Source: Streptomyces antibioticus
GTDB taxonomy: Bacteria; Actinomycetota; Actinomycetes; Streptomycetales; Streptomycetaceae
Assembly: GCF_001514065.1 (NCBI RefSeq)
Contig: NZ_KQ948436.1
Coordinates: 11,261 to 75,260 of the forward strand
DNA: 64,000 bases
Direction of reading: 5' to 3'
The position numbers and the translations under genes were made by a program. Of this stretch, positions 1 to 64,000 are shown piece after piece (position 1 is the first letter of the stretch; each line of letters begins with the position of its first letter). The notes beneath the pieces are model-generated. The model was not told the DNA's origin. It did not search any database and saw only the letters and a list, made by a program, of their open reading frames with translations.

Positions 1-56
1 GGGTGAAGCACCCGCCACACGTGTCCGTTGTCGCCTCCACCGGTAACCTCACCTCT

Positions 57-2780
57 ATGGCCTCACGTCCCTCCGCTGCCAAGAAGCAGCCCGCGAAGAA
101 GGCGGCGGCTCCGGCGAAGAAGGCCGCTGCGAAAAAGGCTCCGGCGAAGAAGGCGCCCGCCAGGAAGGCCGCGGCCAAGAAGGCCGCGCCGCCACCGAGG
201 CCGGCGCCGAACCCGACCGGCGGCATCTACCGCCTCGTGCGCGCCGTCTGGCTGGGCCTGGCGCACGCCGTGGGCGCGGTGTTCCGCGGCATAGGGAACG
301 GCGCGAAGAACCTCGACCCGGCGCACCGCAAGGACGGCGTCGCGCTGCTGCTGCTCGGCCTCGCGCTGATCTGCGCGGCCGGCACCTGGTCGAACCTGCG
401 CGGTCCGGTCGGCGACCTCGTCGAGATCATCGTGACCGGTGCCTTCGGCCGCCTGGACCTGCTCGTGCCGATACTGCTCGCTGTCATCGCCGCGCGCTTC
501 ATCCGGCACCCCGAGAAGCCCGAGGCCAACGGCCGGATCGTCATCGGCCTGTCCGCCCTCGTCATCGGCGTGCTCGGGCAGGTCCACATCGCGTGCGGCG
601 CGCCCGCCCGCAGTGACGGCATGCAGGCCATAAGAGACGCCGGCGGGCTCATCGGCTGGGGCGCGGCCACTCCGCTGACGTACACCATGGGCGAGGTCCT
701 GGCCGTACCGCTGCTCGTGCTGCTGACCGTGTTCGGGCTGCTCGTCGTCACGGCCACGCCGGTCAACGCCATTCCGCGGCGGCTGCGGGAGCTCGGCGTG
801 CGGCTCGGGGTGGTGCACGACCCGGCCGTGGACGAGTTCGACGAGTTCTCCGTGGACGACGAGCGCTACGACGAGCAGTGGCGCGAGGCCCTGCCCGCAC
901 GCGGGCGCAAGCGCGCTGCGGCGCCCGAGGCGTACGACCCCGACAGTGCCGAGCAGGAGGCCCTCTCGCGGCGTCGTGGCCGCCCCAGGCGCTCCGCGGT
1001 GCCGCAGCCCGACATGGACCGGCAGATGGACGCCGTGGACGTCGCCGCGGCCGCCGCTGCCGCGCTCGACGGCGCTGTGCTGCACGGGATGCCGCCGTCG
1101 CCGATCGTCGCCGACCTCACCCAGGGGGTGAGCGTCGGGGACCGTGAGGACACCACGCCTACGCCGGTGCCGTCGCCGAGCCCGGTGCCGGCGCCCGCCG
1201 CGCGTCCCAAGCAGGAGAAGCTGAAGGTCGAGGTCGCGGACCTCACCAAGCCCGCGCCCGAGGCGCCCGACGACTTGCCGCCGCGTGCCGAGCAGCTCCA
1301 GCTGTCCGGCGACATCACGTACTCCCTGCCGTCCCTCGACCTGCTGGAGCGCGGCGGACCCGGCAAGACGCGCAGCGCCGCCAACGATGCGGTCGTCGCC
1401 TCGCTCCAGAACGTCTTCATGGAGTTCAAGGTCGACGCGGCCGTCACCGGCTTCACGCGCGGGCCGACGGTCACGCGCTACGAGGTCGAGCTCGGCCCCG
1501 CCGTGAAGGTCGAGCGGATCACGGCGCTGACCAAGAACATCGCGTACGCCGTCGCCAGTCCCGACGTACGGATCATCTCGCCGATCCCCGGCAAGTCCGC
1601 GGTCGGCATCGAGATCCCGAACACCGACCGCGAGATGGTCAACCTCGGTGACGTGCTGCGGCTGGCCGCGGCGGCCGAGGACGACCATCCGATGCTGGTG
1701 GCGCTCGGCAAGGACGTCGAGGGCGGCTATGTGATGGCCAACCTCGCGAAGATGCCGCATGTGCTCGTCGCCGGAGCCACCGGTTCCGGTAAGTCGTCGT
1801 GCATTAACTGCTTGATCACTTCCATCATGGTCCGCGCGACCCCCGAGGACGTGCGGATGGTCCTGGTCGACCCCAAGCGGGTCGAGCTGACCGCCTACGA
1901 GGGCATTCCGCACCTGATCACGCCGATCATCACCAACCCGAAGCGGGCCGCCGAGGCGCTCCAGTGGGTCGTACGGGAGATGGATCTGCGCTACGACGAC
2001 CTGGCGGCGTTCGGGTACCGGCACATCGACGACTTCAACCAGGCCATCCGCGACGGCAAGCTCAAAACGCCGGAAGGCAGCGAGCGGGAGCTGAAGACCT
2101 ACCCGTACCTGCTGGTGATCGTCGACGAGCTCGCCGACCTGATGATGGTCGCGCCGCGTGACGTCGAGGACTCGATCGTGCGCATCACGCAGCTCGCGCG
2201 CGCGGCCGGCATCCACCTGGTGCTCGCCACGCAGCGGCCGTCGGTCGACGTCGTCACCGGTCTGATCAAGGCCAACGTGCCCTCGCGGCTCGCCTTCGCC
2301 ACCTCGTCCCTGGCCGACTCCCGGGTCATCCTCGACCAGCCCGGCGCCGAGAAGCTGATCGGCAAGGGCGACGGGCTCTTCTTGCCGATGGGCGCGAACA
2401 AGCCCACCCGTATGCAGGGCGCCTTCGTCACCGAGGACGAGGTCGCGGCCGTCGTGCAGCACTGCAAGGACCAGATGGCGCCCGTCTTCCGGGACGACGT
2501 CACCGTGGGCACCAAGCAGAAGAAGGAGATCGACGAGGAGATCGGCGACGACCTGGACCTGCTGTGCCAGGCGGCCGAGCTGGTGGTCTCCACGCAGTTC
2601 GGTTCGACGTCGATGCTCCAGCGCAAGCTGCGGGTCGGGTTCGCCAAGGCGGGGCGCCTGATGGACCTGATGGAGTCGCGCGGGATCGTCGGGCCGAGCG
2701 AGGGATCCAAGGCTCGTGACGTTCTTGTGAAGGCTGATGAGCTGGATGGCGTGCTCGCGGTGATCCGCGGGGAGGCTTAA
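57..2780 (+). CDS. ftsK: DNA translocase FtsK/SpoIIIE
   Basis: A membrane-anchored ATP-driven DNA pump that clears chromosomes from sporulation septa. The 907-residue product has a basic Ala/Lys/Pro-rich tail (first ~55 residues, repeated AKKA-type motifs), then four hydrophobic segments (roughly residues 85-240), an acidic and Pro-rich linker, and the motor. Walker A is GATGSGKS at about 573-580 and Walker B ends in DE at about 690-691. The last ~65 residues match the DNA-reading gamma winged helix. I start at ATG 57, the first residue of the conserved basic tail; an in-frame GTG at position 3 would add 18 residues and cannot be excluded because the upstream sequence is outside the window. 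The tail probably binds DNA non-specifically (inference). Confidence 0.95.
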   Translation: MASRPSAAKKQPAKKAAAPAKKAAAKKAPAKKAPARKAAAKKAAPPPRPAPNPTGGIYRLVRAVWLGLAHAVGAVFRGIGNGAKNLDPAHRKDGVALLLLGLALICAAGTWSNLRGPVGDLVEIIVTGAFGRLDLLVPILLAVIAARFIRHPEKPEANGRIVIGLSALVIGVLGQVHIACGAPARSDGMQAIRDAGGLIGWGAATPLTYTMGEVLAVPLLVLLTVFGLLVVTATPVNAIPRRLRELGVRLGVVHDPAVDEFDEFSVDDERYDEQWREALPARGRKRAAAPEAYDPDSAEQEALSRRRGRPRRSAVPQPDMDRQMDAVDVAAAAAAALDGAVLHGMPPSPIVADLTQGVSVGDREDTTPTPVPSPSPVPAPAARPKQEKLKVEVADLTKPAPEAPDDLPPRAEQLQLSGDITYSLPSLDLLERGGPGKTRSAANDAVVASLQNVFMEFKVDAAVTGFTRGPTVTRYEVELGPAVKVERITALTKNIAYAVASPDVRIISPIPGKSAVGIEIPNTDREMVNLGDVLRLAAAAEDDHPMLVALGKDVEGGYVMANLAKMPHVLVAGATGSGKSSCINCLITSIMVRATPEDVRMVLVDPKRVELTAYEGIPHLITPIITNPKRAAEALQWVVREMDLRYDDLAAFGYRHIDDFNQAIRDGKLKTPEGSERELKTYPYLLVIVDELADLMMVAPRDVEDSIVRITQLARAAGIHLVLATQRPSVDVVTGLIKANVPSRLAFATSSLADSRVILDQPGAEKLIGKGDGLFLPMGANKPTRMQGAFVTEDEVAAVVQHCKDQMAPVFRDDVTVGTKQKKEIDEEIGDDLDLLCQAAELVVSTQFGSTSMLQRKLRVGFAKAGRLMDLMESRGIVGPSEGSKARDVLVKADELDGVLAVIRGEA

Positions 2781-2986
2781 GGGGACGTCGCCTCCGGAAA
2801 CGGGGCGCAAGGGTCACCTCGCGGGCGGGCGGGCCGCCGATGGGTGTTCGATCGTGACTCACCCGTAAGGGATCATTGAGCAACCGTTTCCCTTCGGCGT
2901 ACGTCAAGTTGAGGGAAGCGAAAAGCTGCTGCTCCACCATCGGCGTGTCCGGCCATACCGATGGCGTACAAAGTCCCACCGCCCGG

Positions 2987-3017
2987 TTGCCCCACCCTTT
3001 CGCACCCCCCCTAGACT
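2987..3017 (+). promoter_or_regulatory. Candidate promoter of the rodZ-like gene
   Basis: TTGCCC (2987-2992) and TAGACT (3012-3017) are separated by 19 bp, about 40 nt before the GTG start at 3061. This resembles a housekeeping sigma (HrdB) promoter with a slightly long spacer. The rest of the 280-bp ftsK-rodZ gap shows only a weak GGGTG/CACCC inverted repeat and no gene. Confidence 0.4.
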
Positions 3018-3060
3018 GAACCCCCAGCACAGGTGGCTAAAACGCTCGAAAGGCGCCCCC

Positions 3061-3897
3061 GTGTCCATCGGCAACTCCCCTGAAGACGAGCGTCCGTTCG
3101 AAGACGACCGTGAGGAAGCCCGAATCTCCGTCGGCCGTGCCCTGAAGCAGGCACGGATCGCGGCCGGGCTGACCGTCGACGACGTCAGCAACGCCACCCG
3201 GGTCCGTATCGCCATCGTGCATGCCATCGAAGCGGACGACTTCGCCCCCTGCGGCGGGGACGTCTACGCCCGAGGCCACATCCGGACCCTGGCCAAGGCC
3301 GTACGCCTCGACCCGGCCCCCCTCCTCGCCCAGTACGACGCCGACCACGGCGGCCGTCCGGCGCCGACCCCGGCCGCCCCGCTGTTCGAGGCGGAACGCA
3401 TCCGTCCCGAACGCCGCGGGCCCAACTGGACCGCGGCCATGGTCGCCGCGATCGTGGCCGTGATCGGGTTCGTCGGGTTCACCGCGTTCAAGGGAGGCGA
3501 CGAGGGGGCCAAGACACCGGTCGCCGAGGGTTCCTCGCCCTCTGCCGACAAGTCCGCCTCACCCACCCCGAAGAGCGAGAAGCCCGAGTCGCCGAAGCCG
3601 GACCCGTCCGACAGCGCCATCGCGGCGGCCCCCCAGGACAAGGTGACCGTCAAGGTCAGCGCCCCCGACGGCAGGAGCTGGATCTCCGCCAAGGACCACA
3701 ACGGCCGGCTGCTGTACGACGGCCTGCTCCAGCAGGGCGAGTCGAAGACCTTCCAGGACAGCGAGAAGATCAACCTCGTCCTCGGTGACGCCGGGGCGAT
3801 CCAGCTGTACGTGAACGGCAAGAAGATCGACGACGACTGGGCGCCCGGCGCCGTGGAGCGCCTGACGTACACGAAGGGCGACCCGCAGGTCGGCTGA
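3061..3897 (+). CDS. RodZ-like helix-turn-helix membrane protein
   Basis: A bitopic membrane protein of the RodZ family, which links the MreB cytoskeleton to the wall-synthesis machinery. The 278 residues show a cytoplasmic XRE-type HTH (about 22-90), a Pro-rich stretch, one transmembrane helix (about 121-142), a Ser/Pro/Lys-rich extracellular linker and a C-terminal beta domain of the DUF4115 type (about 190-275). GTG 3061 is preceded by GAAAGG at a good distance. It sits between ftsK and rimO, its usual place in actinobacteria. Whether it truly serves MreB here is inferred from the family. Confidence 0.85.
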
Positions 3898-3911
3898 GGC
3901 TCGGCGCGTGT

Positions 3912-3946
3912 TCGACGGGGTTGGTGATCTTCACCAACCCCGTCGA
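3912..3946 (+). terminator. Hairpin terminator between rodZ and rimO
   Basis: A perfect 16-bp inverted repeat (3912-3927 with 3931-3946) closed by the three-base loop TCT. There is no U-run, as is common in Streptomyces. It lies 14 nt after the rodZ stop and ends about 23 bp before the rimO -10 element, so it should insulate the two genes. Confidence 0.8.
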
Positions 3947-3969
3947 CGTTCGTTGTCGGTGGGACAAAG

Positions 3970-3975
3970 TAGTCT
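3970..3975 (+). promoter_or_regulatory. -10 element of rimO, leaderless transcript likely
   Basis: TAGTCT ends 7 nt before the rimO ATG (3983), so the transcript should start at or beside the A of the ATG. There is no Shine-Dalgarno sequence upstream. The context TAGTCTTGAG is nearly identical to that in front of miaB. No good -35 hexamer is seen. Confidence 0.5.
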
Positions 3976-3982
3976 TGAGCCC

Positions 3983-5452
3983 ATGCCTGAACGCCGTACC
4001 GTCGCACTCGTCACTCTTGGCTGCGCCCGCAACGAGGTGGACTCGGAGGAGCTCGCAGGCCGCTTGGAGGCGGACGGCTGGGACCTCGTGGAGGACGCCG
4101 CGGACGCGGACGTCGCCGTCGTCAACACCTGCGGCTTCGTCGACGCCGCCAAGAAGGACTCCGTCGACGCCCTCCTGGAGGCCAACGACCTCAAGGGACA
4201 GGGCAGAACCCAGGCCGTCGTGGCGGTGGGCTGCATGGCCGAGCGGTACGGGAAGGACCTCGCCGAGGCCCTCCCCGAGGCCGACGGCGTGCTCGGCTTC
4301 GACGACTACGCCGACATCTCCGACCGCCTGCAGACCATCCTGTCCGGCGGCATCCACGCCGCCCACACCCCGCGCGACCGGCGCAAGCTGCTGCCGATCA
4401 GCCCGGCCGAGCGCCAGGAGTCGGCCGCCGAGGTGGCGCTGCCCGGGCACGGCCCCGTGGACCTCCCGGAAGGACTCGCTCCGTCCTCCGGCCCGCGCGC
4501 GCCCCTGCGCCGCCGTCTGGACGGCTCCCCGGTCGCCTCGGTGAAGCTCGCCTCCGGCTGCGACCGGCGCTGCACGTTCTGCGCCATCCCGTCCTTCCGC
4601 GGCTCCTTCATCTCGCGGCGCCCCTCGGACGTGCTCAACGAGACGCGCTGGCTGGCCGAGCAGGGCGTCAAGGAGATCATGCTGGTCTCCGAGAACAACA
4701 CGTCCTACGGCAAGGACCTGGGCGACATCCGCCTGCTGGAGTCCCTGCTGCCCGAGCTCGCCGAGGTCGACGGCATCGAGCGGGTGCGCGTCAGCTACCT
4801 CCAGCCGGCCGAGATGCGGCCCGGCCTCATCGACGTACTGACGTCGACGCCCAAGGTCGTGCCCTACTTCGACCTGTCCTTCCAGCACTCCGCGCCCGAC
4901 GTGCTGCGCGCCATGCGCCGCTTCGGCGACACCGACCGCTTCCTGGAGCTGCTCGACACCATCCGGAGCAAGGCCCCGCAGGCGGGCGTGCGCTCCAACT
5001 TCATCGTGGGCTTCCCCGGCGAGAGCGAGGCCGACCTCGCCGAGCTGGAGCGTTTCCTCAATGGCGCGCGGCTGGACGCCATCGGCGTCTTCGGCTACTC
5101 CGACGAGGAGGGCACGGAGGCGGCCACGTACGACAACAAGCTCGACGAGGACGTCGTCGCCGAGCGGCTGGCGCGGGTCTCCCGGCTCGCCGAGGAGCTC
5201 GTCTCGCAGCGGGCCGAGGAGCGCGTGGGCGAGACCGTGCACGTGCTGGTGGAGTCCGTGGACGAGGACGGCGTGTACGGGCGCGGTGCGCACCAGGCGC
5301 CCGAGACGGACGGCCAGGTGCTGCTCACGAGCGGCGAAGGGCTGAGCATCGGTCGTATCGTCGAGGCGAAGGTGGTCGGCACCGAGGGTGTCGACCTGGT
5401 GGCCGAGCCGGTGACGGACTCGCTCGCGTGTAGTGAGGAGGCGGGCAGATGA
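3983..5452 (+). CDS. rimO: Ribosomal protein S12 methylthiotransferase RimO
   Basis: A radical-SAM enzyme that methylthiolates an aspartate of ribosomal protein S12. The 489-residue protein has the N-terminal MTTase domain with cluster cysteines in LGCARN, NTCGF and VGCMAE, the radical-SAM motif CDRRCTFC (Cys193, 197 and 200), and a C-terminal TRAM domain. [11 protein letters not shown] with downstream FRG is typical of RimO rather than MiaB; miaB is a separate gene at 39.7 kb. I chose ATG 3983 because the family starts at this point and a -10 element lies 7 nt upstream. The stop overlaps the pgsA start as ATGA, so the two genes are translationally coupled. Confidence 0.95.
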
Positions 5453-6150
5453 CCGGAGTACCGGCATCCGCTGCGGGCGGCCGCGCCAAGGCGGGCGCCT
5501 CCGACGCCGGCTCCGGTGCCAAGTCCCCGCGGAGCGGCAAGATCGTGGCCGCGGCCGTCAACGAGGCCAGCCTCTGGAACATCGCCAACATCCTGACCAT
5601 GATCCGGCTGCTGCTGGTGCCGGGCTTCGTCGCCCTGATGCTGGCCGACGGCGGGCACGACCCCGCGTGGCGCTCGCTCGCCTGGGCCGCCTTCTCCGTC
5701 GCCATGATCACCGACCTCTTCGACGGTCATCTGGCCCGCACGTACAACCTCGTCACCGACTTCGGGAAGATCGCCGACCCCATCGCCGACAAGGCGATCA
5801 TGGGGGCGGCACTGATCTGTCTCTCCGCGCTCGGCGACCTGCCGTGGTGGGTGACCGCGGTCATTCTCGGCCGGGAACTCGGGATCACGCTGCTGCGTTT
5901 CATCGTCATCCGGTACGGCGTCATCCCGGCGAGCCGCGGCGGCAAGCTCAAGACCCTCGCGCAGGGCATCGCGGTCGGGATGTACATCCTGGCGCTGACG
6001 GGATGGCTGGCGACCGCGAGATTCTGGGTGATGGCTGTGGCGGTCGTCCTGACCGTGGCGACCGGACTCGACTATGTGAGACAGGCCATTGTGCTGCGCA
6101 GGCAGGGAATCGCCGAGCGCGAGGCGGCGTTGGAGGAGTCGGAAGCGTGA
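5449..6150 (+). CDS. pgsA: CDP-diacylglycerol-glycerol-3-phosphate phosphatidyltransferase
   Basis: A membrane enzyme that makes phosphatidylglycerophosphate, the precursor of phosphatidylglycerol and cardiolipin. The 233 residues contain the CDP-alcohol phosphotransferase signature D-G-x2-A-R-x8-G-x3-D-x3-D ([12 protein letters not shown] ... [12 protein letters not shown]) and several hydrophobic helices. The first ~45 residues are a polar Ala/Gly-rich extension. Its ATG overlaps the rimO stop by 4 bp and its stop overlaps the GTG of cinA, so rimO-pgsA-cinA form one tightly coupled operon. Confidence 0.93.
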
Positions 6151-6683
6151 ATTCCCCGGCCACTGAAGTGGTGCGACTACTGACGGTGAGGGGCGAGACG
6201 CTCGCGGTCGCCGAGTCTCTCACCGGTGGATTGGTTGCGGCGGAAATCACAGCGGCGCCCGGGGCCTCCCAGGCCTTCCGCGGCTCGGTGACGGCCTACG
6301 CCACCGAACTGAAGCATGAACTGCTCGGTGTCGACGCCGGCCTGCTGGCGGCGCGCGGAGCGGTGGACCCGCAGGTCGCGGCCCAGATGGCGGTCGGCGT
6401 ACGCAAGGCGCTCGGTGCCGACTGGGGCCTCGCGACCACGGGAGTCGCCGGACCGGAGGAACAGGACGGAAAGCCCGTCGGAACGGTCTACGTGGCGGTC
6501 GACGGACCCGGTCCGGGCCTCTCGGATGGCGGGAAAGTCGCCTCACTGCGGTTGAACGGCGACCGCGCGGAAATTCGTATGGAGAGTGTACGGAGCGTAC
6601 TCGCACTGCTCCTTCAGGAGCTTGCGGGCGAACAGACCGGGAATGAGCGGGCACAGGATACGGAACGGAACGGGGGGTTTTGA
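6147..6683 (+). CDS. CinA-type nicotinamide-nucleotide amidase (PncC)
   Basis: Only the C-terminal CinA domain is present (178 residues), corresponding to stand-alone PncC, which deamidates nicotinamide mononucleotide during NAD salvage. Conserved stretches are AESLTGGLVA near the N-terminus and TTGVAGPEEQDGKPVG in the middle. It starts at GTG 6147, overlapping the pgsA stop (GTGA). Association with pgsA and clgR is conserved in actinobacteria; the gene is often labelled cinA although the N-terminal molybdopterin-like domain is absent. Confidence 0.9.
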   Translation: MNSPATEVVRLLTVRGETLAVAESLTGGLVAAEITAAPGASQAFRGSVTAYATELKHELLGVDAGLLAARGAVDPQVAAQMAVGVRKALGADWGLATTGVAGPEEQDGKPVGTVYVAVDGPGPGLSDGGKVASLRLNGDRAEIRMESVRSVLALLLQELAGEQTGNERAQDTERNGGF

Positions 6684-6792
6684 TGTTTGCAGCCCTGAGT
6701 GAACACGACATCGCTCCCCGCACGGCCGCGGCGCAAGGCGGTACGGTGGGGCGTGAAGGATGCGGCTACGCGGTCCGAGGAGGGAGCCACCG

Positions 6793-7173
6793 ATGATTCT
6801 GCTCCGTCGCCTGCTGGGTGACGTGCTGCGTCGGCAGCGCCAACGCCAGGGCCGTACTCTGCGCGAAGTCTCCTCGTCCGCCCGAGTTTCACTCGGCTAT
6901 CTCTCCGAGGTGGAGCGGGGGCAGAAGGAGGCTTCCTCCGAGCTGCTCTCCGCCATCTGCGACGCGCTGGACGTACGGATGTCCGAACTGATGCGGGAAG
7001 TGAGCGACGAGCTCGCCCTCGCCGAGCTGGCCCAGTCCGCTGCGGCCACCCCCAGCGAGCCCGTACCCGCGCCGGTACGCCCGATGCTGGGTTCGGTGTC
7101 GGTGACCGGTGTGCCACCGGAACGGGTGACCATCAAGGCACCCGCCGAGGCAGTGGACGTCGTCGCCGCCTGA
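6793..7173 (+). CDS. clgR: Clp gene regulator ClgR
   Basis: An XRE-family activator of clpP and lon genes. The 126 residues hold one HTH ([19 protein letters not shown]) and a degenerate tail ending in VVAA. In the family the terminal alanines make ClgR itself a ClpP substrate, giving a feedback loop. ATG 6793 follows a strong GGAGGGA ribosome binding site, so I prefer it over ATG 6760. A possible -10 (TACGGT, 6742-6747) suggests its own promoter apart from cinA. The position after pgsA-cinA matches clgR in corynebacteria and Streptomyces. Confidence 0.88.
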
Positions 7174-7260
7174 GCGTCACGCGCGTACGTCCTTGGGTTC
7201 CGCTCGAGGACGAGCTGACGATGCACTGAGAAGTGCAAAGCACTCTGCGAAGTGCGCGAG

Positions 7261-7310
7261 GCCCCGGCCGGGTCTCTCCGAACATCTGGAGAGGCGTCGG
7301 CCGGGGCTTT
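7261..7310 (+). terminator. Terminator after clgR
   Basis: A 10-bp perfect stem (GCCCCGGCCG 7261-7270 with 7298-7307) with a second inner 6-bp stem (7274-7279 with 7288-7293), followed by TTT. It separates clgR from the dps-like gene. Confidence 0.8.
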
Positions 7311-7364
7311 CGTGCATCGTGGGACGGGCGGGGCTCGGGGCCGTAGCCGTACAGGGATCGGAGC

Positions 7365-7841
7365 ATGCGCATGTACGTCGTGAAGAGCCCGTTGTCCGAC
7401 GCGGACCTGAAGACCGTGGCCGAGGCCCTGCAAGGGGCCCTCGTCGATCTGGTGGACCTCGCCCTCGTGGCGAAGCAGATCCACTGGAACGTGGTCGGGC
7501 CCCGGTTCCGGTCCGTGCATCTGCAACTCGACGAAGTCGTGGACATCGCGCGCACCCACTCCGACACCGTCGCCGAGCGGGCCTCCGCACTGGGCGTCCC
7601 GCCCGACGGGCGTGCGGCCACCGTGGCTGCGGGCAGCGGCATCGGGGCGGTGTCCGAGGGGTGGGTCAAGGACGCGGACGCGGTGGGGACGCTGGTGGAC
7701 GCGCTGGGCGCGGTGATCGGGCGGATGCGGGAGCGGGTGGCCGCCACCGGGGACGCCGACCCCGTCAGCCAGGACCTCTTCATCGGGATCACGGCGGATC
7801 TGGAGAAGCATCACTGGATGTTCCAGGCCGAGAACGGGTGA
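7365..7841 (+). CDS. Dps-family ferritin-like protein
   Basis: A member of the Dps/ferritin-like four-helix bundle family, which forms dodecamers that oxidise and store iron and protect DNA in starvation or oxidative stress. The 158 residues include the Dps ferroxidase-type motif with KQIHWNVVGPRFRSVHLQLDEVVD (split: His and Asp/Glu ligands), and the end DLEKHHWMFQAEN is typical. The N-terminus is short and lacks a Lys-rich DNA-binding tail. CGGAG precedes the ATG. It stands alone between two terminator or promoter regions, consistent with stress-specific control (inference). Confidence 0.9.
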   Translation: MRMYVVKSPLSDADLKTVAEALQGALVDLVDLALVAKQIHWNVVGPRFRSVHLQLDEVVDIARTHSDTVAERASALGVPPDGRAATVAAGSGIGAVSEGWVKDADAVGTLVDALGAVIGRMRERVAATGDADPVSQDLFIGITADLEKHHWMFQAENG

Positions 7842-7881
7842 GGCGGGGGCTGGGGGTGCCTCGGTGTGCCCTTGGTGCGCC

Positions 7882-7911
7882 CTGTCGGTGGACGGGGTCC
7901 GCGCTTAGCGT
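7882..7911 (+). promoter_or_regulatory. Candidate promoter for the small membrane protein
   Basis: CTGTCG (7882-7887) and TAGCGT (7906-7911) are 18 bp apart, 60-70 nt before the GTG start at 7975. Confidence 0.35.
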
Positions 7912-7974
7912 CGGGGACTGTGGTTCTGTCGGGCGCCCTGAGGGCTTCGGGGTCTGCGGGCTGGAGGTGGGGTC

Positions 7975-8274
7975 GTGGGCCGTCCGATAGTGCGGTGGGG
8001 AGCGGCCCTCACGCTGGGCGCGCTGTGGTGGTGGGCTGTGCTGCGACTGGCGCTGGCCTCCGACGCCGGGGTGCTGGAGGGTGCCGTCGCCGCCGGAGGA
8101 TGGGGGCTGAGCCTGCTGCCGGTGCACTGTGTGCCCAGGGGGCGGGCGGCCGGGGCGCTCGCCGTGGGGCAGTGGCGGGCGGCCTGGCGCGGTACGGCGG
8201 TACGGGTCGCCCCGGGCGCCGTCACCACGGCATCGCCACACCACCGTTCGGACGGAGGATCTGGCCCGTCGTGA
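7975..8274 (+). CDS. Small hypothetical membrane protein
   Basis: A 99-residue protein with one strong hydrophobic helix near the N-terminus (Trp-rich, WGAALTLGALWWWAVLRLAL) and a second weaker hydrophobic stretch; the C-terminus is polar. GTG 7975 is preceded by GGAGG at proper spacing and a plausible promoter. I do not recognise a family. Its last 53 bp overlap the 3' end of the convergent SDR gene, which weakens the exact end but not the existence of the gene. Confidence 0.55.
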   Translation: MGRPIVRWGAALTLGALWWWAVLRLALASDAGVLEGAVAAGGWGLSLLPVHCVPRGRAAGALAVGQWRAAWRGTAVRVAPGAVTTASPHHRSDGGSGPS

Positions 8275-8983
8275 AGGACGCGGCGTCGGACGCCAGGTAC
8301 AGCACGGCGTGGGCGACCTCGGGGGCCTGGCCTACCCGGCCCAGGGGTGACATACGGGCCATCAGCGCCTCGGTCCGCTCCTGGTCCGCGCCGTGGCGGT
8401 CGGTCATCGGCGTGCGGATCCAGCCCGGGGCGACGGCGTTGACCCGGATGCCGTGCCGGCCGACCTCGTTCGCCAGGGTCTTCGTCAGCTGCACGACCGC
8501 CGCCTTGGCCGCGCCGTAGGCCAGCAGGCCGGGGCCGCCGGTGTCCACGGCGCCCGAGGCCATGGTGACGATGCTGCCCCGGGTGCCCCGGGCGATCATG
8601 AGGCGGGCCGCCTCCTGGCAGGCGTACAGCACGCCCTTGAAGTTGACGTTCAGGACGCGGTCGAGATCCTCGTCCTTCGTGTCCAGGACCGGGCTGCTGT
8701 GCATGATGCCGGCGATCGCGGCCAGGACGTCCAGCTGCCCGCAGGAGGCGATGGCCTCGCGGAGCTGATCCCGGTCCGTCACGTCGAGGTGGTGGGTGCG
8801 GGCGGTGCCGCCCGCGTCCTTGATCAGGGTTGCCGTCTCGTGCAGCCCCTGTGCATCGCGGTCGGCGCAGTGCACGAGGGCGCCCGCTTCGGCGAGCAGG
8901 ACCGCGGAGGCGCGGCCGATACCGCCTGCGGCGCCGGTGACGAAGGCGGTGCGTCCGGTGAGGTCGTACGCGCTGACGGTCAT
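8222..8983 (-). CDS. Short-chain dehydrogenase/reductase
   Basis: A classical SDR of 253 residues. The Rossmann motif is TGAAGGIG (residues ~14-21), the catalytic Tyr-Lys pair lies in YGAAK, and the C-terminus FTTGQILRPNGG is the family ending. It probably reduces or oxidises a small hydroxyl or keto compound with NAD(P); the substrate cannot be told. ATG 8983 has a TTGACG-18-TACCGT promoter ending 6 nt before it, indicating a leaderless mRNA. The promoter lies across the 3' end of the upstream nei gene. Confidence 0.88.
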   Translation of the reverse strand: MTVSAYDLTGRTAFVTGAAGGIGRASAVLLAEAGALVHCADRDAQGLHETATLIKDAGGTARTHHLDVTDRDQLREAIASCGQLDVLAAIAGIMHSSPVLDTKDEDLDRVLNVNFKGVLYACQEAARLMIARGTRGSIVTMASGAVDTGGPGLLAYGAAKAAVVQLTKTLANEVGRHGIRVNAVAPGWIRTPMTDRHGADQERTEALMARMSPLGRVGQAPEVAHAVLYLASDAASFTTGQILRPNGGVAMPW

Positions 8984-8989
8984 GTGGGG

Positions 8990-9019
8990 ACGGTACGAGG
9001 GTTTCTGACGGGTCGTCAA
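8990..9019 (-). promoter_or_regulatory. Leaderless promoter of the SDR gene
   Basis: On the minus strand, TTGACG (9019-9014) and TACCGT (8995-8990) are 18 bp apart, with the ATG 6 nt downstream. It is one of the best consensus matches in the window and overlaps the nei stop codon region. Confidence 0.7.
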
Positions 9020-9852
9020 TTGGTCGTACGGTGTGGGGCTCCGGGACGTGAGGGGGTGCCCGGGGCGGGTCCCGTCTGGCAGGCCGGGCACCAGTAGGTG
9101 GGGCGTTCGCGGGAGCCGTCGCCCTGGTTGGCGACGCGGACGGGGGTGCGGCAGCGGAGGCAGGGGGTGCCGGCGCGGCCGTAGACGAAGAGGTCGTGGC
9201 CATGGCGGCCCGTGGTGGTGCGGACCGGGCGGTCGCGGTTGGCCTCCAGGACCTTCTTGGCGAGCGCGGGGAGCTTGGCGGCGCGGTCGGCGGGGAGCGC
9301 GCCCACCGGGAGCCAGGGGGTCACGCCCAGCAGGAAGCAGAGCTCGCTCTTGTAGACATTGCCGATTCCGGCGAGGTTGCGCTGGTCGAGGAGGGCCTCG
9401 CCGAGGGGGCGGGCCGGATCCGCGAGGAGGTTGGCGAGAGCGCGGTCGGGGTTCCAGTCCGGGCCCAGGAGGTCGGGTCCGAGGTGGCCTACGACGCGGT
9501 CCTCGTCGGAGGTGCGGAGGAGTTCCAGGACGGGGAGGCGGTAGCCGACGGCGGTCCGGTCGGCGTTGCCGAGGATCGCGCGGATCTGGTGGGCGGGGCC
9601 GCCGGTCCAGCGTCTGCCGTTCGCGTAGACCTTCCAGGAGCCGTCCATCTTGAGGTGCGAGTGGAGGGTCAGGCCGCCTTCGACGCGGGTCAGGAGGTGC
9701 TTGCCGCGCGGGGTGACGTCCAGGACGGTGCGGCCGGTGAGGTCGGCCGTGGCGAACTTGGGGACGCGGAGGTCGCTGCGGGTGAGGGTCTGGCCGGCGA
9801 GGGCGTTGTGCAGGCGGTGCGCTGTTTGCCAGACGGTGTCTCCTTCGGGCAT
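9016..9852 (-). CDS. nei: Endonuclease VIII-like DNA glycosylase Nei2
   Basis: A base-excision repair glycosylase/AP lyase for oxidised pyrimidines. The 278-residue protein begins MPEGDTVW, giving the catalytic N-terminal Pro and the Glu next to it. It has the conserved Lys in PRGKHLL, the H2TH region around DQRNLAGIGNVYKSE, and a C-terminal zinc finger with CLRC and CPAC. MPEGDTVW is the Nei2 form of actinobacteria rather than Fpg. It lies just downstream of the lhr helicase on the same strand, a pairing common in actinobacteria that suggests a joint repair role. Confidence 0.92.
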   Translation of the reverse strand: MPEGDTVWQTAHRLHNALAGQTLTRSDLRVPKFATADLTGRTVLDVTPRGKHLLTRVEGGLTLHSHLKMDGSWKVYANGRRWTGGPAHQIRAILGNADRTAVGYRLPVLELLRTSDEDRVVGHLGPDLLGPDWNPDRALANLLADPARPLGEALLDQRNLAGIGNVYKSELCFLLGVTPWLPVGALPADRAAKLPALAKKVLEANRDRPVRTTTGRHGHDLFVYGRAGTPCLRCRTPVRVANQGDGSRERPTYWCPACQTGPAPGTPSRPGAPHRTTN

Positions 9853-9910
9853 GGGTCAAGGGTGGCATGGAGGCGCCCAGGGGGGTGGGCGCTGGTGTGG
9901 CGGGTGCGGG

Positions 9911-9960
9911 TCTGTTGTGGCTGGTCGCGTAGTTCCCCGCGCCCCTGGGGGTTGCGCTGC
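9911..9960. repeat. Streptomyces dispersed intergenic repeat
   Basis: The sequence around 9911-9960, with core AGTTCCCCGCGCCCCTGGGG, matches a short element I recall as abundant between genes across Streptomyces genomes (core GCAGTTCCCCGCGCCCCT followed by a complementary G-run). It forms a CCCC/GGGG hairpin and lies between lhr and nei, where it may end or attenuate lhr transcription. Recognition is from memory of the family. Confidence 0.6.
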
Positions 9961-9976
9961 CGTCATTCCATAAGGC

Positions 9977-12900
9977 TCATGCTCTTAGCCGAAGGCCCCG
10001 GGGGGTGGCGATGAAGCCTGCTCCTTCCAGGAGGGTGCCGTACAGGGAGGTCAGGGCTGAGGCGCCGTTGATGCGTTCCACCGTGACCGTGCCCAGGGAG
10101 CCGGCTCGGGCTGCTGCCGCCAGGGCTTCGGCCGCTGCCTGGAGGCGGGGGTCGTCGGTGGGTGTGGCGACCGGGTCCTCGGGCCAGGCCAGCAGGGTTT
10201 TGCCGCCTCGCTCCATGTAGAGCGTCAGCTCGCCGTCGACCAGGACCACCAGGGAGCCCGCCTTGCGGCCTGCCTTGTGCCCGGCACCGGTCGGGGGCTC
10301 GGGCCAGGGGAGGGCGGCGCCGTAGGCGTTCGCCGGGTCGGCGGCTGCCAGGACGACGGCTCGGGTGTCGGGGGAGGGGCGGTCGCGGCGGTGAGGGGCG
10401 CGCGTGGGGGCGTGGTCGCGGTAGTCGCGGGGGGAGACGTAGTGGTCGCGTGAGGTGGGGGTCTGGGCCGGGGGCAGAGGCTCGTAGCTGTCGTCGAGGC
10501 CCAGGGGGGCCTGGTCTCCGTCGGTCTGCCAGAAGTCGGCGCCGGGTTCTGGCGTGCCGAAGTCGGCGTACGTGGTGAAGCCGTCGGGCGCCGGGGCTGC
10601 GGCGTCGGTCTGGCCTCGTTCGCGGGCGTTCGCCACCGCGCGGAGGCGGTCCACCGCGCCGTCCATCGCGAACTGGGCGGCGCCGAGGCCCTCCACCACA
10701 TAGCCGCGGCGGGCCTGACCGGTCTCCTCGAACGCGGACAGGATGCGGTACGTGGCAGAGAAGCCGCCCTCGACGCCCTCTGCGGAAACCGCGCCCCGGG
10801 TCACCACGCCGTGCCGGTCGAGGAGGGTGCGGGCCAGGGCGTGGGCGCGCAGGGTGGGGTCGGGCTCGCGGGCGGGCAGCAGGGACCAGCGGCCGGCGAC
10901 GGTGGGCGGGCCGGTGCGGGACGCCGGGCGGGCGGCGGCCGTGAGGGAGCCGTAGCGGCCGCGCGGGATCGTGCGCTTGGCACGGTGGGCCGTGGAGCCT
11001 GCTGTGCGGCCCGAGCCCAGCAGGGAGCGCATGGGGGTGAGGGTGTCGTTCGTGAGGCGGCCGGACCAGGCCAGGTCCCAGACGGCGTCGGCGAGTTGGG
11101 GGTCGGTGGCGTCGGGATGGGTGGTCGCGCGGACCTGGTCGGCGATCTGGCGGAAGAACAGGCCGTAGCCCCCGGAGAGGGCGGTCAGGACCGACTCGTG
11201 GAGGGCCGTCAGCTCCAGGGGGTGCGGGGCCGGCAGGAGGAGGGGGGCCGCGTCCGCGAGGTAGAGGGAGACCCAGCCGTCCTTGCCGGGCAGGGAGCCC
11301 GCTCCGGCCCACACCACCTCGCCGGCGGAGGTGAGTTCGTCGAGCATCGCCGGGGTGTAGTTCGCCACCCGGGACGGCAGGACCAGCTTCTCCAGGGCGG
11401 AGGCGGGCACGGACGCGCCTTGCAACTGCTCGACGGCACGCACCAGGCCGTCGATGCCGCGCAGGCCGTGGCCCTTGCCGATGTGCTGCCACTGGGGGAG
11501 GAACTGGGCCAGCGCGGGCGGCGGGACCGGTTCGAGTTCATGGCGCAGGGCGGCCAGGGAGCGCCGGCGGAGGCGGCGGAGCACGGCGGCGTCGCACCAC
11601 TCCTGGCCGATGCCCGCCGGATGGAACTCCCCCTGCACGACACGGCCGTTCGCGGCCAGGCGCTGCAACGCGCCCTCCGTGACCGCCACGCCCAGACCGA
11701 AGCGGGCCGCCGCGGTCGCTGAGGTGAACGGGCCGTGGGTGCGGGCGTAGCGCGCCAGGAGGTCGCCCAGCGGGTCCTTGACCGGCTCGGTGAAGGCCTC
11801 CGGGACGCCGACCGGCAGAGCGGTGCCCAGCGCGTCGCGCAGCCGTCCCGCGTCCTCGATCGCCGCCCAGTGGTCGGTGCCGGCGATACGGACCCGGATG
11901 GCGCGGCGTGCGTTGGCCAGGTCCTGCGCCCACTGCGGCTCCGCGCCTCGCTGGGCCAGCTCCGCGTCCGTGAGCGGGCCGAGGAGGCGGAGGAGGTCCG
12001 CGACGCCTTCGGCGTCCTTCGCGCGGCGGTCCTCGGTGAGCCACTGGAGTTCCCGCTCCAGCTCCGTCAGGACCTCGGCGTCCAGCAGCTCGCGCAGCTC
12101 CGCCTGGCCGAGCAGCTCCGCCAGCAGACGGGAGTCGAGGGACAGGGCCGCGGCGCGGCGCTCGGCGAGCGGGGAGTCTCCCTCGTACAGGAACTGGGCG
12201 ACGTAGCCGAAGAGGAGGGAGCGGGCGAAGGGGGAGGGCTCGGGGGTGGTGACCTCGACGAGGCGGACCTTGCGGGACTCCAGGTCGCCCATCAGCTCGA
12301 CGAGGCCGGGGACGTCGAAGACGTCCTGGAGGCACTCCCGGACCGCCTCCAGGACGATCGGGAAGGAACCGAACTCGCTCGCCACTTCGAGGAGTTGTGA
12401 GGCGCGCTGACGCTGTTGCCACAGCGGGGTGCGCTTGCCGGGGTTGCGGCGGGGCAGCAGCAGCGCGCGGGCGGCGCATTCGCGGAACCGGGACGCGAAC
12501 AAGGCCGAGCCGCCGACCTGGTCGGTGACGATCTGGTCGACCTCGCCCTTGTCGAAGACGACGTCCGCAGCGCCGACCGGGGCCTGGTCGGCGTCGTACT
12601 CCGTGCCGAGCTTCATCGGTTCCTGGTCCAGCAGGTCCAGGCCCATCAGGTCGGCGTCGGGGAGGCGGAGGACGATGCCGTCGTCCGCGTGCATCACCTG
12701 GGCGTCCATGCCGTAGCGCTCGGAGAGCTTGGCGCCGAGGGCGAGGGCCCAGGGGGCGTGCACCTGGGCGCCGAAGGGGGAGTGGACGACCACGCGCCAG
12801 TCGCCGAGTTCGTCGCGGAAGCGCTCCACGACGATCGTGCGGTCATCAGGGATGTGGCCGCAGGCCTCGCGCTGTTCGTCCAGGTACGCGAGGACGTTGT

Positions 12901-14857
12901 CCGCCGCCCAGGTGTCCAGGCCTGCCGCGAGGAGGCGGGGGCGGGCCTTCTCCTTGGGCATCGAGCCGACTTCCCGGAGGAACGCGCCGACCGCGCGGCC
13001 GAGTTCGAGCGGACGCCCCAGCTGGTCGCCCTTCCAGAACGGCAGCCGGCCCGGGACGCCCGGGGCCGGGGAGACCAGGACACGGTCGCGGGTGATGTCC
13101 TCGATACGCCAGGAGCTGGTGCCGAGCGTGAAGACGTCGCCCACGCGCGACTCGTAGACCATCTCCTCGTCCAGCTCGCCGACCCTTCCGCCGCCCTTCT
13201 TGGGGTCGGCACCGGCGAGGAAGACGCCGAAGAGGCCGCGGTCCGGGATGGTGCCGCCGGAGGTGACCGCGAGGCGCTGGGCGCCGGGGCGGCCGGTGAT
13301 CGTGCCGGCGACGCGGTCCCAGACGACGCGGGGGCGCAGTTCCGCGAAGGCGTCGGAGGGGTAGCGGCCCGCGAGCATGTCGAGGACCGCGGTGAAGGCG
13401 GACTCGGGGAGCGAGGCGAAGGGGGCCGCCCGGCGGACCGTGGCCAGGAGGTCGTCGAGCTGCCAGGTGTCCAGCGCCGTCATCGCGACCAGCTGCTGGG
13501 CCAGGACGTCCAGGGGGTTGGCGGGGACCTTGAGGGACTCGATGGAGCCGGTGCGCATCCGCTCCGTGACGACCGCGGCCTGGACCAGGTCGCCGCGGTA
13601 CTTCGGGAAGACCACACCGGTGGAGACCGCGCCGACCTGGTGGCCCGCGCGGCCCACGCGTTGCAGGCCGGAGGCCACGGAGGGGGGTGACTCGACCTGG
13701 ACGACCAGGTCCACCGCGCCCATGTCGATGCCGAGTTCCAGGCTGGAGGTCGCGACCACCGCGGGGAGGCGGCCTGCCTTGAGGTCCTCCTCGACCAGGG
13801 CGCGCTGTTCCTTGGAGACCGAGCCGTGGTGGGCGCGGGCGATGACCGGGGGTGCGCCCTGGGCCGCTCCTGAGCCGCCCATCAGCTCGGCGGGGGCGTG
13901 GTGCTCCGCCAGGGGTTCGCCGGTCGCTCGTTCGTACGCGATCTCGTTGAGGCGGTTGCACAGGCGTTCCGCGAGGCGGCGGGAGTTGGCGAAGACGATG
14001 GTGGAGCGGTGGGCCTGGACGAGGTCGGTGATGCGTTCCTCGACGTGCGGCCAGATCGAGGGGCGTTCCGCGCCCTCGGTGCCGTCGGCCACGGGGGAGC
14101 CGCCGAGTTCGCCGAGGTCCTCCACGGGGACCACCACCGAGAGATCGAACTCCTTGCCCGACTTCGGTTGGACGATCTCCACCTTGCGGCGGGGGGAGAG
14201 GTAGCGGGCGACCTCGTCGACCGGGCGGACGGTCGCGGAGAGGCCGATGCGGCGGGCCGGCTTCGGGAGGAGCTCGTCGAGGCGCTCCAGGGAGAGGGCT
14301 AGGTGGGCGCCTCGCTTGGTGCCGGCCACCGCGTGGACCTCGTCGAGGATCACTGTTTCGATGCCGGTCAGCGCGTCGCGGGTCGCCGACGTCAGCATCA
14401 GGAACAGGGACTCCGGGGTGGTGATCAGGATGTCCGGGGGGCGGGTGGACAGCGCGCGGCGCTCGGCCGCCGGGGTGTCTCCTGAGCGGATGCCGACCTT
14501 CACCTCGGGTTCGGGCAGGCCGAGGCGGACGGATTCCTGGCGGATGCCGGTGAGGGGGCTGCGGAGGTTGCGCTCCACGTCGACCGCGAGGGCCTTCAGG
14601 GGGGAGACGTAGAGGACTCGGCAGCGCTTCCTGGGGTCAGCGGGCGGGGGTGTGGAGGCCAGGTCGTCCAGGGCGGCGAGGAAGGCGGCGAGGGTCTTGC
14701 CGGAGCCGGTGGGGGCGACCACCAGGACGTCCGAGCCCTCTTTGATGGCCGTCCATGCGCCTGCCTGGGCCGCGGTGGGCGCGTCGAAGGCTCCCGTGAA
14801 CCAGCCGCGGGTCGCGGGGGAGAAGCCGTCCAGGGCTCGGTGTGTGGAGCTGACCAT
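9977..14857 (-). CDS. lhr: Lhr-family large ATP-dependent helicase
   Basis: A very long (1626 residues) superfamily 2 helicase. The core has Walker A VVAPTGSGKT near residue 45, a DEVH box, LSATVRP, and the later motif with QRVGRAGH; these are followed by the Lhr winged-helix and beta-barrel region and the long C-terminal domain of full-length Lhr. Mycobacterial Lhr is a 3'-5' translocase that unwinds RNA-DNA hybrids and is induced by DNA damage. I start at ATG 14857 because the preceding 16 codons look non-conserved and a purine-rich AGGATGG stands before it. nei follows 124 bp downstream. Confidence 0.93.
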   Translation of the reverse strand: MVSSTHRALDGFSPATRGWFTGAFDAPTAAQAGAWTAIKEGSDVLVVAPTGSGKTLAAFLAALDDLASTPPPADPRKRCRVLYVSPLKALAVDVERNLRSPLTGIRQESVRLGLPEPEVKVGIRSGDTPAAERRALSTRPPDILITTPESLFLMLTSATRDALTGIETVILDEVHAVAGTKRGAHLALSLERLDELLPKPARRIGLSATVRPVDEVARYLSPRRKVEIVQPKSGKEFDLSVVVPVEDLGELGGSPVADGTEGAERPSIWPHVEERITDLVQAHRSTIVFANSRRLAERLCNRLNEIAYERATGEPLAEHHAPAELMGGSGAAQGAPPVIARAHHGSVSKEQRALVEEDLKAGRLPAVVATSSLELGIDMGAVDLVVQVESPPSVASGLQRVGRAGHQVGAVSTGVVFPKYRGDLVQAAVVTERMRTGSIESLKVPANPLDVLAQQLVAMTALDTWQLDDLLATVRRAAPFASLPESAFTAVLDMLAGRYPSDAFAELRPRVVWDRVAGTITGRPGAQRLAVTSGGTIPDRGLFGVFLAGADPKKGGGRVGELDEEMVYESRVGDVFTLGTSSWRIEDITRDRVLVSPAPGVPGRLPFWKGDQLGRPLELGRAVGAFLREVGSMPKEKARPRLLAAGLDTWAADNVLAYLDEQREACGHIPDDRTIVVERFRDELGDWRVVVHSPFGAQVHAPWALALGAKLSERYGMDAQVMHADDGIVLRLPDADLMGLDLLDQEPMKLGTEYDADQAPVGAADVVFDKGEVDQIVTDQVGGSALFASRFRECAARALLLPRRNPGKRTPLWQQRQRASQLLEVASEFGSFPIVLEAVRECLQDVFDVPGLVELMGDLESRKVRLVEVTTPEPSPFARSLLFGYVAQFLYEGDSPLAERRAAALSLDSRLLAELLGQAELRELLDAEVLTELERELQWLTEDRRAKDAEGVADLLRLLGPLTDAELAQRGAEPQWAQDLANARRAIRVRIAGTDHWAAIEDAGRLRDALGTALPVGVPEAFTEPVKDPLGDLLARYARTHGPFTSATAAARFGLGVAVTEGALQRLAANGRVVQGEFHPAGIGQEWCDAAVLRRLRRRSLAALRHELEPVPPPALAQFLPQWQHIGKGHGLRGIDGLVRAVEQLQGASVPASALEKLVLPSRVANYTPAMLDELTSAGEVVWAGAGSLPGKDGWVSLYLADAAPLLLPAPHPLELTALHESVLTALSGGYGLFFRQIADQVRATTHPDATDPQLADAVWDLAWSGRLTNDTLTPMRSLLGSGRTAGSTAHRAKRTIPRGRYGSLTAAARPASRTGPPTVAGRWSLLPAREPDPTLRAHALARTLLDRHGVVTRGAVSAEGVEGGFSATYRILSAFEETGQARRGYVVEGLGAAQFAMDGAVDRLRAVANARERGQTDAAAPAPDGFTTYADFGTPEPGADFWQTDGDQAPLGLDDSYEPLPPAQTPTSRDHYVSPRDYRDHAPTRAPHRRDRPSPDTRAVVLAAADPANAYGAALPWPEPPTGAGHKAGRKAGSLVVLVDGELTLYMERGGKTLLAWPEDPVATPTDDPRLQAAAEALAAAARAGSLGTVTVERINGASALTSLYGTLLEGAGFIATPRGLRLRA

Positions 14858-15152
14858 GCGTCCATCCTGCACCCGGGGACTGACAACGGCTGGTGAGCTG
14901 GGCATTCGTGGCTGGGCCCGGCTCGGTGGGGGTTCGCGCGTTGGCGCGGGCGGTGCGATGTGGGTCGGGGCCGCGCCGGGGGGTGTCCGTCCTCGGAACG
15001 GCGCGGAATCGGTCCTTCATCAGGGGCGCCCGTGTTGACGCGCCAACCGCTGCGGGCGGGACCCCCCGACACGTCCCCTTCCCGCCGTCGCGCGCTGCGG
15101 CTCCGCGGTGGTGCGCATCCTGCCCTTCGCGGGTGTGGCGGAGAATGGGTTC

Positions 15153-16040
15153 ATGGCAGGTTCGGGTGAGCGGGCGCGGCATTGGAGGTATGCCGAGTTG
15201 CCGGGGGTCGATCTGCTGCGGGCTCGGTATGTGCGGAAGAACTTCGTGCGGCACACCCATGAGAGCTTTGTGATCGCCGCCATCGCGGACGGGGTCGAGG
15301 TCTTTCACTATCGGGGTGCTGATCGGTACGCGGGGGCCGGGGCGCTTGCGCTGGTCAATCCGGACACCGCGCATACCGGGCGGGCGGGGGTGCCCGAGGG
15401 GTGGCGGTACGGGGCCGTGTATCCGTCGCGTGAGGTGGTGGCCGGGATCGCTGCCGAGACCACGTCGATGCGGGGGACCCCGGGATTCGTCGACCCGGTT
15501 CTTGATGATCCGTACGCGGTGGGGTTGGTGCATCAGGTGCTGCGGGCCGCTGACGAGGGCAATGCGCTGGCCGCCGACACCTTGCTGCGGGTTGCCGTGA
15601 CCCGGTTGCTGCGGCTCAACGGTGGCGTGCTGCCGCGGCGGGAGGTGCGGTCGGCGGGGGCTCGGGTGGCTGTTCGCGCGCGTGCCTTGCTGGAGGAGAG
15701 GATGGCCGAGCCGCCGAGCCTGGAGGCGCTGGCGCAGGAGCTGGGTGTCGGGTCGTTCGCGTTGTTGCGGGCCTTTCGGGATCTGTACGGGATGCCGCCG
15801 CATGCCTGGCTCACCGACGCGCGTGTGCGGCGGGCCCGGCTGTTGCTGGACGGAGGCACGTCGCCGGGGGAGGCCGCCGTGGCCGTGGGGTTCAGTGATC
15901 AGCCGCATCTGAATCGGCACTTCTCGCGGATCGTCGGGGTGCCGCCCGGGGCGTACCAGCGTGAGCGCAAGAACGTACAAGACGTTCGGACGGGGCCTCG
16001 ACTAGCGTCCGACGCGTGGGAGAACGGACAGCTTTCGTAG
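15153..16040 (+). CDS. AraC-family transcriptional regulator
   Basis: A 295-residue regulator with an N-terminal AraC-type cupin (HTHESFVIAAIADG ... GALALVNPDTAHTG) and two C-terminal HTH motifs (LEALAQELGVGSFALLRAF and EAAVAVGFSDQPHLNRHFSR). Its 3' end overlaps the azlC start by 25 bp, so it most likely controls the AzlCD exporter in response to an amino acid or analogue; in other bacteria AraC-AzlCD pairs are common. ATG 15153 is chosen over ATG 15108 because the cupin follows directly and GGAG is upstream. Confidence 0.88.
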   Translation: MAGSGERARHWRYAELPGVDLLRARYVRKNFVRHTHESFVIAAIADGVEVFHYRGADRYAGAGALALVNPDTAHTGRAGVPEGWRYGAVYPSREVVAGIAAETTSMRGTPGFVDPVLDDPYAVGLVHQVLRAADEGNALAADTLLRVAVTRLLRLNGGVLPRREVRSAGARVAVRARALLEERMAEPPSLEALAQELGVGSFALLRAFRDLYGMPPHAWLTDARVRRARLLLDGGTSPGEAAVAVGFSDQPHLNRHFSRIVGVPPGAYQRERKNVQDVRTGPRLASDAWENGQLS

Positions 16041-16744
16041 ACATAGCCGCCGGTGACGGGCGGAAGGCCGACGCCTCCGTCGTACGGGACGCCCTCGGAG
16101 TCGGGGTGGCCGTGGGACTGTCGGGGTTCGCCTTCGGGGTGACATCGGCGGGGAGTGGGCTCACCGTGTTGCAGACGTGTGCGCTCAGTCTTCTGGTGTT
16201 CACCGGGGCCTCTCAGTTTGCGCTGGTGGGAGCGCTGGCGGCTGGGGGTAATCCGCTGACCGCGGCTGCGGGGGCGTTCTTCCTCGGGGTGCGCAACGCC
16301 TTCTACGGGCTTCGGCTGTCGCAATTGCTGGCGCTCCCGCGCGTGGTGCGGCCCTTCGCCGCTCAGTGGGTGATCGACGAGACGGCGGCTGTTGCCTTGG
16401 CCCAGAGGGGGCGGCGGCAGGTGCGGATCGGGTTCGCGGTCACGGGGCTGAGTCTTTATGCGCTGTGGAATCTCACCACCCTGCTGGGCGCGCTCGGGGC
16501 CGAGGCCATCGGGGACACCGACGCCTGGGGGCTTGATGCCGCCGGGCCGGCTGTGTTCCTCGCGTTGCTCGCGCCGATGCTGAAGAGCGGCACCGAGCGT
16601 GCTGTCGCCGGGCTTGCCGTGCTGCTGGGGCTCGGGTTGCTGCCCGTGCTGCCTGCCGGGGTGCCGGTGCTGGCGGCCGCTCTCGCGGCTCCCTTGGTGC
16701 TGTGGGCCGAGGGCCGTCGGCAGGGTGGGCGGGGGGAGCGATGA
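16016..16744 (+). CDS. azlC: AzlC-family branched-chain amino-acid exporter, large subunit
   Basis: An integral membrane protein of 242 residues with about 7-8 hydrophobic helices. Family stretches are FTGASQFALVG and FFLGVRNAFYGL. With AzlD it forms an exporter for branched-chain amino acids or analogues. It begins at GTG 16016 inside the end of the AraC gene, and its stop overlaps the azlD start (ATGA), so the three genes form one operon. Confidence 0.9.
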   Translation: MGERTAFVDIAAGDGRKADASVVRDALGVGVAVGLSGFAFGVTSAGSGLTVLQTCALSLLVFTGASQFALVGALAAGGNPLTAAAGAFFLGVRNAFYGLRLSQLLALPRVVRPFAAQWVIDETAAVALAQRGRRQVRIGFAVTGLSLYALWNLTTLLGALGAEAIGDTDAWGLDAAGPAVFLALLAPMLKSGTERAVAGLAVLLGLGLLPVLPAGVPVLAAALAAPLVLWAEGRRQGGRGER

Positions 16745-17049
16745 GCGTCTGGATCGCGATCGGCGTCACCGCGGTGGGCTGTTACGTCGTGAAGCTCGTC
16801 GGGCTGCTCGTGCCTGCGGGTGCTCTGGAGCGGCCGCTGGTGAAGCGGCTGGCCGCGCTGCTGCCGGTGGCCCTGCTGGCCGCTCTCACGGCCCAGCAGA
16901 CCTTTGCCGACGGGCGTGAGCTGGTGCTGGACGCCAGGCTTGCGGGGGTTGCCGCGGCCGCGGTGGCGGTCCTGCTGCGTGCTCCCTTCCTGCTCGTCGT
17001 CGCGGCGGCCGTGGTGGTCACGGCGGGCGTCCGGGCCCTGGGCGGGTGA
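16741..17049 (+). CDS. azlD: AzlD-family exporter small subunit
   Basis: A 102-residue membrane protein with three to four hydrophobic helices and the typical LAALLPVALLAALTAQQ segment. It is the partner of AzlC. The ATG sits in the ATGA overlap with azlC, and the stop is 2 bp from the stop of the convergent next gene. Confidence 0.88.
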   Translation: MSVWIAIGVTAVGCYVVKLVGLLVPAGALERPLVKRLAALLPVALLAALTAQQTFADGRELVLDARLAGVAAAAVAVLLRAPFLLVVAAAVVVTAGVRALGG

Positions 17050-17051
17050 GC

Positions 17052-17996
17052 TCAGCCGATGGAGCGGCCGTACGCCCTGAGGGTGCGCAGCGCCTCGATC
17101 GTCACCATGGGGCGGGCCTCCAGGGCGGTGCCGGGTGCCCACTGGCGCCAGCGGATCGGCCAGCCGCCGTCCTGTTGTTGTGCGGCCGCCAAGTAGTCCA
17201 GGGAGCGTTCCATCTCCTCGTCCGTGAACCACGCGCGCGCGAGCGAGTACGGCGTCCTGGCGTAGTCGTGCGGGAAGTGGTGCTCGCTCGGGGCGTAGCC
17301 CGGAGAGACGGGCTGGGTGTCCAGGTGCTCCGGGTCCAGGGCCGCGAGCCGGGTCTCGCGCACCAGGCGGCCCAGTCGGTCCGCGGCCGCCTCCGCGCGC
17401 GGGCGGTCGGGAGCGGAGTCCAGGAAGGTGACGGCGGCCTGGACCTCGTACGGGTGGGACTGCCGCAGGGACTCGACCGCGTGCCAGCAGAAGTCCGTGG
17501 CGCGGAACAGCCAGGCGTGCCAGACCTCGTTGCGGTGCAGCAGGCCGACGACCGGGCCGGTGGCGAGGAGCTCGCTGGGCGGGTCGTCCACGATCGTGAT
17601 GAACGGGGCCGTGGGATAGCCGCGCTGGCCGGGAAGGATCGCCGGCAGAGCGCCGTCCGCGGTGGAGACCGAGGTCAGATAGCGGCACACGTGCTCCACG
17701 CGTCGGCCGCCGCAGCGTCCGATGGCGTCCAGGACGCGCAGGGCGTGCCCGGTGTGCAGCGGCTGGCTGACCGGGCCGCGCAGATCGGGCTCCAGGGCGT
17801 GGCCGTAACCGCCGTCCTCGTTGAGGTACGCGTCCAGTGCGGTCTCCACCGGGTCGGCGTCGCCGTTCAGGAAGTGGTGGGCGAAGAGGCGCTGTTCCAG
17901 CACGCGCGCGGTGAGCCAGACGAAGTGCTCGGCGCGGAAGAGCGGGGAGTGCGCCGGGGGCGTCGGGGGGAGTGGGGAAGCTCCTGTTTCGGCCAT
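17052..17996 (-). CDS. Hypothetical alpha/alpha-toroid (prenyltransferase-like) protein
   Basis: A soluble protein of 314 residues. Repeated motifs of the type NEDGGYGHALEPD and QQQDGGWPIRW (DGG-x-G/W) recall the QW-like repeats of terpene cyclase and prenyltransferase toroid folds. The catalytic Asp clusters of true cyclases are not evident, so an enzymatic role is unproven. ATG 17996 is followed by a Pro-rich leader. It stands alone; nothing in its neighbours reveals a pathway. Confidence 0.75.
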   Translation of the reverse strand: MAETGASPLPPTPPAHSPLFRAEHFVWLTARVLEQRLFAHHFLNGDADPVETALDAYLNEDGGYGHALEPDLRGPVSQPLHTGHALRVLDAIGRCGGRRVEHVCRYLTSVSTADGALPAILPGQRGYPTAPFITIVDDPPSELLATGPVVGLLHRNEVWHAWLFRATDFCWHAVESLRQSHPYEVQAAVTFLDSAPDRPRAEAAADRLGRLVRETRLAALDPEHLDTQPVSPGYAPSEHHFPHDYARTPYSLARAWFTDEEMERSLDYLAAAQQQDGGWPIRWRQWAPGTALEARPMVTIEALRTLRAYGRSIG

Positions 17997-18064
17997 GCGT
18001 CAGACCGTAGGGCGGAAAGCGGTCTCGGCAAGCGGTCCCGGCCGAGGCCCACCCCCAGGGGCGG

Positions 18065-18070
18065 GATACT
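18065..18070 (+). promoter_or_regulatory. -10-like element before DUF3046
   Basis: GATACT ends 6 nt before the ATG at 18077, the same geometry as other apparent leaderless starts here. No clear -35 hexamer is seen. Confidence 0.35.
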
Positions 18071-18076
18071 GGGGTC

Positions 18077-18271
18077 ATGCGGTTGACGGTCTTCTGGCAG
18101 CGGATGGCGGATCATTTCGGTCCCGGGTACGACGACACCTTCGCGCGCGACCACGTCATGGCCGAGCTCGGCGGGCGCACGGTGTACGAGGCTCTGGACG
18201 CCGGCTGGGACGCCAAGGACGTGTGGCGTGTGGTGTGCACCGTCATGAATGTGCCGCAAGAGAAGCGTTGA
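18077..18271 (+). CDS. DUF3046 small protein
   Basis: A 64-residue protein of the DUF3046 family, almost always found close to recA in actinobacteria. The pattern MRLTxFWxRM at the start and DVWRAVCxxMxVPxxxR at the end is recognisable (here DVWRVVCTVMNVPQEKR). Function is unknown. The start is supported by the -10-like GATACT 6 nt upstream. The link to recA suggests a role near recombination, but this rests only on position. Confidence 0.85.
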   Translation: MRLTVFWQRMADHFGPGYDDTFARDHVMAELGGRTVYEALDAGWDAKDVWRVVCTVMNVPQEKR

Positions 18272-18386
18272 CGGGTCGTGAACATGCCGTGGTCCCCCCG
18301 CGCATCGGTCACAGGTCGAGCGCCGGCCGGTCACGAAGATCGCAGGGGGGCAGCGGATTGTCAGCGGCGTAGGCGAAACTTGCACC

Positions 18387-19640
18387 GTGGCACCCACTGA
18401 CGAGACCGACGACGTCCCCCAGCACGCGTCCCCGTTCGGCACGACCCCGCCCGCCCGGCCCCCTGCCGACGGCGTCGCCGGGGCGAACGCGCGCATGCCG
18501 CGCTGGCTGCCGCGTGCCGTGGTGCTCACCCTCGGCCTCTATGCCGCCTTCCAGCTGAGCACGTGGGCCTTCCACCAGCTCACCGGGCTGCTGATCAACA
18601 TCCTGATCGCGTTCTTCCTGGCCCTGGCCATCGAACCCGCGGTGAGCTGGATGGCCTCGCGCGGGATACGCCGAGGGGTCGGCACCTTCCTCGTCTTCCT
18701 CGCCGTGATGATCGTGTCCGCCGGATTCATCACCCTGCTCGGGTCGATGCTCGCGGGACAGATCATCAAGATCGTCGAGGACTTCCCCGACTACATCGAC
18801 TCCGTCATCAGCTGGGTCAACACGCACTTCCACACCGATCTGAAGCGGATCGACGTCCAGGAGGGCCTGCTCAAGTCCGACTGGCTGCGCAATTACGTGC
18901 AGAACAGCGCCACCGGTGTCCTCGACCTGTCCGCACAGGTCCTCGGGGGGCTCTTCCAGCTGCTGACGATCACGCTGTTCTCGTTCTACTTCGCCGCGGA
19001 CGGCCCGCGTCTGCGCCGCGCGCTCTGTTCCGTCCTGCCGCCCGCCCGGCAGGCCGAGGTGCTGCGCGCCTGGGAGATCGCCGTCGACAAGACCGGCGGC
19101 TACCTGTACTCCCGCGGTGTGATGGCGCTGATCTCCGGCATCGCGCACTACATCCTGCTGCAGGCACTGGGAGTGCCCAACGCGCCGGTGCTCGCCGTCT
19201 GGGTGGGCCTGGTCTCGCAGTTCATCCCGACGATCGGCACGTATCTCGCGGGCGCCCTGCCGATGCTGATCGCCTTCACGGTCGATCCCTGGTACGCGCT
19301 GTGGGTGCTGATCTTCGTCGTGGTCTACCAGCAGTTCGAGAACTACATGCTCCAGCCCAAGCTGACCTCGAAGACCGTCGACGTCCACCCCGCCGTGGCC
19401 TTCGGCTCGGTCATCGCCGGCACCGCCCTCCTGGGCGCCGTCGGCGCGTTGGTCGCCATCCCGGCGGTCGCCACGCTCCAGGCGTTCCTGGGCGCGTATG
19501 TGAAGCGGTACGACGTCACGGACGACCCGCGCGTGCACGGCCACCGGCAGCGCGTCTCGGAGGGGCTGTTCAAGCGCGCGCGTGACCTCTGGTCACGGAG
19601 ACCCGGCGACCGGGATTCCGAGGGCGAGGCCGGTTCCTAG
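18387..19640 (+). CDS. AI-2E family permease
   Basis: A polytopic membrane protein (417 residues) of the PF01594 family, whose members export or exchange small molecules or ions; the AI-2 name is historical. A polar N-terminal tail of ~40 residues precedes about eight hydrophobic helices. The conserved C-terminal motif is seen in QFIPTIGTYLAGALP and NYMLQPKLTSKTVDVHP. GTG 18387 has no Shine-Dalgarno; GAAACT ends 6 nt upstream, so initiation may be leaderless. Its stop overlaps the stop of the convergent methyltransferase by 4 bp. Confidence 0.88.
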   Translation: MAPTDETDDVPQHASPFGTTPPARPPADGVAGANARMPRWLPRAVVLTLGLYAAFQLSTWAFHQLTGLLINILIAFFLALAIEPAVSWMASRGIRRGVGTFLVFLAVMIVSAGFITLLGSMLAGQIIKIVEDFPDYIDSVISWVNTHFHTDLKRIDVQEGLLKSDWLRNYVQNSATGVLDLSAQVLGGLFQLLTITLFSFYFAADGPRLRRALCSVLPPARQAEVLRAWEIAVDKTGGYLYSRGVMALISGIAHYILLQALGVPNAPVLAVWVGLVSQFIPTIGTYLAGALPMLIAFTVDPWYALWVLIFVVVYQQFENYMLQPKLTSKTVDVHPAVAFGSVIAGTALLGAVGALVAIPAVATLQAFLGAYVKRYDVTDDPRVHGHRQRVSEGLFKRARDLWSRRPGDRDSEGEAGS

Positions 19641-20395
19641 GCGGTGGACGGTCCCAGGTCGGTCACGAGCAGTCGGTAACCGACATCGATCGTCCCGAGC
19701 GTGAGCAGTTCGGCGTAGCGCGTCTGCCAGCGGCCTGTTCTGAGGTCGTCCGCGAGCCGGTTCAGCCCCGGCGCGAGCGTGTCGTCGTCGGTCTGGGCCA
19801 GCATGGAGACACCCGCGCGTATCTGCGGGTCGAGGTAGGCGTCCGGGCGGCGCCAGTACGCGGCGCCGAAGCCGTCGACGCAGTCGTGGGGGACGGGGAC
19901 CGGTTCCTGGCGTCCGCCGCCGAGCAGGTCGAGGAGATGGTCGACGGGGACGGCCCGGATGTCGTCGTACGAGGCCACCTCCGGCAGGTAGTCGCGGACG
20001 AGCCAGAACCGCTCGCGGAAGACGCGCTGGTCCCATGTCAGGACGACGATGCGGCGGCGGGCGACCCTGCGCAGTTCCCTGATCCCGGCGTTCAGGTCCG
20101 TCCAGTGGTGCACGGTCAGCAGGGCCATGACGGTGTCGGCGGCGTTGTCGCGCAGCGGCAGGTTCTCCGCGACGGCCTGCACGGCTCGTGCCGCTCCCGC
20201 CGGGCGCTGGCTGATCATGACCTGGCTGGGTTCGACGGCGAGCACCGTCTGTGGAGGCTCGTAGGAACCGGTGCCCGCCCCGACGTTGACCACGTCCTGG
20301 GCGTCACCGAGCGCGGCGAGGATCTGCGCGGCTATGCGCGGATCAGGCCTGCGGGTCCGGGTGTAGGTCGCACCGAGCGTGTCGTAAGTGGCCAT
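19637..20395 (-). CDS. Class I SAM-dependent methyltransferase
   Basis: A 252-residue methyltransferase of the type-11 fold. The SAM-binding loop is VVNVGAGTGSYE, followed by the acidic position in VLAVEPS and the motif ALLTVHHWTD. The substrate is unknown. ATG 20395 is the start of the conserved YDTLGATYTRTRRPDP region; 70 further upstream codons are open but run through the recA control region and are unlikely to be translated. It is divergent from recA. Confidence 0.87.
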   Translation of the reverse strand: MATYDTLGATYTRTRRPDPRIAAQILAALGDAQDVVNVGAGTGSYEPPQTVLAVEPSQVMISQRPAGAARAVQAVAENLPLRDNAADTVMALLTVHHWTDLNAGIRELRRVARRRIVVLTWDQRVFRERFWLVRDYLPEVASYDDIRAVPVDHLLDLLGGGRQEPVPVPHDCVDGFGAAYWRRPDAYLDPQIRAGVSMLAQTDDDTLAPGLNRLADDLRTGRWQTRYAELLTLGTIDVGYRLLVTDLGPSTA

Positions 20396-20494
20396 GACGG
20401 CAAGTATGGAAGGCGCGGAGGGCTGGACGAGTGGCCCGGGATCCCTGGGATTGTCGGCTCCTGGACGTAGGCTCGGATGTGCCGCGTGGTGCGC

Positions 20495-20523
20495 TTGACA
20501 CAAAAATCGAACATCCATTCTCA
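20495..20523 (+). promoter_or_regulatory. recA promoter with LexA (SOS) box
   Basis: A consensus -35 TTGACA (20495-20500) is followed by the LexA-type box GAACATCCATTC (20509-20520), which sits in the spacer and over the weak -10 (TTCTCA, 20518-20523). I recall the same box in characterised Streptomyces recA promoters. LexA bound here would block RNA polymerase. The transcript would have a leader of about 165 nt. Confidence 0.8.
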
Positions 20524-20597
20524 TGGAGGCGCGGGCGAGACCCGAGAAGGGTCCGCGGTGGGCATTTCGGCACGGTTCAGATGGATAAGTGCCCGAG

Positions 20598-20606
20598 TTA
20601 TCCACA
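20598..20606 (+). promoter_or_regulatory. Perfect DnaA-box sequence in the recA leader
   Basis: TTATCCACA is an exact match to the bacterial DnaA box TTATNCACA. It lies about 90 bp upstream of the recA ATG, downstream of the SOS promoter, in the otherwise gene-free 300-bp gap between the methyltransferase and recA. Whether DnaA binds a single box here is not known. Confidence 0.45.
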
Positions 20607-20695
20607 GGCCGGACGGGCGTCGAGGCCCATTGTCAGTGGCAGGCGTTAGCGTCTTTCACGTGAAGCGATCGACTCAAGCAAACCGGGTGGAACCC

Positions 20696-21823
20696 ATGGC
20701 AGGAACCGACCGCGAGAAGGCGCTCGACGCCGCGCTCGCACAGATTGAACGGCAGTTCGGCAAGGGCGCAGTCATGCGCATGGGCGAGCGGCCGAACGAG
20801 CCCATCGAGGTCATCCCCACCGGGTCGACCGCACTCGACGTCGCACTCGGCGTCGGCGGCATCCCGCGTGGCCGAGTGGTGGAGGTGTACGGCCCGGAGT
20901 CCTCCGGCAAGACCACCCTCACCCTGCACGCGGTGGCCAACGCGCAGCGGGCCGGCGGCCAGGTGGCCTTCGTGGACGCGGAGCACGCCCTCGACCCCGA
21001 GTACGCGCGCAAGCTCGGCGTCGACGTCGACAACCTGATCCTCTCCCAGCCGGACAACGGCGAGCAGGCCCTGGAGATCGTGGACATGCTGGTCCGCTCC
21101 GGTGCCCTCGACCTGATCGTCATCGACTCCGTCGCCGCGCTCGTCCCGCGCGCGGAGATCGAGGGCGAGATGGGCGACAGCCACGTCGGTCTGCAGGCCC
21201 GTCTGATGAGCCAGGCCCTGCGGAAGATCACCAGCGCCCTCAACCAGTCCAAGACCACCGCGATCTTCATCAACCAGCTCCGCGAGAAGATCGGCGTGAT
21301 GTTCGGCTCCCCGGAGACCACGACCGGTGGCCGGGCGCTGAAGTTCTACGCCTCGGTGCGCATGGACATCCGCCGTATCGAGACCCTGAAGGACGGCACC
21401 GACGCGGTCGGCAACCGCACCCGCGTCAAGGTCGTCAAGAACAAGGTCGCGCCGCCCTTCAAGCAGGCCGAGTTCGACATCCTCTACGGCCAGGGCATCA
21501 GCCGCGAGGGCGGTCTGATCGACATGGGCGTGGAGCACGGCTTCGTGCGCAAGGCCGGCGCCTGGTACACGTACGAGGGCGACCAGCTCGGGCAGGGCAA
21601 GGAGAACGCCCGTAACTTCCTGAAGGACAACCCCGACCTGGCCAACGAGATCGAGAAGAAGATCAAGGAGAAGCTGGGCGTCGGCGTCCGTCCCGAGGAG
21701 CCGACCGCCGAGCCGGGCGCGGACGCGGCGGTCGCCACCCCCGCGGACGACGCCGCGAAGACGGTCCCCGCACCGGCGGCGGCCAAGACGGCCAAGACCA
21801 AGGCCGCGGCAGCCAAGAGCTGA
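20696..21823 (+). CDS. recA: Recombinase RecA
   Basis: The homologous recombination and SOS co-protease filament protein, 375 residues. Walker A is GPESSGKT (66-73); other hallmarks are [22 protein letters not shown], the loop-2 region with [20 protein letters not shown] split by the usual spacing, and an Ala/Lys-rich C-terminus. ATG 20696 follows GGGTGG; upstream in-frame codons cross the promoter and are excluded. recX follows after 4 bp, so both share the SOS promoter. Adjacent DUF3046 is the normal actinobacterial context. Confidence 0.97.
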
Positions 21824-21827
21824 CGCG

Positions 21828-22751
21828 GTGACTCGGCGAACCGACTGGGCCGAGTACGCCTACCCGGACGCTCCGCGCGACCGGGGAAGGGGCGCCACCG
21901 GCGCCGAGGCCCAGGGCAGTCACGGGGGATACGGCAGTACGCCGTCGTACGGCACGGACGGGGAGTACGACGGCGGCGTGCCGGACGGCGCGTGGGGGGA
22001 ACACGCGCCGAGCGAGGGCGGGTCGGGCGGCGACGAGTGGCCCGAGGGCGGTTCCGGCCACGGAGCCGACTCCACCGGTGCGGGCTCGCGCCGGGGCGGC
22101 CGCCGTACACGCGGCGAGGGTGGCTCACGCGGGGGACGTGGGCGCCGTCGGCGCGGCTTCGGAGAGTCGCACGGGGAAGCGGCCGACGACTCGTCCGATG
22201 CGGACGGAGGCGTCTCCTCCTCGTCGAGGGCCGAGAAGGGGGAGTCTTCAGCGGACCCGGTCGAGCGGGCGCGGGCGATCTGTCTGCGCCTGCTCACCGG
22301 GACCCCGCGCACCCGTAAGCAACTCGCGGACGCCCTGAGCAAGAAGGGGATTCCGGAGGAGGCGGCGGAGGAGGTGCTGTCGCGGTTCGAGGAGGTCGGA
22401 CTGATCAACGACAGCGCGTTCGCCGACGCCTGGGTGGAGTCCCGGCACCACGGCCGGGGGCTCGCCCGGCGGGCGCTCGCCCAGGAACTGCGGACCAAGG
22501 GCGTGGACTCCACGCTCATCGAGGCGGCCGTCTCGCAGCTCGACTCCGAGCAGGAGGAGACGACCGCGCGTGAGCTGGTCGACCGCAAGCTGCGTGCCAC
22601 ACGCGGCCTCGACCGGGACAAGCGGCTGCGCCGGCTCGCGGGGATGCTCGCCCGGAAGGGGTATCCCGAGGGCATGGCCCTGCGGGTGGTGCGGCAGGCG
22701 CTCGAGGAGGAGGGCGAGGACGCGGAGTTCCTTGAGGGGGAGGGGTTTTGA
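21828..22751 (+). CDS. recX: Regulatory protein RecX
   Basis: Modulates RecA filaments. The 307-residue protein has a Gly/Ser/Arg-rich, low-complexity N-terminal extension of about 135 residues and a C-terminal RecX domain of three-helix repeats (RARAICLRLLTGTPRTRKQL, EVLSRFEEVGLINDSAFADAW, RGLARRALAQELRTKGV). GTG 21828 starts 4 nt after the recA stop. The extension is characteristic of Streptomyces RecX but its role is unclear. Confidence 0.93.
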   Translation: MTRRTDWAEYAYPDAPRDRGRGATGAEAQGSHGGYGSTPSYGTDGEYDGGVPDGAWGEHAPSEGGSGGDEWPEGGSGHGADSTGAGSRRGGRRTRGEGGSRGGRGRRRRGFGESHGEAADDSSDADGGVSSSSRAEKGESSADPVERARAICLRLLTGTPRTRKQLADALSKKGIPEEAAEEVLSRFEEVGLINDSAFADAWVESRHHGRGLARRALAQELRTKGVDSTLIEAAVSQLDSEQEETTARELVDRKLRATRGLDRDKRLRRLAGMLARKGYPEGMALRVVRQALEEEGEDAEFLEGEGF

Positions 22752-22812
22752 GGTGGGGGGTGAGGCGGGCTGGTAGGGGCGCCGTGCCGCCCAAGCGCCC
22801 GCGCGCCCGCTA

Positions 22813-23217
22813 CTAAGCCGACGTCACCGGCAGCCCCGACGCCCGCCAGGCCTGGAACCCGCCCACCAGATCCGTGGCCCGGCGCAACCCCAGCTGGTGC
22901 AGGGATGCGGCCGCCAGGCTGGAGGCGTAGCCCTCGTTGCAGATCACCACGACCCGCAGGTCATGGCTCGTGGCCTCGGGGGCGCGGTGGCTGCCGCGTG
23001 GGTCGAGGCGCCACTCCAGTTCGTTGCGCTCGACGACCAGGGCGCCGGGGATCAGCCCGTCCCGGTCGCGCAGGGCGGCGTAGCGGATGTCCACCAGGAG
23101 CGCCTCACCGCGCTGGGCGGCGTCGTACGCCTCCCGTGCCTCGACCCGGTCGTAGCGCTCGCGTACCTGTTCCAGCAACTCGTCGATGCCGACGGGCTGT
23201 TCGCGTGTTTCGCTCAC
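22813..23217 (-). CDS. Rhodanese-like sulfurtransferase
   Basis: A single rhodanese domain (134 residues) with the active-site cysteine in VVVICNEGYAS and the end DLVGGFQAWRASGLPV. It should transfer persulfide sulfur. Its ATG overlaps the stop of the upstream cysteine dioxygenase gene by 4 bp (ATGA), so the two are co-translated; together they suggest removal of excess cysteine and its sulfur. Confidence 0.9.
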   Translation of the reverse strand: MSETREQPVGIDELLEQVRERYDRVEAREAYDAAQRGEALLVDIRYAALRDRDGLIPGALVVERNELEWRLDPRGSHRAPEATSHDLRVVVICNEGYASSLAAASLHQLGLRRATDLVGGFQAWRASGLPVTSA

Positions 23218-23753
23218 TGCCAGTCCTCCGGACGCTCCACGTGCTCCAGACGCAGGACCTGCCCGGCCCGGCTGTAACGGCGGATCTGCGGCAGGGGCGG
23301 GTAGTAGGCGTGCACCGAGATCGCGTGCTCGTCCGTGGACTCGTTGAGCACCTCGTGGACGTGGTGCTGTCCGAAGGAGCGGCCCTTGCCGGCCGGGAGC
23401 CGCCGTTCCCGGTCCACCCCGTCGGTGAGTTCCAGGGTCTTCCAGCCGTCCGCGGGCAGCCGGACGGCCAGCGAGTTCTCCTTGAGCTCGCCGGAGGCCG
23501 TCACGAAGGCGCCGACGGACTCGGCGTGGTCGTGCCAGCCGGTGCCCGTGCCGGGCGGCCAGCCGATCAGCCAGGCCTCACTGCCGCCGGGCCCTTCCAG
23601 GCGCACCCAGGTGCGGCCCTCCGGGTCGAGCGGGAGCGCGGAGATCAGTTCGGCGTCGGCGGCGGTACGCCGTACGAAGTCGAGCAGTTCTGCCTGCGTG
23701 GGCGCCGACGCGCCGACGGAAGCGGTGGTGGAGGGAGCAGGGGAGACAGACAC
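23214..23753 (-). CDS. Cysteine dioxygenase
   Basis: A cupin enzyme oxidising cysteine to cysteine sulfinate with Fe(II) and O2 (type I-like bacterial CDO, 179 residues). The iron-binding histidines are in GTGTGWHDHAESVGAF and the third in FGQHHVHEVLNES. GTG 23753 is chosen because AGGAC lies 7 nt upstream; GTG 23759 would add two residues. It is the first gene of a CDO-rhodanese operon. An 87-nt leaderless reading frame coding a cysteine-containing peptide lies 79 nt upstream and probably controls the operon by cysteine-dependent attenuation. Confidence 0.9.
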   Translation of the reverse strand: MSVSPAPSTTASVGASAPTQAELLDFVRRTAADAELISALPLDPEGRTWVRLEGPGGSEAWLIGWPPGTGTGWHDHAESVGAFVTASGELKENSLAVRLPADGWKTLELTDGVDRERRLPAGKGRSFGQHHVHEVLNESTDEHAISVHAYYPPLPQIRRYSRAGQVLRLEHVERPEDWQ

Positions 23754-23832
23754 GGGCACCGTCCTGAAGAGCGTTCGCGGAACGCGCGCGACGGCACCAC
23801 GGGCACGGCACGCGCGGGAGAAAGGATGCGAA

Positions 23833-23919
23833 TCAGAACGACGGACGACACACGCAGCCTGCATAGCGGACCAGGTCCATATGGACCCTCCGCCACAGGC
23901 GCACACAGGTGTCGGTCAT
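23833..23919 (-). CDS. Leaderless cysteine-containing leader peptide (uORF)
   Basis: A 28-residue frame, ATG 23919 to TGA 23833, upstream of the cysteine dioxygenase gene. It is preceded at 7 nt by TGTAAT and 18 bp further by TTGACC, so the mRNA should begin at this ATG. The peptide has the pattern L-x-R-R-x-H-x-D-L-x-R-x-A followed by C-V-C near the end, with one more Cys early (positions 5, 22 and 24). This matches from memory the short leader peptides that PGAP labels 'putative leader peptide' before sulfur genes in actinobacteria. Stalling at the Cys codons when charged tRNA-Cys is scarce would alter folding of the 79-nt spacer, which has a GCGTTC/GAACGC hairpin at 23771-23785. Confidence 0.75.
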   Translation of the reverse strand: MTDTCVRLWRRVHMDLVRYAGCVCRPSF

Positions 23920-23926
23920 GCTGCGG

Positions 23927-23956
23927 ATTACAGCATCACGGTGCAGAGACGGTCAA
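23927..23956 (-). promoter_or_regulatory. Promoter of the CDO-rhodanese operon
   Basis: Minus strand TTGACC (23956-23951), 18-bp spacer, TGTAAT (23932-23927), then 7 nt to the uORF ATG. Both hexamers are close to the housekeeping consensus. Confidence 0.7.
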
Positions 23957-24022
23957 CTCAGCGTCACTATGTGGAACGCACGCCCGTGCGAACGCCGCGA
24001 CCGGCTCGGCGCACCCCCGTAC

Positions 24023-24199
24023 CAGCGAGGACCGGCCCTCTCCCCATCTCAGCGCGGCCCCGCCCCAGTGCGTCTCGGCCCTCGCTCCACCACAGCGCGG
24101 TCCCGCCCCCACCCCGGCTCAGCGCGTTCTCGAACAAACCCGCACCGCAGCGCGTTTTCGCCCTCCCCCACCTCAGCGCGTCCCCGCCCCCGCTTCGGC
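24023..24199. repeat. Degenerate ~27-bp tandem repeat starting at a stop codon
   Basis: Seven copies of a motif beginning CAGCGCG (plus strand) occur at 24023, 24050, 24066, 24093, 24120, 24148 and 24174, mostly 26-28 bp apart, each followed by a C-rich stretch. On the minus strand each reads (G/A)CGCGCTGA-like; the copy at 24174 supplies the TGA of the FAD monooxygenase gene and the others lie downstream of it. The array fills most of the gap to the cysteine dioxygenase promoter. No gene is seen in it. Confidence 0.65.
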
Positions 24200-25777
24200 C
24201 TCCGTCTTCGTCGGTCCGCCCAGCGTCGCCTCCGCGGCCGCGTACAGGTCGGCGGGCCGGACCCCGCTCAGTGCGGTCACGAGGTGGCTGTCAGGGCGTA
24301 CCAGCAGGACGCTGTGCGCGGCGGCCCCGGGGTAACTCTCCGCGACCAGGAGCTCGGCGGTGTGCGGCAGCGCCGTCACGGCGGCCGCGAGACGCGGCAT
24401 GACCCCGGCGGTCACCCAGTGCTTGCGGTCCCACACACCCGTCCCCGGCGCGATCAGGACGACGAGCAGCGCCCCGCGGCCGAGCCGGTCGCGGAGTCGT
24501 ACGAACGAGCCGTCCTCGGCGGTGACCCGCACATCGGCGACCGGTGCCCCCGGCTCCGTGTCCACCGGGACCTCGCCCTCCAGGTGCCGGGGCGCCAGCG
24601 GGGAGCCGGCGTACGCCCCCGGCGCACCGAGTGCGCCGCGTCCCAGATGGCCGTCGGCGAGGAGCGCGTCATGGCCCCGGGCCGAGCCGGGGACGTAGGC
24701 GCGCAGTCCGCCACCGCCGCGCAGCAGCGGCAGGGCCTGGTCGGCGGCGCGCAGCCGGGCGGCGACGACGCCACGGCGCTCGGCCTGGTAGCTGTCGAGC
24801 AGCGCCTCGTGCGGGCCGTGGTGCCAGGCGAGCGCCAGCTTCCAGGCGAGGTTGTCGGCGTCCCTGAGCCCCTCGTCCAGCCCCTGCGTGCCGAGCGCGC
24901 CGAGCAGATGCGCCGCGTCCCCGGCGAGGAACACCCGGCCGGCCCGCCAGCGCCGCGCCAGACGGTGGTGGACGGTGTGCACACCGGTGTCGAGGAGGTC
25001 GTACGGCGGTGTCGGACCGCCCGTCCAGCCGGCGAGCGTCTCGCGAACGCGGGACACCAGCAGCTCGGGCGTGACCAGGTCCTTGCCCGGGGGCAGCAGC
25101 CAGTCCAGGCGCCACACCCCGTCCGGCAACGGGCGCCCGGTGATCTCCCCGGCCGAAGGTCCGGACGTCCGCCACGGCGGCATCCGGTGGAGCAACGCCT
25201 CGCCCTCCCACGGAAGTTCCGTGCGCAGCGCGGCCACGGCGTGGCGCTCCACCGCCGTACGGCCGGGGAAGCGGATGTCGAGGAGTTTGCGGACCGTGGA
25301 GCGGGGACCGTCGCAGCCGACCAGGTAACTGCCGCGCCACCACGTGCCCTTGGGGCCGCGGGTGTGCGCGGTGACGCCGGACCTCTCCTGCTCCACGGTG
25401 TCGAGGCGGCTGTCGACGGCGATCTTGACGAGCCGTTCGTCGGCGAGGGCCTCGCGGAGCAGGCTGGTCAGGACGTGCTGGGCGATGTGCAGGGGAGCCG
25501 GCTCCGCCGGGTCGTCGAAGGCGACCTCGCGCATCACCTGCTTGCGCCGCAACGACCGCCATCCGGCCCAGTGGCAGCCGACCCCGTCGAGCGCGACGCC
25601 GGTCAGCCGCTCCATCAGGGCGGCGGTGTCCTCGCGGAGCACGACCGTGCGGGCAAGACGGGGTTCGTCCTTGCCGGGACCCTCGTCGAGGACTACGGAC
25701 GGCACGTCCTGGCGGGCCAGCGCGAGGGCGAGCGTGAGCCCGACGGGCCCCGCTCCGACGATGATCACCGGGTCCAC
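24173..25777 (-). CDS. FAD-dependent aromatic monooxygenase (PheA/TfdB type)
   Basis: A flavoprotein hydroxylase of 534 residues. It shows the N-terminal GxGxxG motif VIIVGAGPVGLTLA, the DG motif VGCDGPRSTVRK, the GD motif GRVFLAGDAAHL, and a C-terminal thioredoxin-like domain usual for large polyketide or phenol hydroxylases. The substrate is unknown. GTG 25777 is chosen because AGGGGG lies upstream and the FAD fold begins directly; a TTG at 25867 would add 30 residues. The stop codon is part of a tandem repeat. It lies downstream of the glu operon but behind a terminator, so it is probably separately transcribed. Confidence 0.85.
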   Translation of the reverse strand: MDPVIIVGAGPVGLTLALALARQDVPSVVLDEGPGKDEPRLARTVVLREDTAALMERLTGVALDGVGCHWAGWRSLRRKQVMREVAFDDPAEPAPLHIAQHVLTSLLREALADERLVKIAVDSRLDTVEQERSGVTAHTRGPKGTWWRGSYLVGCDGPRSTVRKLLDIRFPGRTAVERHAVAALRTELPWEGEALLHRMPPWRTSGPSAGEITGRPLPDGVWRLDWLLPPGKDLVTPELLVSRVRETLAGWTGGPTPPYDLLDTGVHTVHHRLARRWRAGRVFLAGDAAHLLGALGTQGLDEGLRDADNLAWKLALAWHHGPHEALLDSYQAERRGVVAARLRAADQALPLLRGGGGLRAYVPGSARGHDALLADGHLGRGALGAPGAYAGSPLAPRHLEGEVPVDTEPGAPVADVRVTAEDGSFVRLRDRLGRGALLVVLIAPGTGVWDRKHWVTAGVMPRLAAAVTALPHTAELLVAESYPGAAAHSVLLVRPDSHLVTALSGVRPADLYAAAEATLGGPTKTEAEAGAGTR

Positions 25778-25893
25778 GGCGCGGCGCCCCCTGTCCGTGG
25801 CGGCGTCCCGGGGGACGTGGGTGAACAGAGGGTTGGAGCAGGGTGCGCGATCACAGAACGTATGCAACCCATTGCCGGTGCTTGCGTCAAGTG

Positions 25894-25927
25894 ACGGAGG
25901 CAGTGGCGATCATGCCACTGCCTCCGT
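25894..25927 (-). terminator. Terminator of the gluABCD operon
   Basis: A perfect 14-bp stem (25894-25907 with 25914-25927) and a 6-nt loop, about 32 nt past the gluD stop on the minus strand. Confidence 0.85.
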
Positions 25928-25958
25928 GCGGGTCAAGCATCTTGACGGATCATCAGAA

Positions 25959-26867
25959 TCAGCCGCCACCACCGGTGTTCTCACCGGTTCCGAAGGTGCC
26001 GGGGATCGCGGCGGGGTTGATCTCCGTGTCCTCGCCGAGCACCGCCCCCGTGCTCCGCTTGCTCCGCCGCAGCCGCTTCTCCAGCCAGCTCGCGAAGCTG
26101 GTCAGGAGGAAGTTCACGACGATGTAGATGAGTGCCACGACGACGAAGCTCTGGATGACGTTGGCGTAGTTCGCCGCCAGCGTCGCGCGCTCGCTGAGCA
26201 GTTCGGTGAAGCCGATCATGACGCCGCCGAGCGCGGTGTCCTTCACGATGACGACGAGCTGGCTGACGATGGCCGGGAGCATCGCGGTGACAGCCTGCGG
26301 AAGCAGGATCAGCCTCATCGTCTGGCCCTTGCGCAGGCCGACCGCCTGGGCCGCCTCCGTCTGTCCCTTGGGCAGCGCGAGGATGCCGGCCCGGACGACC
26401 TCGGCGAGGACCGCGGCGTTGTAGAGCACGAGGCCGGTGACGACCGCGTACAGCGGCCGGTTCTCGGTGCTCACGTCAGTGGAGCGGGCGTAGACCTCGT
26501 TGGCGAACAGCATCAGCAGCAGGACCGGGATGGCGCGGAAGAACTCCACCACCGTGCCGGCCACGCCCCGCACCCAGCGGTGGTCGGAGAGGCGGGCGAT
26601 GCCGAAGACCGCGCCGAGCGGGAGGCCGATCACCATGGCGAGCGCTGCCGCCTTGAGCGTCTCTCCGAGGCCCGGCAGGAGGTAGGTCGTCCACGCCTCC
26701 GACTCGGTGAACGGCTTCCACAGGGACCACTCCAGCTGGCCCTTGTCGTCCAGTGCCGACCAGACCCACCACGCCAGCAGGAGGAGCAGGACGACGAAGA
26801 CCACCGAGAGGATCACATTGCGCCGCTTGGCGCGGGGGCCCGGAGTGTCGTAGAGGACCGAGCTCAT
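25959..26867 (-). CDS. gluD: Glutamate ABC transporter permease GluD
   Basis: The second membrane subunit (302 residues) of a polar amino-acid importer: about five to six helices with the ABC permease EAA-type loop AAQAVGLRKGQTMRLILLPQA. The C-terminal tail is Gly-rich. It overlaps the gluC stop by 4 bp (ATGA). It forms a heterodimer with GluC and is the last gene of gluABCD. Confidence 0.93.
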   Translation of the reverse strand: MSSVLYDTPGPRAKRRNVILSVVFVVLLLLLAWWVWSALDDKGQLEWSLWKPFTESEAWTTYLLPGLGETLKAAALAMVIGLPLGAVFGIARLSDHRWVRGVAGTVVEFFRAIPVLLLMLFANEVYARSTDVSTENRPLYAVVTGLVLYNAAVLAEVVRAGILALPKGQTEAAQAVGLRKGQTMRLILLPQAVTAMLPAIVSQLVVIVKDTALGGVMIGFTELLSERATLAANYANVIQSFVVVALIYIVVNFLLTSFASWLEKRLRRSKRSTGAVLGEDTEINPAAIPGTFGTGENTGGGG

Positions 26868-27538
26868 CGCTTCACCGCCAGTCGCTTGCTCAGCCAGCCC
26901 AGGATGAGGCCGGTGGGCAGGGTCAGTACCACGAAACCGAAGGCGAAGATCGCGCCGATGAGCAGCGTCTGAGCCTCGTTCTCGATCATTTGCTTCATCA
27001 GGTACGCGGCCTCGGCGACGCCGATCGCGGCGGCCACGGTGGTGTTCTTCGTCAGCGCGATCAGCACGTTGGCCAGCGGGCCGATGACCGCCCGGAAGGC
27101 CTGCGGGAGCACGATGAGCCGCAGGGTCTGGGTGAAGTTCAGGCCGATCGCGCGGGCCGCCTCGGCCTGGCCCATCGGCACCGTGTTGATGCCCGAGCGC
27201 AGCGCCTCGCAGACGAAGGCCGCGGTGTAGGCGGTGAAGCCGAGGATCGCCAGCCGGAAGCCCTGGACCTTGAAGTCCGAGGCGCCCATGGTCACGTGGA
27301 AGATGTCCGCGAGGCCGAGCGAGCAGAACAGGATGATCACCGTCAGGGGGATGTTCCGGACGATGTTCACGTAGGCGGTGCCGAACCCACGCATGAGCGG
27401 CACCGGGCTGACCCGCATCGCGGCCAGCAGGGTGCCCCAGACCAGGGAGCCGATGCCGGAGAAGAACGTGAGCTTCACCGTCATCCAGAAGGCGCCGAGC
27501 AGGGTCGGGTTGTCATAGTCGGAGATAAAGTCGAACAC
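26864..27538 (-). CDS. gluC: Glutamate ABC transporter permease GluC
   Basis: The first permease subunit (224 residues) with the loop AARAIGLNFTQTLRLIVLPQA. I start at GTG 27538 (VFDFISDY), since the first transmembrane helix then falls where it does in corynebacterial GluC and GGAAG/GGGA precede it; GTG 27580 would add 14 residues with no ribosome binding site. It is separated from gluB by a strong hairpin and overlaps gluD. Confidence 0.92.
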   Translation of the reverse strand: MFDFISDYDNPTLLGAFWMTVKLTFFSGIGSLVWGTLLAAMRVSPVPLMRGFGTAYVNIVRNIPLTVIILFCSLGLADIFHVTMGASDFKVQGFRLAILGFTAYTAAFVCEALRSGINTVPMGQAEAARAIGLNFTQTLRLIVLPQAFRAVIGPLANVLIALTKNTTVAAAIGVAEAAYLMKQMIENEAQTLLIGAIFAFGFVVLTLPTGLILGWLSKRLAVKR

Positions 27539-27580
27539 GATGTCCCGCGCTTCCGGGTGGGTGGCGTACGTGGACGGCAC

Positions 27581-27620
27581 GGCGCGCCGCCGCCGACATC
27601 GCGGTGGACGGCGGCGCGCC
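27581..27620 (-). terminator. Intercistronic hairpin between gluB and gluC
   Basis: A perfect 12-bp stem (27581-27592 with 27609-27620) and 16-nt loop between the binding-protein gene and the permease genes. Such hairpins usually lower downstream expression or protect the upstream mRNA, giving excess binding protein. Confidence 0.7.
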
Positions 27621-27637
27621 TCTGGACCGTTGCGCTG

Positions 27638-28483
27638 TTACTTGACGACGACGCCGATCTTCGGGGCGGGCTCGTTCTTGTAGTTCGCGGGGCCGAAGTT
27701 GTCCTTGACCGCCTTGTCCCAGGAGCCGTCGCTCTCCATCTTCTCGAGAGCCTTGTTGATCTTGTCGAGGGTCGCGGTGTCGCCCTTCTTCACGCCGATG
27801 CCGTAGTTCTCGTTGCTCAGCTTGAGGCCGGCGAGCTTGAACTTGCCCTTGTACTGCGACTGGGCGGCGAAGCCCGCGAGGATCGAGTCGTCGGTGGTGA
27901 CGGCGTCGACGGTCCCGCTCTGGAGGGCCGCGATGCACTCGGAGTAGCCGCTGTACTCCTTGAGGTTGGCCTTCGGCGCGATGGTGTCGTGGACGTTCTG
28001 CGCCGAGGTCGAACCGGTCACCGAACACAGGTTCTTGCCGTTGAGGTCGGTGCCCTTGGCGATGTCCGAGTCCGTCTTGACCAGCAGGTCCTGGTGGGCC
28101 AGCAGGTACGGGCCCGCGAAGTCGACCTTCTGCTTGCGCTCGTCGTTGATCGAGTAGGTCGCGGCGATGAACTTGACGTCACCACGGGCCAGCGCGTTCT
28201 CACGGTCGGCGCTCTTGGTCTCGATGAACTCGATCTGGTTGGGCTCGTAGCCGAGCTCCTTGGCCACGTACGTCGCCACGTCCACGTCGAAGCCGGAGAA
28301 GGAGCCGTCGGGCTTCTTGAGGCCGAGACCGGGCTGGTCGAACTTGATGCCGACCTTGATCTTGCCGCCACCGCCGGAACCGGAGCCCGTATCGCTGTCC
28401 TTGTCGTCCCCGCCGCACGCGGTCGCGGTCAGCGAGAGGACGAGCGCAGCGGCGGCCGCCGCGGTGACCTTGCGGAGCTTCAT
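27638..28483 (-). CDS. gluB: Glutamate-binding lipoprotein GluB
   Basis: A periplasmic-type type-3 solute-binding protein (281 residues) anchored by a lipidated cysteine in LTATACGGD after a 25-residue signal. The SBP fold follows (KIKVGIKFDQPGLG ... IEFIETKSADRENAL). ATG 28483 has AAAGGA at the right distance. It is the second gene in gluABCD and captures glutamate for the importer. Confidence 0.94.
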   Translation of the reverse strand: MKLRKVTAAAAAALVLSLTATACGGDDKDSDTGSGSGGGGKIKVGIKFDQPGLGLKKPDGSFSGFDVDVATYVAKELGYEPNQIEFIETKSADRENALARGDVKFIAATYSINDERKQKVDFAGPYLLAHQDLLVKTDSDIAKGTDLNGKNLCSVTGSTSAQNVHDTIAPKANLKEYSGYSECIAALQSGTVDAVTTDDSILAGFAAQSQYKGKFKLAGLKLSNENYGIGVKKGDTATLDKINKALEKMESDGSWDKAVKDNFGPANYKNEPAPKIGVVVK

Positions 28484-28573
28484 GGTGAACATCCTTTGTG
28501 TGATGAGGAATGCGAGCCGTCGAGGCGGGTGACGCGGGTCTGACGCGCTGTCAGTGAGGGGCGGTGGTCGCTG

Positions 28574-29350
28574 TCAGTGGTGCAGGATCTTGGACAGGAA
28601 GTCCTTGGCGCGGTCGCTGCGCGGAGCGCTGAAGAACTGGTCGGGCACAGCTTCCTCGACGATGCGGCCGTCGGCCATGAAGACCACTCGGTTCGCCGCC
28701 GAACGGGCGAACCCCATCTCGTGGGTGACGACGATCATGGTCATGCCGTCGCGGGCGAGCTGCTGCATGACCTCGAGGACCTCGTTGATCATCTCGGGGT
28801 CGAGTGCCGAGGTGGGCTCGTCGAAGAGCATGACCTTGGGGTCCATGGCCAGTGCCCGGGCGATGGCGACCCGCTGCTGCTGGCCGCCGGAGAGCTGTGC
28901 GGGGTACTTGTCCGCCTGGCTGCCCACACCGACCCGGTCGAGCAGGGACCGGGCCTTCTCCTCGGCCGTCTTCTTGTCCGCCTTGCGGACCTTGATCTGG
29001 CCGAGCATCACGTTCTCGAGCACGGTCTTGTGCGCGAAGAGGTTGAAGGACTGGAAGACCATCCCGACGTCGGCCCGCAGTCGCGCCAGCTCCTTGCCCT
29101 CCGCGGGCAGGGGCTTGCCGTCGATGGCGATGGAGCCGGAGTCGATCGTCTCCAGGCGGTTGATGGTGCGGCACAGGGTCGACTTACCGGACCCGGAGGG
29201 TCCGATGACGACGACGACCTCGCCGCGGGCGATCGTCAGATCGATGTCCTGGAGAACATGCAACGCGCCGAAGTGCTTGTTGACGCTCTTCAGGACGACC
29301 AGTTCGCCGGTTGCGGCCGCGTCTTGCTTGGCCACCGATACTTCGGTCAT
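28574..29350 (-). CDS. gluA: Glutamate ABC transporter ATPase GluA
   Basis: The ATP-binding subunit (258 residues) with Walker A GPSGSGKST, signature LSGGQQQR and Walker B VMLFDEPTSALDP, belonging to the polar amino-acid uptake (GlnQ-like) family. It is the first gene of gluABCD and is divergent from gluR-gluK, which in S. coelicolor is reported to control glutamate uptake. Confidence 0.94.
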   Translation of the reverse strand: MTEVSVAKQDAAATGELVVLKSVNKHFGALHVLQDIDLTIARGEVVVVIGPSGSGKSTLCRTINRLETIDSGSIAIDGKPLPAEGKELARLRADVGMVFQSFNLFAHKTVLENVMLGQIKVRKADKKTAEEKARSLLDRVGVGSQADKYPAQLSGGQQQRVAIARALAMDPKVMLFDEPTSALDPEMINEVLEVMQQLARDGMTMIVVTHEMGFARSAANRVVFMADGRIVEEAVPDQFFSAPRSDRAKDFLSKILHH

Positions 29351-29565
29351 CGCTCTCGGGCTCCGTCCTCCTCGGTTTCGGTGGACAGTAGTGACCCCAC
29401 GCGACCTGCGTCATTACCTTTGAGGGGAATCTGAGCATCACGATCCGATAGCAATCGGACACGTGTCGTAGCAGTTGCGAGCAGGCCGCATATCGGCCGG
29501 GTAACGGAAGCGGCCCGCAACCGGAACCCACTTGACGTCGTCCTCTTCCATCAGCGTGACTGCAA

Positions 29566-29587
29566 CGTGCACGCGCGCGCGTGCACG
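29566..29587. promoter_or_regulatory. 22-bp perfect palindrome between gluA and gluR
   Basis: A perfect palindrome with half CGTGCACGCGC lies 51 bp before the gluR ATG and about 216 bp before the gluA ATG. It may be an operator or a hairpin; CTTTTTG follows on the gluR side. The same gap has a second inverted repeat TCCGAT-AGCA-ATCGGA at 29444-29459. Confidence 0.5.
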
Positions 29588-29637
29588 CTTTTTGTACACA
29601 ACTTGATCGTACGGCTGATGAAGCGAAGGAGGGCCGG

Positions 29638-30324
29638 ATGAGACTGCTCCTCGTCGAGGACGACAATCACGTCGCCGCCGCCCTGTCCGCGGTCCTGGCC
29701 CGGCACGGGTTCGACGTGACGCACGCCCGAAGCGGGGAGGAAGCTCTTCAGGCCCTTGTTCCGGAAGGCGACGGGTTCGGCGTCGTCCTGCTCGACCTGG
29801 GGCTGCCGGACCAGGACGGTTACGAGGTCTGCGGCAAGATCCGCAAGCGCACCAGCACCCCGGTGATCATGGTCACCGCCCGCTCCGACGTCCGCTCGCG
29901 CATCCACGGCCTCAACCTCGGGGCCGACGACTACGTGGTCAAGCCCTACGACACCGGAGAGCTGCTCGCCCGGATCCACGCCGTCAGCCGGCGCACCGCG
30001 CACGAGGACGCCCCGGGCGGCGCCGACACCACGCTGGTCCTCGGGCCGGTCCACATCGAGCTGCCGACCCGTCAGGTCAGCGTGGACGGCTCCGTCGTCC
30101 AGCTCACCCGCAAGGAGTTCGACCTGCTCGCCCTGCTGGCCCAGCGCCCGGGCGTCGTCTTCCGCCGGGAGCAGATCATCAGCGAGGTCTGGCGCACCAG
30201 CTGGGAGGGGACCGGGCGCACCCTGGAGGTCCATGTCGCCTCCCTGCGCGCCAAGTTGCGCATGCCGGCCCTCATCGAGACCGTACGCGGCGTCGGCTAC
30301 CGGCTCGTCGCCCCCTCCTCGTAG
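29638..30324 (+). CDS. gluR: OmpR-family response regulator GluR
   Basis: A response regulator of 228 residues: receiver domain with acidic pocket (LLVEDDN), phospho-acceptor Asp in VVLLDLGLPD and Lys in DDYVVKPYD, followed by a winged-helix DNA-binding domain (LTRKEFDLLALLAQRPG ... IETVRGVGYRL). AAGGAGGG precedes ATG 29638. It lies 9 nt before the sensor kinase gene and divergent from gluABCD; this is the GluR-GluK arrangement described for glutamate sensing in S. coelicolor. Confidence 0.92.
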   Translation: MRLLLVEDDNHVAAALSAVLARHGFDVTHARSGEEALQALVPEGDGFGVVLLDLGLPDQDGYEVCGKIRKRTSTPVIMVTARSDVRSRIHGLNLGADDYVVKPYDTGELLARIHAVSRRTAHEDAPGGADTTLVLGPVHIELPTRQVSVDGSVVQLTRKEFDLLALLAQRPGVVFRREQIISEVWRTSWEGTGRTLEVHVASLRAKLRMPALIETVRGVGYRLVAPSS

Positions 30325-30333
30325 CAGGCCCGG

Positions 30334-31707
30334 GTGCGCACACGACTCCTCCCGCTGCTCATCGTCCTGATGGCGGCCATGCTGCTGGCGCTGGGCATCC
30401 CGCTCGGCATCGGCATGGCCTCGGCCCAGCAGCAGAAAGTGGTCGTCGACCGGATCGACGACACCGCGCACTTCGCGGCCCTCGCCCAGTACGTGACCGG
30501 TCCCGACGACGAGCGTCAGGACACGCTGGAGAGCGAACTGGAGAGCTACTACGAGGTCTACGACATCCGGGTCGGCGTCTTCTACCGCACCGACGTGCCC
30601 ATGGCCAACGCGCCGGCGACCTGGTTCCTCCCGGAGACGGGTGAGGTGCGCGAGGCGTTCGAGGAGGCGCGGCTCAGCCGGCGCAGCCAGAACCCGCACC
30701 AGATCTGGCCCTGGGAGCGCACCCGGCTCGTCGTCGCCTCCCCGGTCATCCGCGACGGTGACGTCGTGGCGGTCGTCGTCACCGACTCGCCGACCGGGGA
30801 GATGCGTTCGCGGATCCTGCACAACTGGCTGGTCATCGGTGCGGGCCTGATGGCCGCGATGCTGCTGGCCGTCGGTGCCGCGCTGCGGCTCACCGGCTGG
30901 GTGCTGCGGCCCGTACGCGTCCTGGACGCCACCACGCACGCGATCGCGAGCGGCAGCCTGAAGTCCAGGGTCGCCGCCGCCGGCGGGCCGCCGGAACTGC
31001 GGCGTCTGGCCCACTCGTTCAACGAGATGGCGGACAACGTCGAGGACGTCCTGGAGCAGCAGCGCGCCTTCGTCGCCGACGCCTCCCACCAACTGCGCAA
31101 CCCGCTCGCCGCGTTGCTGCTGCGCATCGAGCTGCTCGCCTTCGAACTCCCGGAGGGCAACAAGGAGATCGCCTCGGTCCAGACGGAGGGCAAGCGCCTG
31201 GCGCAGGTCCTGGACGACCTGCTCGACCTCGCCCTGGCCGAGCACACCGACGCGGACCTGCGCATCACCGACATCGGCGCGCTGGCCGCCGAACGGGTCG
31301 CGGCGTGGGCGCCGACCGCCGAGGCCAAGGGCGTGACACTGGTCGGCGACTGCCCGCCGATCACCGCCTGGGCCGACCCGGTCACCCTGTCCAGCGCGCT
31401 GGACGCGGTCATCGACAACGCCGTGAAGTTCACACCCGAGGGCGAGCGCGTCGAGGTGACGGTCTCGTCCACCGGCGGGAGGGCGAACGTCGTGGTCAGG
31501 GACAACGGCCCCGGCCTCACCGACGAGGAACTCGCCCGCGTCGGCGACCGCTTCTGGCGCAGCGGCCGCCATCAGAACGTCAAGGGCTCCGGCCTCGGCC
31601 TGTCCATCTCCCGCGCCCTGCTGGCCGCGGGCGGCGGCGCGATCTCGTACGAGCACCACGAACCGCACGGCCTGAAGGTGACGGTGACGGTGCCGCGCAA
31701 CGCCTGA
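30334..31707 (+). CDS. gluK: Sensor histidine kinase GluK
   Basis: A 457-residue membrane kinase: N-terminal helix (about 5-28), an extracellular sensor of about 135 residues, a second helix (~165-190), HAMP, HisKA with the phospho-His in FVADASHQLRNPL, and an ATPase domain (DNAVKFT, DNGPGL, GSGLGLSIS). It begins at GTG 30334 immediately after gluR. It probably senses extracellular glutamate. The convergent TAXI protein gene ends 12 bp downstream. Confidence 0.92.
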   Translation: MRTRLLPLLIVLMAAMLLALGIPLGIGMASAQQQKVVVDRIDDTAHFAALAQYVTGPDDERQDTLESELESYYEVYDIRVGVFYRTDVPMANAPATWFLPETGEVREAFEEARLSRRSQNPHQIWPWERTRLVVASPVIRDGDVVAVVVTDSPTGEMRSRILHNWLVIGAGLMAAMLLAVGAALRLTGWVLRPVRVLDATTHAIASGSLKSRVAAAGGPPELRRLAHSFNEMADNVEDVLEQQRAFVADASHQLRNPLAALLLRIELLAFELPEGNKEIASVQTEGKRLAQVLDDLLDLALAEHTDADLRITDIGALAAERVAAWAPTAEAKGVTLVGDCPPITAWADPVTLSSALDAVIDNAVKFTPEGERVEVTVSSTGGRANVVVRDNGPGLTDEELARVGDRFWRSGRHQNVKGSGLGLSISRALLAAGGGAISYEHHEPHGLKVTVTVPRNA

Positions 31708-31719
31708 GGGCCGTGGCGG

Positions 31720-32709
31720 CTACGGCTTGACCGAGCGGTAGTAGCGGCGGGCGCCGTCGTGGAGTTGCAGCGGGGAGGTGTAGATCGCCGTGCGCAGATC
31801 GACCAGCTGGGCCGAGTGCACCTCGGCGCCGATCCTGTCCCGGCTGCGCAGGACCGTCCGGGTCAGCCACTCGGTGAGCCGGGGGTCGAGGTCCTTGCGG
31901 GTGATCAGCAGGTTGGAGACGGCGATCGTCGGGACCGAGTAGCCCTCCTGGACGTCGTAGGTCGACTCCGGGATGTTGGTCGGGCGGTAGTAGCGCATGG
32001 CCGCACCCTGGGTGTGCAGCTCGCTGATCAGGCTGCTGCTTATCGGCACGAACTTGAAGGACTCGCTCTCGGCGAGGGTCTGAAGCCCCCTGGTGGGCAG
32101 TCCGCCGGACCAGAAGAACGCGTCGAACGTACGGCCGAGTCGGGACGCGTCGTTGATGCCGTACGGCAGTGCCGTGATGTCCTTGTCCGGGTCGATGCCG
32201 GCCGCCGTCAGCACGCGGTCGGCGATCAGCCGGACTCCCGACTTGGGCAGGCCCACGGCCACCCGCTTGCCCTTCAGGTCGGCGACCGACCGGATGTCGG
32301 AGTCCGGCGGGACGATGAGCTGCACATAGTCGTCGTACAGGCGCGCGACACCGCGCAGCCGGGCGGCTTCGGCCGGGTGGTCGAGTGCGTACGTCTCCAC
32401 GGCGTCGGCCGCCGCGATGGCGAAGTCGGCCTCGCCGGAGGCCACGCGCGCGACGTTGTCCTGGGAGCCGGCGCTCGTCTCCAGGTCCACCTTCAGTTCG
32501 GGCATGTCCTTGGCGAACTCGTTGCTGAGCTGCTTGCCGTACTCCTCGTAGACGCCGCCGCGCGAGCCCGTGCTGAACGTGATCGTCCCGCCGGGAGGCT
32601 CCTCACCGAGCGGCAGCAGCCACCACAGCAGCAGCCCGAAGGCCACGAAACCGGCGGCCGCGCCCTGAAGCGCCCGGCTCCTGCTGATGCGGGGGAACAT
32701 GCGGGACAT
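31720..32709 (-). CDS. TAXI-family TRAP-type solute-binding protein (orphan)
   Basis: A 329-residue protein of the TAXI family. One hydrophobic N-terminal helix (about 13-33, no lipobox cysteine) is followed by the binding fold (ITFSTGSRGGVYEEYGKQL ... DLKGKRVAVGLPKSG ... FDAFFWSGGLPT). TAXI proteins feed substrates such as glutamate or 2-oxoglutarate to TRAP permeases, but no TRAP permease gene is present here. It sits tail to tail with gluK, so it could serve as an anchored ligand sensor for that kinase (inference). ATG 32709 begins the hydrophobic segment. Confidence 0.87.
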   Translation of the reverse strand: MSRMFPRISRSRALQGAAAGFVAFGLLLWWLLPLGEEPPGGTITFSTGSRGGVYEEYGKQLSNEFAKDMPELKVDLETSAGSQDNVARVASGEADFAIAAADAVETYALDHPAEAARLRGVARLYDDYVQLIVPPDSDIRSVADLKGKRVAVGLPKSGVRLIADRVLTAAGIDPDKDITALPYGINDASRLGRTFDAFFWSGGLPTRGLQTLAESESFKFVPISSSLISELHTQGAAMRYYRPTNIPESTYDVQEGYSVPTIAVSNLLITRKDLDPRLTEWLTRTVLRSRDRIGAEVHSAQLVDLRTAIYTSPLQLHDGARRYYRSVKP

Positions 32710-32776
32710 GCGCGCGATCCTGCCAGGCGGGACGCGGTGCTGGCCAGGGCGGGGGTCACAGGGGGTGCGAGGAGGG

Positions 32777-32822
32777 GAAAGGGGCGGCACCCGATGGATG
32801 AAAGGGGCGGCACCCGATGGAT
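32777..32822. repeat. Perfect 23-bp tandem duplication before mazG-like gene
   Basis: Two identical 23-bp copies at 32777-32799 and 32800-32822, each containing GGGGCGGCACCCGATGGAT. The second copy runs into the TAGGGT -10-like element of the MazG-like gene (32822-32827). It lies in the 124-bp divergent gap with the TAXI gene. Confidence 0.85.
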
Positions 32823-32827
32823 AGGGT
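32822..32827 (+). promoter_or_regulatory. -10-like element of the MazG-like gene
   Basis: TAGGGT ends 6 nt before the ATG at 32834 and points to a leaderless mRNA. The -35 region is made of the tandem repeat and has no TTGACA-like hexamer. Confidence 0.4.
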
Positions 32828-32833
32828 CGGCGC

Positions 32834-33265
32834 ATGAGCTCTTCGCCCGCCGACCTCGTCCGTGCGTTCCATCTCGCCATGGGGCTCGACGCCCGCAGCA
32901 CGCCGACCGCGGTGGCGCCGGAGCTGGCCGCCCATCGCGGTGAACTGCTCGCCGAGGAGGCCGCGGAGGTCGCCGAGGTGTCCGTGGAAGGGCCCCTGGA
33001 CAAGCTGGCGCACGAACTCGCCGACGTCGTGTATGTCGCGTACGGCACCGCCCTGGTCCACGGCATCGACCTCGACGCGGTCATCGCCGAGATCCACCGC
33101 TCCAACATGACCAAGCTGGGACCCGACGGACGCGTGGCCCGCCGGGCCGACGGCAAGGTGCTCAAGGGGGACCACTACGAGGCGCCGGATGTGGCGGGGG
33201 TGCTGCGGCGACAGGGGTGGGCGCCGGAGGGGAGCGGCGCTCCGGTGGCGGACGAGGTGGCCTGA
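32834..33265 (+). CDS. MazG-like nucleotide pyrophosphohydrolase
   Basis: An all-alpha NTP pyrophosphohydrolase of 143 residues. The metal-binding EExxE...ExxD pattern is visible in ELLAEEAAEV and KLAHELADVVYVAYG; the tail DGRVARRADGKVLKGDHYEAPD is typical of this phage/house-cleaning subfamily. It probably hydrolyses non-canonical or excess nucleotides. It is convergent with the antiporter gene, their stops being 1 bp apart. Confidence 0.82.
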   Translation: MSSSPADLVRAFHLAMGLDARSTPTAVAPELAAHRGELLAEEAAEVAEVSVEGPLDKLAHELADVVYVAYGTALVHGIDLDAVIAEIHRSNMTKLGPDGRVARRADGKVLKGDHYEAPDVAGVLRRQGWAPEGSGAPVADEVA

Positions 33266-33266
33266 C

Positions 33267-34472
33267 TCAGTCGACCACCGACGGCTCCCGTACCGCCGGC
33301 TCCTCCCGGCGGGTGCGCAGGCGCCCCGTCCACCTCGACGCCAGCGGCTCCGTGTAACGCGCGGTCAGGGGGCCGAGGACGACCAGGATCAGGACGTACG
33401 CCGTGGCGAGCGGACCGAGGGACGGTTCGATGCCCGCGCCGACCGCCAGGCCCGCGATGACGATCGAGAACTCGCCGCGGGCCACCAGTGCCCCGCCGGC
33501 CCGCCAGCGGCCCTTCTCGGAGATGCCGGCCCGCCGGGCCGCCCAGTAGCCGGTGGCGATCTTCGTCGCGGCCGTGACCAGCGCCAGCGCGAGGGCCGGC
33601 AACAACACGGGCGGAATGCTCGCCGGGTCCGTGTGCAGGCCGAAGAAGACGAAGAAGACGGCGGCGAAGAGGTCCCGAAGCGGGCTGAGCAGCGTGTGCG
33701 CCCCTTCGGCCACCTCGCCCGACAGCGCGATGCCCACCAGGAACGCGCCCACCGCCGCCGACACCTGGAGCTGCTGGGCGACGCCCGCCACCAGGATCGT
33801 CAGCCCCAGCACCACCAGAAGCAGCTTCTCGGGGTCGTCGCTGGAGACGAAACGGGAGATCAGGCGGCCGTAGCGGACCGCGACGAAGAGCACCAGGCCC
33901 GCCGCTCCCAGCGCGATCGCCAGCGTGAGGCTCCCGGCCAGCAGCCCGGCGCCCGCCACCAGCGCGGTGACGATCGGCAGGTAGACCGCCATCGCGAGGT
34001 CCTCCAGGACCAGCACGCTGAGGATCACCGGGGTCTCGCGATTGCCGACCCTGCCCAGGTCGCCGAGGACCTTCGCGATCACGCCGGAGGACGAGATCCA
34101 GGTGACGCCCGCCAGCACCACCGCGGCCACCGGGCCCCAGCCCAGCAGCAGCGCGGCCGCCGCTCCCGGCAGGGCGTTCAGGGCGGCGTCGACCAGCCCC
34201 GACGGATAGTGCGCCTTGAGGTTGGTGACCAGATCGCCCGCCGAGTACTCGAGGCCGAGCATCAGCAGGAGCAGGATGACGCCGATCTCGGCGCCGGTCG
34301 CGACGAACTCCTCGCTCGCGCCGAGCGGCAGCAGCCCGCCCTCGCCGAAGGCCAGCCCGGCCAGGAGATACAGCGGGATGGGGGAGAGGCGGAAGCGGGC
34401 GGCGAACCGGCCGAGCAGGCCGAGGCCGAGGATGATGGAACCGAACTCGATCAACAGGACGGCGGAGTGCAC
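33267..34472 (-). CDS. K+/H+ antiporter membrane subunit (KhtU/CPA2 family)
   Basis: A CPA2-type cation:proton antiporter (401 residues) with about 12 hydrophobic helices (IGVILLLLMLGLEYSAGD, VGAFLVGIALSG, ALVARGEFSIVIAGLAV). There is no attached TrkA-N domain; regulation comes from the separate TrkA-C protein encoded 8 bp upstream. The pair matches Bacillus KhtTU, which exports K+ and is activated by c-di-AMP and pH. GTG 34472 follows GAGGGA. Confidence 0.87.
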   Translation of the reverse strand: MHSAVLLIEFGSIILGLGLLGRFAARFRLSPIPLYLLAGLAFGEGGLLPLGASEEFVATGAEIGVILLLLMLGLEYSAGDLVTNLKAHYPSGLVDAALNALPGAAAALLLGWGPVAAVVLAGVTWISSSGVIAKVLGDLGRVGNRETPVILSVLVLEDLAMAVYLPIVTALVAGAGLLAGSLTLAIALGAAGLVLFVAVRYGRLISRFVSSDDPEKLLLVVLGLTILVAGVAQQLQVSAAVGAFLVGIALSGEVAEGAHTLLSPLRDLFAAVFFVFFGLHTDPASIPPVLLPALALALVTAATKIATGYWAARRAGISEKGRWRAGGALVARGEFSIVIAGLAVGAGIEPSLGPLATAYVLILVVLGPLTARYTEPLASRWTGRLRTRREEPAVREPSVVD

Positions 34473-34480
34473 CGGTTCCC

Positions 34481-34966
34481 TCACTCCCGCCCGAGTATCG
34501 CCGCGGCGGCGTCGACGCCCTCGCGGGTGCCGACGACGATGACCGTGTCCCCGCCCGCGAGCCGGAAGTCCGGCGCCGGGGACGGAATCGCCTCGGCCCG
34601 CCGCAGCACGGCGACGATCGACGCGCCCGTGTCCGTCCGCATCCGGGTCTCGCCCAGCAGCCGCCCGTTCCAGTGCGAGGCCGCCGCGACCTCGATGCGC
34701 TCGGCGACCAGTCCCAGGTCGGTGGTGTAGAGCAGGTTCGCGCTGTGGTGGGACGGCTTCAGCGCGTCGATCAGCGAGCCGGCCTCCGCGCCGGTCAGCC
34801 GCAGCGACTGGGCGCAGGAGTCGGGGTCGTCGGCCCGGTACACGCTCACCGTCCGGGCGCCGTCGCGGTGCGCCACCACGGACAGATGGCGGTGTTCCCG
34901 GGTCACGAGGTCGTACTGGACCCCGATCCCCGGCAGCGGCGTCGCCCTCAGGCGCGGTGCAGACAC
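34481..34966 (-). CDS. TrkA-C regulatory subunit (KhtT-like)
   Basis: A cytosolic protein of 161 residues with an N-terminal KhtT-type domain and a C-terminal RCK/TrkA-C domain (LVAERIEVAAASHWNGRLLGE ... FRLAGGDTVIVVGTREGV). In KhtT the C-terminal domain binds c-di-AMP. GTG 34966 is preceded by AGGGGAAG. First gene of the antiporter operon, divergent from a two-component system. Confidence 0.85.
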   Translation of the reverse strand: MSAPRLRATPLPGIGVQYDLVTREHRHLSVVAHRDGARTVSVYRADDPDSCAQSLRLTGAEAGSLIDALKPSHHSANLLYTTDLGLVAERIEVAAASHWNGRLLGETRMRTDTGASIVAVLRRAEAIPSPAPDFRLAGGDTVIVVGTREGVDAAAAILGRE

Positions 34967-34981
34967 GTTTCTTCCCCTCAG

Positions 34982-35009
34982 GGTCGGTGATCGTCGTGGT
35001 CGGTGATCG
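34982..35009. repeat. 12-bp direct repeat in the khtT-HK divergent gap
   Basis: GGTCGGTGATCG occurs at 34982-34993 and again at 34998-35009, 16 bp apart centre to centre, directly upstream of the khtT-like ribosome binding site. A likely site for a dimeric regulator such as the adjacent NarL-type response regulator (inference). Confidence 0.5.
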
Positions 35010-35141
35010 CAGGCACCGGATGGGCATGCTGCCACCGCCCCGTACGGTGGCGACATGGGTGGCGTCACGGATATACGCGGGCGGGGAGACGGGCCGAGTC
35101 TGGTAGGGCAGGCATCAGGGGAGAGGGGGGGGAACAGGAAC

Positions 35142-36080
35142 GTGTCGCTGTTCTGGCGGATCTTCTCGCTCAACGCCGCCGGCCTGGTCGTGGCCGCCGC
35201 GCTGCTGCTCGGTCCGGTCACCGTGTCGACGCCCGTCACCGCGGCCGAGGCGGTCGTCGTGGTCGCAGGCCTGGCCGGACTGCTCGCGGCGAACGCGCTG
35301 GTCCTGCGCATCGGCCTCGCCCCGCTCAGGCGGCTGGGACACGCCATGGCTGCCGCCGACCTGCTCCGGCCCGGCGCCCGCGCGGCCGTCGCCGGTCCCA
35401 CGGAAGCGGCGGCGCTCATCACGACGTACAACACCATGCTCGACCGGCTGGAGGCCGAGCGTGCCGCCGGAGCACGGCGGGCCCTGTCCGCGCAGGAACG
35501 CGAGCGCCACCACGTCGCCCGCGAGCTGCACGACGAGGTGGGCCAGACCCTGACCGCCGTCCTCCTCCAGCTCAAGCGCGTCGCCGACCGGGCCCCCGAG
35601 GAACTGCGCGAGGAGGTGGCCCAGGCTCAGGAGGCCACGCGCGCGGGGCTCGACGAGATCCGCCGCATCGCCCGCCGGCTGCGCCCCGGCGTCCTGGAGG
35701 AACTCGGCCTGGCCAGCGCCCTGCGCTCGCTCACCGGCGAGTTCAGCGCGCCCGGCCTGACGGTGCGTCACCACGTCACCGGCGGACTGCCGCCCCTGAC
35801 CGAGGAGTCCGAACTCGTGCTCTACCGGGTGGCCCAGGAGGGCCTCACCAACACCGCCCGGCACTCCGCCGCCGACCGCGCCGAGATCCGCCTCCAGCCG
35901 GTCGCGGACGGCGTCGAACTCCTCGTACGGGACAACGGCAAGGGCGTCGGGGACGCCACCGAGGGAGCCGGGATACGGGGCATGCGGGAGCGGGCGCTGC
36001 TCATCGGGGCCGACCTCACCCTCGCGGCGGCTCCGGGTGGCGGAACGGATGTGCGACTGCTCGTCCGGGGGAATCGATGA
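35142..36080 (+). CDS. NarL-type sensor histidine kinase
   Basis: A short kinase (312 residues from GTG 35142) with two adjacent hydrophobic helices, a HAMP-like segment, HisKA_3 with the phospho-His in RHHVARELHDEVGQTL and an ATPase domain (VRDNGKGV, GIRGMRERALLIG). The extracellular loop is only about 10 residues, so it may sense the membrane. GTG 35142 follows a G-rich ribosome binding site. ATG 35055 is an alternative: TACGGT ends 6 nt before it, so a leaderless start with 29 more residues is possible. From memory this corresponds to SCO5784/5785, a pair linked to secretion and secondary metabolism. Confidence 0.88.
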   Translation: MSLFWRIFSLNAAGLVVAAALLLGPVTVSTPVTAAEAVVVVAGLAGLLAANALVLRIGLAPLRRLGHAMAAADLLRPGARAAVAGPTEAAALITTYNTMLDRLEAERAAGARRALSAQERERHHVARELHDEVGQTLTAVLLQLKRVADRAPEELREEVAQAQEATRAGLDEIRRIARRLRPGVLEELGLASALRSLTGEFSAPGLTVRHHVTGGLPPLTEESELVLYRVAQEGLTNTARHSAADRAEIRLQPVADGVELLVRDNGKGVGDATEGAGIRGMRERALLIGADLTLAAAPGGGTDVRLLVRGNR

Positions 36081-36727
36081 CCCCCGTTCGGGTACTGCTC
36101 GCCGACGACCACACCCTCGTACGACGGGGCGTACGGCTGATCCTGGACGGCGAGGACGATCTGACGGTCGTGGCCGAGGCCGGGGACGGGGCGGAGGCCG
36201 TCGAGCTGGCACGCGCGCGTGAGGTCGATCTGGCGGTCCTCGACATCGCCATGCCCCGGATGACCGGCCTCCAGGCGGCCCGCGAGCTGTCGCGGCGGCT
36301 GCCGGGGCTGCGCATCCTCATCCTGACCATGTACGACAACGAGCAGTACTTCTTCGAGGCGCTGAAGGCCGGGGCCAGCGGCTACGTGCTGAAATCCGTC
36401 GCCGACCGGGACCTGGTCGCGGCCTGCCGGAGCGCGGTGCGCGACGAGCCGTTCGTCTATCCCGGCGCGGAACGCGCTCTTGTACGGTCGTACCTGGACC
36501 GGCTGCACCGGGGTGACGCGCTGCCCGCGCGGGCCGTGACCGAGCGCGAGGAGGAGATCCTCAAGCTCGTCGCCGAGGGGCACACGTCCAAGGAGATCGG
36601 CGAGCTGCTTTTCATCAGCACCAAGACGGTCGAACGGCACCGCGCGAACCTGCTGGCCAAGCTCGGGATGCGGGATCGGCTGGAGCTGACCCGGTACGCG
36701 ATCCGCGCGGGGCTGATCGAGCCGTGA
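36077..36727 (+). CDS. NarL/LuxR-family response regulator
   Basis: A regulator of 216 residues: receiver (LLADDH, phospho-Asp in LAVLDIAMPR, Lys in GYVLKSV) and a C-terminal LuxR HTH (TEREEEILKLVAEGHTSKEIGELL ... TVERHRANLL). Its ATG overlaps the kinase stop (ATGA). The regulon is unknown; the divergent antiporter operon is a natural candidate. Confidence 0.92.
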   Translation: MTPVRVLLADDHTLVRRGVRLILDGEDDLTVVAEAGDGAEAVELARAREVDLAVLDIAMPRMTGLQAARELSRRLPGLRILILTMYDNEQYFFEALKAGASGYVLKSVADRDLVAACRSAVRDEPFVYPGAERALVRSYLDRLHRGDALPARAVTEREEEILKLVAEGHTSKEIGELLFISTKTVERHRANLLAKLGMRDRLELTRYAIRAGLIEP

Positions 36728-36746
36728 GCGCCCTGCGGGGCCTGTC

Positions 36747-37346
36747 TCAGTAGCGCTGCGCCTTCGCGACCACGGCGGTCAGCTGCTGCTCCCCCGCTTC
36801 CGTGCTGATGGCGAGCGGCTGGGCCTTGGCGCCCGGCTTCAGGTCCTCCGCGCCGACGTAACGCGTCTGCACGACCTTGCCGTCGGGGTCGCGGAAGTCG
36901 ACCTGGACGGCGTAGGACGTGGTCTCGTCCGTGCTGTTGGTGATGTTCACGACGACGGCGAGCAGTCCGGCCGTCTCGGCGCGCGGCTTGCCGGTGAGGG
37001 AGACGTCGGCGGTGGCGTTGCCCTTGCCGTCGACGTCCTCGAGGGCCTTCTTGGCGGCCCGGTTGGCGCGCTCGGTCTCCGCGGACACCGAGGCCAGCCA
37101 TGCCGAGGCCTGTGCGGAGGCGGAGGAGGCGAGGGCCGAGACCGACTCCTTGACCGACTCCTTGACGGAGGCGAGGGCGGACGGGGCCGAACCGGAGAAG
37201 GACGCCGTGGCGGCCGCTGAAGCGCTGGACGAGGAGCCGTCGTTGTCACTGTCCGAGCACGAGACGAGCGACGCCGCGCTCACCGCTGCCAGGACGAGTC
37301 CGGTGAGAGCGGTCGCGGTCCGGCGCCGTGGGGTGGAAGAGAGCAT
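36747..37346 (-). CDS. Hypothetical lipoprotein with FxLYD-like domain
   Basis: A 199-residue predicted lipoprotein: basic N-terminus, hydrophobic segment and lipobox LVSC, then a Ser/Ala-rich and charged helical linker (~30-105) and a beta domain of about 85 residues (AGLLAVVVNITNSTDETTSY ...), resembling FxLYD-type surface domains. ATG 37346 is preceded by AGAGGA. Function unknown. Convergent with the response regulator gene. Confidence 0.75.
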   Translation of the reverse strand: MLSSTPRRRTATALTGLVLAAVSAASLVSCSDSDNDGSSSSASAAATASFSGSAPSALASVKESVKESVSALASSASAQASAWLASVSAETERANRAAKKALEDVDGKGNATADVSLTGKPRAETAGLLAVVVNITNSTDETTSYAVQVDFRDPDGKVVQTRYVGAEDLKPGAKAQPLAISTEAGEQQLTAVVAKAQRY

Positions 37347-37437
37347 GAGGTCCTCTCGGCGGCAATTGTCATGGTTCGTCACCATCCTGCGGGCGACGGG
37401 ACGGACCGGCCACTTCGGTGGGCCCTAATGGCTCGCG

Positions 37438-39585
37438 TCACCGGTCGGCGTTGAGCGTGTCCACCGCCCCGCGCGCGTCGCCGATCGTCGCGTAGTCGAC
37501 GGCGACGAAGTTCACCGGCCGGCCCCGCTCCCGTTCGCACTTCTCCACCCGGTCCAGGACGAAGTCGCGGGCGTTGACCTCGCCCGCGTCCAGGCGGCTG
37601 CCGCCGCCCGCGGTGATGAAGTGGTTGAGCAGGAACAGCCGCTTGCCGGTGCCGCCCCGGTGCGGCTCACAGCTCATCTGCTCGGGGCGCCGGAAGGAGA
37701 ACGGCGTCTCCATGCCGTAGCGGTAGAAGTTCCGGTACCACGCGGCCGGGCCGTCGGCCTCCTCGGCGAAGACCACCAGCCGCCGGCCGCTGCCGATCAT
37801 GTCGCCCAGCGTCGGCCAAGGCTCCGACGGATCGTCGTCGGGCGTGAAGACGAGGTCACCCAGCCCGGCCCGCGCGAACGCCTCCGCGGTGTCCTCGCCC
37901 GAGATCGCGTCCTGCACGATCAGGGTCAGCACCTCCGTCGGATGGTCGCGCATCCAGTCGCCGATCTCCCGGAGCTCCGGCACCAGGGGAATCGCCCCGG
38001 CCCGGCACACGGCATGGCACAGCCACAGCCCCTCACGGGGCGGGTTGACCCGGTTGACGACGTGGGTGATCAGTGCGCGCTGCTCGGGCGAGAAGTCGGA
38101 CTCTCTCAGCCGCGCGGTGATCTGGTCGGGCCGCTCCCAGCGGTAGGTGTCGATCTGGAGGGCCCGGACGCCGTCGTCGAGCTGGGTGGTGATGGCCGGG
38201 TCCTGGAGCGGGCCGATGAACCGGTCGACGGTGGTCGACATGGCGTTGTGCGAGGTCACGAAGGCGACCTCGTCGTACGGCCGGTCGCACAGCCGCGCGC
38301 TGCCCTCGCACCGGCGCGGCGCCTCGGGCGCGGCCAGCGGCACCAGCACGAGACCGGCGAGGGCGAGGGCGCTCGCGCCGGCCGCCAGCGGACGGATGTA
38401 CGCGGCCGCGGACGCCGTCCGCAGCCGGGGGCGTACCTGAAGAGCCCACCCGAGCCCGGCGAGCAGCGCCCCGGCCACCAGCGGGACCAGCGCGCTGCCG
38501 AGGGCCGCGGCCGTCATGTCCTCTACGGCCGTGCGCTGGACGTCGTCGACCAGGCGGGCGAGGCCGGTCGGCCAGCTCGCCGGCGGATCGACGAGACGGC
38601 CGCCGCCGACAAGCCGTACGAGGACGACTGCCAGGGCCGTCAGCAGGCCACCGGCGGCCAGCGCCCAGCCCAGCAGCATCGGTCTGCGGCCGGGCGCGGC
38701 GGAACCGGTGAACCAGAGCACCGCCAGGGCGGCGACCAGCAGCGCGGCGGCGACCGCCTCGACGATGCCGAGCCCGACCGCCGTATAGGGGCGAACGCTG
38801 TGCAGAGCCGCGAGGTCGAGGGGGTGGTCGAGGTTCCAGTGGCTGCCTCCCGCGAGCGTCCGCAGCCGGGCCGCGGCCTCGTGGGTGCGCTCGGAGACCA
38901 CCGCGGGTGCCACGGTGGCGAGCACGGTGCCGATGTCCCCGTCGCCCAGGGCCACTTCGACGTCCGGCCGCAGCGCCTCCCGCTGCTCCTCGGGAAGCGC
39001 GGCGAGGAGGTGAGCGGCGGCCGTGGCGGCCTGCTCCTCGGTGAGGGGGAGGGCGGGCAGCGCACCGGGGACGCGGCCGGCGACGACGTGCTCCAGAGCG
39101 GCCGACAGATCCGCCGAGAACGCGGCGAAGTCCGGCTCGGTGCGGTTCTGCACGGAGGCGACGAGATCGCCGAAGTAGACCTGGGCCAGGTCGTCGACGT
39201 TGTCCAGCACCGGGCGCAGGTCCACGGACAGCACGAGGGTGTCCCGGTCGCCGCGGAGGTACCCGACGGCGTTGCCGATCTGCTCCTGGGTGAGGTCCCG
39301 GACCGTCTCCGGCGGCAGCACCAGCTTGATGTTGGAGGTCACCACGGCCTCCGGCACGGGCAGCCCCGCCAGCAGGTTCCGGGTGACGGGCGCGGCCTTC
39401 GGATCGACCAGGACCTGGTCGTAGACCCGGTCGTACGCCGACTCCTCGTCCAGCACCGACCCGTAGAACCCCGCCGAGACGACCGTGGCACGCGCCGTGG
39501 CCGCCACGGCGACGATCAGCGTGCACAGCACGGCCGCGGCGAAGGCGAGGACGCGCAGCACCCTGCGCGAGGTCACGGAATCCAT
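37438..39585 (-). CDS. Membrane protein with PI-PLC-like phosphodiesterase domain
   Basis: A 715-residue protein: an N-terminal signal-anchor helix, an extracellular domain of about 230 residues, two to five further helices (about 265-430), then a C-terminal PLC-X/PI-PLC-type TIM barrel (VAFVTSHNAMSTT, VRALQIDTYRWE, TEVLTLIVQDAI). The first catalytic His is in SHNAM; the second seems to be in LWLCHAVC. It may cleave phosphodiester head groups outside the cell. ATG 39585 has AGGAGCAGG upstream; ATG 39603 would add six residues. It is divergent from miaB. Confidence 0.8.
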   Translation of the reverse strand: MDSVTSRRVLRVLAFAAAVLCTLIVAVAATARATVVSAGFYGSVLDEESAYDRVYDQVLVDPKAAPVTRNLLAGLPVPEAVVTSNIKLVLPPETVRDLTQEQIGNAVGYLRGDRDTLVLSVDLRPVLDNVDDLAQVYFGDLVASVQNRTEPDFAAFSADLSAALEHVVAGRVPGALPALPLTEEQAATAAAHLLAALPEEQREALRPDVEVALGDGDIGTVLATVAPAVVSERTHEAAARLRTLAGGSHWNLDHPLDLAALHSVRPYTAVGLGIVEAVAAALLVAALAVLWFTGSAAPGRRPMLLGWALAAGGLLTALAVVLVRLVGGGRLVDPPASWPTGLARLVDDVQRTAVEDMTAAALGSALVPLVAGALLAGLGWALQVRPRLRTASAAAYIRPLAAGASALALAGLVLVPLAAPEAPRRCEGSARLCDRPYDEVAFVTSHNAMSTTVDRFIGPLQDPAITTQLDDGVRALQIDTYRWERPDQITARLRESDFSPEQRALITHVVNRVNPPREGLWLCHAVCRAGAIPLVPELREIGDWMRDHPTEVLTLIVQDAISGEDTAEAFARAGLGDLVFTPDDDPSEPWPTLGDMIGSGRRLVVFAEEADGPAAWYRNFYRYGMETPFSFRRPEQMSCEPHRGGTGKRLFLLNHFITAGGGSRLDAGEVNARDFVLDRVEKCERERGRPVNFVAVDYATIGDARGAVDTLNADR

Positions 39586-39674
39586 GGGCCACCTGCTCCT
39601 CATGGTGATCGCGCCCCGTGGACCCCGCACCCCGGGGGCGCCCCGGCCCGGCGCAAGCCGTTCCCGGGACCGCC

Positions 39675-39680
39675 TACTCT
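39675..39680 (+). promoter_or_regulatory. -10 element of miaB, leaderless transcript likely
   Basis: TACTCT ends 6 nt before the miaB ATG. The stretch TACTCTTGAG differs by one base from the rimO element TAGTCTTGAG. No -35 match. Confidence 0.5.
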
Positions 39681-39686
39681 TGAGGG

Positions 39687-41213
39687 ATGACCATCAGCAG
39701 CGACCGGAGCCCGGCAGTGGACGTCTCAGTGCCCAAGACCTACGAAGTTCGTACCTACGGGTGCCAGATGAACGTCCATGACTCCGAGCGATTGTCCGGA
39801 CTGCTGGAGGAGGCCGGGTACGTGCGCGCCCCCGAGGGCTCCGACGGGGACGCGGACGTGGTGGTCTTCAACACCTGCGCGGTGCGCGAGAACGCCGACA
39901 ACCGCCTGTACGGCAACCTCGGCCGCCTCGCCCCCAGGAAGGCCTCGCGGCCCGGCATGCAGATCGCGGTCGGCGGGTGCCTGGCGCAGAAGGACCAGGA
40001 CACCATCGTCAAGAAGGCGCCCTGGGTGGACGTCGTCTTCGGCACGCACAACATCGGCAAGCTGCCGATCCTGCTGGAACGCGCGCGCGTGCAGGAGGAG
40101 GCGCAGGTCGAGATCGCCGAGTCCCTGGAGGCGTTCCCCTCCACGCTGCCGACCCGGCGCGAGAGCGCCTACGCGGCCTGGGTGTCGATCTCCGTCGGCT
40201 GCAACAACACCTGCACCTTCTGCATCGTCCCGGCGCTCCGCGGCAAGGAGAAGGACCGTCGCACCGGCGACATCCTCGCCGAGATCGAGGCCCTGGTCTC
40301 CGAGGGCGTCTCCGAGATCACGCTGCTCGGCCAGAACGTCAACGCGTACGGCGCCGACATCGGCGACCGCGAGGCCTTCAGCAAGCTGCTGCGGGCCTGC
40401 GGGAAGATCGAGGGCCTGGAGCGCGTCCGCTTCACCTCTCCGCACCCGCGCGACTTCACCGACGATGTCATCGCCGCCATGGCCGAGACGCCGAACGTGA
40501 TGCCGCAGCTGCACATGCCGCTCCAGTCCGGCTCGGACACGGTGCTGAAGGCGATGCGCCGCTCGTACCGGCAGGAGCGTTTCCTCGGGATCATCGAGAA
40601 GGTGCGCGCCGCGATGCCGGACGCCGCGATCTCGACCGACATCATCGTCGGCTTCCCCGGCGAGACCGAGGAGGACTTCGAGCAGACCATGCACACGGTC
40701 CGCGAGGCCCGCTTCACCAACGCCTTCACCTTCCAGTACTCCAAGCGCCCCGGAACCCCGGCCGCGACCATGGAGGGGCAGATCCCCAAGGAGGTCGTCC
40801 AGGCGCGCTACGAGCGTCTCGTCGCCCTCCAGGAGGAGATCTCCTGGGACGAGAACAAGAAGCAGGTCGGCCGCACGCTGGAGCTGATGGTCGCCGAGGG
40901 CGAGGGCCGCAAGGACGGCTCCACCCACCGCCTCTCCGGCCGCGCCCCCGACAACCGCCTGGTCCACTTCACCAAGCCGGACGAGGAGGTCCGCCCCGGC
41001 GACGTGGTCACGGTCGAGATCACGTACGCCGCCCCGCACCACCTCCTCGCCGAGGGTCCCGTGCTGAACGTGCGCCGCACGCGCGCGGGCGACGCCTGGG
41101 AGAAGCGCAACGCCGCCGAGGCGGCCAAGCCGGCCGGCGTGCTGCTGGGCCTCCCGAAGATCGGCGTACCGGAGCCGCTGCCAGCGGCCACGGGCGGGTG
41201 CGCGGCGCACTGA
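39687..41213 (+). CDS. miaB: tRNA-2-methylthio-N6-dimethylallyladenosine synthase MiaB
   Basis: A radical-SAM methylthiotransferase acting on i6A37 of tRNA, after MiaA. The 508 residues show the N-terminal MTTase cysteines ([24 protein letters not shown]), the radical-SAM motif CNNTCTFC (172, 176 and 179) and a TRAM domain. GQNVNAYG is a MiaB hallmark. miaA is 1.7 kb downstream. Confidence 0.96.
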
Positions 41214-41232
41214 GGCTCAGGCGCATCGAGGA

Positions 41233-41263
41233 GTGACGCGGGGGCGTCGGTCGGCGTTACGCT
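41233..41263 (+). promoter_or_regulatory. Promoter of the LigB-like gene
   Basis: GTGACG (41233-41238), 19-bp spacer and TACGCT (41258-41263), with the ATG 7 nt later. Confidence 0.4.
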
Positions 41264-41270
41264 GCCGATC

Positions 41271-42008
41271 ATGCTTGTCGCCGCCGCCGTCTGCCCCTGT
41301 CCGCCCCTCCTCGTGCCCGAGGTCGCCGCGGGTGCCGCGCCCGAGCTGGATGCCGCGCGTGCCGCCTGCACGGACGCGCTCGGCGTGCTCGCCGCCGCCC
41401 GGCCGGACGTGCTCGTGGTGGTCGGCCCCGCCGAGCAGAGCGGGCGGGGGAATCACGCCGAGGGCGCGCGCGGTTCGTTCCGGGGCTTCGGCGTGGACGT
41501 CGACGTACGACTGGGCCGGGACATCGACGCACGACTGGGTCGGGACACGGGTGACGCGGCCGAGTACACGCTGCCGCCCTCGCTGTCCGTGGCCGCGTGG
41601 CTGCTGGCGAGGACCGGATGGTCGTACGCCCCGATCGAGGGGCTCGGCGTGGGGGAACCTCTCGCGGCCGAGCGGTGTACTGAAGTCGGAAGGGACGTCG
41701 CCGCGCGGGCCGGGCGCGTGGCGCTGCTGGTGATGGGCGACGCCAGCGCCTGCCGCACGCTCAAGGCACCCGGCTACCTCGACGAGCGCGCGGCACCCTT
41801 CGACGCGGAGGTCGCGCGGGCGCTGGGCGCGGCCGACGTGGCGGCCCTCGAAGCGCTGGACGCGGAGCTGGCGTACGAGCTCAAGGCCTCCGGCCGGGCC
41901 CCCTGGCAGGTCCTGGCGGGCGCGGCCGAGGGCGCGGGGCTCGGCGGGCAGCTGCTCTACGAGGCCGCGCCGTACGGGGTGGGGTATGTGGTCGCGGCCT
42001 GGTCCTGA
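41271..42008 (+). CDS. Class III extradiol dioxygenase-like protein (LigB superfamily)
   Basis: A protein of 245 residues with the LigB-like fold (start LVAAAVCPCPPLLVPEV; VLVVVGPAE; VALLVMGDASA). The metal-binding His residues of true extradiol dioxygenases are not clear: the typical early His-Pro is CPCPP here. The gene is a conserved companion of miaB and miaA in actinobacteria, so a link to RNA modification or an unrelated enzymatic step is possible. Its function is unknown. Confidence 0.78.
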   Translation: MLVAAAVCPCPPLLVPEVAAGAAPELDAARAACTDALGVLAAARPDVLVVVGPAEQSGRGNHAEGARGSFRGFGVDVDVRLGRDIDARLGRDTGDAAEYTLPPSLSVAAWLLARTGWSYAPIEGLGVGEPLAAERCTEVGRDVAARAGRVALLVMGDASACRTLKAPGYLDERAAPFDAEVARALGAADVAALEALDAELAYELKASGRAPWQVLAGAAEGAGLGGQLLYEAAPYGVGYVVAAWS

Positions 42009-42037
42009 CCGTCCGCTGCCCTGACGCGGGCATGAAA

Positions 42038-42077
42038 CGGCGGACGGCCGGGAGCCGTTGCTCCAGGCCGTCCGCCG
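42038..42077. terminator. Bidirectional terminator
   Basis: A perfect 12-bp stem (42038-42049 with 42066-42077) with an inner GGAGC/GCTCC stem, between the convergent LigB-like and antitoxin-like genes. Confidence 0.85.
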
Positions 42078-42086
42078 ATGTGCCGT

Positions 42087-42353
42087 TCAGGAAGCAGGCG
42101 GCGGTGAGGACGGGGGCGTGGTCGAGCCGCCCGTACCACCGTCGGCCTTGTGCGCGAGTCGGTCCATGGCGTCCTTGGCCTTGCCCGTGCCCGTCTGGAT
42201 CTTGTCGCTGTACTTGCCCTTGGTCTTCTTGTCGACGGCCTTCGCGGCCTTGTCGAGACCGTGCTGGATCTTGTCCCCGTGCTGCTGCGCGAGGCCGGAG
42301 ACCTTGTCCTTGGCCGGGCTGAGCTTGGCTTTCAAATTGTCCAGGAGACCCAT
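42087..42353 (-). CDS. Antitoxin-like small protein (Rv0909/MT0933 family)
   Basis: An 88-residue Lys/Asp-rich helical protein starting MGLLDNLKAK and containing KGKYSDKIQTGTGKAKD, the pattern of the family annotated as antitoxin MT0933-like. The C-terminus is Pro/Ser/Gly-rich. No toxin gene is adjacent; its neighbour on the same strand is an acidic low-complexity protein. GGAAGG precedes the ATG. Confidence 0.75.
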   Translation of the reverse strand: MGLLDNLKAKLSPAKDKVSGLAQQHGDKIQHGLDKAAKAVDKKTKGKYSDKIQTGTGKAKDAMDRLAHKADGGTGGSTTPPSSPPPAS

Positions 42354-42378
42354 CGTTCACCTTCCCGCGCGGGGGCAG

Positions 42379-42723
42379 TTACGTGCGGGCGCTCTCGCCG
42401 GCCTCACTGTCGGCCGCCGCTTCGGCGGACTGCTGCTTGGGGATCTCGACGCCGTCGGCGGCACCGGACTCGCCGGACTCCGTCGCCGGCTCCGCGTCCG
42501 TCTCCGCCTTGGCCTCCGCCTCCGTCGACGCGGCCGCTTCCCCGGTCTCGGCCCCGGGCTCGGCTCCGGCCTCCGACTGAGCCTCGGCCGGCTCCTTCGC
42601 CGCTGCCGGCTCGGTCGCCTCGTCCGACTCGGCAGCGGCCGTCAGTGTGGCGGCCTCCGCCTCGGCGGTTGACGTCTCCTCCGCAGTCTTCGACCTCCGG
42701 AGAAGTCGTGCGAAAACACCCAT
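42379..42723 (-). CDS. Acidic Ala/Glu-rich hypothetical protein
   Basis: A 114-residue protein: a short basic start (MGVFARLLRRSK) followed by a highly acidic Ala/Glu/Ser/Thr stretch without aromatic residues, so probably disordered. ATG 42723 has GGAG at 5 nt. It ends 25 nt before the antitoxin-like gene starts and may be co-transcribed. Function unknown; it is divergent from miaA. Confidence 0.6.
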   Translation of the reverse strand: MGVFARLLRRSKTAEETSTAEAEAATLTAAAESDEATEPAAAKEPAEAQSEAGAEPGAETGEAAASTEAEAKAETDAEPATESGESGAADGVEIPKQQSAEAAADSEAGESART

Positions 42724-42905
42724 ATCCGCTCCATACGTTACTCGTGCGGGCGAAATCCCGCGTCGCCCGGTGCGCCCATTTGCGTTGACCGGGGTGCCGC
42801 CTCCGTGAACCGGCGGCGAAAACCTCGCAACGGGCAACGACCCCGGACCCGTGCCGTCACGTAACTCGTTCGAGGCCACACCGCGACGTTTGCGAGACTG
42901 GGGCG

Positions 42906-43844
42906 GTGAGCAGCGCACCCCCCGCCCCCCGAGTCATCGCCGTCGTCGGACCGACCGCGGCCGGAAAGTCCGATCTGGGCGTTTTCCTGGCCCAGCGTCT
43001 CGGAGGCGAGGTCGTCAACGCCGACTCCATGCAGCTCTACCGAGGGATGGACATCGGCACCGCCAAACTGACGCCCGAGGAGCGCGGCGGCGTCCCGCAC
43101 CACCTCCTCGACATCTGGGACGTGACCGTCACGGCGTCCGTCGCCGAGTACCAGCGCCTCGCCCGCGAGCGGATCGACGCGCTGCTCGCCGAGGGACGCT
43201 GGCCGATCCTGGTCGGCGGCTCCGGCCTGTACGTCCGGGGCGCCGTCGACAACCTCGAGTTCCCCGGCACCGACCCCGAGGTCCGGGCCCGCCTGGAGGA
43301 GGAGCTCACGCTCCGGGGCTCCGGCGCGCTGCATGCCCGCCTGGCCGCCGCCGACCCCGAGGCAGCGCACGCGATCCTGCCCAGCAACGGCCGCCGGATC
43401 GTCCGGGCCCTAGAGGTGATCGAGATCACCGGCCGCCCCTTCACCGCCAACCTCCCCGGCCACGACTCGGTCTATGACACCGTCCAGATCGGCGTCGACG
43501 TCACGCGTCCCGAACTCGACGAGCGGATCGCGCGCCGCGTCGACCGGATGTGGGACGCGGGACTCGTCGACGAGGTGCGGGCACTGGAGGCGCAGGGGCT
43601 GCGCGACGGGCGCACGGCCTCGCGAGCGCTCGGCTACCAGCAGGTGCTCGCAGCGCTCTCCGGGGAGTGCGCGCTGGAGGAGGCCCGGGTCGAGACCGTA
43701 CGCGCCACCAAGCGCTTCGCGCGCCGCCAGGATTCATGGTTCAGGCGCGATCCGCGGGTGCACTGGCTCAGTGGGGCTGCGGCGGATCTCACAGAACTTC
43801 CCCAGCTCGCACTGGCGTTGGTCGAACGACCGGTCACAGCCTGA
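42906..43844 (+). CDS. miaA: tRNA dimethylallyltransferase MiaA
   Basis: Adds a dimethylallyl group to A37 of tRNAs reading UNN codons. The 312-residue protein has the P-loop VVGPTAAGKSDL, the motif VVNADSMQLYRGMDIGTAK and VGGSGLYVRG. GTG 42906 is the start; GAGACT ends 6 nt before it, so initiation may be leaderless. It precedes a small membrane protein gene and dapF. Confidence 0.95.
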   Translation: MSSAPPAPRVIAVVGPTAAGKSDLGVFLAQRLGGEVVNADSMQLYRGMDIGTAKLTPEERGGVPHHLLDIWDVTVTASVAEYQRLARERIDALLAEGRWPILVGGSGLYVRGAVDNLEFPGTDPEVRARLEEELTLRGSGALHARLAAADPEAAHAILPSNGRRIVRALEVIEITGRPFTANLPGHDSVYDTVQIGVDVTRPELDERIARRVDRMWDAGLVDEVRALEAQGLRDGRTASRALGYQQVLAALSGECALEEARVETVRATKRFARRQDSWFRRDPRVHWLSGAAADLTELPQLALALVERPVTA

Positions 43845-43952
43845 TCACGTCCTGGCATCGGGACGCTCAGGCCGTCATCCGGCCCGTCGGCGCCGTGCCA
43901 TCATCGAGCTTCGATCGACCAAGTGGAGTCCGAGTTGGGAGGGCGCGTGGCG

Positions 43953-44456
43953 ATGGAGGCCGGCCCTCGCGACACCGCACGAAGCACCGAGCCCCGTACC
44001 GCCGACAGCGGCGAACCGGAGCAGGACGGCGACCGTCTGAGCCCCGACGGGCCCGACGAGACGCAGGGTGGTGTGATCGCCGACGGCCCCGAGCCCGAGG
44101 AGATGTTCGCCGACGGCCCCGAGGTCGAAGTCGAACTCCGTCCGCAGCGCCGGATGCGCATCTGGCAGCTCGCCCCGATCGTGTCCCTGGCCGCGCTCGG
44201 CTCCCTGATGTTCGCCTTCCCGCTCGCCTTCGACTTCGGCGACAGCGGGGCCGTGATCGCGATGCTGGGTCTGCTGATCTGCTCGTGCGCGGCGGGCTGG
44301 GGCATGATGGCCGCCCGCCGGGTGGGATACACGCTGCCGGGGCTGCCGCAGCGGGGTTCGGGTCGGCGCGTGGACTGGCGGGTCGTGCTGCTGTACGTCG
44401 TGCTCGTGGCCGCGGTGGTCGCGCTGGCGGTGTTCCGCGTGGCGCGGCTGCGCTGA
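43953..44456 (+). CDS. Hypothetical membrane protein
   Basis: A 167-residue protein: acidic, Pro-rich N-terminal half (~70 residues) and three hydrophobic helices in the second half. ATG 43953 has GGGAGGG 9 nt upstream; GTG 43947 is too near the ribosome binding site. It lies between miaA and dapF in the conserved cluster. Not recognised. Confidence 0.72.
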   Translation: MEAGPRDTARSTEPRTADSGEPEQDGDRLSPDGPDETQGGVIADGPEPEEMFADGPEVEVELRPQRRMRIWQLAPIVSLAALGSLMFAFPLAFDFGDSGAVIAMLGLLICSCAAGWGMMAARRVGYTLPGLPQRGSGRRVDWRVVLLYVVLVAAVVALAVFRVARLR

Positions 44457-44488
44457 TCCACGCGCGCGTGGAGCGGCGGAGGCCGCCG

Positions 44489-44519
44489 GTGACCGGCTGT
44501 CGTACCCACCCCGTACGAT
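44489..44519 (+). promoter_or_regulatory. Promoter of dapF
   Basis: GTGACC (44489-44494), 19-bp spacer and TACGAT (44514-44519), 6 nt before the ATG. GAGGA also lies between, so leaderless or minimal-leader initiation is likely. Confidence 0.45.
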
Positions 44520-44525
44520 CGAGGA

Positions 44526-45395
44526 ATGAGCACGCGGATCGCCTTCCTCAAGGGCCACGGCACCGAGAACGACTTCGTGATCGTCCCGGACCCCGAGAAC
44601 GCCATCGACCTGCCCCCGAGCGCCGTCGCCGCCCTGTGCGACCGCCGCGCGGGCATCGGCGGTGACGGCCTGCTGCACGTGGTGCGGTCCGCCAAGCACT
44701 CCGAGGCGCAGCACATGGCCGCCGAGGCGGAGTGGTTCATGGACTACCGCAACGGCGACGGCTCGATCGCCGAGATGTGCGGCAACGGCGTCCGCGTCTT
44801 CGCCCGCTACCTCCAGCACGCCGGTCTGGTGACCGAGGGAGACCTCGCCATCGCCACGCGCGGGGGCGTGAAGAGCGTGCACCTCGCCAAGGACGGCGAC
44901 GTCACCGTCGGCATGGGCAAGGCCCGCCTCCCCGAAGGGGACGTCCAGGTCAGCGTCGGCGAGCGCAGCTGGCCCGCGCGGAACGTGAACATGGGCAACC
45001 CGCACGCGGTGGCCTTCGTCGAGGACCTCGCCCACGCGGGCACCCTGTACGACGCGCCGCCCTTCAGCCCGGCCTCCGCCTACCCGGACGGGGTCAACGT
45101 GGAGTTCGTGGTCGACCGCGGCCCGCGGCACGTCGCGCTGCGGGTGCACGAGCGCGGGTCCGGCGAGACGCGCTCGTGCGGCACGGGCGCGTGCGCCGTC
45201 GCCGTGGCCACCGCCCGCAGGGACGGCGTCGACCCGGCGGTGACCGGGACCCCGGCGACGTACACCGTCGATGTGCCCGGCGGCACCCTCGTGATCACCG
45301 AGCGGCCCGACGGGGAGATCGAGATGACCGGCCCGGCCGTGATCGTGGCCGAGGGCGAGATCGACCGGGAATGGCTGGAAAGCGCCGCGCGTTGA
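44526..45395 (+). CDS. dapF: Diaminopimelate epimerase
   Basis: Converts LL- to meso-diaminopimelate. The 289 residues show both catalytic cysteines, in EMCGNGVRVFARY and RSCGTGACAVAVA, and the start IAFLKGHGTENDFV. Note that Streptomyces walls contain LL-diaminopimelate, so this enzyme mainly serves lysine synthesis. A weak hairpin GTTCCG/CGGAAC lies after the stop (45411-45428). Confidence 0.96.
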   Translation: MSTRIAFLKGHGTENDFVIVPDPENAIDLPPSAVAALCDRRAGIGGDGLLHVVRSAKHSEAQHMAAEAEWFMDYRNGDGSIAEMCGNGVRVFARYLQHAGLVTEGDLAIATRGGVKSVHLAKDGDVTVGMGKARLPEGDVQVSVGERSWPARNVNMGNPHAVAFVEDLAHAGTLYDAPPFSPASAYPDGVNVEFVVDRGPRHVALRVHERGSGETRSCGTGACAVAVATARRDGVDPAVTGTPATYTVDVPGGTLVITERPDGEIEMTGPAVIVAEGEIDREWLESAAR

Positions 45396-45560
45396 TGGGG
45401 TGAAACGTGGGTTCCGGCGGTTCGGAACGCTGGGATCCACAGCCTCACCCGGCACCGGTGATACGAAACGACGGAGAACCGCAGGTCGGGTGGCGCGAAA
45501 CCGTAAACCTGAAAACCGTCGCTCGAATGGGTGATCCGTTTCACGCTCGACGAGAGGCGG

Positions 45561-45589
45561 TCAGCCGCGCGTGATGGGCTCGGTAGCAT
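45561..45589 (+). promoter_or_regulatory. Candidate promoter of rshA
   Basis: TCAGCC (45561-45566) and TAGCAT (45584-45589) are 17 bp apart, giving a leader of about 90 nt. The -35 is weak. The remaining 288-bp gap after dapF shows no gene. Confidence 0.35.
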
Positions 45590-45683
45590 CAAGCACCGGC
45601 CCGGACGGGGGACCGATGCCATCCCCTGTGCCGTGTCCGCCCTGGGGCACCCCGTCCGCCGGTCAATGCAGCCGGAGGTGCCC

Positions 45684-47879
45684 ATGAGTGCGGAGGCCAC
45701 GAACCCCGCGACCCCAGGTCCGGTAACAGGGCCTGCGGCGCGCTGGCGGGCGCGGATCGACCTGCGTCGCCTGGGCCGCGCCGCCCTGCTCGGCCCGGCC
45801 GCCCGCGACCGGCTGCCCGACGCCATCGGCCATGTCGCCGAGGCCCACCGCGCCCACCACCCCGACGCAGACCTCGAACCCCTGCGCCGCGCCTGGGTGC
45901 TGGCCGAGTCCTCGCACCGCGGCCAGATGCGCAAGAGCGGCGAGCCGTACATCACGCACCCCCTCGCGGTGACCCTGATCCTCGCCGAACTCGGCGCCGA
46001 GACCACGACGTTGACCGCCTCGCTGCTCCACGACACCGTCGAGGACACCGATGTGACCCTCGATCAGGTCGGCGAGCAGTTCGGCGCCGAGGTGCGCTAT
46101 CTCGTCGACGGCGTCACGAAGTTGGAGAAGGTCGACTACGGCGCCGCCGCCGAACCGGAGACCTTCCGCAAGATGCTGAAGGCCACCGGCAGCGACGTCC
46201 GCGTGATGTCGATCAAACTCGCCGACCGGCTGCACAACATGCGCACCCTCGGCGTGATGCGCCCCGAGAAACAGGCGCGCATCGCCAAGGTGACCCGCGA
46301 CGTCCTCATCCCGCTCGCCGAACGGCTCGGCGTGCAGGCGCTCAAGACCGAACTGGAAGACCTGGTCTTCGCGATCCTGCACCCCGAGGAGTACGAGCAC
46401 ACGCGGGAGTTGATCGTCGACAACGCCTCCCGCGCGGACGACCCGCTCGCCGAGGTCGCCGACGAGGTGCGCGCGGTGCTCCGCGACGCCGACATCCAGG
46501 CCGAAGTCGTCATCCGGCCGCGGCATTTCGTCTCGGTGCACCGCGCCGCCCGCAAGCGCGGTCAGTTGCGCGGCGCCGACTTCGGCCGGCTGCTCGTCCT
46601 CGTCAACGAGGACGCGGACTGTTATGGCGTGCTCGGCGAACTGCACACCTGTCTGACGCCCGTCGTCTCGGAGTTCAAGGACTTCATCGCCGTACCGAAG
46701 TTCAACCTGTACCAGTCGCTGCACACCGCCGTCGCCCGCCCCGACGGCCAGGTCGCCGAAGTCCTCATCCGCACGCACCAGATGCACAAGGTCGCCGAGG
46801 CCGGCGTCATCGCGCTCGGCAATCCCTACGCTCCTCCTTCGGAGGAGCCCGTCGACGGCGAGCGTGAGGACCCGACCCGGCCCGGCTGGCTCTCCCGGCT
46901 CCTCGACTGGCAGGAGGCCGCGCCCGACCCGGACACGTTCTGGTCGACACTGCGCGAGGACCTCGCCCAGGACCGCGAGATCACCGTCTTCCGCCCCGAC
47001 GGCGGCACCCTGGGCCTGCCCGACGGCGCGACCTGTGTGGACGCCGCGTACGCGCAGTACGGCGAGGACGCACACGCGTGCATCGGCGCCCGCGTGAACG
47101 GCCGGCTGGCGACCCTGAGCACCGTTCTGCGGGACGGCGACACCGTCCAGCTCCTCATGGGGCAGGACCCGGCCTCGGAGCCCTCCAGGGAGTGGCTGGA
47201 GCACGCGCACACGCCCGCCGCGCGGATCGCCATCCAACGGTGGCTCTCCACGCATCCCGCGCCCGAGGCGCCGGGGGAGGGGCTGGGCGAGAGCCTGCAC
47301 GGCACGGTGGAACGCCCTGAGGGCCTCCAGGCCACCGCCGATGCGCCTGCCGGGTCCGCCGATGCCCCGGCTGCCGTCGACGCCCAGCGCACCCGCCCTC
47401 GTACGACCGACAGCGCCCCGGCCCGTTCGCGCACCGCCGACGTCCTCGTCGACCAGCCCGGCGCGACCGTGCGCCTGGCCGGCTGCTGCACGCCGGTTCC
47501 GCCCGACGACGTCACCGGCTTCGCCGTGCGCGGGGGAGCGGTCACCGTGCACCGCGTCGAGTGTCCGGCCGTCGCCCGCATGAAGGAGGCGGGGCGGCCG
47601 GAGGTGGAGGTGCGCTGGGGCGACACCGCGGAGTGCCGGGTGACGCTGTATGCCGAATCGTTCGGCCGACCCCATCTGCTCGCCGACCTCACCGAGGCCA
47701 TGGCGCTCGAAGGCGCCGAGATCGTCTCGGCGACGGTCGAACCCCCGAGCCAGCAGCGCGTCCGCCACACCTACACGGTCGACCTCCCCGACGCGGCCCT
47801 GCTGCCCGCCCTGATGCGGGCGATGCGGAACGTGCCCGGGGTGTACGACGTGAGCCGGGCGCAGACGCAGGGGGCCTGA
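45684..47879 (+). CDS. rshA: RelA/SpoT homologue RshA
   Basis: A (p)ppGpp-metabolising RSH protein of 731 residues, the second such protein of Streptomyces (true RelA lies elsewhere). The hydrolase HD domain is intact (SSHRGQMRKSGEPYI ... SLLHDTVEDTD). The synthetase region is divergent: KDFIAVPKFNLYQSLHT is kept, but the usual DLxGIR is DFGRLL, EVQIRT is EVLIRT and the AHW segment after MHxxAExG is missing. TGS and C-terminal ACT domains follow. It therefore looks hydrolase-biased. ATG 45684 has GGAGG at 5 nt. Confidence 0.88.
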   Translation: MSAEATNPATPGPVTGPAARWRARIDLRRLGRAALLGPAARDRLPDAIGHVAEAHRAHHPDADLEPLRRAWVLAESSHRGQMRKSGEPYITHPLAVTLILAELGAETTTLTASLLHDTVEDTDVTLDQVGEQFGAEVRYLVDGVTKLEKVDYGAAAEPETFRKMLKATGSDVRVMSIKLADRLHNMRTLGVMRPEKQARIAKVTRDVLIPLAERLGVQALKTELEDLVFAILHPEEYEHTRELIVDNASRADDPLAEVADEVRAVLRDADIQAEVVIRPRHFVSVHRAARKRGQLRGADFGRLLVLVNEDADCYGVLGELHTCLTPVVSEFKDFIAVPKFNLYQSLHTAVARPDGQVAEVLIRTHQMHKVAEAGVIALGNPYAPPSEEPVDGEREDPTRPGWLSRLLDWQEAAPDPDTFWSTLREDLAQDREITVFRPDGGTLGLPDGATCVDAAYAQYGEDAHACIGARVNGRLATLSTVLRDGDTVQLLMGQDPASEPSREWLEHAHTPAARIAIQRWLSTHPAPEAPGEGLGESLHGTVERPEGLQATADAPAGSADAPAAVDAQRTRPRTTDSAPARSRTADVLVDQPGATVRLAGCCTPVPPDDVTGFAVRGGAVTVHRVECPAVARMKEAGRPEVEVRWGDTAECRVTLYAESFGRPHLLADLTEAMALEGAEIVSATVEPPSQQRVRHTYTVDLPDAALLPALMRAMRNVPGVYDVSRAQTQGA

Positions 47880-48002
47880 CGCGGGAGCGGACCGCGGCGG
47901 CTGATTGAGGCGGCGTCACGGCGTCACCTCGGCCGCACTCGTTCGGGTGGGCCGGGCGCGAGTCGTCGCCGTGGGGCGCGGGTGCGCTGGTAGCGGTGGT
48001 GC

Positions 48003-49472
48003 ATGCTGCTCACCCCCCACGCCAGGACGCCCCGGCGGCTGAAGGCGGCCGCGCTGCTCGCCTCCGCCGTCTCCGTCTGCCTCGTCGCCGCGAGCGCCCC
48101 CGCCGCCCCGCTGGGGGTCGGCGACCGCCTCTTCCCGCACCTCGGCAACCCCGGATACGACGTGGCGTCGTACGACCTCTCCTTCACCTATCCCGGCTCC
48201 AACAGCGAGCCGCTCCAGGCCGTCACCACCATCGACGCCTGGACGACCACCCCACTGGACCGCATCAACCTCGACTTCGCGCACGGGAAGGTCGAGTCGG
48301 TCGAGGTCGACGGTGAGCCGGCGTCCTTCGCCGCTGCCGACGAGGACCTCGTCGTCACGCCCGAGGAGGCGCTGCCCAGCGGCAGCTGGATGCGGATCAC
48401 CGTGAAGCACACCAGCGACCCGGTCTCCGCCGAGGACCGTGACGGCGGCTGGGTGCGGACCACCGACGGGCTCGCCATGGCCAACCAGGCCGACGCCGCC
48501 CACCTCGTCTTCCCGTGCAACGACCACCCCTCCGACAAGGCGATGTTCACCATCCGGGTCACCGCGCCCGACGGCTACACCGCCGTCGCCAACGGGCTGC
48601 CGACCGGCGTGGACCGGGCCGCCGGGGCGACCACCTGGACGTACCGCACCCAGCACCCCATGGCCACCGAGCTCGCCCAGGTGTCGATCGGCCGCTCCAC
48701 GGTGCTGCACCGCGAGGGCCCGCACGGACTGCCGGTCCGCGACGTCGTGCCCACCAAGCACCGCACGGCGCTCGAACCCTGGCTGGAGAAGACCCCGGAC
48801 CAGATCTCCTGGATGGAGAGCAAGGTCGGCCGCTATCCCTTCGAGACGTACGGCCTCCTCATGGCCGACGCGGACACCGGCTTCGAACTCGAGACGCAGA
48901 CGCTCTCTCTCTTCGAGAGAGAGCTCTTCACCGAGCCCGCCTACCCCCAGTGGTACGTCGAGTCGATCATGGTGCACGAGCTGGCCCACCAGTGGTTCGG
49001 CGACAGCGTCGCCCCGGCTGCCTGGTCCGACCTGTGGCTCAACGAGGGGCACGCCACCTGGTACGAGGCCCTGTACGCCGAGGAGAAGGCCGGCAAGTCC
49101 ATGGCGGCGCGGATGAAGGCGGCGTACGGCGCCTCCGACCGCTGGCGCGCGGCCGGCGGCCCGCCCGCCGCGCCCAAGGCGCCCGACCCCGGCCAGAAGA
49201 TCGGCATCTTCCGCCCCAACGTCTACGACGGTGCCGCGCTCGCCCTCTACGCCCTGCGCGAGGAGATCGGCCGCGAGACCTTCGAGCGCCTGGAACGGGT
49301 CTGGGTGAGCCGCCACGAGGACGGCACGGCGACGACGGACGATTTCGTGCGCCTGGCCTCGGAACTGTCCGGGCGCGATCTCGGCGACTTCTTCCATGAC
49401 TGGCTGTACGGCGAGAAGACCCCGCCGATGCCGGGCCACCCGGAGTGGAAGTCCGTCACAGCAGGCAGATAA
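48003..49472 (+). CDS. Secreted M1-family metallopeptidase
   Basis: A gluzincin aminopeptidase of 489 residues with a signal peptide (basic start, hydrophobic core, APAAP cut region). The zinc site is [10 protein letters not shown] with the third ligand Glu in NEGHATWYE. Instead of the GAMEN exopeptidase motif it has FELETQTL, as in other short actinobacterial members. This short form (~500 residues) lacks the C-terminal half of classical PepN. TAGCGG ends 6 nt before the ATG, hinting at a leaderless start. Confidence 0.9.
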
Positions 49473-49491
49473 GGCAATGACGAGCCGCCTC

Positions 49492-49530
49492 GTCCCGTGC
49501 GACCATCTTCCGGTCGGCGCGGCACGGGAC
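49492..49530 (+). terminator. Terminator after the M1 peptidase gene
   Basis: A 9-bp stem, GTCCCGTGC (49492-49500) with 49522-49530, and a 21-nt loop containing a smaller stem, about 20 nt after the stop. Confidence 0.55.
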
Positions 49531-49618
49531 AACGGGAATCTCCCGGGGTACTCGTGCGTTGTGACCCATGACGGAGTCACGATCGCCGAATCGGCATCCC
49601 CAACGACGTAAGGACCCA

Positions 49619-51112
49619 ATGACCTCCTCTTCATCCCCTTCCCAGGACGAGCAGCGCTTCGCGCACACATACCCCGAAGGCCTTCGGGCCGATGCCCTGA
49701 TGGAAGAGGACGTCGCCTGGAGCCACGAGATCGACGGAGAGCGGGACGGCGACCAGTTCGACCGCTCCGAGCGCGCGGCTCTGCGCCGCGTGGCGGGCCT
49801 CTCCACCGAGCTCGAGGACGTCACCGAGGTCGAGTACCGACAGCTCCGTCTGGAGCGGGTCGTGCTCGTCGGCGTGTGGACCTCGGGGACCGCGCAGGAC
49901 TCGGAGAACTCCCTCGCGGAGCTCGCCGCCCTCGCGGAGACCGCGGGCGCGCTCGTGCTGGACGGCGTGATCCAGCGCCGCGACAAGCCCGACGCGGCCA
50001 CCTACATCGGCTCCGGCAAGGCCACCGAGCTGCGGGACATCGTCCTGGAGACGGGTGCCGACACCGTCATCTGCGACGGTGAGCTCAGTCCGGGCCAGCT
50101 CATCCATCTCGAAGACGTCGTCAAGGTCAAGGTCATCGACCGTACGGCCCTGATCCTCGACATCTTCGCCCAGCACGCCAAGTCCCGAGAGGGCAAGGCG
50201 CAGGTCGCGCTCGCGCAGATGCAGTACATGCTGCCGAGGCTCCGAGGCTGGGGTCAGTCGCTGTCCCGTCAGATGGGCGGCGGCAAGGGCGGCGGCCTCG
50301 CCACCCGTGGTCCCGGTGAGACCAAGATCGAGACGGACCGGCGTCGGATCCGCGAGAAGATGGCGAAGATGCGCCGGGAGATCGCGGAGATGAAGACCGG
50401 CCGCGAGATCAAGCGCCAGGAGCGCAAGCGCAACAAGGTGCCGTCCGTCGCCATCGCGGGCTACACCAACGCCGGCAAGTCCTCCCTGCTCAACCGCCTG
50501 ACCGGCGCCGGTGTCCTGGTCGAGAACGCCCTGTTCGCGACCCTGGACCCGACCGTCCGCCGCGCGGAGACCCCGAGCGGGCGCCTGTACACCCTGGCCG
50601 ACACCGTCGGCTTCGTACGGCACCTGCCGCACCACCTGGTCGAGGCGTTCCGCTCCACCATGGAGGAGGTCGGCGAGTCCGACCTGATCCTGCACGTGGT
50701 GGACGGCTCGCACCCGAACCCGGAGGAGCAGCTGCTCGCCGTGCGCGAGGTGATCAGGGACGTCGGCGCGGTCGATGTCCCCGAGATCGTCGTGATCAAC
50801 AAGGCGGACGCGACGGACCCGCTGACCCTCCAGCGGCTGATGCGGATCGAGAAGCGTTCCATCGCGGTCTCGGCCCGTACCGGCCAGGGCATCGCGGAGC
50901 TGCTCGCGCTCATCGACAACGAGCTGCCGCGGCCCTCGGTCGAGATCGAGGCGCTCGTGCCGTACACGCTCGGCAAGCTGGTCGCCCGTGCCCACTCCGA
51001 GGGCGAGGTGATCTCCGAGGAGCACACCCCGGAGGGCACCCTGCTCAAGGTGCGGGTGCACGAGGAACTGGCGGCGGACCTCGCGCCGTACGTTCCGGCG
51101 CCCGTGGCATAA
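49619..51112 (+). CDS. hflX: Ribosome-associated GTPase HflX
   Basis: A GTPase that splits stalled or heat-damaged ribosomes. The 497 residues include the HflX N-domain (VVLVGVWTSG ... YIGSGKATELRD), the linker GGGKGGGLATRGPGETKIETDRRR and the G domain (G1 GYTNAGKSS, DTVGF, NKAD). ATG 49619 follows TAAGGA. The 50-residue N-terminal extension is acidic and typical of streptomycetes. Confidence 0.95.
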   Translation: MTSSSSPSQDEQRFAHTYPEGLRADALMEEDVAWSHEIDGERDGDQFDRSERAALRRVAGLSTELEDVTEVEYRQLRLERVVLVGVWTSGTAQDSENSLAELAALAETAGALVLDGVIQRRDKPDAATYIGSGKATELRDIVLETGADTVICDGELSPGQLIHLEDVVKVKVIDRTALILDIFAQHAKSREGKAQVALAQMQYMLPRLRGWGQSLSRQMGGGKGGGLATRGPGETKIETDRRRIREKMAKMRREIAEMKTGREIKRQERKRNKVPSVAIAGYTNAGKSSLLNRLTGAGVLVENALFATLDPTVRRAETPSGRLYTLADTVGFVRHLPHHLVEAFRSTMEEVGESDLILHVVDGSHPNPEEQLLAVREVIRDVGAVDVPEIVVINKADATDPLTLQRLMRIEKRSIAVSARTGQGIAELLALIDNELPRPSVEIEALVPYTLGKLVARAHSEGEVISEEHTPEGTLLKVRVHEELAADLAPYVPAPVA

Positions 51113-51125
51113 CAGCGATACGCGT

Positions 51126-51160
51126 GAAGGCCCGCCCCTCGTCGTGAGGGGCGGGCCTTC
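51126..51160. terminator. Bidirectional terminator
   Basis: A perfect 15-bp stem (51126-51140 with 51146-51160), loop GTCGT, between the convergent hflX and protease genes. Confidence 0.9.
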
Positions 51161-51172
51161 CGTGCGTACGGC

Positions 51173-52375
51173 CTACTTACCGCCGTACGTCTTGCTCATG
51201 TTCTGGTAGATCGCCTCGGCGGTCGCGCCCAGCTGCGGGCCCGCCAGCCAGGTGTTGTCGGCCGGGCCGATCGACGTGTTCGAGACCAGCTTGGTCTCAC
51301 CGTCGACCACCCGGAACCAGCCGCCGCCCGACGAACCGCCGGTCATGGTGCAGCCGATGCGGTACATCGTCGGCAGCGTCGTGCTCAGCGAGAGACGGCC
51401 CGGCCGGTCGATGCACTTGAACATCTTCAGGCCGTTGTACGGGGCCGCCTGCGGGTAGCCCCAGGCGCCCATCTTGGCGACCTCGGTGGCGGAGGGGGCG
51501 GAGAAGTCGATGTCCAGCGCGGCGCCGACCGTCTCCTCCAGCGACTTGGCGCCGGACTCCGGCTTCACGTGCAGCACGGAGTAGTCGTACGCCGCCCCGT
51601 CACCGCCGGTCTCCGAGCCGCCCGCGATCCACTCGTTCGAGGTGGAGGCCCAGTCCGCCCACCACTGGCCGTACGGTGCGATCTCCGTGGGGTTGGAGTT
51701 CGTCAGCTGCGCCTCGGACTTGCCGTAGTCGTTGTAGGCCGGGACGAACATGATGTTGCGGTACCAGCCGCCGCCCGAACCCGCGTGCACGCAGTGGCCC
51801 GCCGTCCACACCAGGTTGGACTTGCCGGGGTGGTTGACGTCCTTGACGACCGTGCCCGAGCAGACGGCATGCCCTTCGGGGGTGTCGAAGAAGATCTTGC
51901 CGACCGGGGCCGCGTTCTCGTGGTACGGCGTCTTCTCCGCGGACGCCTCGACGGGCAGCGGGTCCGGGTCGGTGACGCCCGAGTCGGCCGCCGCGTCCTT
52001 CGTCGAGTACGTCTTGTTGGCCTCCTTCGCGGACTTCATCCGCTCCGGCTTCCAGAGGCCGTCGATGACCGGGTTGACGAAGTCCTTGGCCTCACTGAGC
52101 CACTTGTCCTTCTCCCAGTTCTTCCAGCCGCCGTCCTTCCAGTCGTCGACGTCGATGCCGTGCTTCTTGAGCTTGTCGGCGATGTCGGCCGGGATCTGGA
52201 TCTTGTCGTTGCCGCTGTCGGCCGCCTGGGAGGTGGTGGCCCCGGGCTTGTCGCTCGCCTCGTCCGAGCCGTTGCAGGCCGTCGCGGTCAGCGCCAGGGC
52301 GGCGACCAGACCGGTGGCGGCGAGCGTGGTGCGGCGCCGCGTGGAAGACGTACGGGACGTACGTGTGGAACGCAT
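51173..52375 (-). CDS. Trypsin-like serine protease lipoprotein, copy 1
   Basis: A predicted surface lipoprotein (400 residues) with lipobox LTATAC. After the lipid anchor there is a conserved N-terminal region of ~70 residues (IPADIADKLKKHGIDVDDW, then WK/DW-rich), then a chymotrypsin-fold domain: His in VWTAGHCVHAG, Asp in AAYDYSVLHV and Ser in TMTGGSSGGGW. ATG 52375 precedes the basic signal start. It is 48% or so identical by eye to the downstream-encoded paralogue (copy 2, 279 bp away on the same strand). Substrate unknown. Confidence 0.88.
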   Translation of the reverse strand: MRSTRTSRTSSTRRRTTLAATGLVAALALTATACNGSDEASDKPGATTSQAADSGNDKIQIPADIADKLKKHGIDVDDWKDGGWKNWEKDKWLSEAKDFVNPVIDGLWKPERMKSAKEANKTYSTKDAAADSGVTDPDPLPVEASAEKTPYHENAAPVGKIFFDTPEGHAVCSGTVVKDVNHPGKSNLVWTAGHCVHAGSGGGWYRNIMFVPAYNDYGKSEAQLTNSNPTEIAPYGQWWADWASTSNEWIAGGSETGGDGAAYDYSVLHVKPESGAKSLEETVGAALDIDFSAPSATEVAKMGAWGYPQAAPYNGLKMFKCIDRPGRLSLSTTLPTMYRIGCTMTGGSSGGGWFRVVDGETKLVSNTSIGPADNTWLAGPQLGATAEAIYQNMSKTYGGK

Positions 52376-52420
52376 GGTGCGTTGACCCCCGTTGGAGCAG
52401 TTGTTGTGCCGATGGTTGAA

Positions 52421-52444
52421 CTGGTGATTGCGCTGGTGATTGAG
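52421..52444. repeat. 12-bp direct repeat before protease copy 1
   Basis: CTGGTGATTG(CG/AG) occurs twice in direct tandem (52421-52432 and 52433-52444), with weaker copies on both sides, 45-70 bp upstream of the protease start. A possible regulator binding site. Confidence 0.5.
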
Positions 52445-52588
52445 CTGACGAGCGCGCCGAGGTCGCTCGGGTGTCATGTGCGTGTCACGGGTGGAGCGGT
52501 GTTCTCGGGCGCGACACCTCACTATGCCCGTGCAGTTGAGGGTGAACGGCGGCGGGGCGGTGAAGATTTCTTGGGCCCGCCCCGCCGT

Positions 52589-52664
52589 CGATCACGTCAC
52601 TGACCGCGCTTCACATCACTGGCCGAGCGTCACGTCACTCGCCGAGCGTCACGTCACTGGCCGG
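52589..52664. repeat. Four 19-bp tandem repeats starting at a stop codon
   Basis: Units at 52589-52607, 52608-52626, 52627-52645 and 52646-52664 have exact 19-bp spacing; consensus GCGTCACGTCACTGGCCGA. On the minus strand the unit contains CAGTGA; in the unit at 52646-52664 this is the last codon and stop of protease copy 2, the other copies follow downstream. Confidence 0.85.
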
Positions 52665-53877
52665 TGAACTTCTCGCTGACCGAGTCGTACACACCCTTGG
52701 CCACGTCGCCCAGCCGCGGTCCGGCGAGCCAGCCTGCCGTCACCGGGCCGATGGAGGTGTTGGAGACCAGCGCCGGCTTGCCGTCCGCACCGGCCGCCAC
52801 CCAGCCGCCGCCCGACGAACCACCCGTCATGGTGCAGCCGATGCGGTACATCGTCGGGTCCGACGCTTTGATCGACAGCCGCCCCGGCTTGTCCTGGCAC
52901 TGGTACATCGTCTCGCCGTCGAACGGCGCCGCCGCCGGGTAACCCGTCGCCGTCAGGCTCTGGATCTTCGCCGCCGCCGGGGCGTTGAAGTTCACCGGCA
53001 GGGCCGAACCGACGGTCTCCTCCAGGGACTTGCCCGAGCCACCCTTCTCCGGCGTCACATGGATCACAGCGAAGTCGTACGAGGCACCGTCCCCGCCCGT
53101 CTCACCGCCCTGCTCGATCCACTGGTCCGAGGTCTGCGCCCAGTCGCCCCACCAGACACCGTACGGAGCGACCTCCTCACGGGAGGCCTTCGCCAACTCC
53201 GCCGCGGACAGCGCGTCGTTGTTGTACGACGGCACGAACGCGATGTTCCGGTACCAGCCGCCCTCCTTGCCCGCGTGCACGCAATGGCCCGCCGTCCACA
53301 CCATGTTGGACTTGCCGGGGTTGGCCGGGTCCTGCACGACCGTCGCCGAGCAGACCATCGTGCCCTCGGGGGAGTCGAAGAACACCTTGCCCGCCACGGG
53401 GACGCTGTCGTGGTACGTAGCCGACACGGCCTTCGCGTCCACCGGCGCCGGCTCCGGGTCGGTCACGCCCTGGTCCCCCGAGATGTCGCTGTCGTCGACA
53501 CCCTTGCCCTCGTCCGGGTCCTCGGCACCGCGCATCCGGTCCGGGTCCCACAGACCCTCGATGATCGGGTTGACGAAGTCCTGGGCCTCACGCAGCCAGT
53601 CGTCCTTGCTCCAGTCCTTCCAGGCGCCGTCCTTCCACTTGTCGATATCGATCCCGTGCTCCTTGAGCCGGTCCTTGATGTCGTCCGGGATCGTGATCTT
53701 CCCGTCGGAGGAAGCCGAGGCGGAGGCGGTGCCCCCTGCCTGGTCGTCGCCCGAGTCGCAGGCGGTGGCGGTCAGCGCGAGCGCCGCCGCGAGGGCGACG
53801 GCGGCCAGCACGGGGGAGGTTCTGCGGCGCGCGCCCCTTTCCCGGCGGGCGGTGAATGACGGCCTTGTGGATCGCAT
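52654..53877 (-). CDS. Trypsin-like serine protease lipoprotein, copy 2
   Basis: A paralogue of the preceding protease (407 residues) with the same layout: lipobox LTATAC, the N-terminal IPDDIKDRLKEHGIDIDKW region with Trp-Lys-Asp repeats, and the protease domain with His (WTAGHCVHAG), Asp (ASYDFAVIHV) and Ser (TGGSSGGGW). ATG 53877 has AGGGGGAG upstream. The two genes probably arose by tandem duplication and are now separately promoted. The stop codon lies within a four-copy 19-bp repeat. Confidence 0.88.
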   Translation of the reverse strand: MRSTRPSFTARRERGARRRTSPVLAAVALAAALALTATACDSGDDQAGGTASASASSDGKITIPDDIKDRLKEHGIDIDKWKDGAWKDWSKDDWLREAQDFVNPIIEGLWDPDRMRGAEDPDEGKGVDDSDISGDQGVTDPEPAPVDAKAVSATYHDSVPVAGKVFFDSPEGTMVCSATVVQDPANPGKSNMVWTAGHCVHAGKEGGWYRNIAFVPSYNNDALSAAELAKASREEVAPYGVWWGDWAQTSDQWIEQGGETGGDGASYDFAVIHVTPEKGGSGKSLEETVGSALPVNFNAPAAAKIQSLTATGYPAAAPFDGETMYQCQDKPGRLSIKASDPTMYRIGCTMTGGSSGGGWVAAGADGKPALVSNTSIGPVTAGWLAGPRLGDVAKGVYDSVSEKFTGQ

Positions 53878-54230
53878 GATCTGACTCCCCCTGAGGTGAA
53901 CGAACTTGGCGCGACGGCCGTGAGCCCACGCCGAACACGGTCTGATCGCAAGCCGGTTGGCATCGATCCCGGCCCGGTCCCCGGAAGCTCCGGGTGTGTG
54001 CTCCCACGGCCTGGTGGAACGGCATCACACACTATGCGCTCGCTGTGGGGGACTTCCCACGGAACGGCAACGGTTCCGTCACGGCAAGGATCTTGAGGCA
54101 ACCCGTAACCCGGTGCGGCATCCGGGGTTGGTAGCGCTGGGGGGCCTGCTGTCCGGGCGCGGTCCTCCGGGCCCGTGGCGGGAGTGCGGCCCGGCCGGGG
54201 CTTCGGACGACGGCGGGAGGACAGGAACAC
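53878..54230. other. Divergent intergenic region without a gene
   Basis: 353 bp between protease copy 2 and the aminotransferase. It holds an inverted repeat ACGGAAC/GTTCCGT (54059-54065 and 54073-54079) and a CCCGGA/TCCGGG-type hairpin, but no convincing IdeR/DmdR iron box (consensus TTAGGTTAGGCTAACCTAA) and no promoter I would defend. Confidence 0.5.
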
Positions 54231-55817
54231 GTGGCCGAGGCTCTGCACGGCGGATACGCGTCCGAGGGGATCCTGCGGCGTCAAACGGCGCGCGAACCGG
54301 CGGCGCGCACCTACGCGCGTGCCCTCCCGATCGTGCCCGTGCGGGCGCGCGGGCTGACCATCGAGGGCGCGGACGGTCGCCGCTACCTCGACTGCTGCTC
54401 CGGCGCGGGGACACTGGCCCTCGGACACAACCACCCCGTCGTGCTGGAGGCGATCCGCAAGGTTCTCGACTCCGGCGCGCCCCTGCACGCCCTGGGCCTC
54501 GCGACCCCTGTCGAGGACGCCTTCCGCACCGAGCTGTTCCGCACCCTGCCGCCAGGCCTCGCGGACCACGCGCGCGTGCAGTTCTGCGGGCCGGCCGGCA
54601 CGGATGCCGTGGAGGCCGCGTACAGGCTCGTCCGGGTGGCGACCGGGCGCACGGGGATGCTCGCCTTCACCGGCGCCCGTCACGGCATGACCGACGCTGC
54701 TCTGGCGGCCGCGGGGGACCTGGCCGACGTACGGGCCCCACGGCTGCCCTACCCGCAGGACTACCGCTGCCCTTTCGGCGTCGGCGGCGCACGGGGTGCC
54801 GAACTCGCCGCCCGCTGGACGGAATCCGTCCTCGACGACCCCGCCTCGGGTGCGAACGGTGCCGCCGGGATGATCGTCGAACCCGTGCAGAGCGAAGACG
54901 GAGTGATCCCCGCGCCGGACGCCTGGCTGCGGCGTCTGCGCCGGCTCACGGCCGAGCGGTCCATCCCGCTCATCGCCGACGAGACCCGCACGGGGGTCGG
55001 CCGCACCGGCGCCTTCTGGGCCGTGGAGCACAGCGGGATCACTCCCGACGTGATGGTCCTGTCCAAGGCCATCGGAGGCAGCCTCCCGCTCGCGGTCGTG
55101 GTCTACCGCGACGACCTCGGTGCCCATGAACTCAGCGCCTCCACAGGCGCGTTCCGCGCCAACCAACTCGCCATGGCCGCGGGCACGGCCACCCTCGCCC
55201 ACGTCCGCGAGAACCACCTCGCGGAACGCGCCTCCCTCCTCGGCGCCCGCATGCTCGCCCATCTCCGCTCCTTGCAAGGGCGGTTCGCGTGCGTCGGCGA
55301 CGTGCGGGGGCGGGGGCTGATGCTCGGGGTGGAGCTGGCGGAGCTGGCGGAGCCAGAGGGCGCGGGTGTGGTGGGTGCGTGGGGCGGGGTGGGAGACGGT
55401 GCGGTGGAGGACGGTGGAGTGGGGGACGGTGCGGTGGGGGACGGTGCAGTGGAGGACGGTGAGGTCGGCTCCGCCGCCGGACCTCGACTTGCCGCTCCCG
55501 AACTTGCCGCCGCCGTACAGCGGGAGTGCCTGCGCCGCGGCCTGATCGTCGAGCTCGGAGGCCCCAGGGGGAACGTCGTCCGGCTCCTTCCGCCGCTGAC
55601 CATCACCGACGAGCAGGCGGAGGCGGTGCTCGACCGTCTTTCCGACGCGGTGGAAGCCGCTGCCCATGGCCGCACTCCGCGCGGGGAGAGGCGATCGGAG
55701 CAGCGCCCGCAGCCGAAGCGGAGGCGGCTGGCGCAGCGGCTTGACCGCGATCTGGTGCAGCACTCGCAACCGCATCATCGAGATCACCCAGATCGTGCAG
55801 ATCGTCCAGATCAATGA
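54231..55817 (+). CDS. Class III PLP aminotransferase (diaminobutyrate type)
   Basis: A 528-residue fold-type I aminotransferase most like diaminobutyrate--2-oxoglutarate aminotransferases of siderophore clusters. Seen: the PLP phosphate region FCGPAGTDAVE, the Asp in LIADETRTGVGRTG and the Schiff-base Lys in MVLSKAIGG. A stretch of five pentapeptide repeats (VGDGA/VEDGG, residues 387-411) interrupts the C-terminal domain, and a His/Arg/Asp-rich tail of ~45 residues follows the usual family end. GTG 54231 has GGAGG upstream. First gene of a three-gene NIS-like cluster. Confidence 0.85.
   Translation: MAEALHGGYASEGILRRQTAREPAARTYARALPIVPVRARGLTIEGADGRRYLDCCSGAGTLALGHNHPVVLEAIRKVLDSGAPLHALGLATPVEDAFRTELFRTLPPGLADHARVQFCGPAGTDAVEAAYRLVRVATGRTGMLAFTGARHGMTDAALAAAGDLADVRAPRLPYPQDYRCPFGVGGARGAELAARWTESVLDDPASGANGAAGMIVEPVQSEDGVIPAPDAWLRRLRRLTAERSIPLIADETRTGVGRTGAFWAVEHSGITPDVMVLSKAIGGSLPLAVVVYRDDLGAHELSASTGAFRANQLAMAAGTATLAHVRENHLAERASLLGARMLAHLRSLQGRFACVGDVRGRGLMLGVELAELAEPEGAGVVGAWGGVGDGAVEDGGVGDGAVGDGAVEDGEVGSAAGPRLAAPELAAAVQRECLRRGLIVELGGPRGNVVRLLPPLTITDEQAEAVLDRLSDAVEAAAHGRTPRGERRSEQRPQPKRRRLAQRLDRDLVQHSQPHHRDHPDRADRPDQ
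55389..55463 (+). repeat. Five 15-bp coding repeats in the aminotransferase
   Basis: Five in-frame 15-bp units of the type GTGGGGGACGGTGCG encode VGDGA or VEDGG/E pentapeptides. Such a block is absent from ordinary class III aminotransferases and probably forms a loop insertion. Confidence 0.85.
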
Positions 55818-55854
55818 CATTCACCCCTCCCAGCTCCGCTCACAAGGAACAGCC

Positions 55855-58134
55855 TTGAACACCACCCCGACCCCCGAAGGCCCCAGCCACACGCCGCCAT
55901 CAGGCCACGCCACGATGGAGCCTCCCCAGCAGACCGAGCCGGGGCCGGGTGCTGGACCGACAGGCGTCTCCGCGACTCGCTCGCGGGAACGAGTCCCGGA
56001 GCAAGGCCGTGGGCGGCGGGACTGGGAGCGGGAGCAGGAGCGGCCGCGGGAGCAGGAGCAGGAGCGGCCACGGGAGCAGGAGCGGGCACGGCCGGGGCCC
56101 GATGACGATCAGCCCGCAGGGGAGCGGACGACCACCAGGCGAGTCGACTGCTCCGGCGAGCAGCCGGCGACAGGCCCAGGTGAAACCTCCGCACCGATGG
56201 GCCGCCCGCGTCCACCGGCACCCCACCTGAACGCCGACTGGCTGCGCGGCGCCACAGCGGACCCCCTGGACCACCCCGACCCGCACACCGCCGCCGAGTC
56301 CGCTGCCGTGGAGAACCTGCTGCGCTGTTGGGTGCGCGAAGCCGACCTCCCCGCCCCCACCCACGGGCCCCTCCGCATCCCGCTCCCCGCCAGCGGAACG
56401 GCCCTGCTGGCTCCCGTCCACTACTGGTCCCCTACTGGCTGGCACCGCTTCGGCCCACCGAAACTGGCCGACGCCCCCGAACACTCGCCCTCTCTCGACG
56501 CCGTCACCCTCGCCGCACTGCTCGCGCGAGAGCCCTCGGCAGACAGGCCGGCGGACACCCCCTCCGCTCCCGCCGGCACACCCTCTGTCCCCGCCACCAC
56601 GGCCGGAACTCATTCCGCCACCACAGCCATAACTCATGCCACCGCCCCGGCCACCCCCACAGACGGCACCGACCTCGTCGCCCGCGTCGCTGACTCCGTA
56701 CGCCGCACCGCCACCTTCATCCGCGAGCGCAGGGCGCATCCTTCGGACGAGCCCGACCTGTTCCTCACGGCCGAACAGGCCCTGGTGCTCGGCCATCCCC
56801 TGCACCCCACACCGAAGAGCCGTGAGGGCCTGACTGACACCGAAGCGCAGCTCTACTCACCCGAGTTGCGTGGTGCCTTCCCCTTGCACTGGATTGCTGT
56901 CGCCCCCTCCCTCCTCGCCGCCGACTCGGCCTGGACCGAGCGCGGACGCCTCATTCCCGCCCCTCAACTCACCGCAGGTCTCGCCGGATCGGGGTTGGCG
57001 CTCCCCGAGGGTCACGCGGCTCTGCCGCTGCACCCTTGGCAGTTGCGGGGAGTCCGGCACGACCCCGCGACCGCCGCACTGTTCGACTCCGGACTGCTCC
57101 GGGATCTCGGACCACACGGCTCTCCGTGGCACCCCACCTCCTCCGTACGCACCGTCCACCGGTCCGGCGCGGTCGCCATGCTCAAACTGTCGCTCGGCCT
57201 GCGCATCACCAACTCCCGTCGTCAGAACCTCCGCAAAGAACTCCATCGCGGCGTCGAGGTCCACCGGCTGCTGCGCAGCGGACTCGCCAAGCAGTGGCAC
57301 GCCGTGCACCCCGGCTTCGACATCGTCCGCGATCCGGCCTGGCTGGCTGTCGACGATCCGGACGGCAGGCCTGTGCCGGGCCTCGACGTGATGATCCGGC
57401 ACAATCCCTTCACCCCTGGCGACGATGTCTCCTGCATCGCCGGACTCGTAGCGCCGAGGCCTTCCGCCTGGCCCATCAGTGCCGGCGCGGGGGCGGCCGT
57501 GGACCAGCCGGCCATGCGGTCCCGGCTGGCCGAGGTCGTCACCCGCCTCGCGGGCCGCACGGGGCGACCTTTGGGCGCCGTCGCCGCCGAGTGGTTCCTG
57601 CGCTACCTGGAGCAGGTCGTCCGCCCGGTGCTGTGGTTCGACGCGGAGGCCGGGATCGCCCTGGAGGCGCATCAGCAGAACACCTTGGTCCTCTTGGACG
57701 GTGACGGCTGGCCCAGGGGCGGCCGCTACCGGGACAACCAGGGCTACTACTTCCGCGACTCGCGGCGCGCCGAACTCGACGCCCGGCTGCCCGGTATCGG
57801 CGAGCACAGCGACACATTCGTCTCCGACGAGGTCACCGACGAACGGTTCGCGTACTACCTCGCCCTCAACAACGTCCTCGGGCTCATCGGCGCCTTCGGC
57901 TCCCAACGCCTGGCCGACGAAGGTCTGTTGCTCGCCGCCTTCCGCCGTTTTCTGGGCGAGGTCGCCTCCGGACCCGCTCGACTGCGCACCACGCTGCCCG
58001 CCCGCCTGCTGGATTCACCGGTCCTGCGCTGCAAGGCCAACCTGCTGACCCGACTGCACGGTCTTGATGAACTCGTCGGCCCGGTGGACACCCAGTCCGT
58101 CTACGTCACCATCGCCAACCCCCTTCGCACCTGA
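55855..58134 (+). CDS. IucA/IucC-family NIS siderophore synthetase
   Basis: An NRPS-independent siderophore synthetase (759 residues) that condenses a carboxylic acid such as citrate with an amine using ATP. Family motifs are LGHPLHPTPKS, LEAHQQNTLVLLD and YRDNQGYYF. TTG 55855 is chosen because AAGGA lies just upstream and it follows the aminotransferase stop by 37 nt. Two low-complexity insertions stand out: an Arg/Glu/Gln-repeat region (residues about 48-85) and a Thr/Ala/Pro stretch near 240-270. The later ATG 56198 would give a more standard N-terminus, so the start is uncertain. Confidence 0.85.
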   Translation: MNTTPTPEGPSHTPPSGHATMEPPQQTEPGPGAGPTGVSATRSRERVPEQGRGRRDWEREQERPREQEQERPREQERARPGPDDDQPAGERTTTRRVDCSGEQPATGPGETSAPMGRPRPPAPHLNADWLRGATADPLDHPDPHTAAESAAVENLLRCWVREADLPAPTHGPLRIPLPASGTALLAPVHYWSPTGWHRFGPPKLADAPEHSPSLDAVTLAALLAREPSADRPADTPSAPAGTPSVPATTAGTHSATTAITHATAPATPTDGTDLVARVADSVRRTATFIRERRAHPSDEPDLFLTAEQALVLGHPLHPTPKSREGLTDTEAQLYSPELRGAFPLHWIAVAPSLLAADSAWTERGRLIPAPQLTAGLAGSGLALPEGHAALPLHPWQLRGVRHDPATAALFDSGLLRDLGPHGSPWHPTSSVRTVHRSGAVAMLKLSLGLRITNSRRQNLRKELHRGVEVHRLLRSGLAKQWHAVHPGFDIVRDPAWLAVDDPDGRPVPGLDVMIRHNPFTPGDDVSCIAGLVAPRPSAWPISAGAGAAVDQPAMRSRLAEVVTRLAGRTGRPLGAVAAEWFLRYLEQVVRPVLWFDAEAGIALEAHQQNTLVLLDGDGWPRGGRYRDNQGYYFRDSRRAELDARLPGIGEHSDTFVSDEVTDERFAYYLALNNVLGLIGAFGSQRLADEGLLLAAFRRFLGEVASGPARLRTTLPARLLDSPVLRCKANLLTRLHGLDELVGPVDTQSVYVTIANPLRT
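56029..56094 (+). repeat. Arg-Glu-Gln coding repeats in the NIS synthetase
   Basis: Three imperfect units (18, 24 and 24 bp) based on CGGGAGCAGGAGCGGCC encode REQERP, REQEQERP and REQERARP. Confidence 0.8.
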
Positions 58135-58278
58135 CCCCCTTCACTTCGATCGCCCCGCGGTTTCTGGGCTGAATCAACTCCGCCGACCATGCCTGTCCAA
58201 TACCCGCCATACGCGCCATTTCTGTCCGTTCATTCCTGAGGAACATGCCTCGACCCGTCTCCTGAGAGGAGCGCCGCC

Positions 58279-59091
58279 GTGCCGTCCACCGACGCGAGCG
58301 CCAAAGCCACCACCGCCCCCGCCCCGACCGTCCATGCCGGTGCAGCCGCCGGCGCCGGCCTCGGTCCGGTCGAGGCTCCGGGCACGGACTGTGAGGACAC
58401 GCTCGACCTGCGTCTGCCCGACGAATTCCTCGCCCTCATCGCCGAGGAGGCCGCCGCCGATGCGGAACCAAGCGGTGCCGAGAACCGGGCGCAGTTCGGC
58501 GCGGGAGGCCCGCACCGCGACGACCTCCTCGACGGAGTGGCCGACTGGGGCCCCGTGAACACACCCGTGGGCGTCTTCCACCTCGTTCCCGTACATGCCG
58601 AGCGGGACCTTCCGCTCCTCGGCCGCTGGATGAACGACCCCACCGTCGCGGAGTTCTGGGAGCTGGCCGGGCCCCAGAACCGGACGGAGGACCATGTGCG
58701 ATCCCAGCTCTCCGGTGACGGGCGGAGCGTGCCCTGTCTCGGCATGCTGGACGGCACGGCCATGAGCTACTGGGAGATCTACCGGGCCGACCTCGATCCC
58801 GTGGCCCGCCACTATCCCGCCCGACCTCATGACACCGGAATCCACCTCCTCATCGGAGCCGCCGCCGACCGCGGGCGAGGCCTCGGCAGCGTGCTCCTGA
58901 GAGCCGTCGCCGATCTCGCGCTGGACAAGCGGCCCGCCTGCGCACGCGTCATCGCGGAACCCGACCTTCGCAACATTTCCTCCGTCTCCGCCTTCCTGAG
59001 CGCTGGTTTCCACTTCTCCGCCGAGATCAATCTGCCCGGGAAGCGAGCGGCCCTGATGGTCCGGGACCGGTCGCTGCGCGATGTGCTGTGA
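58279..59091 (+). CDS. IucB/RhbD-type N-acyltransferase
   Basis: A GNAT acyltransferase of 270 residues of the siderophore AlcB/IucB group. The C-terminal 180 residues carry the family features (LLGRWMNDPTVAEFWELAG, MSYWEIYRADLD, GIHLLIGAAADRGRGLGS); the N-terminal ~80 residues are Ala-rich and acidic. It probably acetylates or acylates the amine used by the NIS synthetase. GTG 58279 follows GAGAGGAG. It lies 144 nt after the synthetase gene. Confidence 0.85.
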   Translation: MPSTDASAKATTAPAPTVHAGAAAGAGLGPVEAPGTDCEDTLDLRLPDEFLALIAEEAAADAEPSGAENRAQFGAGGPHRDDLLDGVADWGPVNTPVGVFHLVPVHAERDLPLLGRWMNDPTVAEFWELAGPQNRTEDHVRSQLSGDGRSVPCLGMLDGTAMSYWEIYRADLDPVARHYPARPHDTGIHLLIGAAADRGRGLGSVLLRAVADLALDKRPACARVIAEPDLRNISSVSAFLSAGFHFSAEINLPGKRAALMVRDRSLRDVL

Positions 59092-59143
59092 GGCGACACC
59101 GGGCGATGTCACCTCGCGTCACATCGTCATCACTTTTGGTACA

Positions 59144-59197
59144 CCGCTCGGGCCGATCCGGTTCCCACTCGCGGGACAGCTTTTTCCAGCCGAGCGG
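59144..59197. other. Inverted repeat in the gap before dinG
   Basis: CCGCTCGG (59144-59151) and CCGAGCGG (59190-59197) can pair around a 38-nt loop. A smaller CGATGT/ACATCG repeat (59104-59126) lies just after the acyltransferase stop. The 296-bp gap contains no gene and no LexA box that I can find. Confidence 0.4.
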
Positions 59198-59387
59198 ATT
59201 CCGCCGAAACCCGGCATGCGTATACACAGTCGGCCGGTGTTGACCGCAAGCGACCGATTCCCGACCCCAGTCGCGCCCGAGCGACCCCAAAGCGATCGTG
59301 CCTCTGCCCTCACCGAGGCCCGATCCAGCCCCTCGTCTCACCCTTGACCACTCGTTTGTCAGTGCCGGGCCGTAGGGTTGTCGCGCT

Positions 59388-61358
59388 ATGACGAAGCCCT
59401 CACTCCCCGAACTCCTGCATGCTGCCGTCACTGCCGTCGGCGGCACGGAGCGCCCCGGTCAGGTGACCATGGCCGAAGCCGTCGCGGAGGCGATCGACGA
59501 CGGCTCCCATCTGCTGGTCCAGGCCGGCACCGGCACCGGAAAGTCGCTGGGCTACCTCGTGCCCGCGCTCGCGCACGGGGAGAGAGTCGTCGTCGCGACC
59601 GCCACCCTGGCCCTCCAGCGCCAGCTCGTGGAGCGTGACCTGCCCCGCACGGTGGACTCCCTGCACCCGCTGCTGCGCCGCCGCCCGGAGTTCGCGATGC
59701 TCAAGGGCAGATCGAACTATCTGTGTCTGCACCGACTGCACGAGGGCGTTCCGCAGGACGAGGAGGAGGGCCTCTTCGACCAGTTCGAGGCGGCCGCCCC
59801 CACCAGCAAGCTGGGCCAGGACCTGCTGCGGCTTCGGGACTGGTCGGACGAGACGGAGACCGGCGACCGGGACGACCTCACCCCCGGCGTCTCCGACCGG
59901 GCCTGGGCCCAGGTGTCGGTGTCGTCGCGCGAGTGCCTGGGCGCCACGAAATGCGCCTACGGCGCCGAGTGCTTCGCGGAGAACGCCCGTGAGCGCGCCA
60001 AGCTCGCCGAGGTCGTCGTCACCAACCACGCGCTGCTCGCGATCGACGCGATCGAAGGCGCCCCGGTCCTCCCGCAGCACGAGGTGCTGATCGTCGACGA
60101 GGCGCACGAACTGGTGTCGCGGGTCACCGGCGTCGCCACCGGTGAGCTCACGCCCGGCCAGGTCAACCGCGCGGTGCGCCGCGCGGCGAAGCTCGTCAAC
60201 GAAAAGGCCGCGGACCAGCTCCAGACCGCCGCCGAGGGCTTCGAGCGGCTGATGGAGCTCGCCCTTCCCGGCCGCCTGGAGGAGATCCCGGAGGACCTCG
60301 GCTACGCGCTCATGGCCCTGCGCGACGCGGCCAGGACCGTCATCTCCGCGATCGGCACCACCCGCGACAAGTCCGTCCAGGACGAGGACGCCGTCCGCAA
60401 GCAGGCGCTGGCCTCCGTGGAGACCGTGCACGACGTGGCGGAGCGGATCACGAACGGCTCCGAATGGGACGTCGTCTGGTACGAGCGCCATGACCGCTTC
60501 GGCGCGTCCCTGCGCGTCGCCCCCATGTCGGTGTCGGGCCTGCTCAGGGAGAAGCTCTTCGCGGACCGCTCGGTCGTCCTGACCTCGGCGACCCTGAAGC
60601 TGGGCGGTGACTTCAACGGAGTGGGCGCCTCACTGGGGCTGGCCCCCGAGGGCACCGAGGGCGACGACTTCCCGCAGTGGAAGGGCATCGACGTCGGCTC
60701 GCCCTTCGACTATCCGAAGCAGGGCATCCTCTACGTGGCCAAGCACCTCTCGCGCCCCGCGCGGGACGGCGACCGCGCGGACATGCTCGACGAACTGACC
60801 GAGCTGATCCAGGCCGCCGGCGGTCGCACCCTGGGCCTGTTCTCCTCGATGCGCGCCGCACAGCTCGCCGCCGAGGAACTGCGCTCCCGTGTCCCCGAGT
60901 TCCCGATCCTCCTCCAGGGCGAGGAGACCCTCGGCGAGCTGATCAAGAACTTCGCGGCCGACCCGAAGACCTGCCTGTTCGGCACGCTCTCGCTCTGGCA
61001 GGGCGTGGACGTCCCCGGCCCCAGCTGCCAGCTGGTCGTCATGGACAAGATTCCGTTCCCGCGGCCCGACGACCCGCTGATGAGCGCCCGCCAGAAGGCC
61101 GTTGAGGACGCGGGAGGCAACGGCTTCATGGCGGTCGCCGCCACACACGCGGCGCTGCTCATGGCCCAGGGCGCCGGCCGACTCGTACGGGCGTCCGGGG
61201 ACCGTGGTGTGGTGGCCGTATTGGATCAGCGACTCGCGACCGCGCGGTACGGGAGCTATCTGAAGGCGTCACTGCCCGACTTCTGGTACACGACGGACCG
61301 TAACCAGGTCCGGAAGTCGCTGGCCGCGATCGATGCGGTGGCGAAGCAGGCGGAGTGA
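59388..61358 (+). CDS. dinG: DinG-family ATP-dependent DNA helicase
   Basis: An XPD/DinG-type 5'-3' helicase (656 residues). Walker A is QAGTGTGKS, the iron-sulfur cluster cysteines are in SNYLCLHRL and CLGATKCAYGAEC, the DEAH box is VDEAHEL and motif III is TSATL. DinG helps remove R-loops and restart replication. TAGGGT (59373-59378) is 9 nt upstream of the ATG and may be the -10. Despite its neighbour lexA, no SOS box is visible. Confidence 0.9.
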   Translation: MTKPSLPELLHAAVTAVGGTERPGQVTMAEAVAEAIDDGSHLLVQAGTGTGKSLGYLVPALAHGERVVVATATLALQRQLVERDLPRTVDSLHPLLRRRPEFAMLKGRSNYLCLHRLHEGVPQDEEEGLFDQFEAAAPTSKLGQDLLRLRDWSDETETGDRDDLTPGVSDRAWAQVSVSSRECLGATKCAYGAECFAENARERAKLAEVVVTNHALLAIDAIEGAPVLPQHEVLIVDEAHELVSRVTGVATGELTPGQVNRAVRRAAKLVNEKAADQLQTAAEGFERLMELALPGRLEEIPEDLGYALMALRDAARTVISAIGTTRDKSVQDEDAVRKQALASVETVHDVAERITNGSEWDVVWYERHDRFGASLRVAPMSVSGLLREKLFADRSVVLTSATLKLGGDFNGVGASLGLAPEGTEGDDFPQWKGIDVGSPFDYPKQGILYVAKHLSRPARDGDRADMLDELTELIQAAGGRTLGLFSSMRAAQLAAEELRSRVPEFPILLQGEETLGELIKNFAADPKTCLFGTLSLWQGVDVPGPSCQLVVMDKIPFPRPDDPLMSARQKAVEDAGGNGFMAVAATHAALLMAQGAGRLVRASGDRGVVAVLDQRLATARYGSYLKASLPDFWYTTDRNQVRKSLAAIDAVAKQAE

Positions 61359-61363
61359 GAGGG

Positions 61364-61403
61364 CGTGGGTCTGCCTGACCGGCATCGGTCAGGCAGACCC
61401 ACG
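61364..61403. terminator. Strong bidirectional terminator between dinG and lexA
   Basis: A perfect 17-bp stem (61364-61380 with 61387-61403) and 6-nt loop GGCATC, just after the dinG stop and about 110 nt after the convergent lexA stop. Confidence 0.92.
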
Positions 61404-61510
61404 TGCCAGGCGTCCAAGGACGCCGCACAGCACTGGGCCCCGGAACCGGCGCAGGGGTCCCGGGGCCCGGTCAGGGGGCGGACCTCGAAAGGGCCTGCCT
61501 GCCGCAGCCG

Positions 61511-62290
61511 TCACACGCGGCGCAGCACTGCCACCACCTTGCCGAGGATGGTCGCGTCGTCGCCGGGGATCGGCTCGTACGCCGCGTTGTGCGGGAGGAG
61601 CCAGACGTGGCCGTCCTCGCGCTTGAAGCGCTTGACGGTGGCTTCGCCGTCGAGCATGGCGGCCACGATGTCGCCGTTCTCGGCGACCGGCTGGCGGCGG
61701 ACCGTGACCCAGTCGCCGTCGCAGATCGCAGCCTCGATCATCGAGTCGCCGACGACCTTGAGGACGAACAGCTCACCGTCACCGACGAGCTGGCGCGGGA
61801 GCGGGAAGACGTCCTCGACGGACTCCTCCGCGAGGATCGGGCCACCGGCGGCGATGCGGCCGACGAGCGGGACGTACGACGCGGCGGGCTTGCCGGCGGT
61901 GTCCGTGGGCTGCACGGAGGCGGCCTGGTCGGAGCCGCGCACCTCGTACGCGCGCGGGCGGTGCGGGTCGCGGCGCAGGAAGCCCTTGCGCTCCAGTGCC
62001 ATGAGCTGGTGTGCGACCGAGGATGTGCTGGAGAGGCCGACCGCCTGTCCGATCTCCCGCATGGACGGCGGGTAGCCGCGCCGCTGCACGGAGTCCCTGA
62101 TGACCTCGATCACCCGGCGCTGTCGGTCGGTGAGTCCCGAGCTGTCGGCGCGGATGCCTGGAGGTCGGCCCGGCAGGGAGCGCTTGTGTCCCTCGGGATT
62201 CACGGCTTCGTTCATCGCATGCACCGGCTCGAGTCGGCCCTGGGAGCGGTCCTGGGCAGTGATGGTGGCACTGTCTGCGGTGGTGGTCAC
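61511..62290 (-). CDS. lexA: SOS repressor LexA
   Basis: A 259-residue repressor-protease. The N-terminal winged helix ([28 protein letters not shown]) recognises SOS boxes, the Ala-Gly cleavage site is in GRIAAGGPI, the catalytic Ser in GDSMIEAAI and Lys in [12 protein letters not shown]. The N-terminus has ~45 extra residues compared with E. coli. GTG 62290 has GAGAGGGG upstream. Its promoter carries a LexA box, so it represses itself; RecA at 20.7 kb triggers its cleavage. Confidence 0.95.
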
Positions 62291-62323
62291 GTCGGCCCCT
62301 CTCGATGGTCTCCCTGCTGGACA

Positions 62324-62363
62324 ACGGTAGTTGCTTTCGAAAGGTTGCGCCAAACACACGTTC
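62324..62363 (-). promoter_or_regulatory. lexA promoter with SOS box
   Basis: Minus strand TTGGCG (62353-62348), 18-bp spacer, TACCGT (62329-62324). A LexA-type box reading GAACGTGTGTTT on the minus strand (62363-62352) overlaps the -35, one base from the GAAC-N4-GTTC consensus. Confidence 0.75.
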
Positions 62364-62690
62364 GAGTGAAAAAGTCTGCTTCACCTGACGTGATCATGTG
62401 TCTGGGTGTATGGCCAACGCGGCGCCTGGCGGACAAAAGGGCCCTTTGTTGTACTCTTCACCGCCGGGTGGCGACCTCGTGGGTTGTCGACCCAGTCTGC
62501 CATCCGGCGTCCCGGCAACCGGGATGCGGCCCTCATCTGCGCGGGAGTCCCACGTCCTCTCCGTGTGGCGCCCACGGTATCTCCGCATGTGCCGCAGCGG
62601 TACGCCTGTGCACGGCCATGTCCCGCGTGGCGCCTCGGTCATGCGGCACATGCCAATACGAGAGCAACACGCGCGTACGGCGTGTTTGCG
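62364..62690. other. Structured intergenic region between lexA and nrdR
   Basis: About 330 bp with lower coding character than its neighbours and several hairpins: a palindrome AAAGGGCCCTTT (62436-62447), TGGGT/ACCCA (62480-62494), TCCCGG/CCGGGA with a 3-nt loop (62510-62524), and a perfect 12-bp pair GCATGTGCCGCA (62585-62596) with 62642-62653. A TACTCT -10-like hexamer lies at 62452-62457. It could encode a small RNA; I see no credible protein gene. Confidence 0.45.
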
Positions 62691-62698
62691 GTGACGAT

Positions 62699-62743
62699 CC
62701 CTACATCTAGTGCTTGGATTGCTACAGCAGCCCAGAAGTTGTG
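62699..62743 (+). promoter_or_regulatory. Pair of NrdR boxes before nrdR-nrdJ
   Basis: CCCTACATCTAGTG (62699-62712) matches the NrdR box CACWATATATWGTG at 11 of 14 positions; GCCCAGAAGTTGTG (62730-62743) matches at 8. They are 31 bp apart, the usual three-turn spacing of paired NrdR boxes. A likely -10, TATGCT, follows at 62777-62782. Confidence 0.65.
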
Positions 62744-62853
62744 GTCCCCCGGGTCTTCACGGCCTCTGAGATCGCCTATGCTTGGGGCTGCTTCGAGGGG
62801 CCCATGGGCCCCGGCGAGGCTATTGAGTCTGCTGTGAGGAGGGTTGGGAGTTC

Positions 62854-63399
62854 ATGCACTGCCCCTTCTGCAGGCACCCCGACAGCCGCGTCGTCGACAG
62901 TCGTACGACCGACGACGGCACGTCGATCCGCAGGCGCCGCCAGTGTCCGGACTGCTCCCGTCGTTTCACGACCGTGGAGACGTGTTCGCTCATGGTGGTC
63001 AAGCGGTCCGGAGTCACCGAGCCTTTCAGCCGTACCAAGGTCATCAACGGCGTGCGCAAGGCATGCCAGGGACGACCTGTCACCGAGGACGCCCTCGCCC
63101 AGCTCGGCCAACGGGTCGAGGAGGCGGTGCGGGCCACCGGGAGCGCCGAGCTGACCACCCACGACGTGGGGCTGGCCATACTCGGCCCGTTGCAGGAGCT
63201 CGATCTGGTCGCCTATCTGCGATTCGCCTCCGTCTACCGGGCGTTCGACTCGCTCGAGGACTTCGAGGCCGCGATCGTGGAACTGAGGGAGGCGACGGGG
63301 CGTCCCGACGTGGACGCGGACGTGGGGAGCCAGGAAGAAGACGACCGCGGGGCGGGAGAGGCCGTATCGGTCCCCGAGCCCGCGGGTGCCGCCGACTGA
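62854..63399 (+). CDS. nrdR: Transcriptional repressor NrdR
   Basis: A zinc-ribbon and ATP-cone repressor of ribonucleotide reductase genes, 181 residues. The ribbon is CPFC...CPDC, followed by RRFTTVE, and the ATP-cone covers [20 protein letters not shown] onwards. The C-terminal ~30 residues are acidic. GGAGGG precedes the ATG. It is probably co-transcribed with nrdJ, which begins 164 nt downstream. Confidence 0.96.
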
Positions 63400-63562
63400 T
63401 CAGTGGGGCGGCCCGGTCGTCGGAGCCCGGGTCGGCCGGACGGCGGCGACGAAGACCTGTTGCGGGCGGTAGCGAGTGGGTGCCCGCAATACAAGACAGA
63501 ACACCGTGCCACGGGAACAACGGGGCACTTCAGGGCGTTTTCGCCCGTACCAGGGAGGCGGC

Positions 63563-64000
63563 ATGACAGAGACGGCGAGCGGTCCGGCACGAGGTTCCCG
63601 AGCCAAGGGCACCAAGGCCACCAAGGGACTGCGTATCGAGCGCATCCACACCACCCCCGGCGTGCACCCGTACGACGAGGTCCAGTGGGAGCGTCGTGAC
63701 GTCGTCATGACCAACTGGCGCGACGGCTCGGTCAATTTCGAGCAGCGTGGCGTCGAGTTCCCCGACTTCTGGTCGGTGAACGCGGTCAACATCGTCACCA
63801 GCAAGTACTTCCGCGGTGCCGTCGGCACCCCGCAGCGCGAGACCGGCCTCAAGCAGCTGATCGACCGCATCGTGAAGACGTACCGGAAGGCCGGCGAGGA
63901 CTACAAGTACTTCGCCTCGCCCGCCGACGCCGAGATCTTCGAGCACGAGCTGGCGTACGCCCTCCTGCACCAGATCTTCAGCTTCAACAGCCCGGTCTGG
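63563..64000 (+). CDS. nrdJ: Vitamin B12-dependent ribonucleotide reductase NrdJ (N-terminal part)
   Basis: The first 146 codons of a class II (adenosylcobalamin) ribonucleoside-diphosphate reductase; the gene runs past the window end. Recognisable start: DEVQWERRDVVMTNWRDG, FEQRGVEFPDFWSVNAVNIV and HQIFSFNSPVW, the usual NrdJ N-terminus. AGGGAGG precedes ATG 63563. A small hairpin GGGCG-TTTT-CGCCC (63533-63546) stands just before its ribosome binding site. NrdR boxes upstream of nrdR probably control both genes. Confidence 0.95.
   Translation, partial: MTETASGPARGSRAKGTKATKGLRIERIHTTPGVHPYDEVQWERRDVVMTNWRDGSVNFEQRGVEFPDFWSVNAVNIVTSKYFRGAVGTPQRETGLKQLIDRIVKTYRKAGEDYKYFASPADAEIFEHELAYALLHQIFSFNSPVW

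Follow-up and report, generated by a model that had tools for sequence, protein, structure and literature searches.

Cysteine leader peptides were proposed in actinobacteria in 2005 (PMC1262725) and 2015 (PMC4633059), and such leaders were tested in mycobacteria in 2020 (Canestrari 2020, as reported in the available parts of PMC9094748, PMC13236596 and PMC9031893). The leader considered here is an upstream open reading frame (uORF) before a gene of the cysteine dioxygenase (CDO) family in the window, i.e. the whole 64,000-nt stretch of Streptomyces antibioticus DNA that was analysed. It shares with the actinobacterial cys-operon leaders, as far as these are described in the accessible text of PMC1262725, the short reading frame, the Cys codons near the stop and the absence of a conserved terminator hairpin. 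Those leaders, however, precede cys and cbs genes and carry runs of Cys codons, and the same portion of that paper describes no sequestering hairpin, whereas one is predicted for the CDO leader. With the mycobacterial polycysteine uORFs (excerpts of PMC9094748, PMC13236596 and PMC9031893) it has in common a Cys uORF, apparently leaderless, before a sulfur-metabolism gene and a proposed control via the speed of elongation at Cys codons, but it differs from them in that an anti-Shine-Dalgarno sequence (anti-SD) is proposed, the downstream family oxidises cysteine, and there is no run of adjacent Cys codons (0 of 35 distinct uORF peptides), the arrangement being C-V-C plus, in 71 of 80 sequences, a C-terminal Cys. 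The uORFC-8-2 element before cysS of Rhodobacterales is likewise a candidate attenuator with Cys codons, in which, according to the part of PMC8632094 at hand, UGC dominates and an intrinsic terminator is modelled, whereas in the CDO leader the anchor codon is an invariant UGU and no terminator was listed.

The closest description is the NCBI profile NF042934 ('putative leader peptide'). The uORF peptide scores 37 bits against a curated cut-off of 27 and matches the full 19-position profile, with Cys24 at its last position, and it is thus a member of a family already modelled by NCBI. It departs from the rest of the family in having additional cysteines next to the anchor (many relatives read GCVCRPSC), in a near-invariant body that codes for a stable hairpin and in the cysteine-oxidising family of its target. 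As a leader peptide before a gene for amino-acid breakdown it also resembles TnaC of the tryptophanase operon, where tryptophan causes the nascent peptide to arrest the ribosome at the stop codon; the architecture of the CDO leader, however, fits codon starvation as well or better. Among the papers listed in a literature search, which left most subscription journals outside its coverage, there was no report of an association between CDO genes and such leaders, nor of the UGU rule set out below. In an annotation of S. lividans eight leader peptides are given, none of them before CDO in the accessible text (PMC8079986). Table 4 of the same source contains a metL leader, called methionine-dependent, which ends in CMCRRMCAF and may be a Cys leader. 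Overall, the CDO leader belongs to a kind of element already described, but its target is odd.

The leader and its relatives

Table 1. Features of the leader and of the gene pair behind it, in coordinates of the window.
Feature	Coordinates	Strand	Evidence and remarks
−35 element TTGACC	23951..23956	−	sequence; TTGACC in 73/80, TTGAAA in 7/80
−10 element TGTAAT	23927..23932	−	relatives: TGTACT 62/80, TCTACT 15/80, TGTAAT 3/80
uORF MTDTCVRLWRRVHMDLVRYAGCVCRPSF, 28 codons + stop	23833..23919	−	NF042934 match; leaderless by architecture
P1 hairpin in the coding body, codons RLWRRVHMDLVRYAG	23857..23901	−	predicted; tested against synonymous recodings
Anchor cysteine codon UGU (Cys24), proposed sensor codon	23848..23850	−	TGT in 80/80 CDO leaders
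Anti-SD, last uORF codons (proposed)	23834..23844	−	window has the weakened variant CCGTCGTTCTG; CCGTCCTG in 61/80
TTCGC directly 3' of the stop, 5' side of a 5-bp helix	23828..23832	−	kept in relatives; paired by RNAalifold
GCGAA, 3' side of the TTCGC helix	23774..23778	−	variable GC-rich stretch between the two sides can form a hairpin
CDO Shine-Dalgarno (SD) CAGGACGG	23759..23766	−	5 nt before GTG; present in 79/80
Cysteine dioxygenase family gene, CDO_I, 179 aa	23214..23753	−	PF05995, E 7.9e-51
Rhodanese-domain gene	22813..23217	−	PF00581, E 8.1e-13; 4-nt overlap with the CDO gene end

An earlier note on this DNA had proposed a leaderless cysteine leader peptide upstream of a cysteine dioxygenase gene. 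Its promoter, TTGACC and TGTAAT separated by 18 nt with the ATG (23919) 7 nt further on, was found at the coordinates it had given on the minus strand; the 28-codon frame has Cys at positions 5, 22 and 24 and the pattern RR-x-H-x-D-L-x-R-x-A-x-C as claimed; and 79 nt do separate the end of the uORF stop (23833) from the GTG at 23753 of the downstream gene, identified as CDO_I by a profile search in which PF05995 covers residues 10-162 of the 179 (172.4 bits). An NF042934-type short ORF of 28 codons thus stands 79 nt directly before a sulfur-related gene, CDO_I, on the same strand. A generic sigma-70 scan did not list the uORF promoter because it demands A at the second position of the −10 element. 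No intrinsic terminator was listed at the leader in a scan of positions 22000-26000, and an Rfam search of 22500-24500 gave no match up to E 1.

At least 455 relatives of the CDO gene were confirmed, of which the best 80, all from Streptomyces by title, were taken, and a near-identical uORF was found before CDO in 79 of these 80 loci. Counts out of 80 below refer to these 79 loci plus the window, and therefore describe close relatives. The earlier note had made conservation of the Cys codons and of the H-x-D-L-x-R motif across relatives a check of its proposal, which Cys24 (80/80), Cys22 (79/80) and the motif pass; Cys5, which it had counted as part of the leader, is kept in only 53/80. The further Cys present as C-terminal residue in 71/80 is replaced by Phe in the window. 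The start codon is GTG in 62/80 and ATG in 18/80. Its distance from the −10 element is 7 nt in 80/80, with promoter spacers of 17 (64) or 18 nt (16), and since a constant 7-nt spacing in 80 sequences suits a leaderless start, we infer that transcription starts at the uORF start codon. The existence of the uORF is thus confirmed, and it is a strongly conserved representative of an already described family of candidate cysteine-sensing switches. In L097, the one fetched locus without the uORF, other sequence has taken the place of the leader's 5' half, and the last codons and the downstream arm remain.

A second sample consisted of 296 genomes of the class, which may overlap the 80 loci. Within the genus, the leader precedes CDO in 24 of 24 genomes with this type of CDO (E below 1e-40), the window's own genome included, and NF042934-type leaders precede 2 of 20 further CDO-family genes (L194, L200). 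In other genera a different NF042934-type leader stands directly before CDO in 5 of 41 genomes (L150, L174, L176, L178 and L181), the 41 being those, of 102 with a CDO match, whose CDO neighbourhood was examined, one of them (G067) with only about 140 nt of upstream sequence. The search pattern used for the other genera and the further CDO genes was strict, so that these counts may miss leaders, and two leader-like matches (L158, L164) were kept out of them because the CDO start relative to the leader is unsettled.

Some single loci deserve mention. In L181 the leader stop lies 7 nt before the CDO start, which places the SD region inside the leader ORF, and coupling may differ there. In L176, a CDO leader of another family, TGTCCTTT, just upstream of the last Cys codons, is complementary to AAAGGACA before the CDO start. 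An NF042934-type leader at L141 (262-346) precedes a gene that, read without a search, looks like a carbonic anhydrase and not CDO, and in contig C5 of G055 a family leader has a CDO gene as its close neighbour on the opposite strand (168124-168180 and 168582-168935). Directly before the −35 element, at 23957-23976 (minus strand) in the window and also in the relatives, there is a conserved box resembling GTCCACATAGTGACNGTGAG (GTCCACATAGTGAC-like), possibly a site for an activator or for GlnR.

Predicted RNA structure and the modelled ribosome

In 61/80 sequences the last uORF codons, CCGTCCTG(C/T)TGA, contain the exact reverse complement of the CDO SD CAGGACGG, the endings being CCGTCCTGCTGA in 58/80 and CCGTCCTGTTGA in 3 more. 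All eight SD nucleotides are paired to the last five uORF codons in the minimum free energy fold of 54/80. The anti-SD:SD duplex has a mean energy of −14.7 kcal/mol as compared with −9.3 for base-shuffled and −11.8 for synonymous versions, the pairing reaching p<0.05 in 60/80 against shuffles and in only 1/80 against synonymous recoding. The window ends its uORF with CCGTCGTTCTGA, a weak anti-SD whose pairing has p 0.11 against shuffles. RNAalifold, run on a MAFFT alignment of 67/80 sequences (the 13 with the longest gaps were left out), recovered no anti-SD:SD helix and no compensatory pair, the SD being paired with the start-codon region instead; covariation support for the pairing is lacking because the SD hardly varies. 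An anti-SD design shared across the NF042934 family was considered and set aside, since over 26 leaders the pairing between the uORF end and the SD was only modestly stronger in matched (−14.3) than in mismatched combinations (−13.1, permutation p 0.0105; the two stretches overlap in L181). The ssuD-like leader L012 contains CTCCTGTTG, which the Cys codons overlap and which is exactly complementary to CAACAGGAG ahead of the downstream start.

Two further structures were predicted. In 80/80 sequences [T/C]TCGC follows the stop and GCGAA precedes the SD, and four pairs of the TTCGC:GCGAA helix are included in the RNAalifold consensus. Folding of the whole arm gave a mean z of −2.47 against base shuffles, below −2 in 55/80, as compared with only −1.56 for the gap alone. 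The P1 hairpin in the coding body was evaluated on the 12 commonest of the 19 sequence versions of the uORF body, 10 of which fold at −28.2 to −29.2 kcal/mol, with synonymous recodings averaging −16.5 to −19.3 (p 0 to 0.02 in 11 versions and 0.053 in one). As P1 outdoes its synonymous recodings, these folding calculations indicate that the WRRVHMDLVRYAG stretch is, in part at least, conserved as RNA.

The effect of a translating ribosome was modelled by assuming that 15 nt are covered from the P-site and by computing the energy needed to open the SD in the 80 sequences. The mean cost is 11.0 kcal/mol in the free RNA, 12.1 with the A-site at Cys22, 8.3 at the next codon and 6.7 at the Cys24 UGU, where it stays up to the stop codon. 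Since the cost falls by Cys24 and not at Cys22, the predicted switch point coincides with the family's anchor cysteine, and as most of the 80 sequences carry the anti-SD in their final uORF codons, a ribosome waiting at Cys24 should make the CDO start easier to open, as in attenuators of the starvation type. On this model CDO would be induced when cysteine runs short. Even when the anti-SD is covered, the SD stays mostly paired, in a weak local structure (0.22 unpaired on average). Little switching is predicted for the window's own copy, in which opening the SD costs 7.1 kcal/mol in the free RNA, 9.3 at Cys22 and 6.8 at the Cys24 UGU.

We consider it probable that the leader is a translational cysteine attenuator of the NF042934 family, which controls the cdo-rhodanese pair, is on in cysteine shortage and acts weakly in the window's strain. 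Transcription would begin at the uORF start codon. When the uORF is unoccupied, its last codons would pair with the CDO SD, and this pairing, together with the TTCGC:GCGAA helix and the GC-rich hairpin, is predicted to keep the CDO start closed. Under a shortage of cysteinyl-tRNA, a ribosome would linger at the Cys24 UGU and, as modelled, cover the anti-SD, making the CDO start accessible, so that the cdo-rhodanese operon would be regulated in the same direction as genes for cysteine biosynthesis and sulfur scavenging. Such a switch is predicted to be weak in the window's strain.

The codon of the anchor cysteine

The anchor Cys codon was found to be UGU in 106 of 106 NF042934 leaders (e.g. 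L005, L012, L205, L211), which, being related to one another, do not count as independent events. The other Cys codons of the same 106 leaders are 90 UGC and 21 UGU, and in a rough comparison set of 35 open frames, selected from the window on base composition, there are 99 UGC and 22 UGU. Codons neighbouring the anchor have A or T as the third base in 1-30%. Of the 24 matches in the window's own genome (L005-L028), 19 entered the set, together with 27 of 29 new loci of the class and 60 further listed places, which were picked by rank while passing over the CDO leaders of Streptomyces. Not included were L010, L023, L024 and L027, whose match falls short of the last position, as well as L021, L214 and L220 (the latter two at a contig edge). 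A later check found UGU also in L021, L023, L024, L214, L220, L158 and L164 and in seven CDO leaders of other genera or further CDO genes. Two matches lack the anchor Cys, L010, a family match above the cut-off, having Arg and L027 having Ala at that position.

tRNA-Cys reads UGU by wobble, and for this reason the UGU may act as the sensor. A short stem between an Asp codon and the UGU was also considered as the reason for UGU, and was rejected since the pair at −28/+4 is without covariation (55 of 105 paired, 60.8 in shuffles); the inner pairs of this stem are uninformative because their positions vary hardly or not at all. The constant use of UGU at the anchor is a sharp and cheap lead on how cysteine leaders sense.

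Direction of the proposed response

The window's own genome contains 11 NF042934 matches above the cut-off, that of the window included, and more below it. Their targets include genes that read as a ThiS-like sulfur carrier, a sulfite reductase, an alkanesulfonate monooxygenase and a rhodanese, along with transport, TauD-like and flavin monooxygenase genes, all read from sequence and without a family search. From these readings the leaders appear to stand before cysteine-biosynthesis and sulfur-scavenging genes, although some targets are not evidently sulfur genes, e.g. a ROK-like regulator after L007.

S. coelicolor SCO5772 is, to judge by its name, presumably the orthologue of the window gene and would then be preceded by the leader. 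According to the accessible parts of PMC4991794, SCO5772 ('hypothetical' in the table of the H2O2 response, and elsewhere a homologue of a putative cysteine dioxygenase) rises 8.0-fold in 0.15 mM H2O2 together with cysNDC, cysH, cysI, ssuABC, cysA, cysM and metNI, a response that is lost in the hbpS-senS-senR mutant. The S. venezuelae homologue was reported to be induced more than 5-fold in nitrogen starvation in a GlnR-dependent manner (PMC3087709, in the part available), so that promoter control could account for changes in expression. In feather (keratin) medium, cdo1 and cdo2 of strain SCUT-3 were raised 50.2-fold and 8.3-fold (PMC7181669), and in strain KK cdo and sulfate-reduction genes went up together at 96 h (PMC12763843), both as given in the portions of these papers at hand. 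No cysteine-response experiment and no experiment on the window's CDO locus were found in the literature search.

The earlier note had argued for an inverted sign, with CDO switched on when cysteine is plentiful. The leaderless, cysteine-based regulatory uORF it proposed is well supported as a prediction; the sign is not, since the anti-SD model, the sulfur-gene relatives and the co-induction of SCO5772 favour the opposite. Starvation-type control, with CDO on when cysteine is short, is most likely, a sign inferred rather than demonstrated in view of the rise of CDO in feather medium and the weak switch predicted for the window.

If the cysteine-rich sign did apply, cysteine would be detected by the nascent peptide, which would then stall its ribosome on the stop codon or close to it, much as TnaC does with tryptophan, and the arrest would free the SD or mask a Rho site. 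Such a mechanism, which we regard as unlikely, would suit a target whose family oxidises cysteine and the rise of cdo in feather medium (available parts of PMC7181669 and PMC12763843), and the SD is opened as cheaply by a modelled ribosome at the stop codon. It would also agree with the conservation of uORF residues other than Cys, but part of this is explained by the P1 hairpin, and with the pyrimidine-rich stretch after TTCGC (mean 0.83 over 16 nt, 0.64 in the rest of the gap), but only 6/80 of these stretches are without G. It is weakened by the same leader family preceding genes read as biosynthetic, where this sign would make no sense, and by SCO5772 moving with cysteine-biosynthesis genes in the accessible data of PMC4991794.

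Regulation might instead lie at transcription initiation, exerted by GlnR or by some factor that recognises the conserved box next to the −35 element, and the uORF would then be a constitutive damper of translation, P1 and a further structure, P2, keeping CDO low. The GlnR-dependent induction described in the available text of PMC3087709, the GTCCACATAGTGAC-like box before the −35 element and the weak switch calculated for the window are in line with this proposal; it would, however, leave an invariant UGU and a cysteine-anchored motif across many genes without evident purpose, and it, too, seems improbable. A ribosomal frameshift at the UGU, by which the uORF would be fused to the CDO frame to give an extended enzyme, was rejected as very improbable: in 66/80 no stop interrupts the CDO frame upstream as far as the uORF, but open frames are common at this G+C content and the phase between uORF and CDO varies (50, 17 and 13 of 80).

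A translational attenuator that is on in cysteine shortage, the preferred reading, leaves a paradox, since it would be physiologically odd for a shortage of cysteine to induce an enzyme that oxidises it. Dominy reportedly described in 2006 the activity of an S. coelicolor homologue. The solved chains closest to the CDO protein are 8qfr (E 2.2e-11) and 8qfl (E 2.7e-11), deposited as cysteine dioxygenase, and chains deposited as cysteine dioxygenase type 1 rank behind them (E 1.2e-4 and weaker); the AlphaFold model of the protein is poor (mean pLDDT 51.8). The chains 8qfr and 8qfl are reported to come from work on an ergothioneine-degrading dioxygenase; in that case the CDO protein might serve to set sulfur free from a storage thiol. 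It is offered as a conjecture, rather doubtful as it stands, that the invariant UGU is the dedicated sensor of leaders found throughout the class, and that one of their targets is a thiol dioxygenase which mobilises sulfur in shortage instead of disposing of cysteine. Were the enzyme to act in this way (e.g. from ergothioneine or another thiol to a sulfinate and then to sulfite), the paradox of the sign would be gone. In Streptomyces, and sporadically in other families of actinobacteria, the leader ties a supposedly catabolic enzyme to what appears to be a circuit for cysteine shortage. Either the role of the CDO enzyme has been misread or the leader works in both signs.
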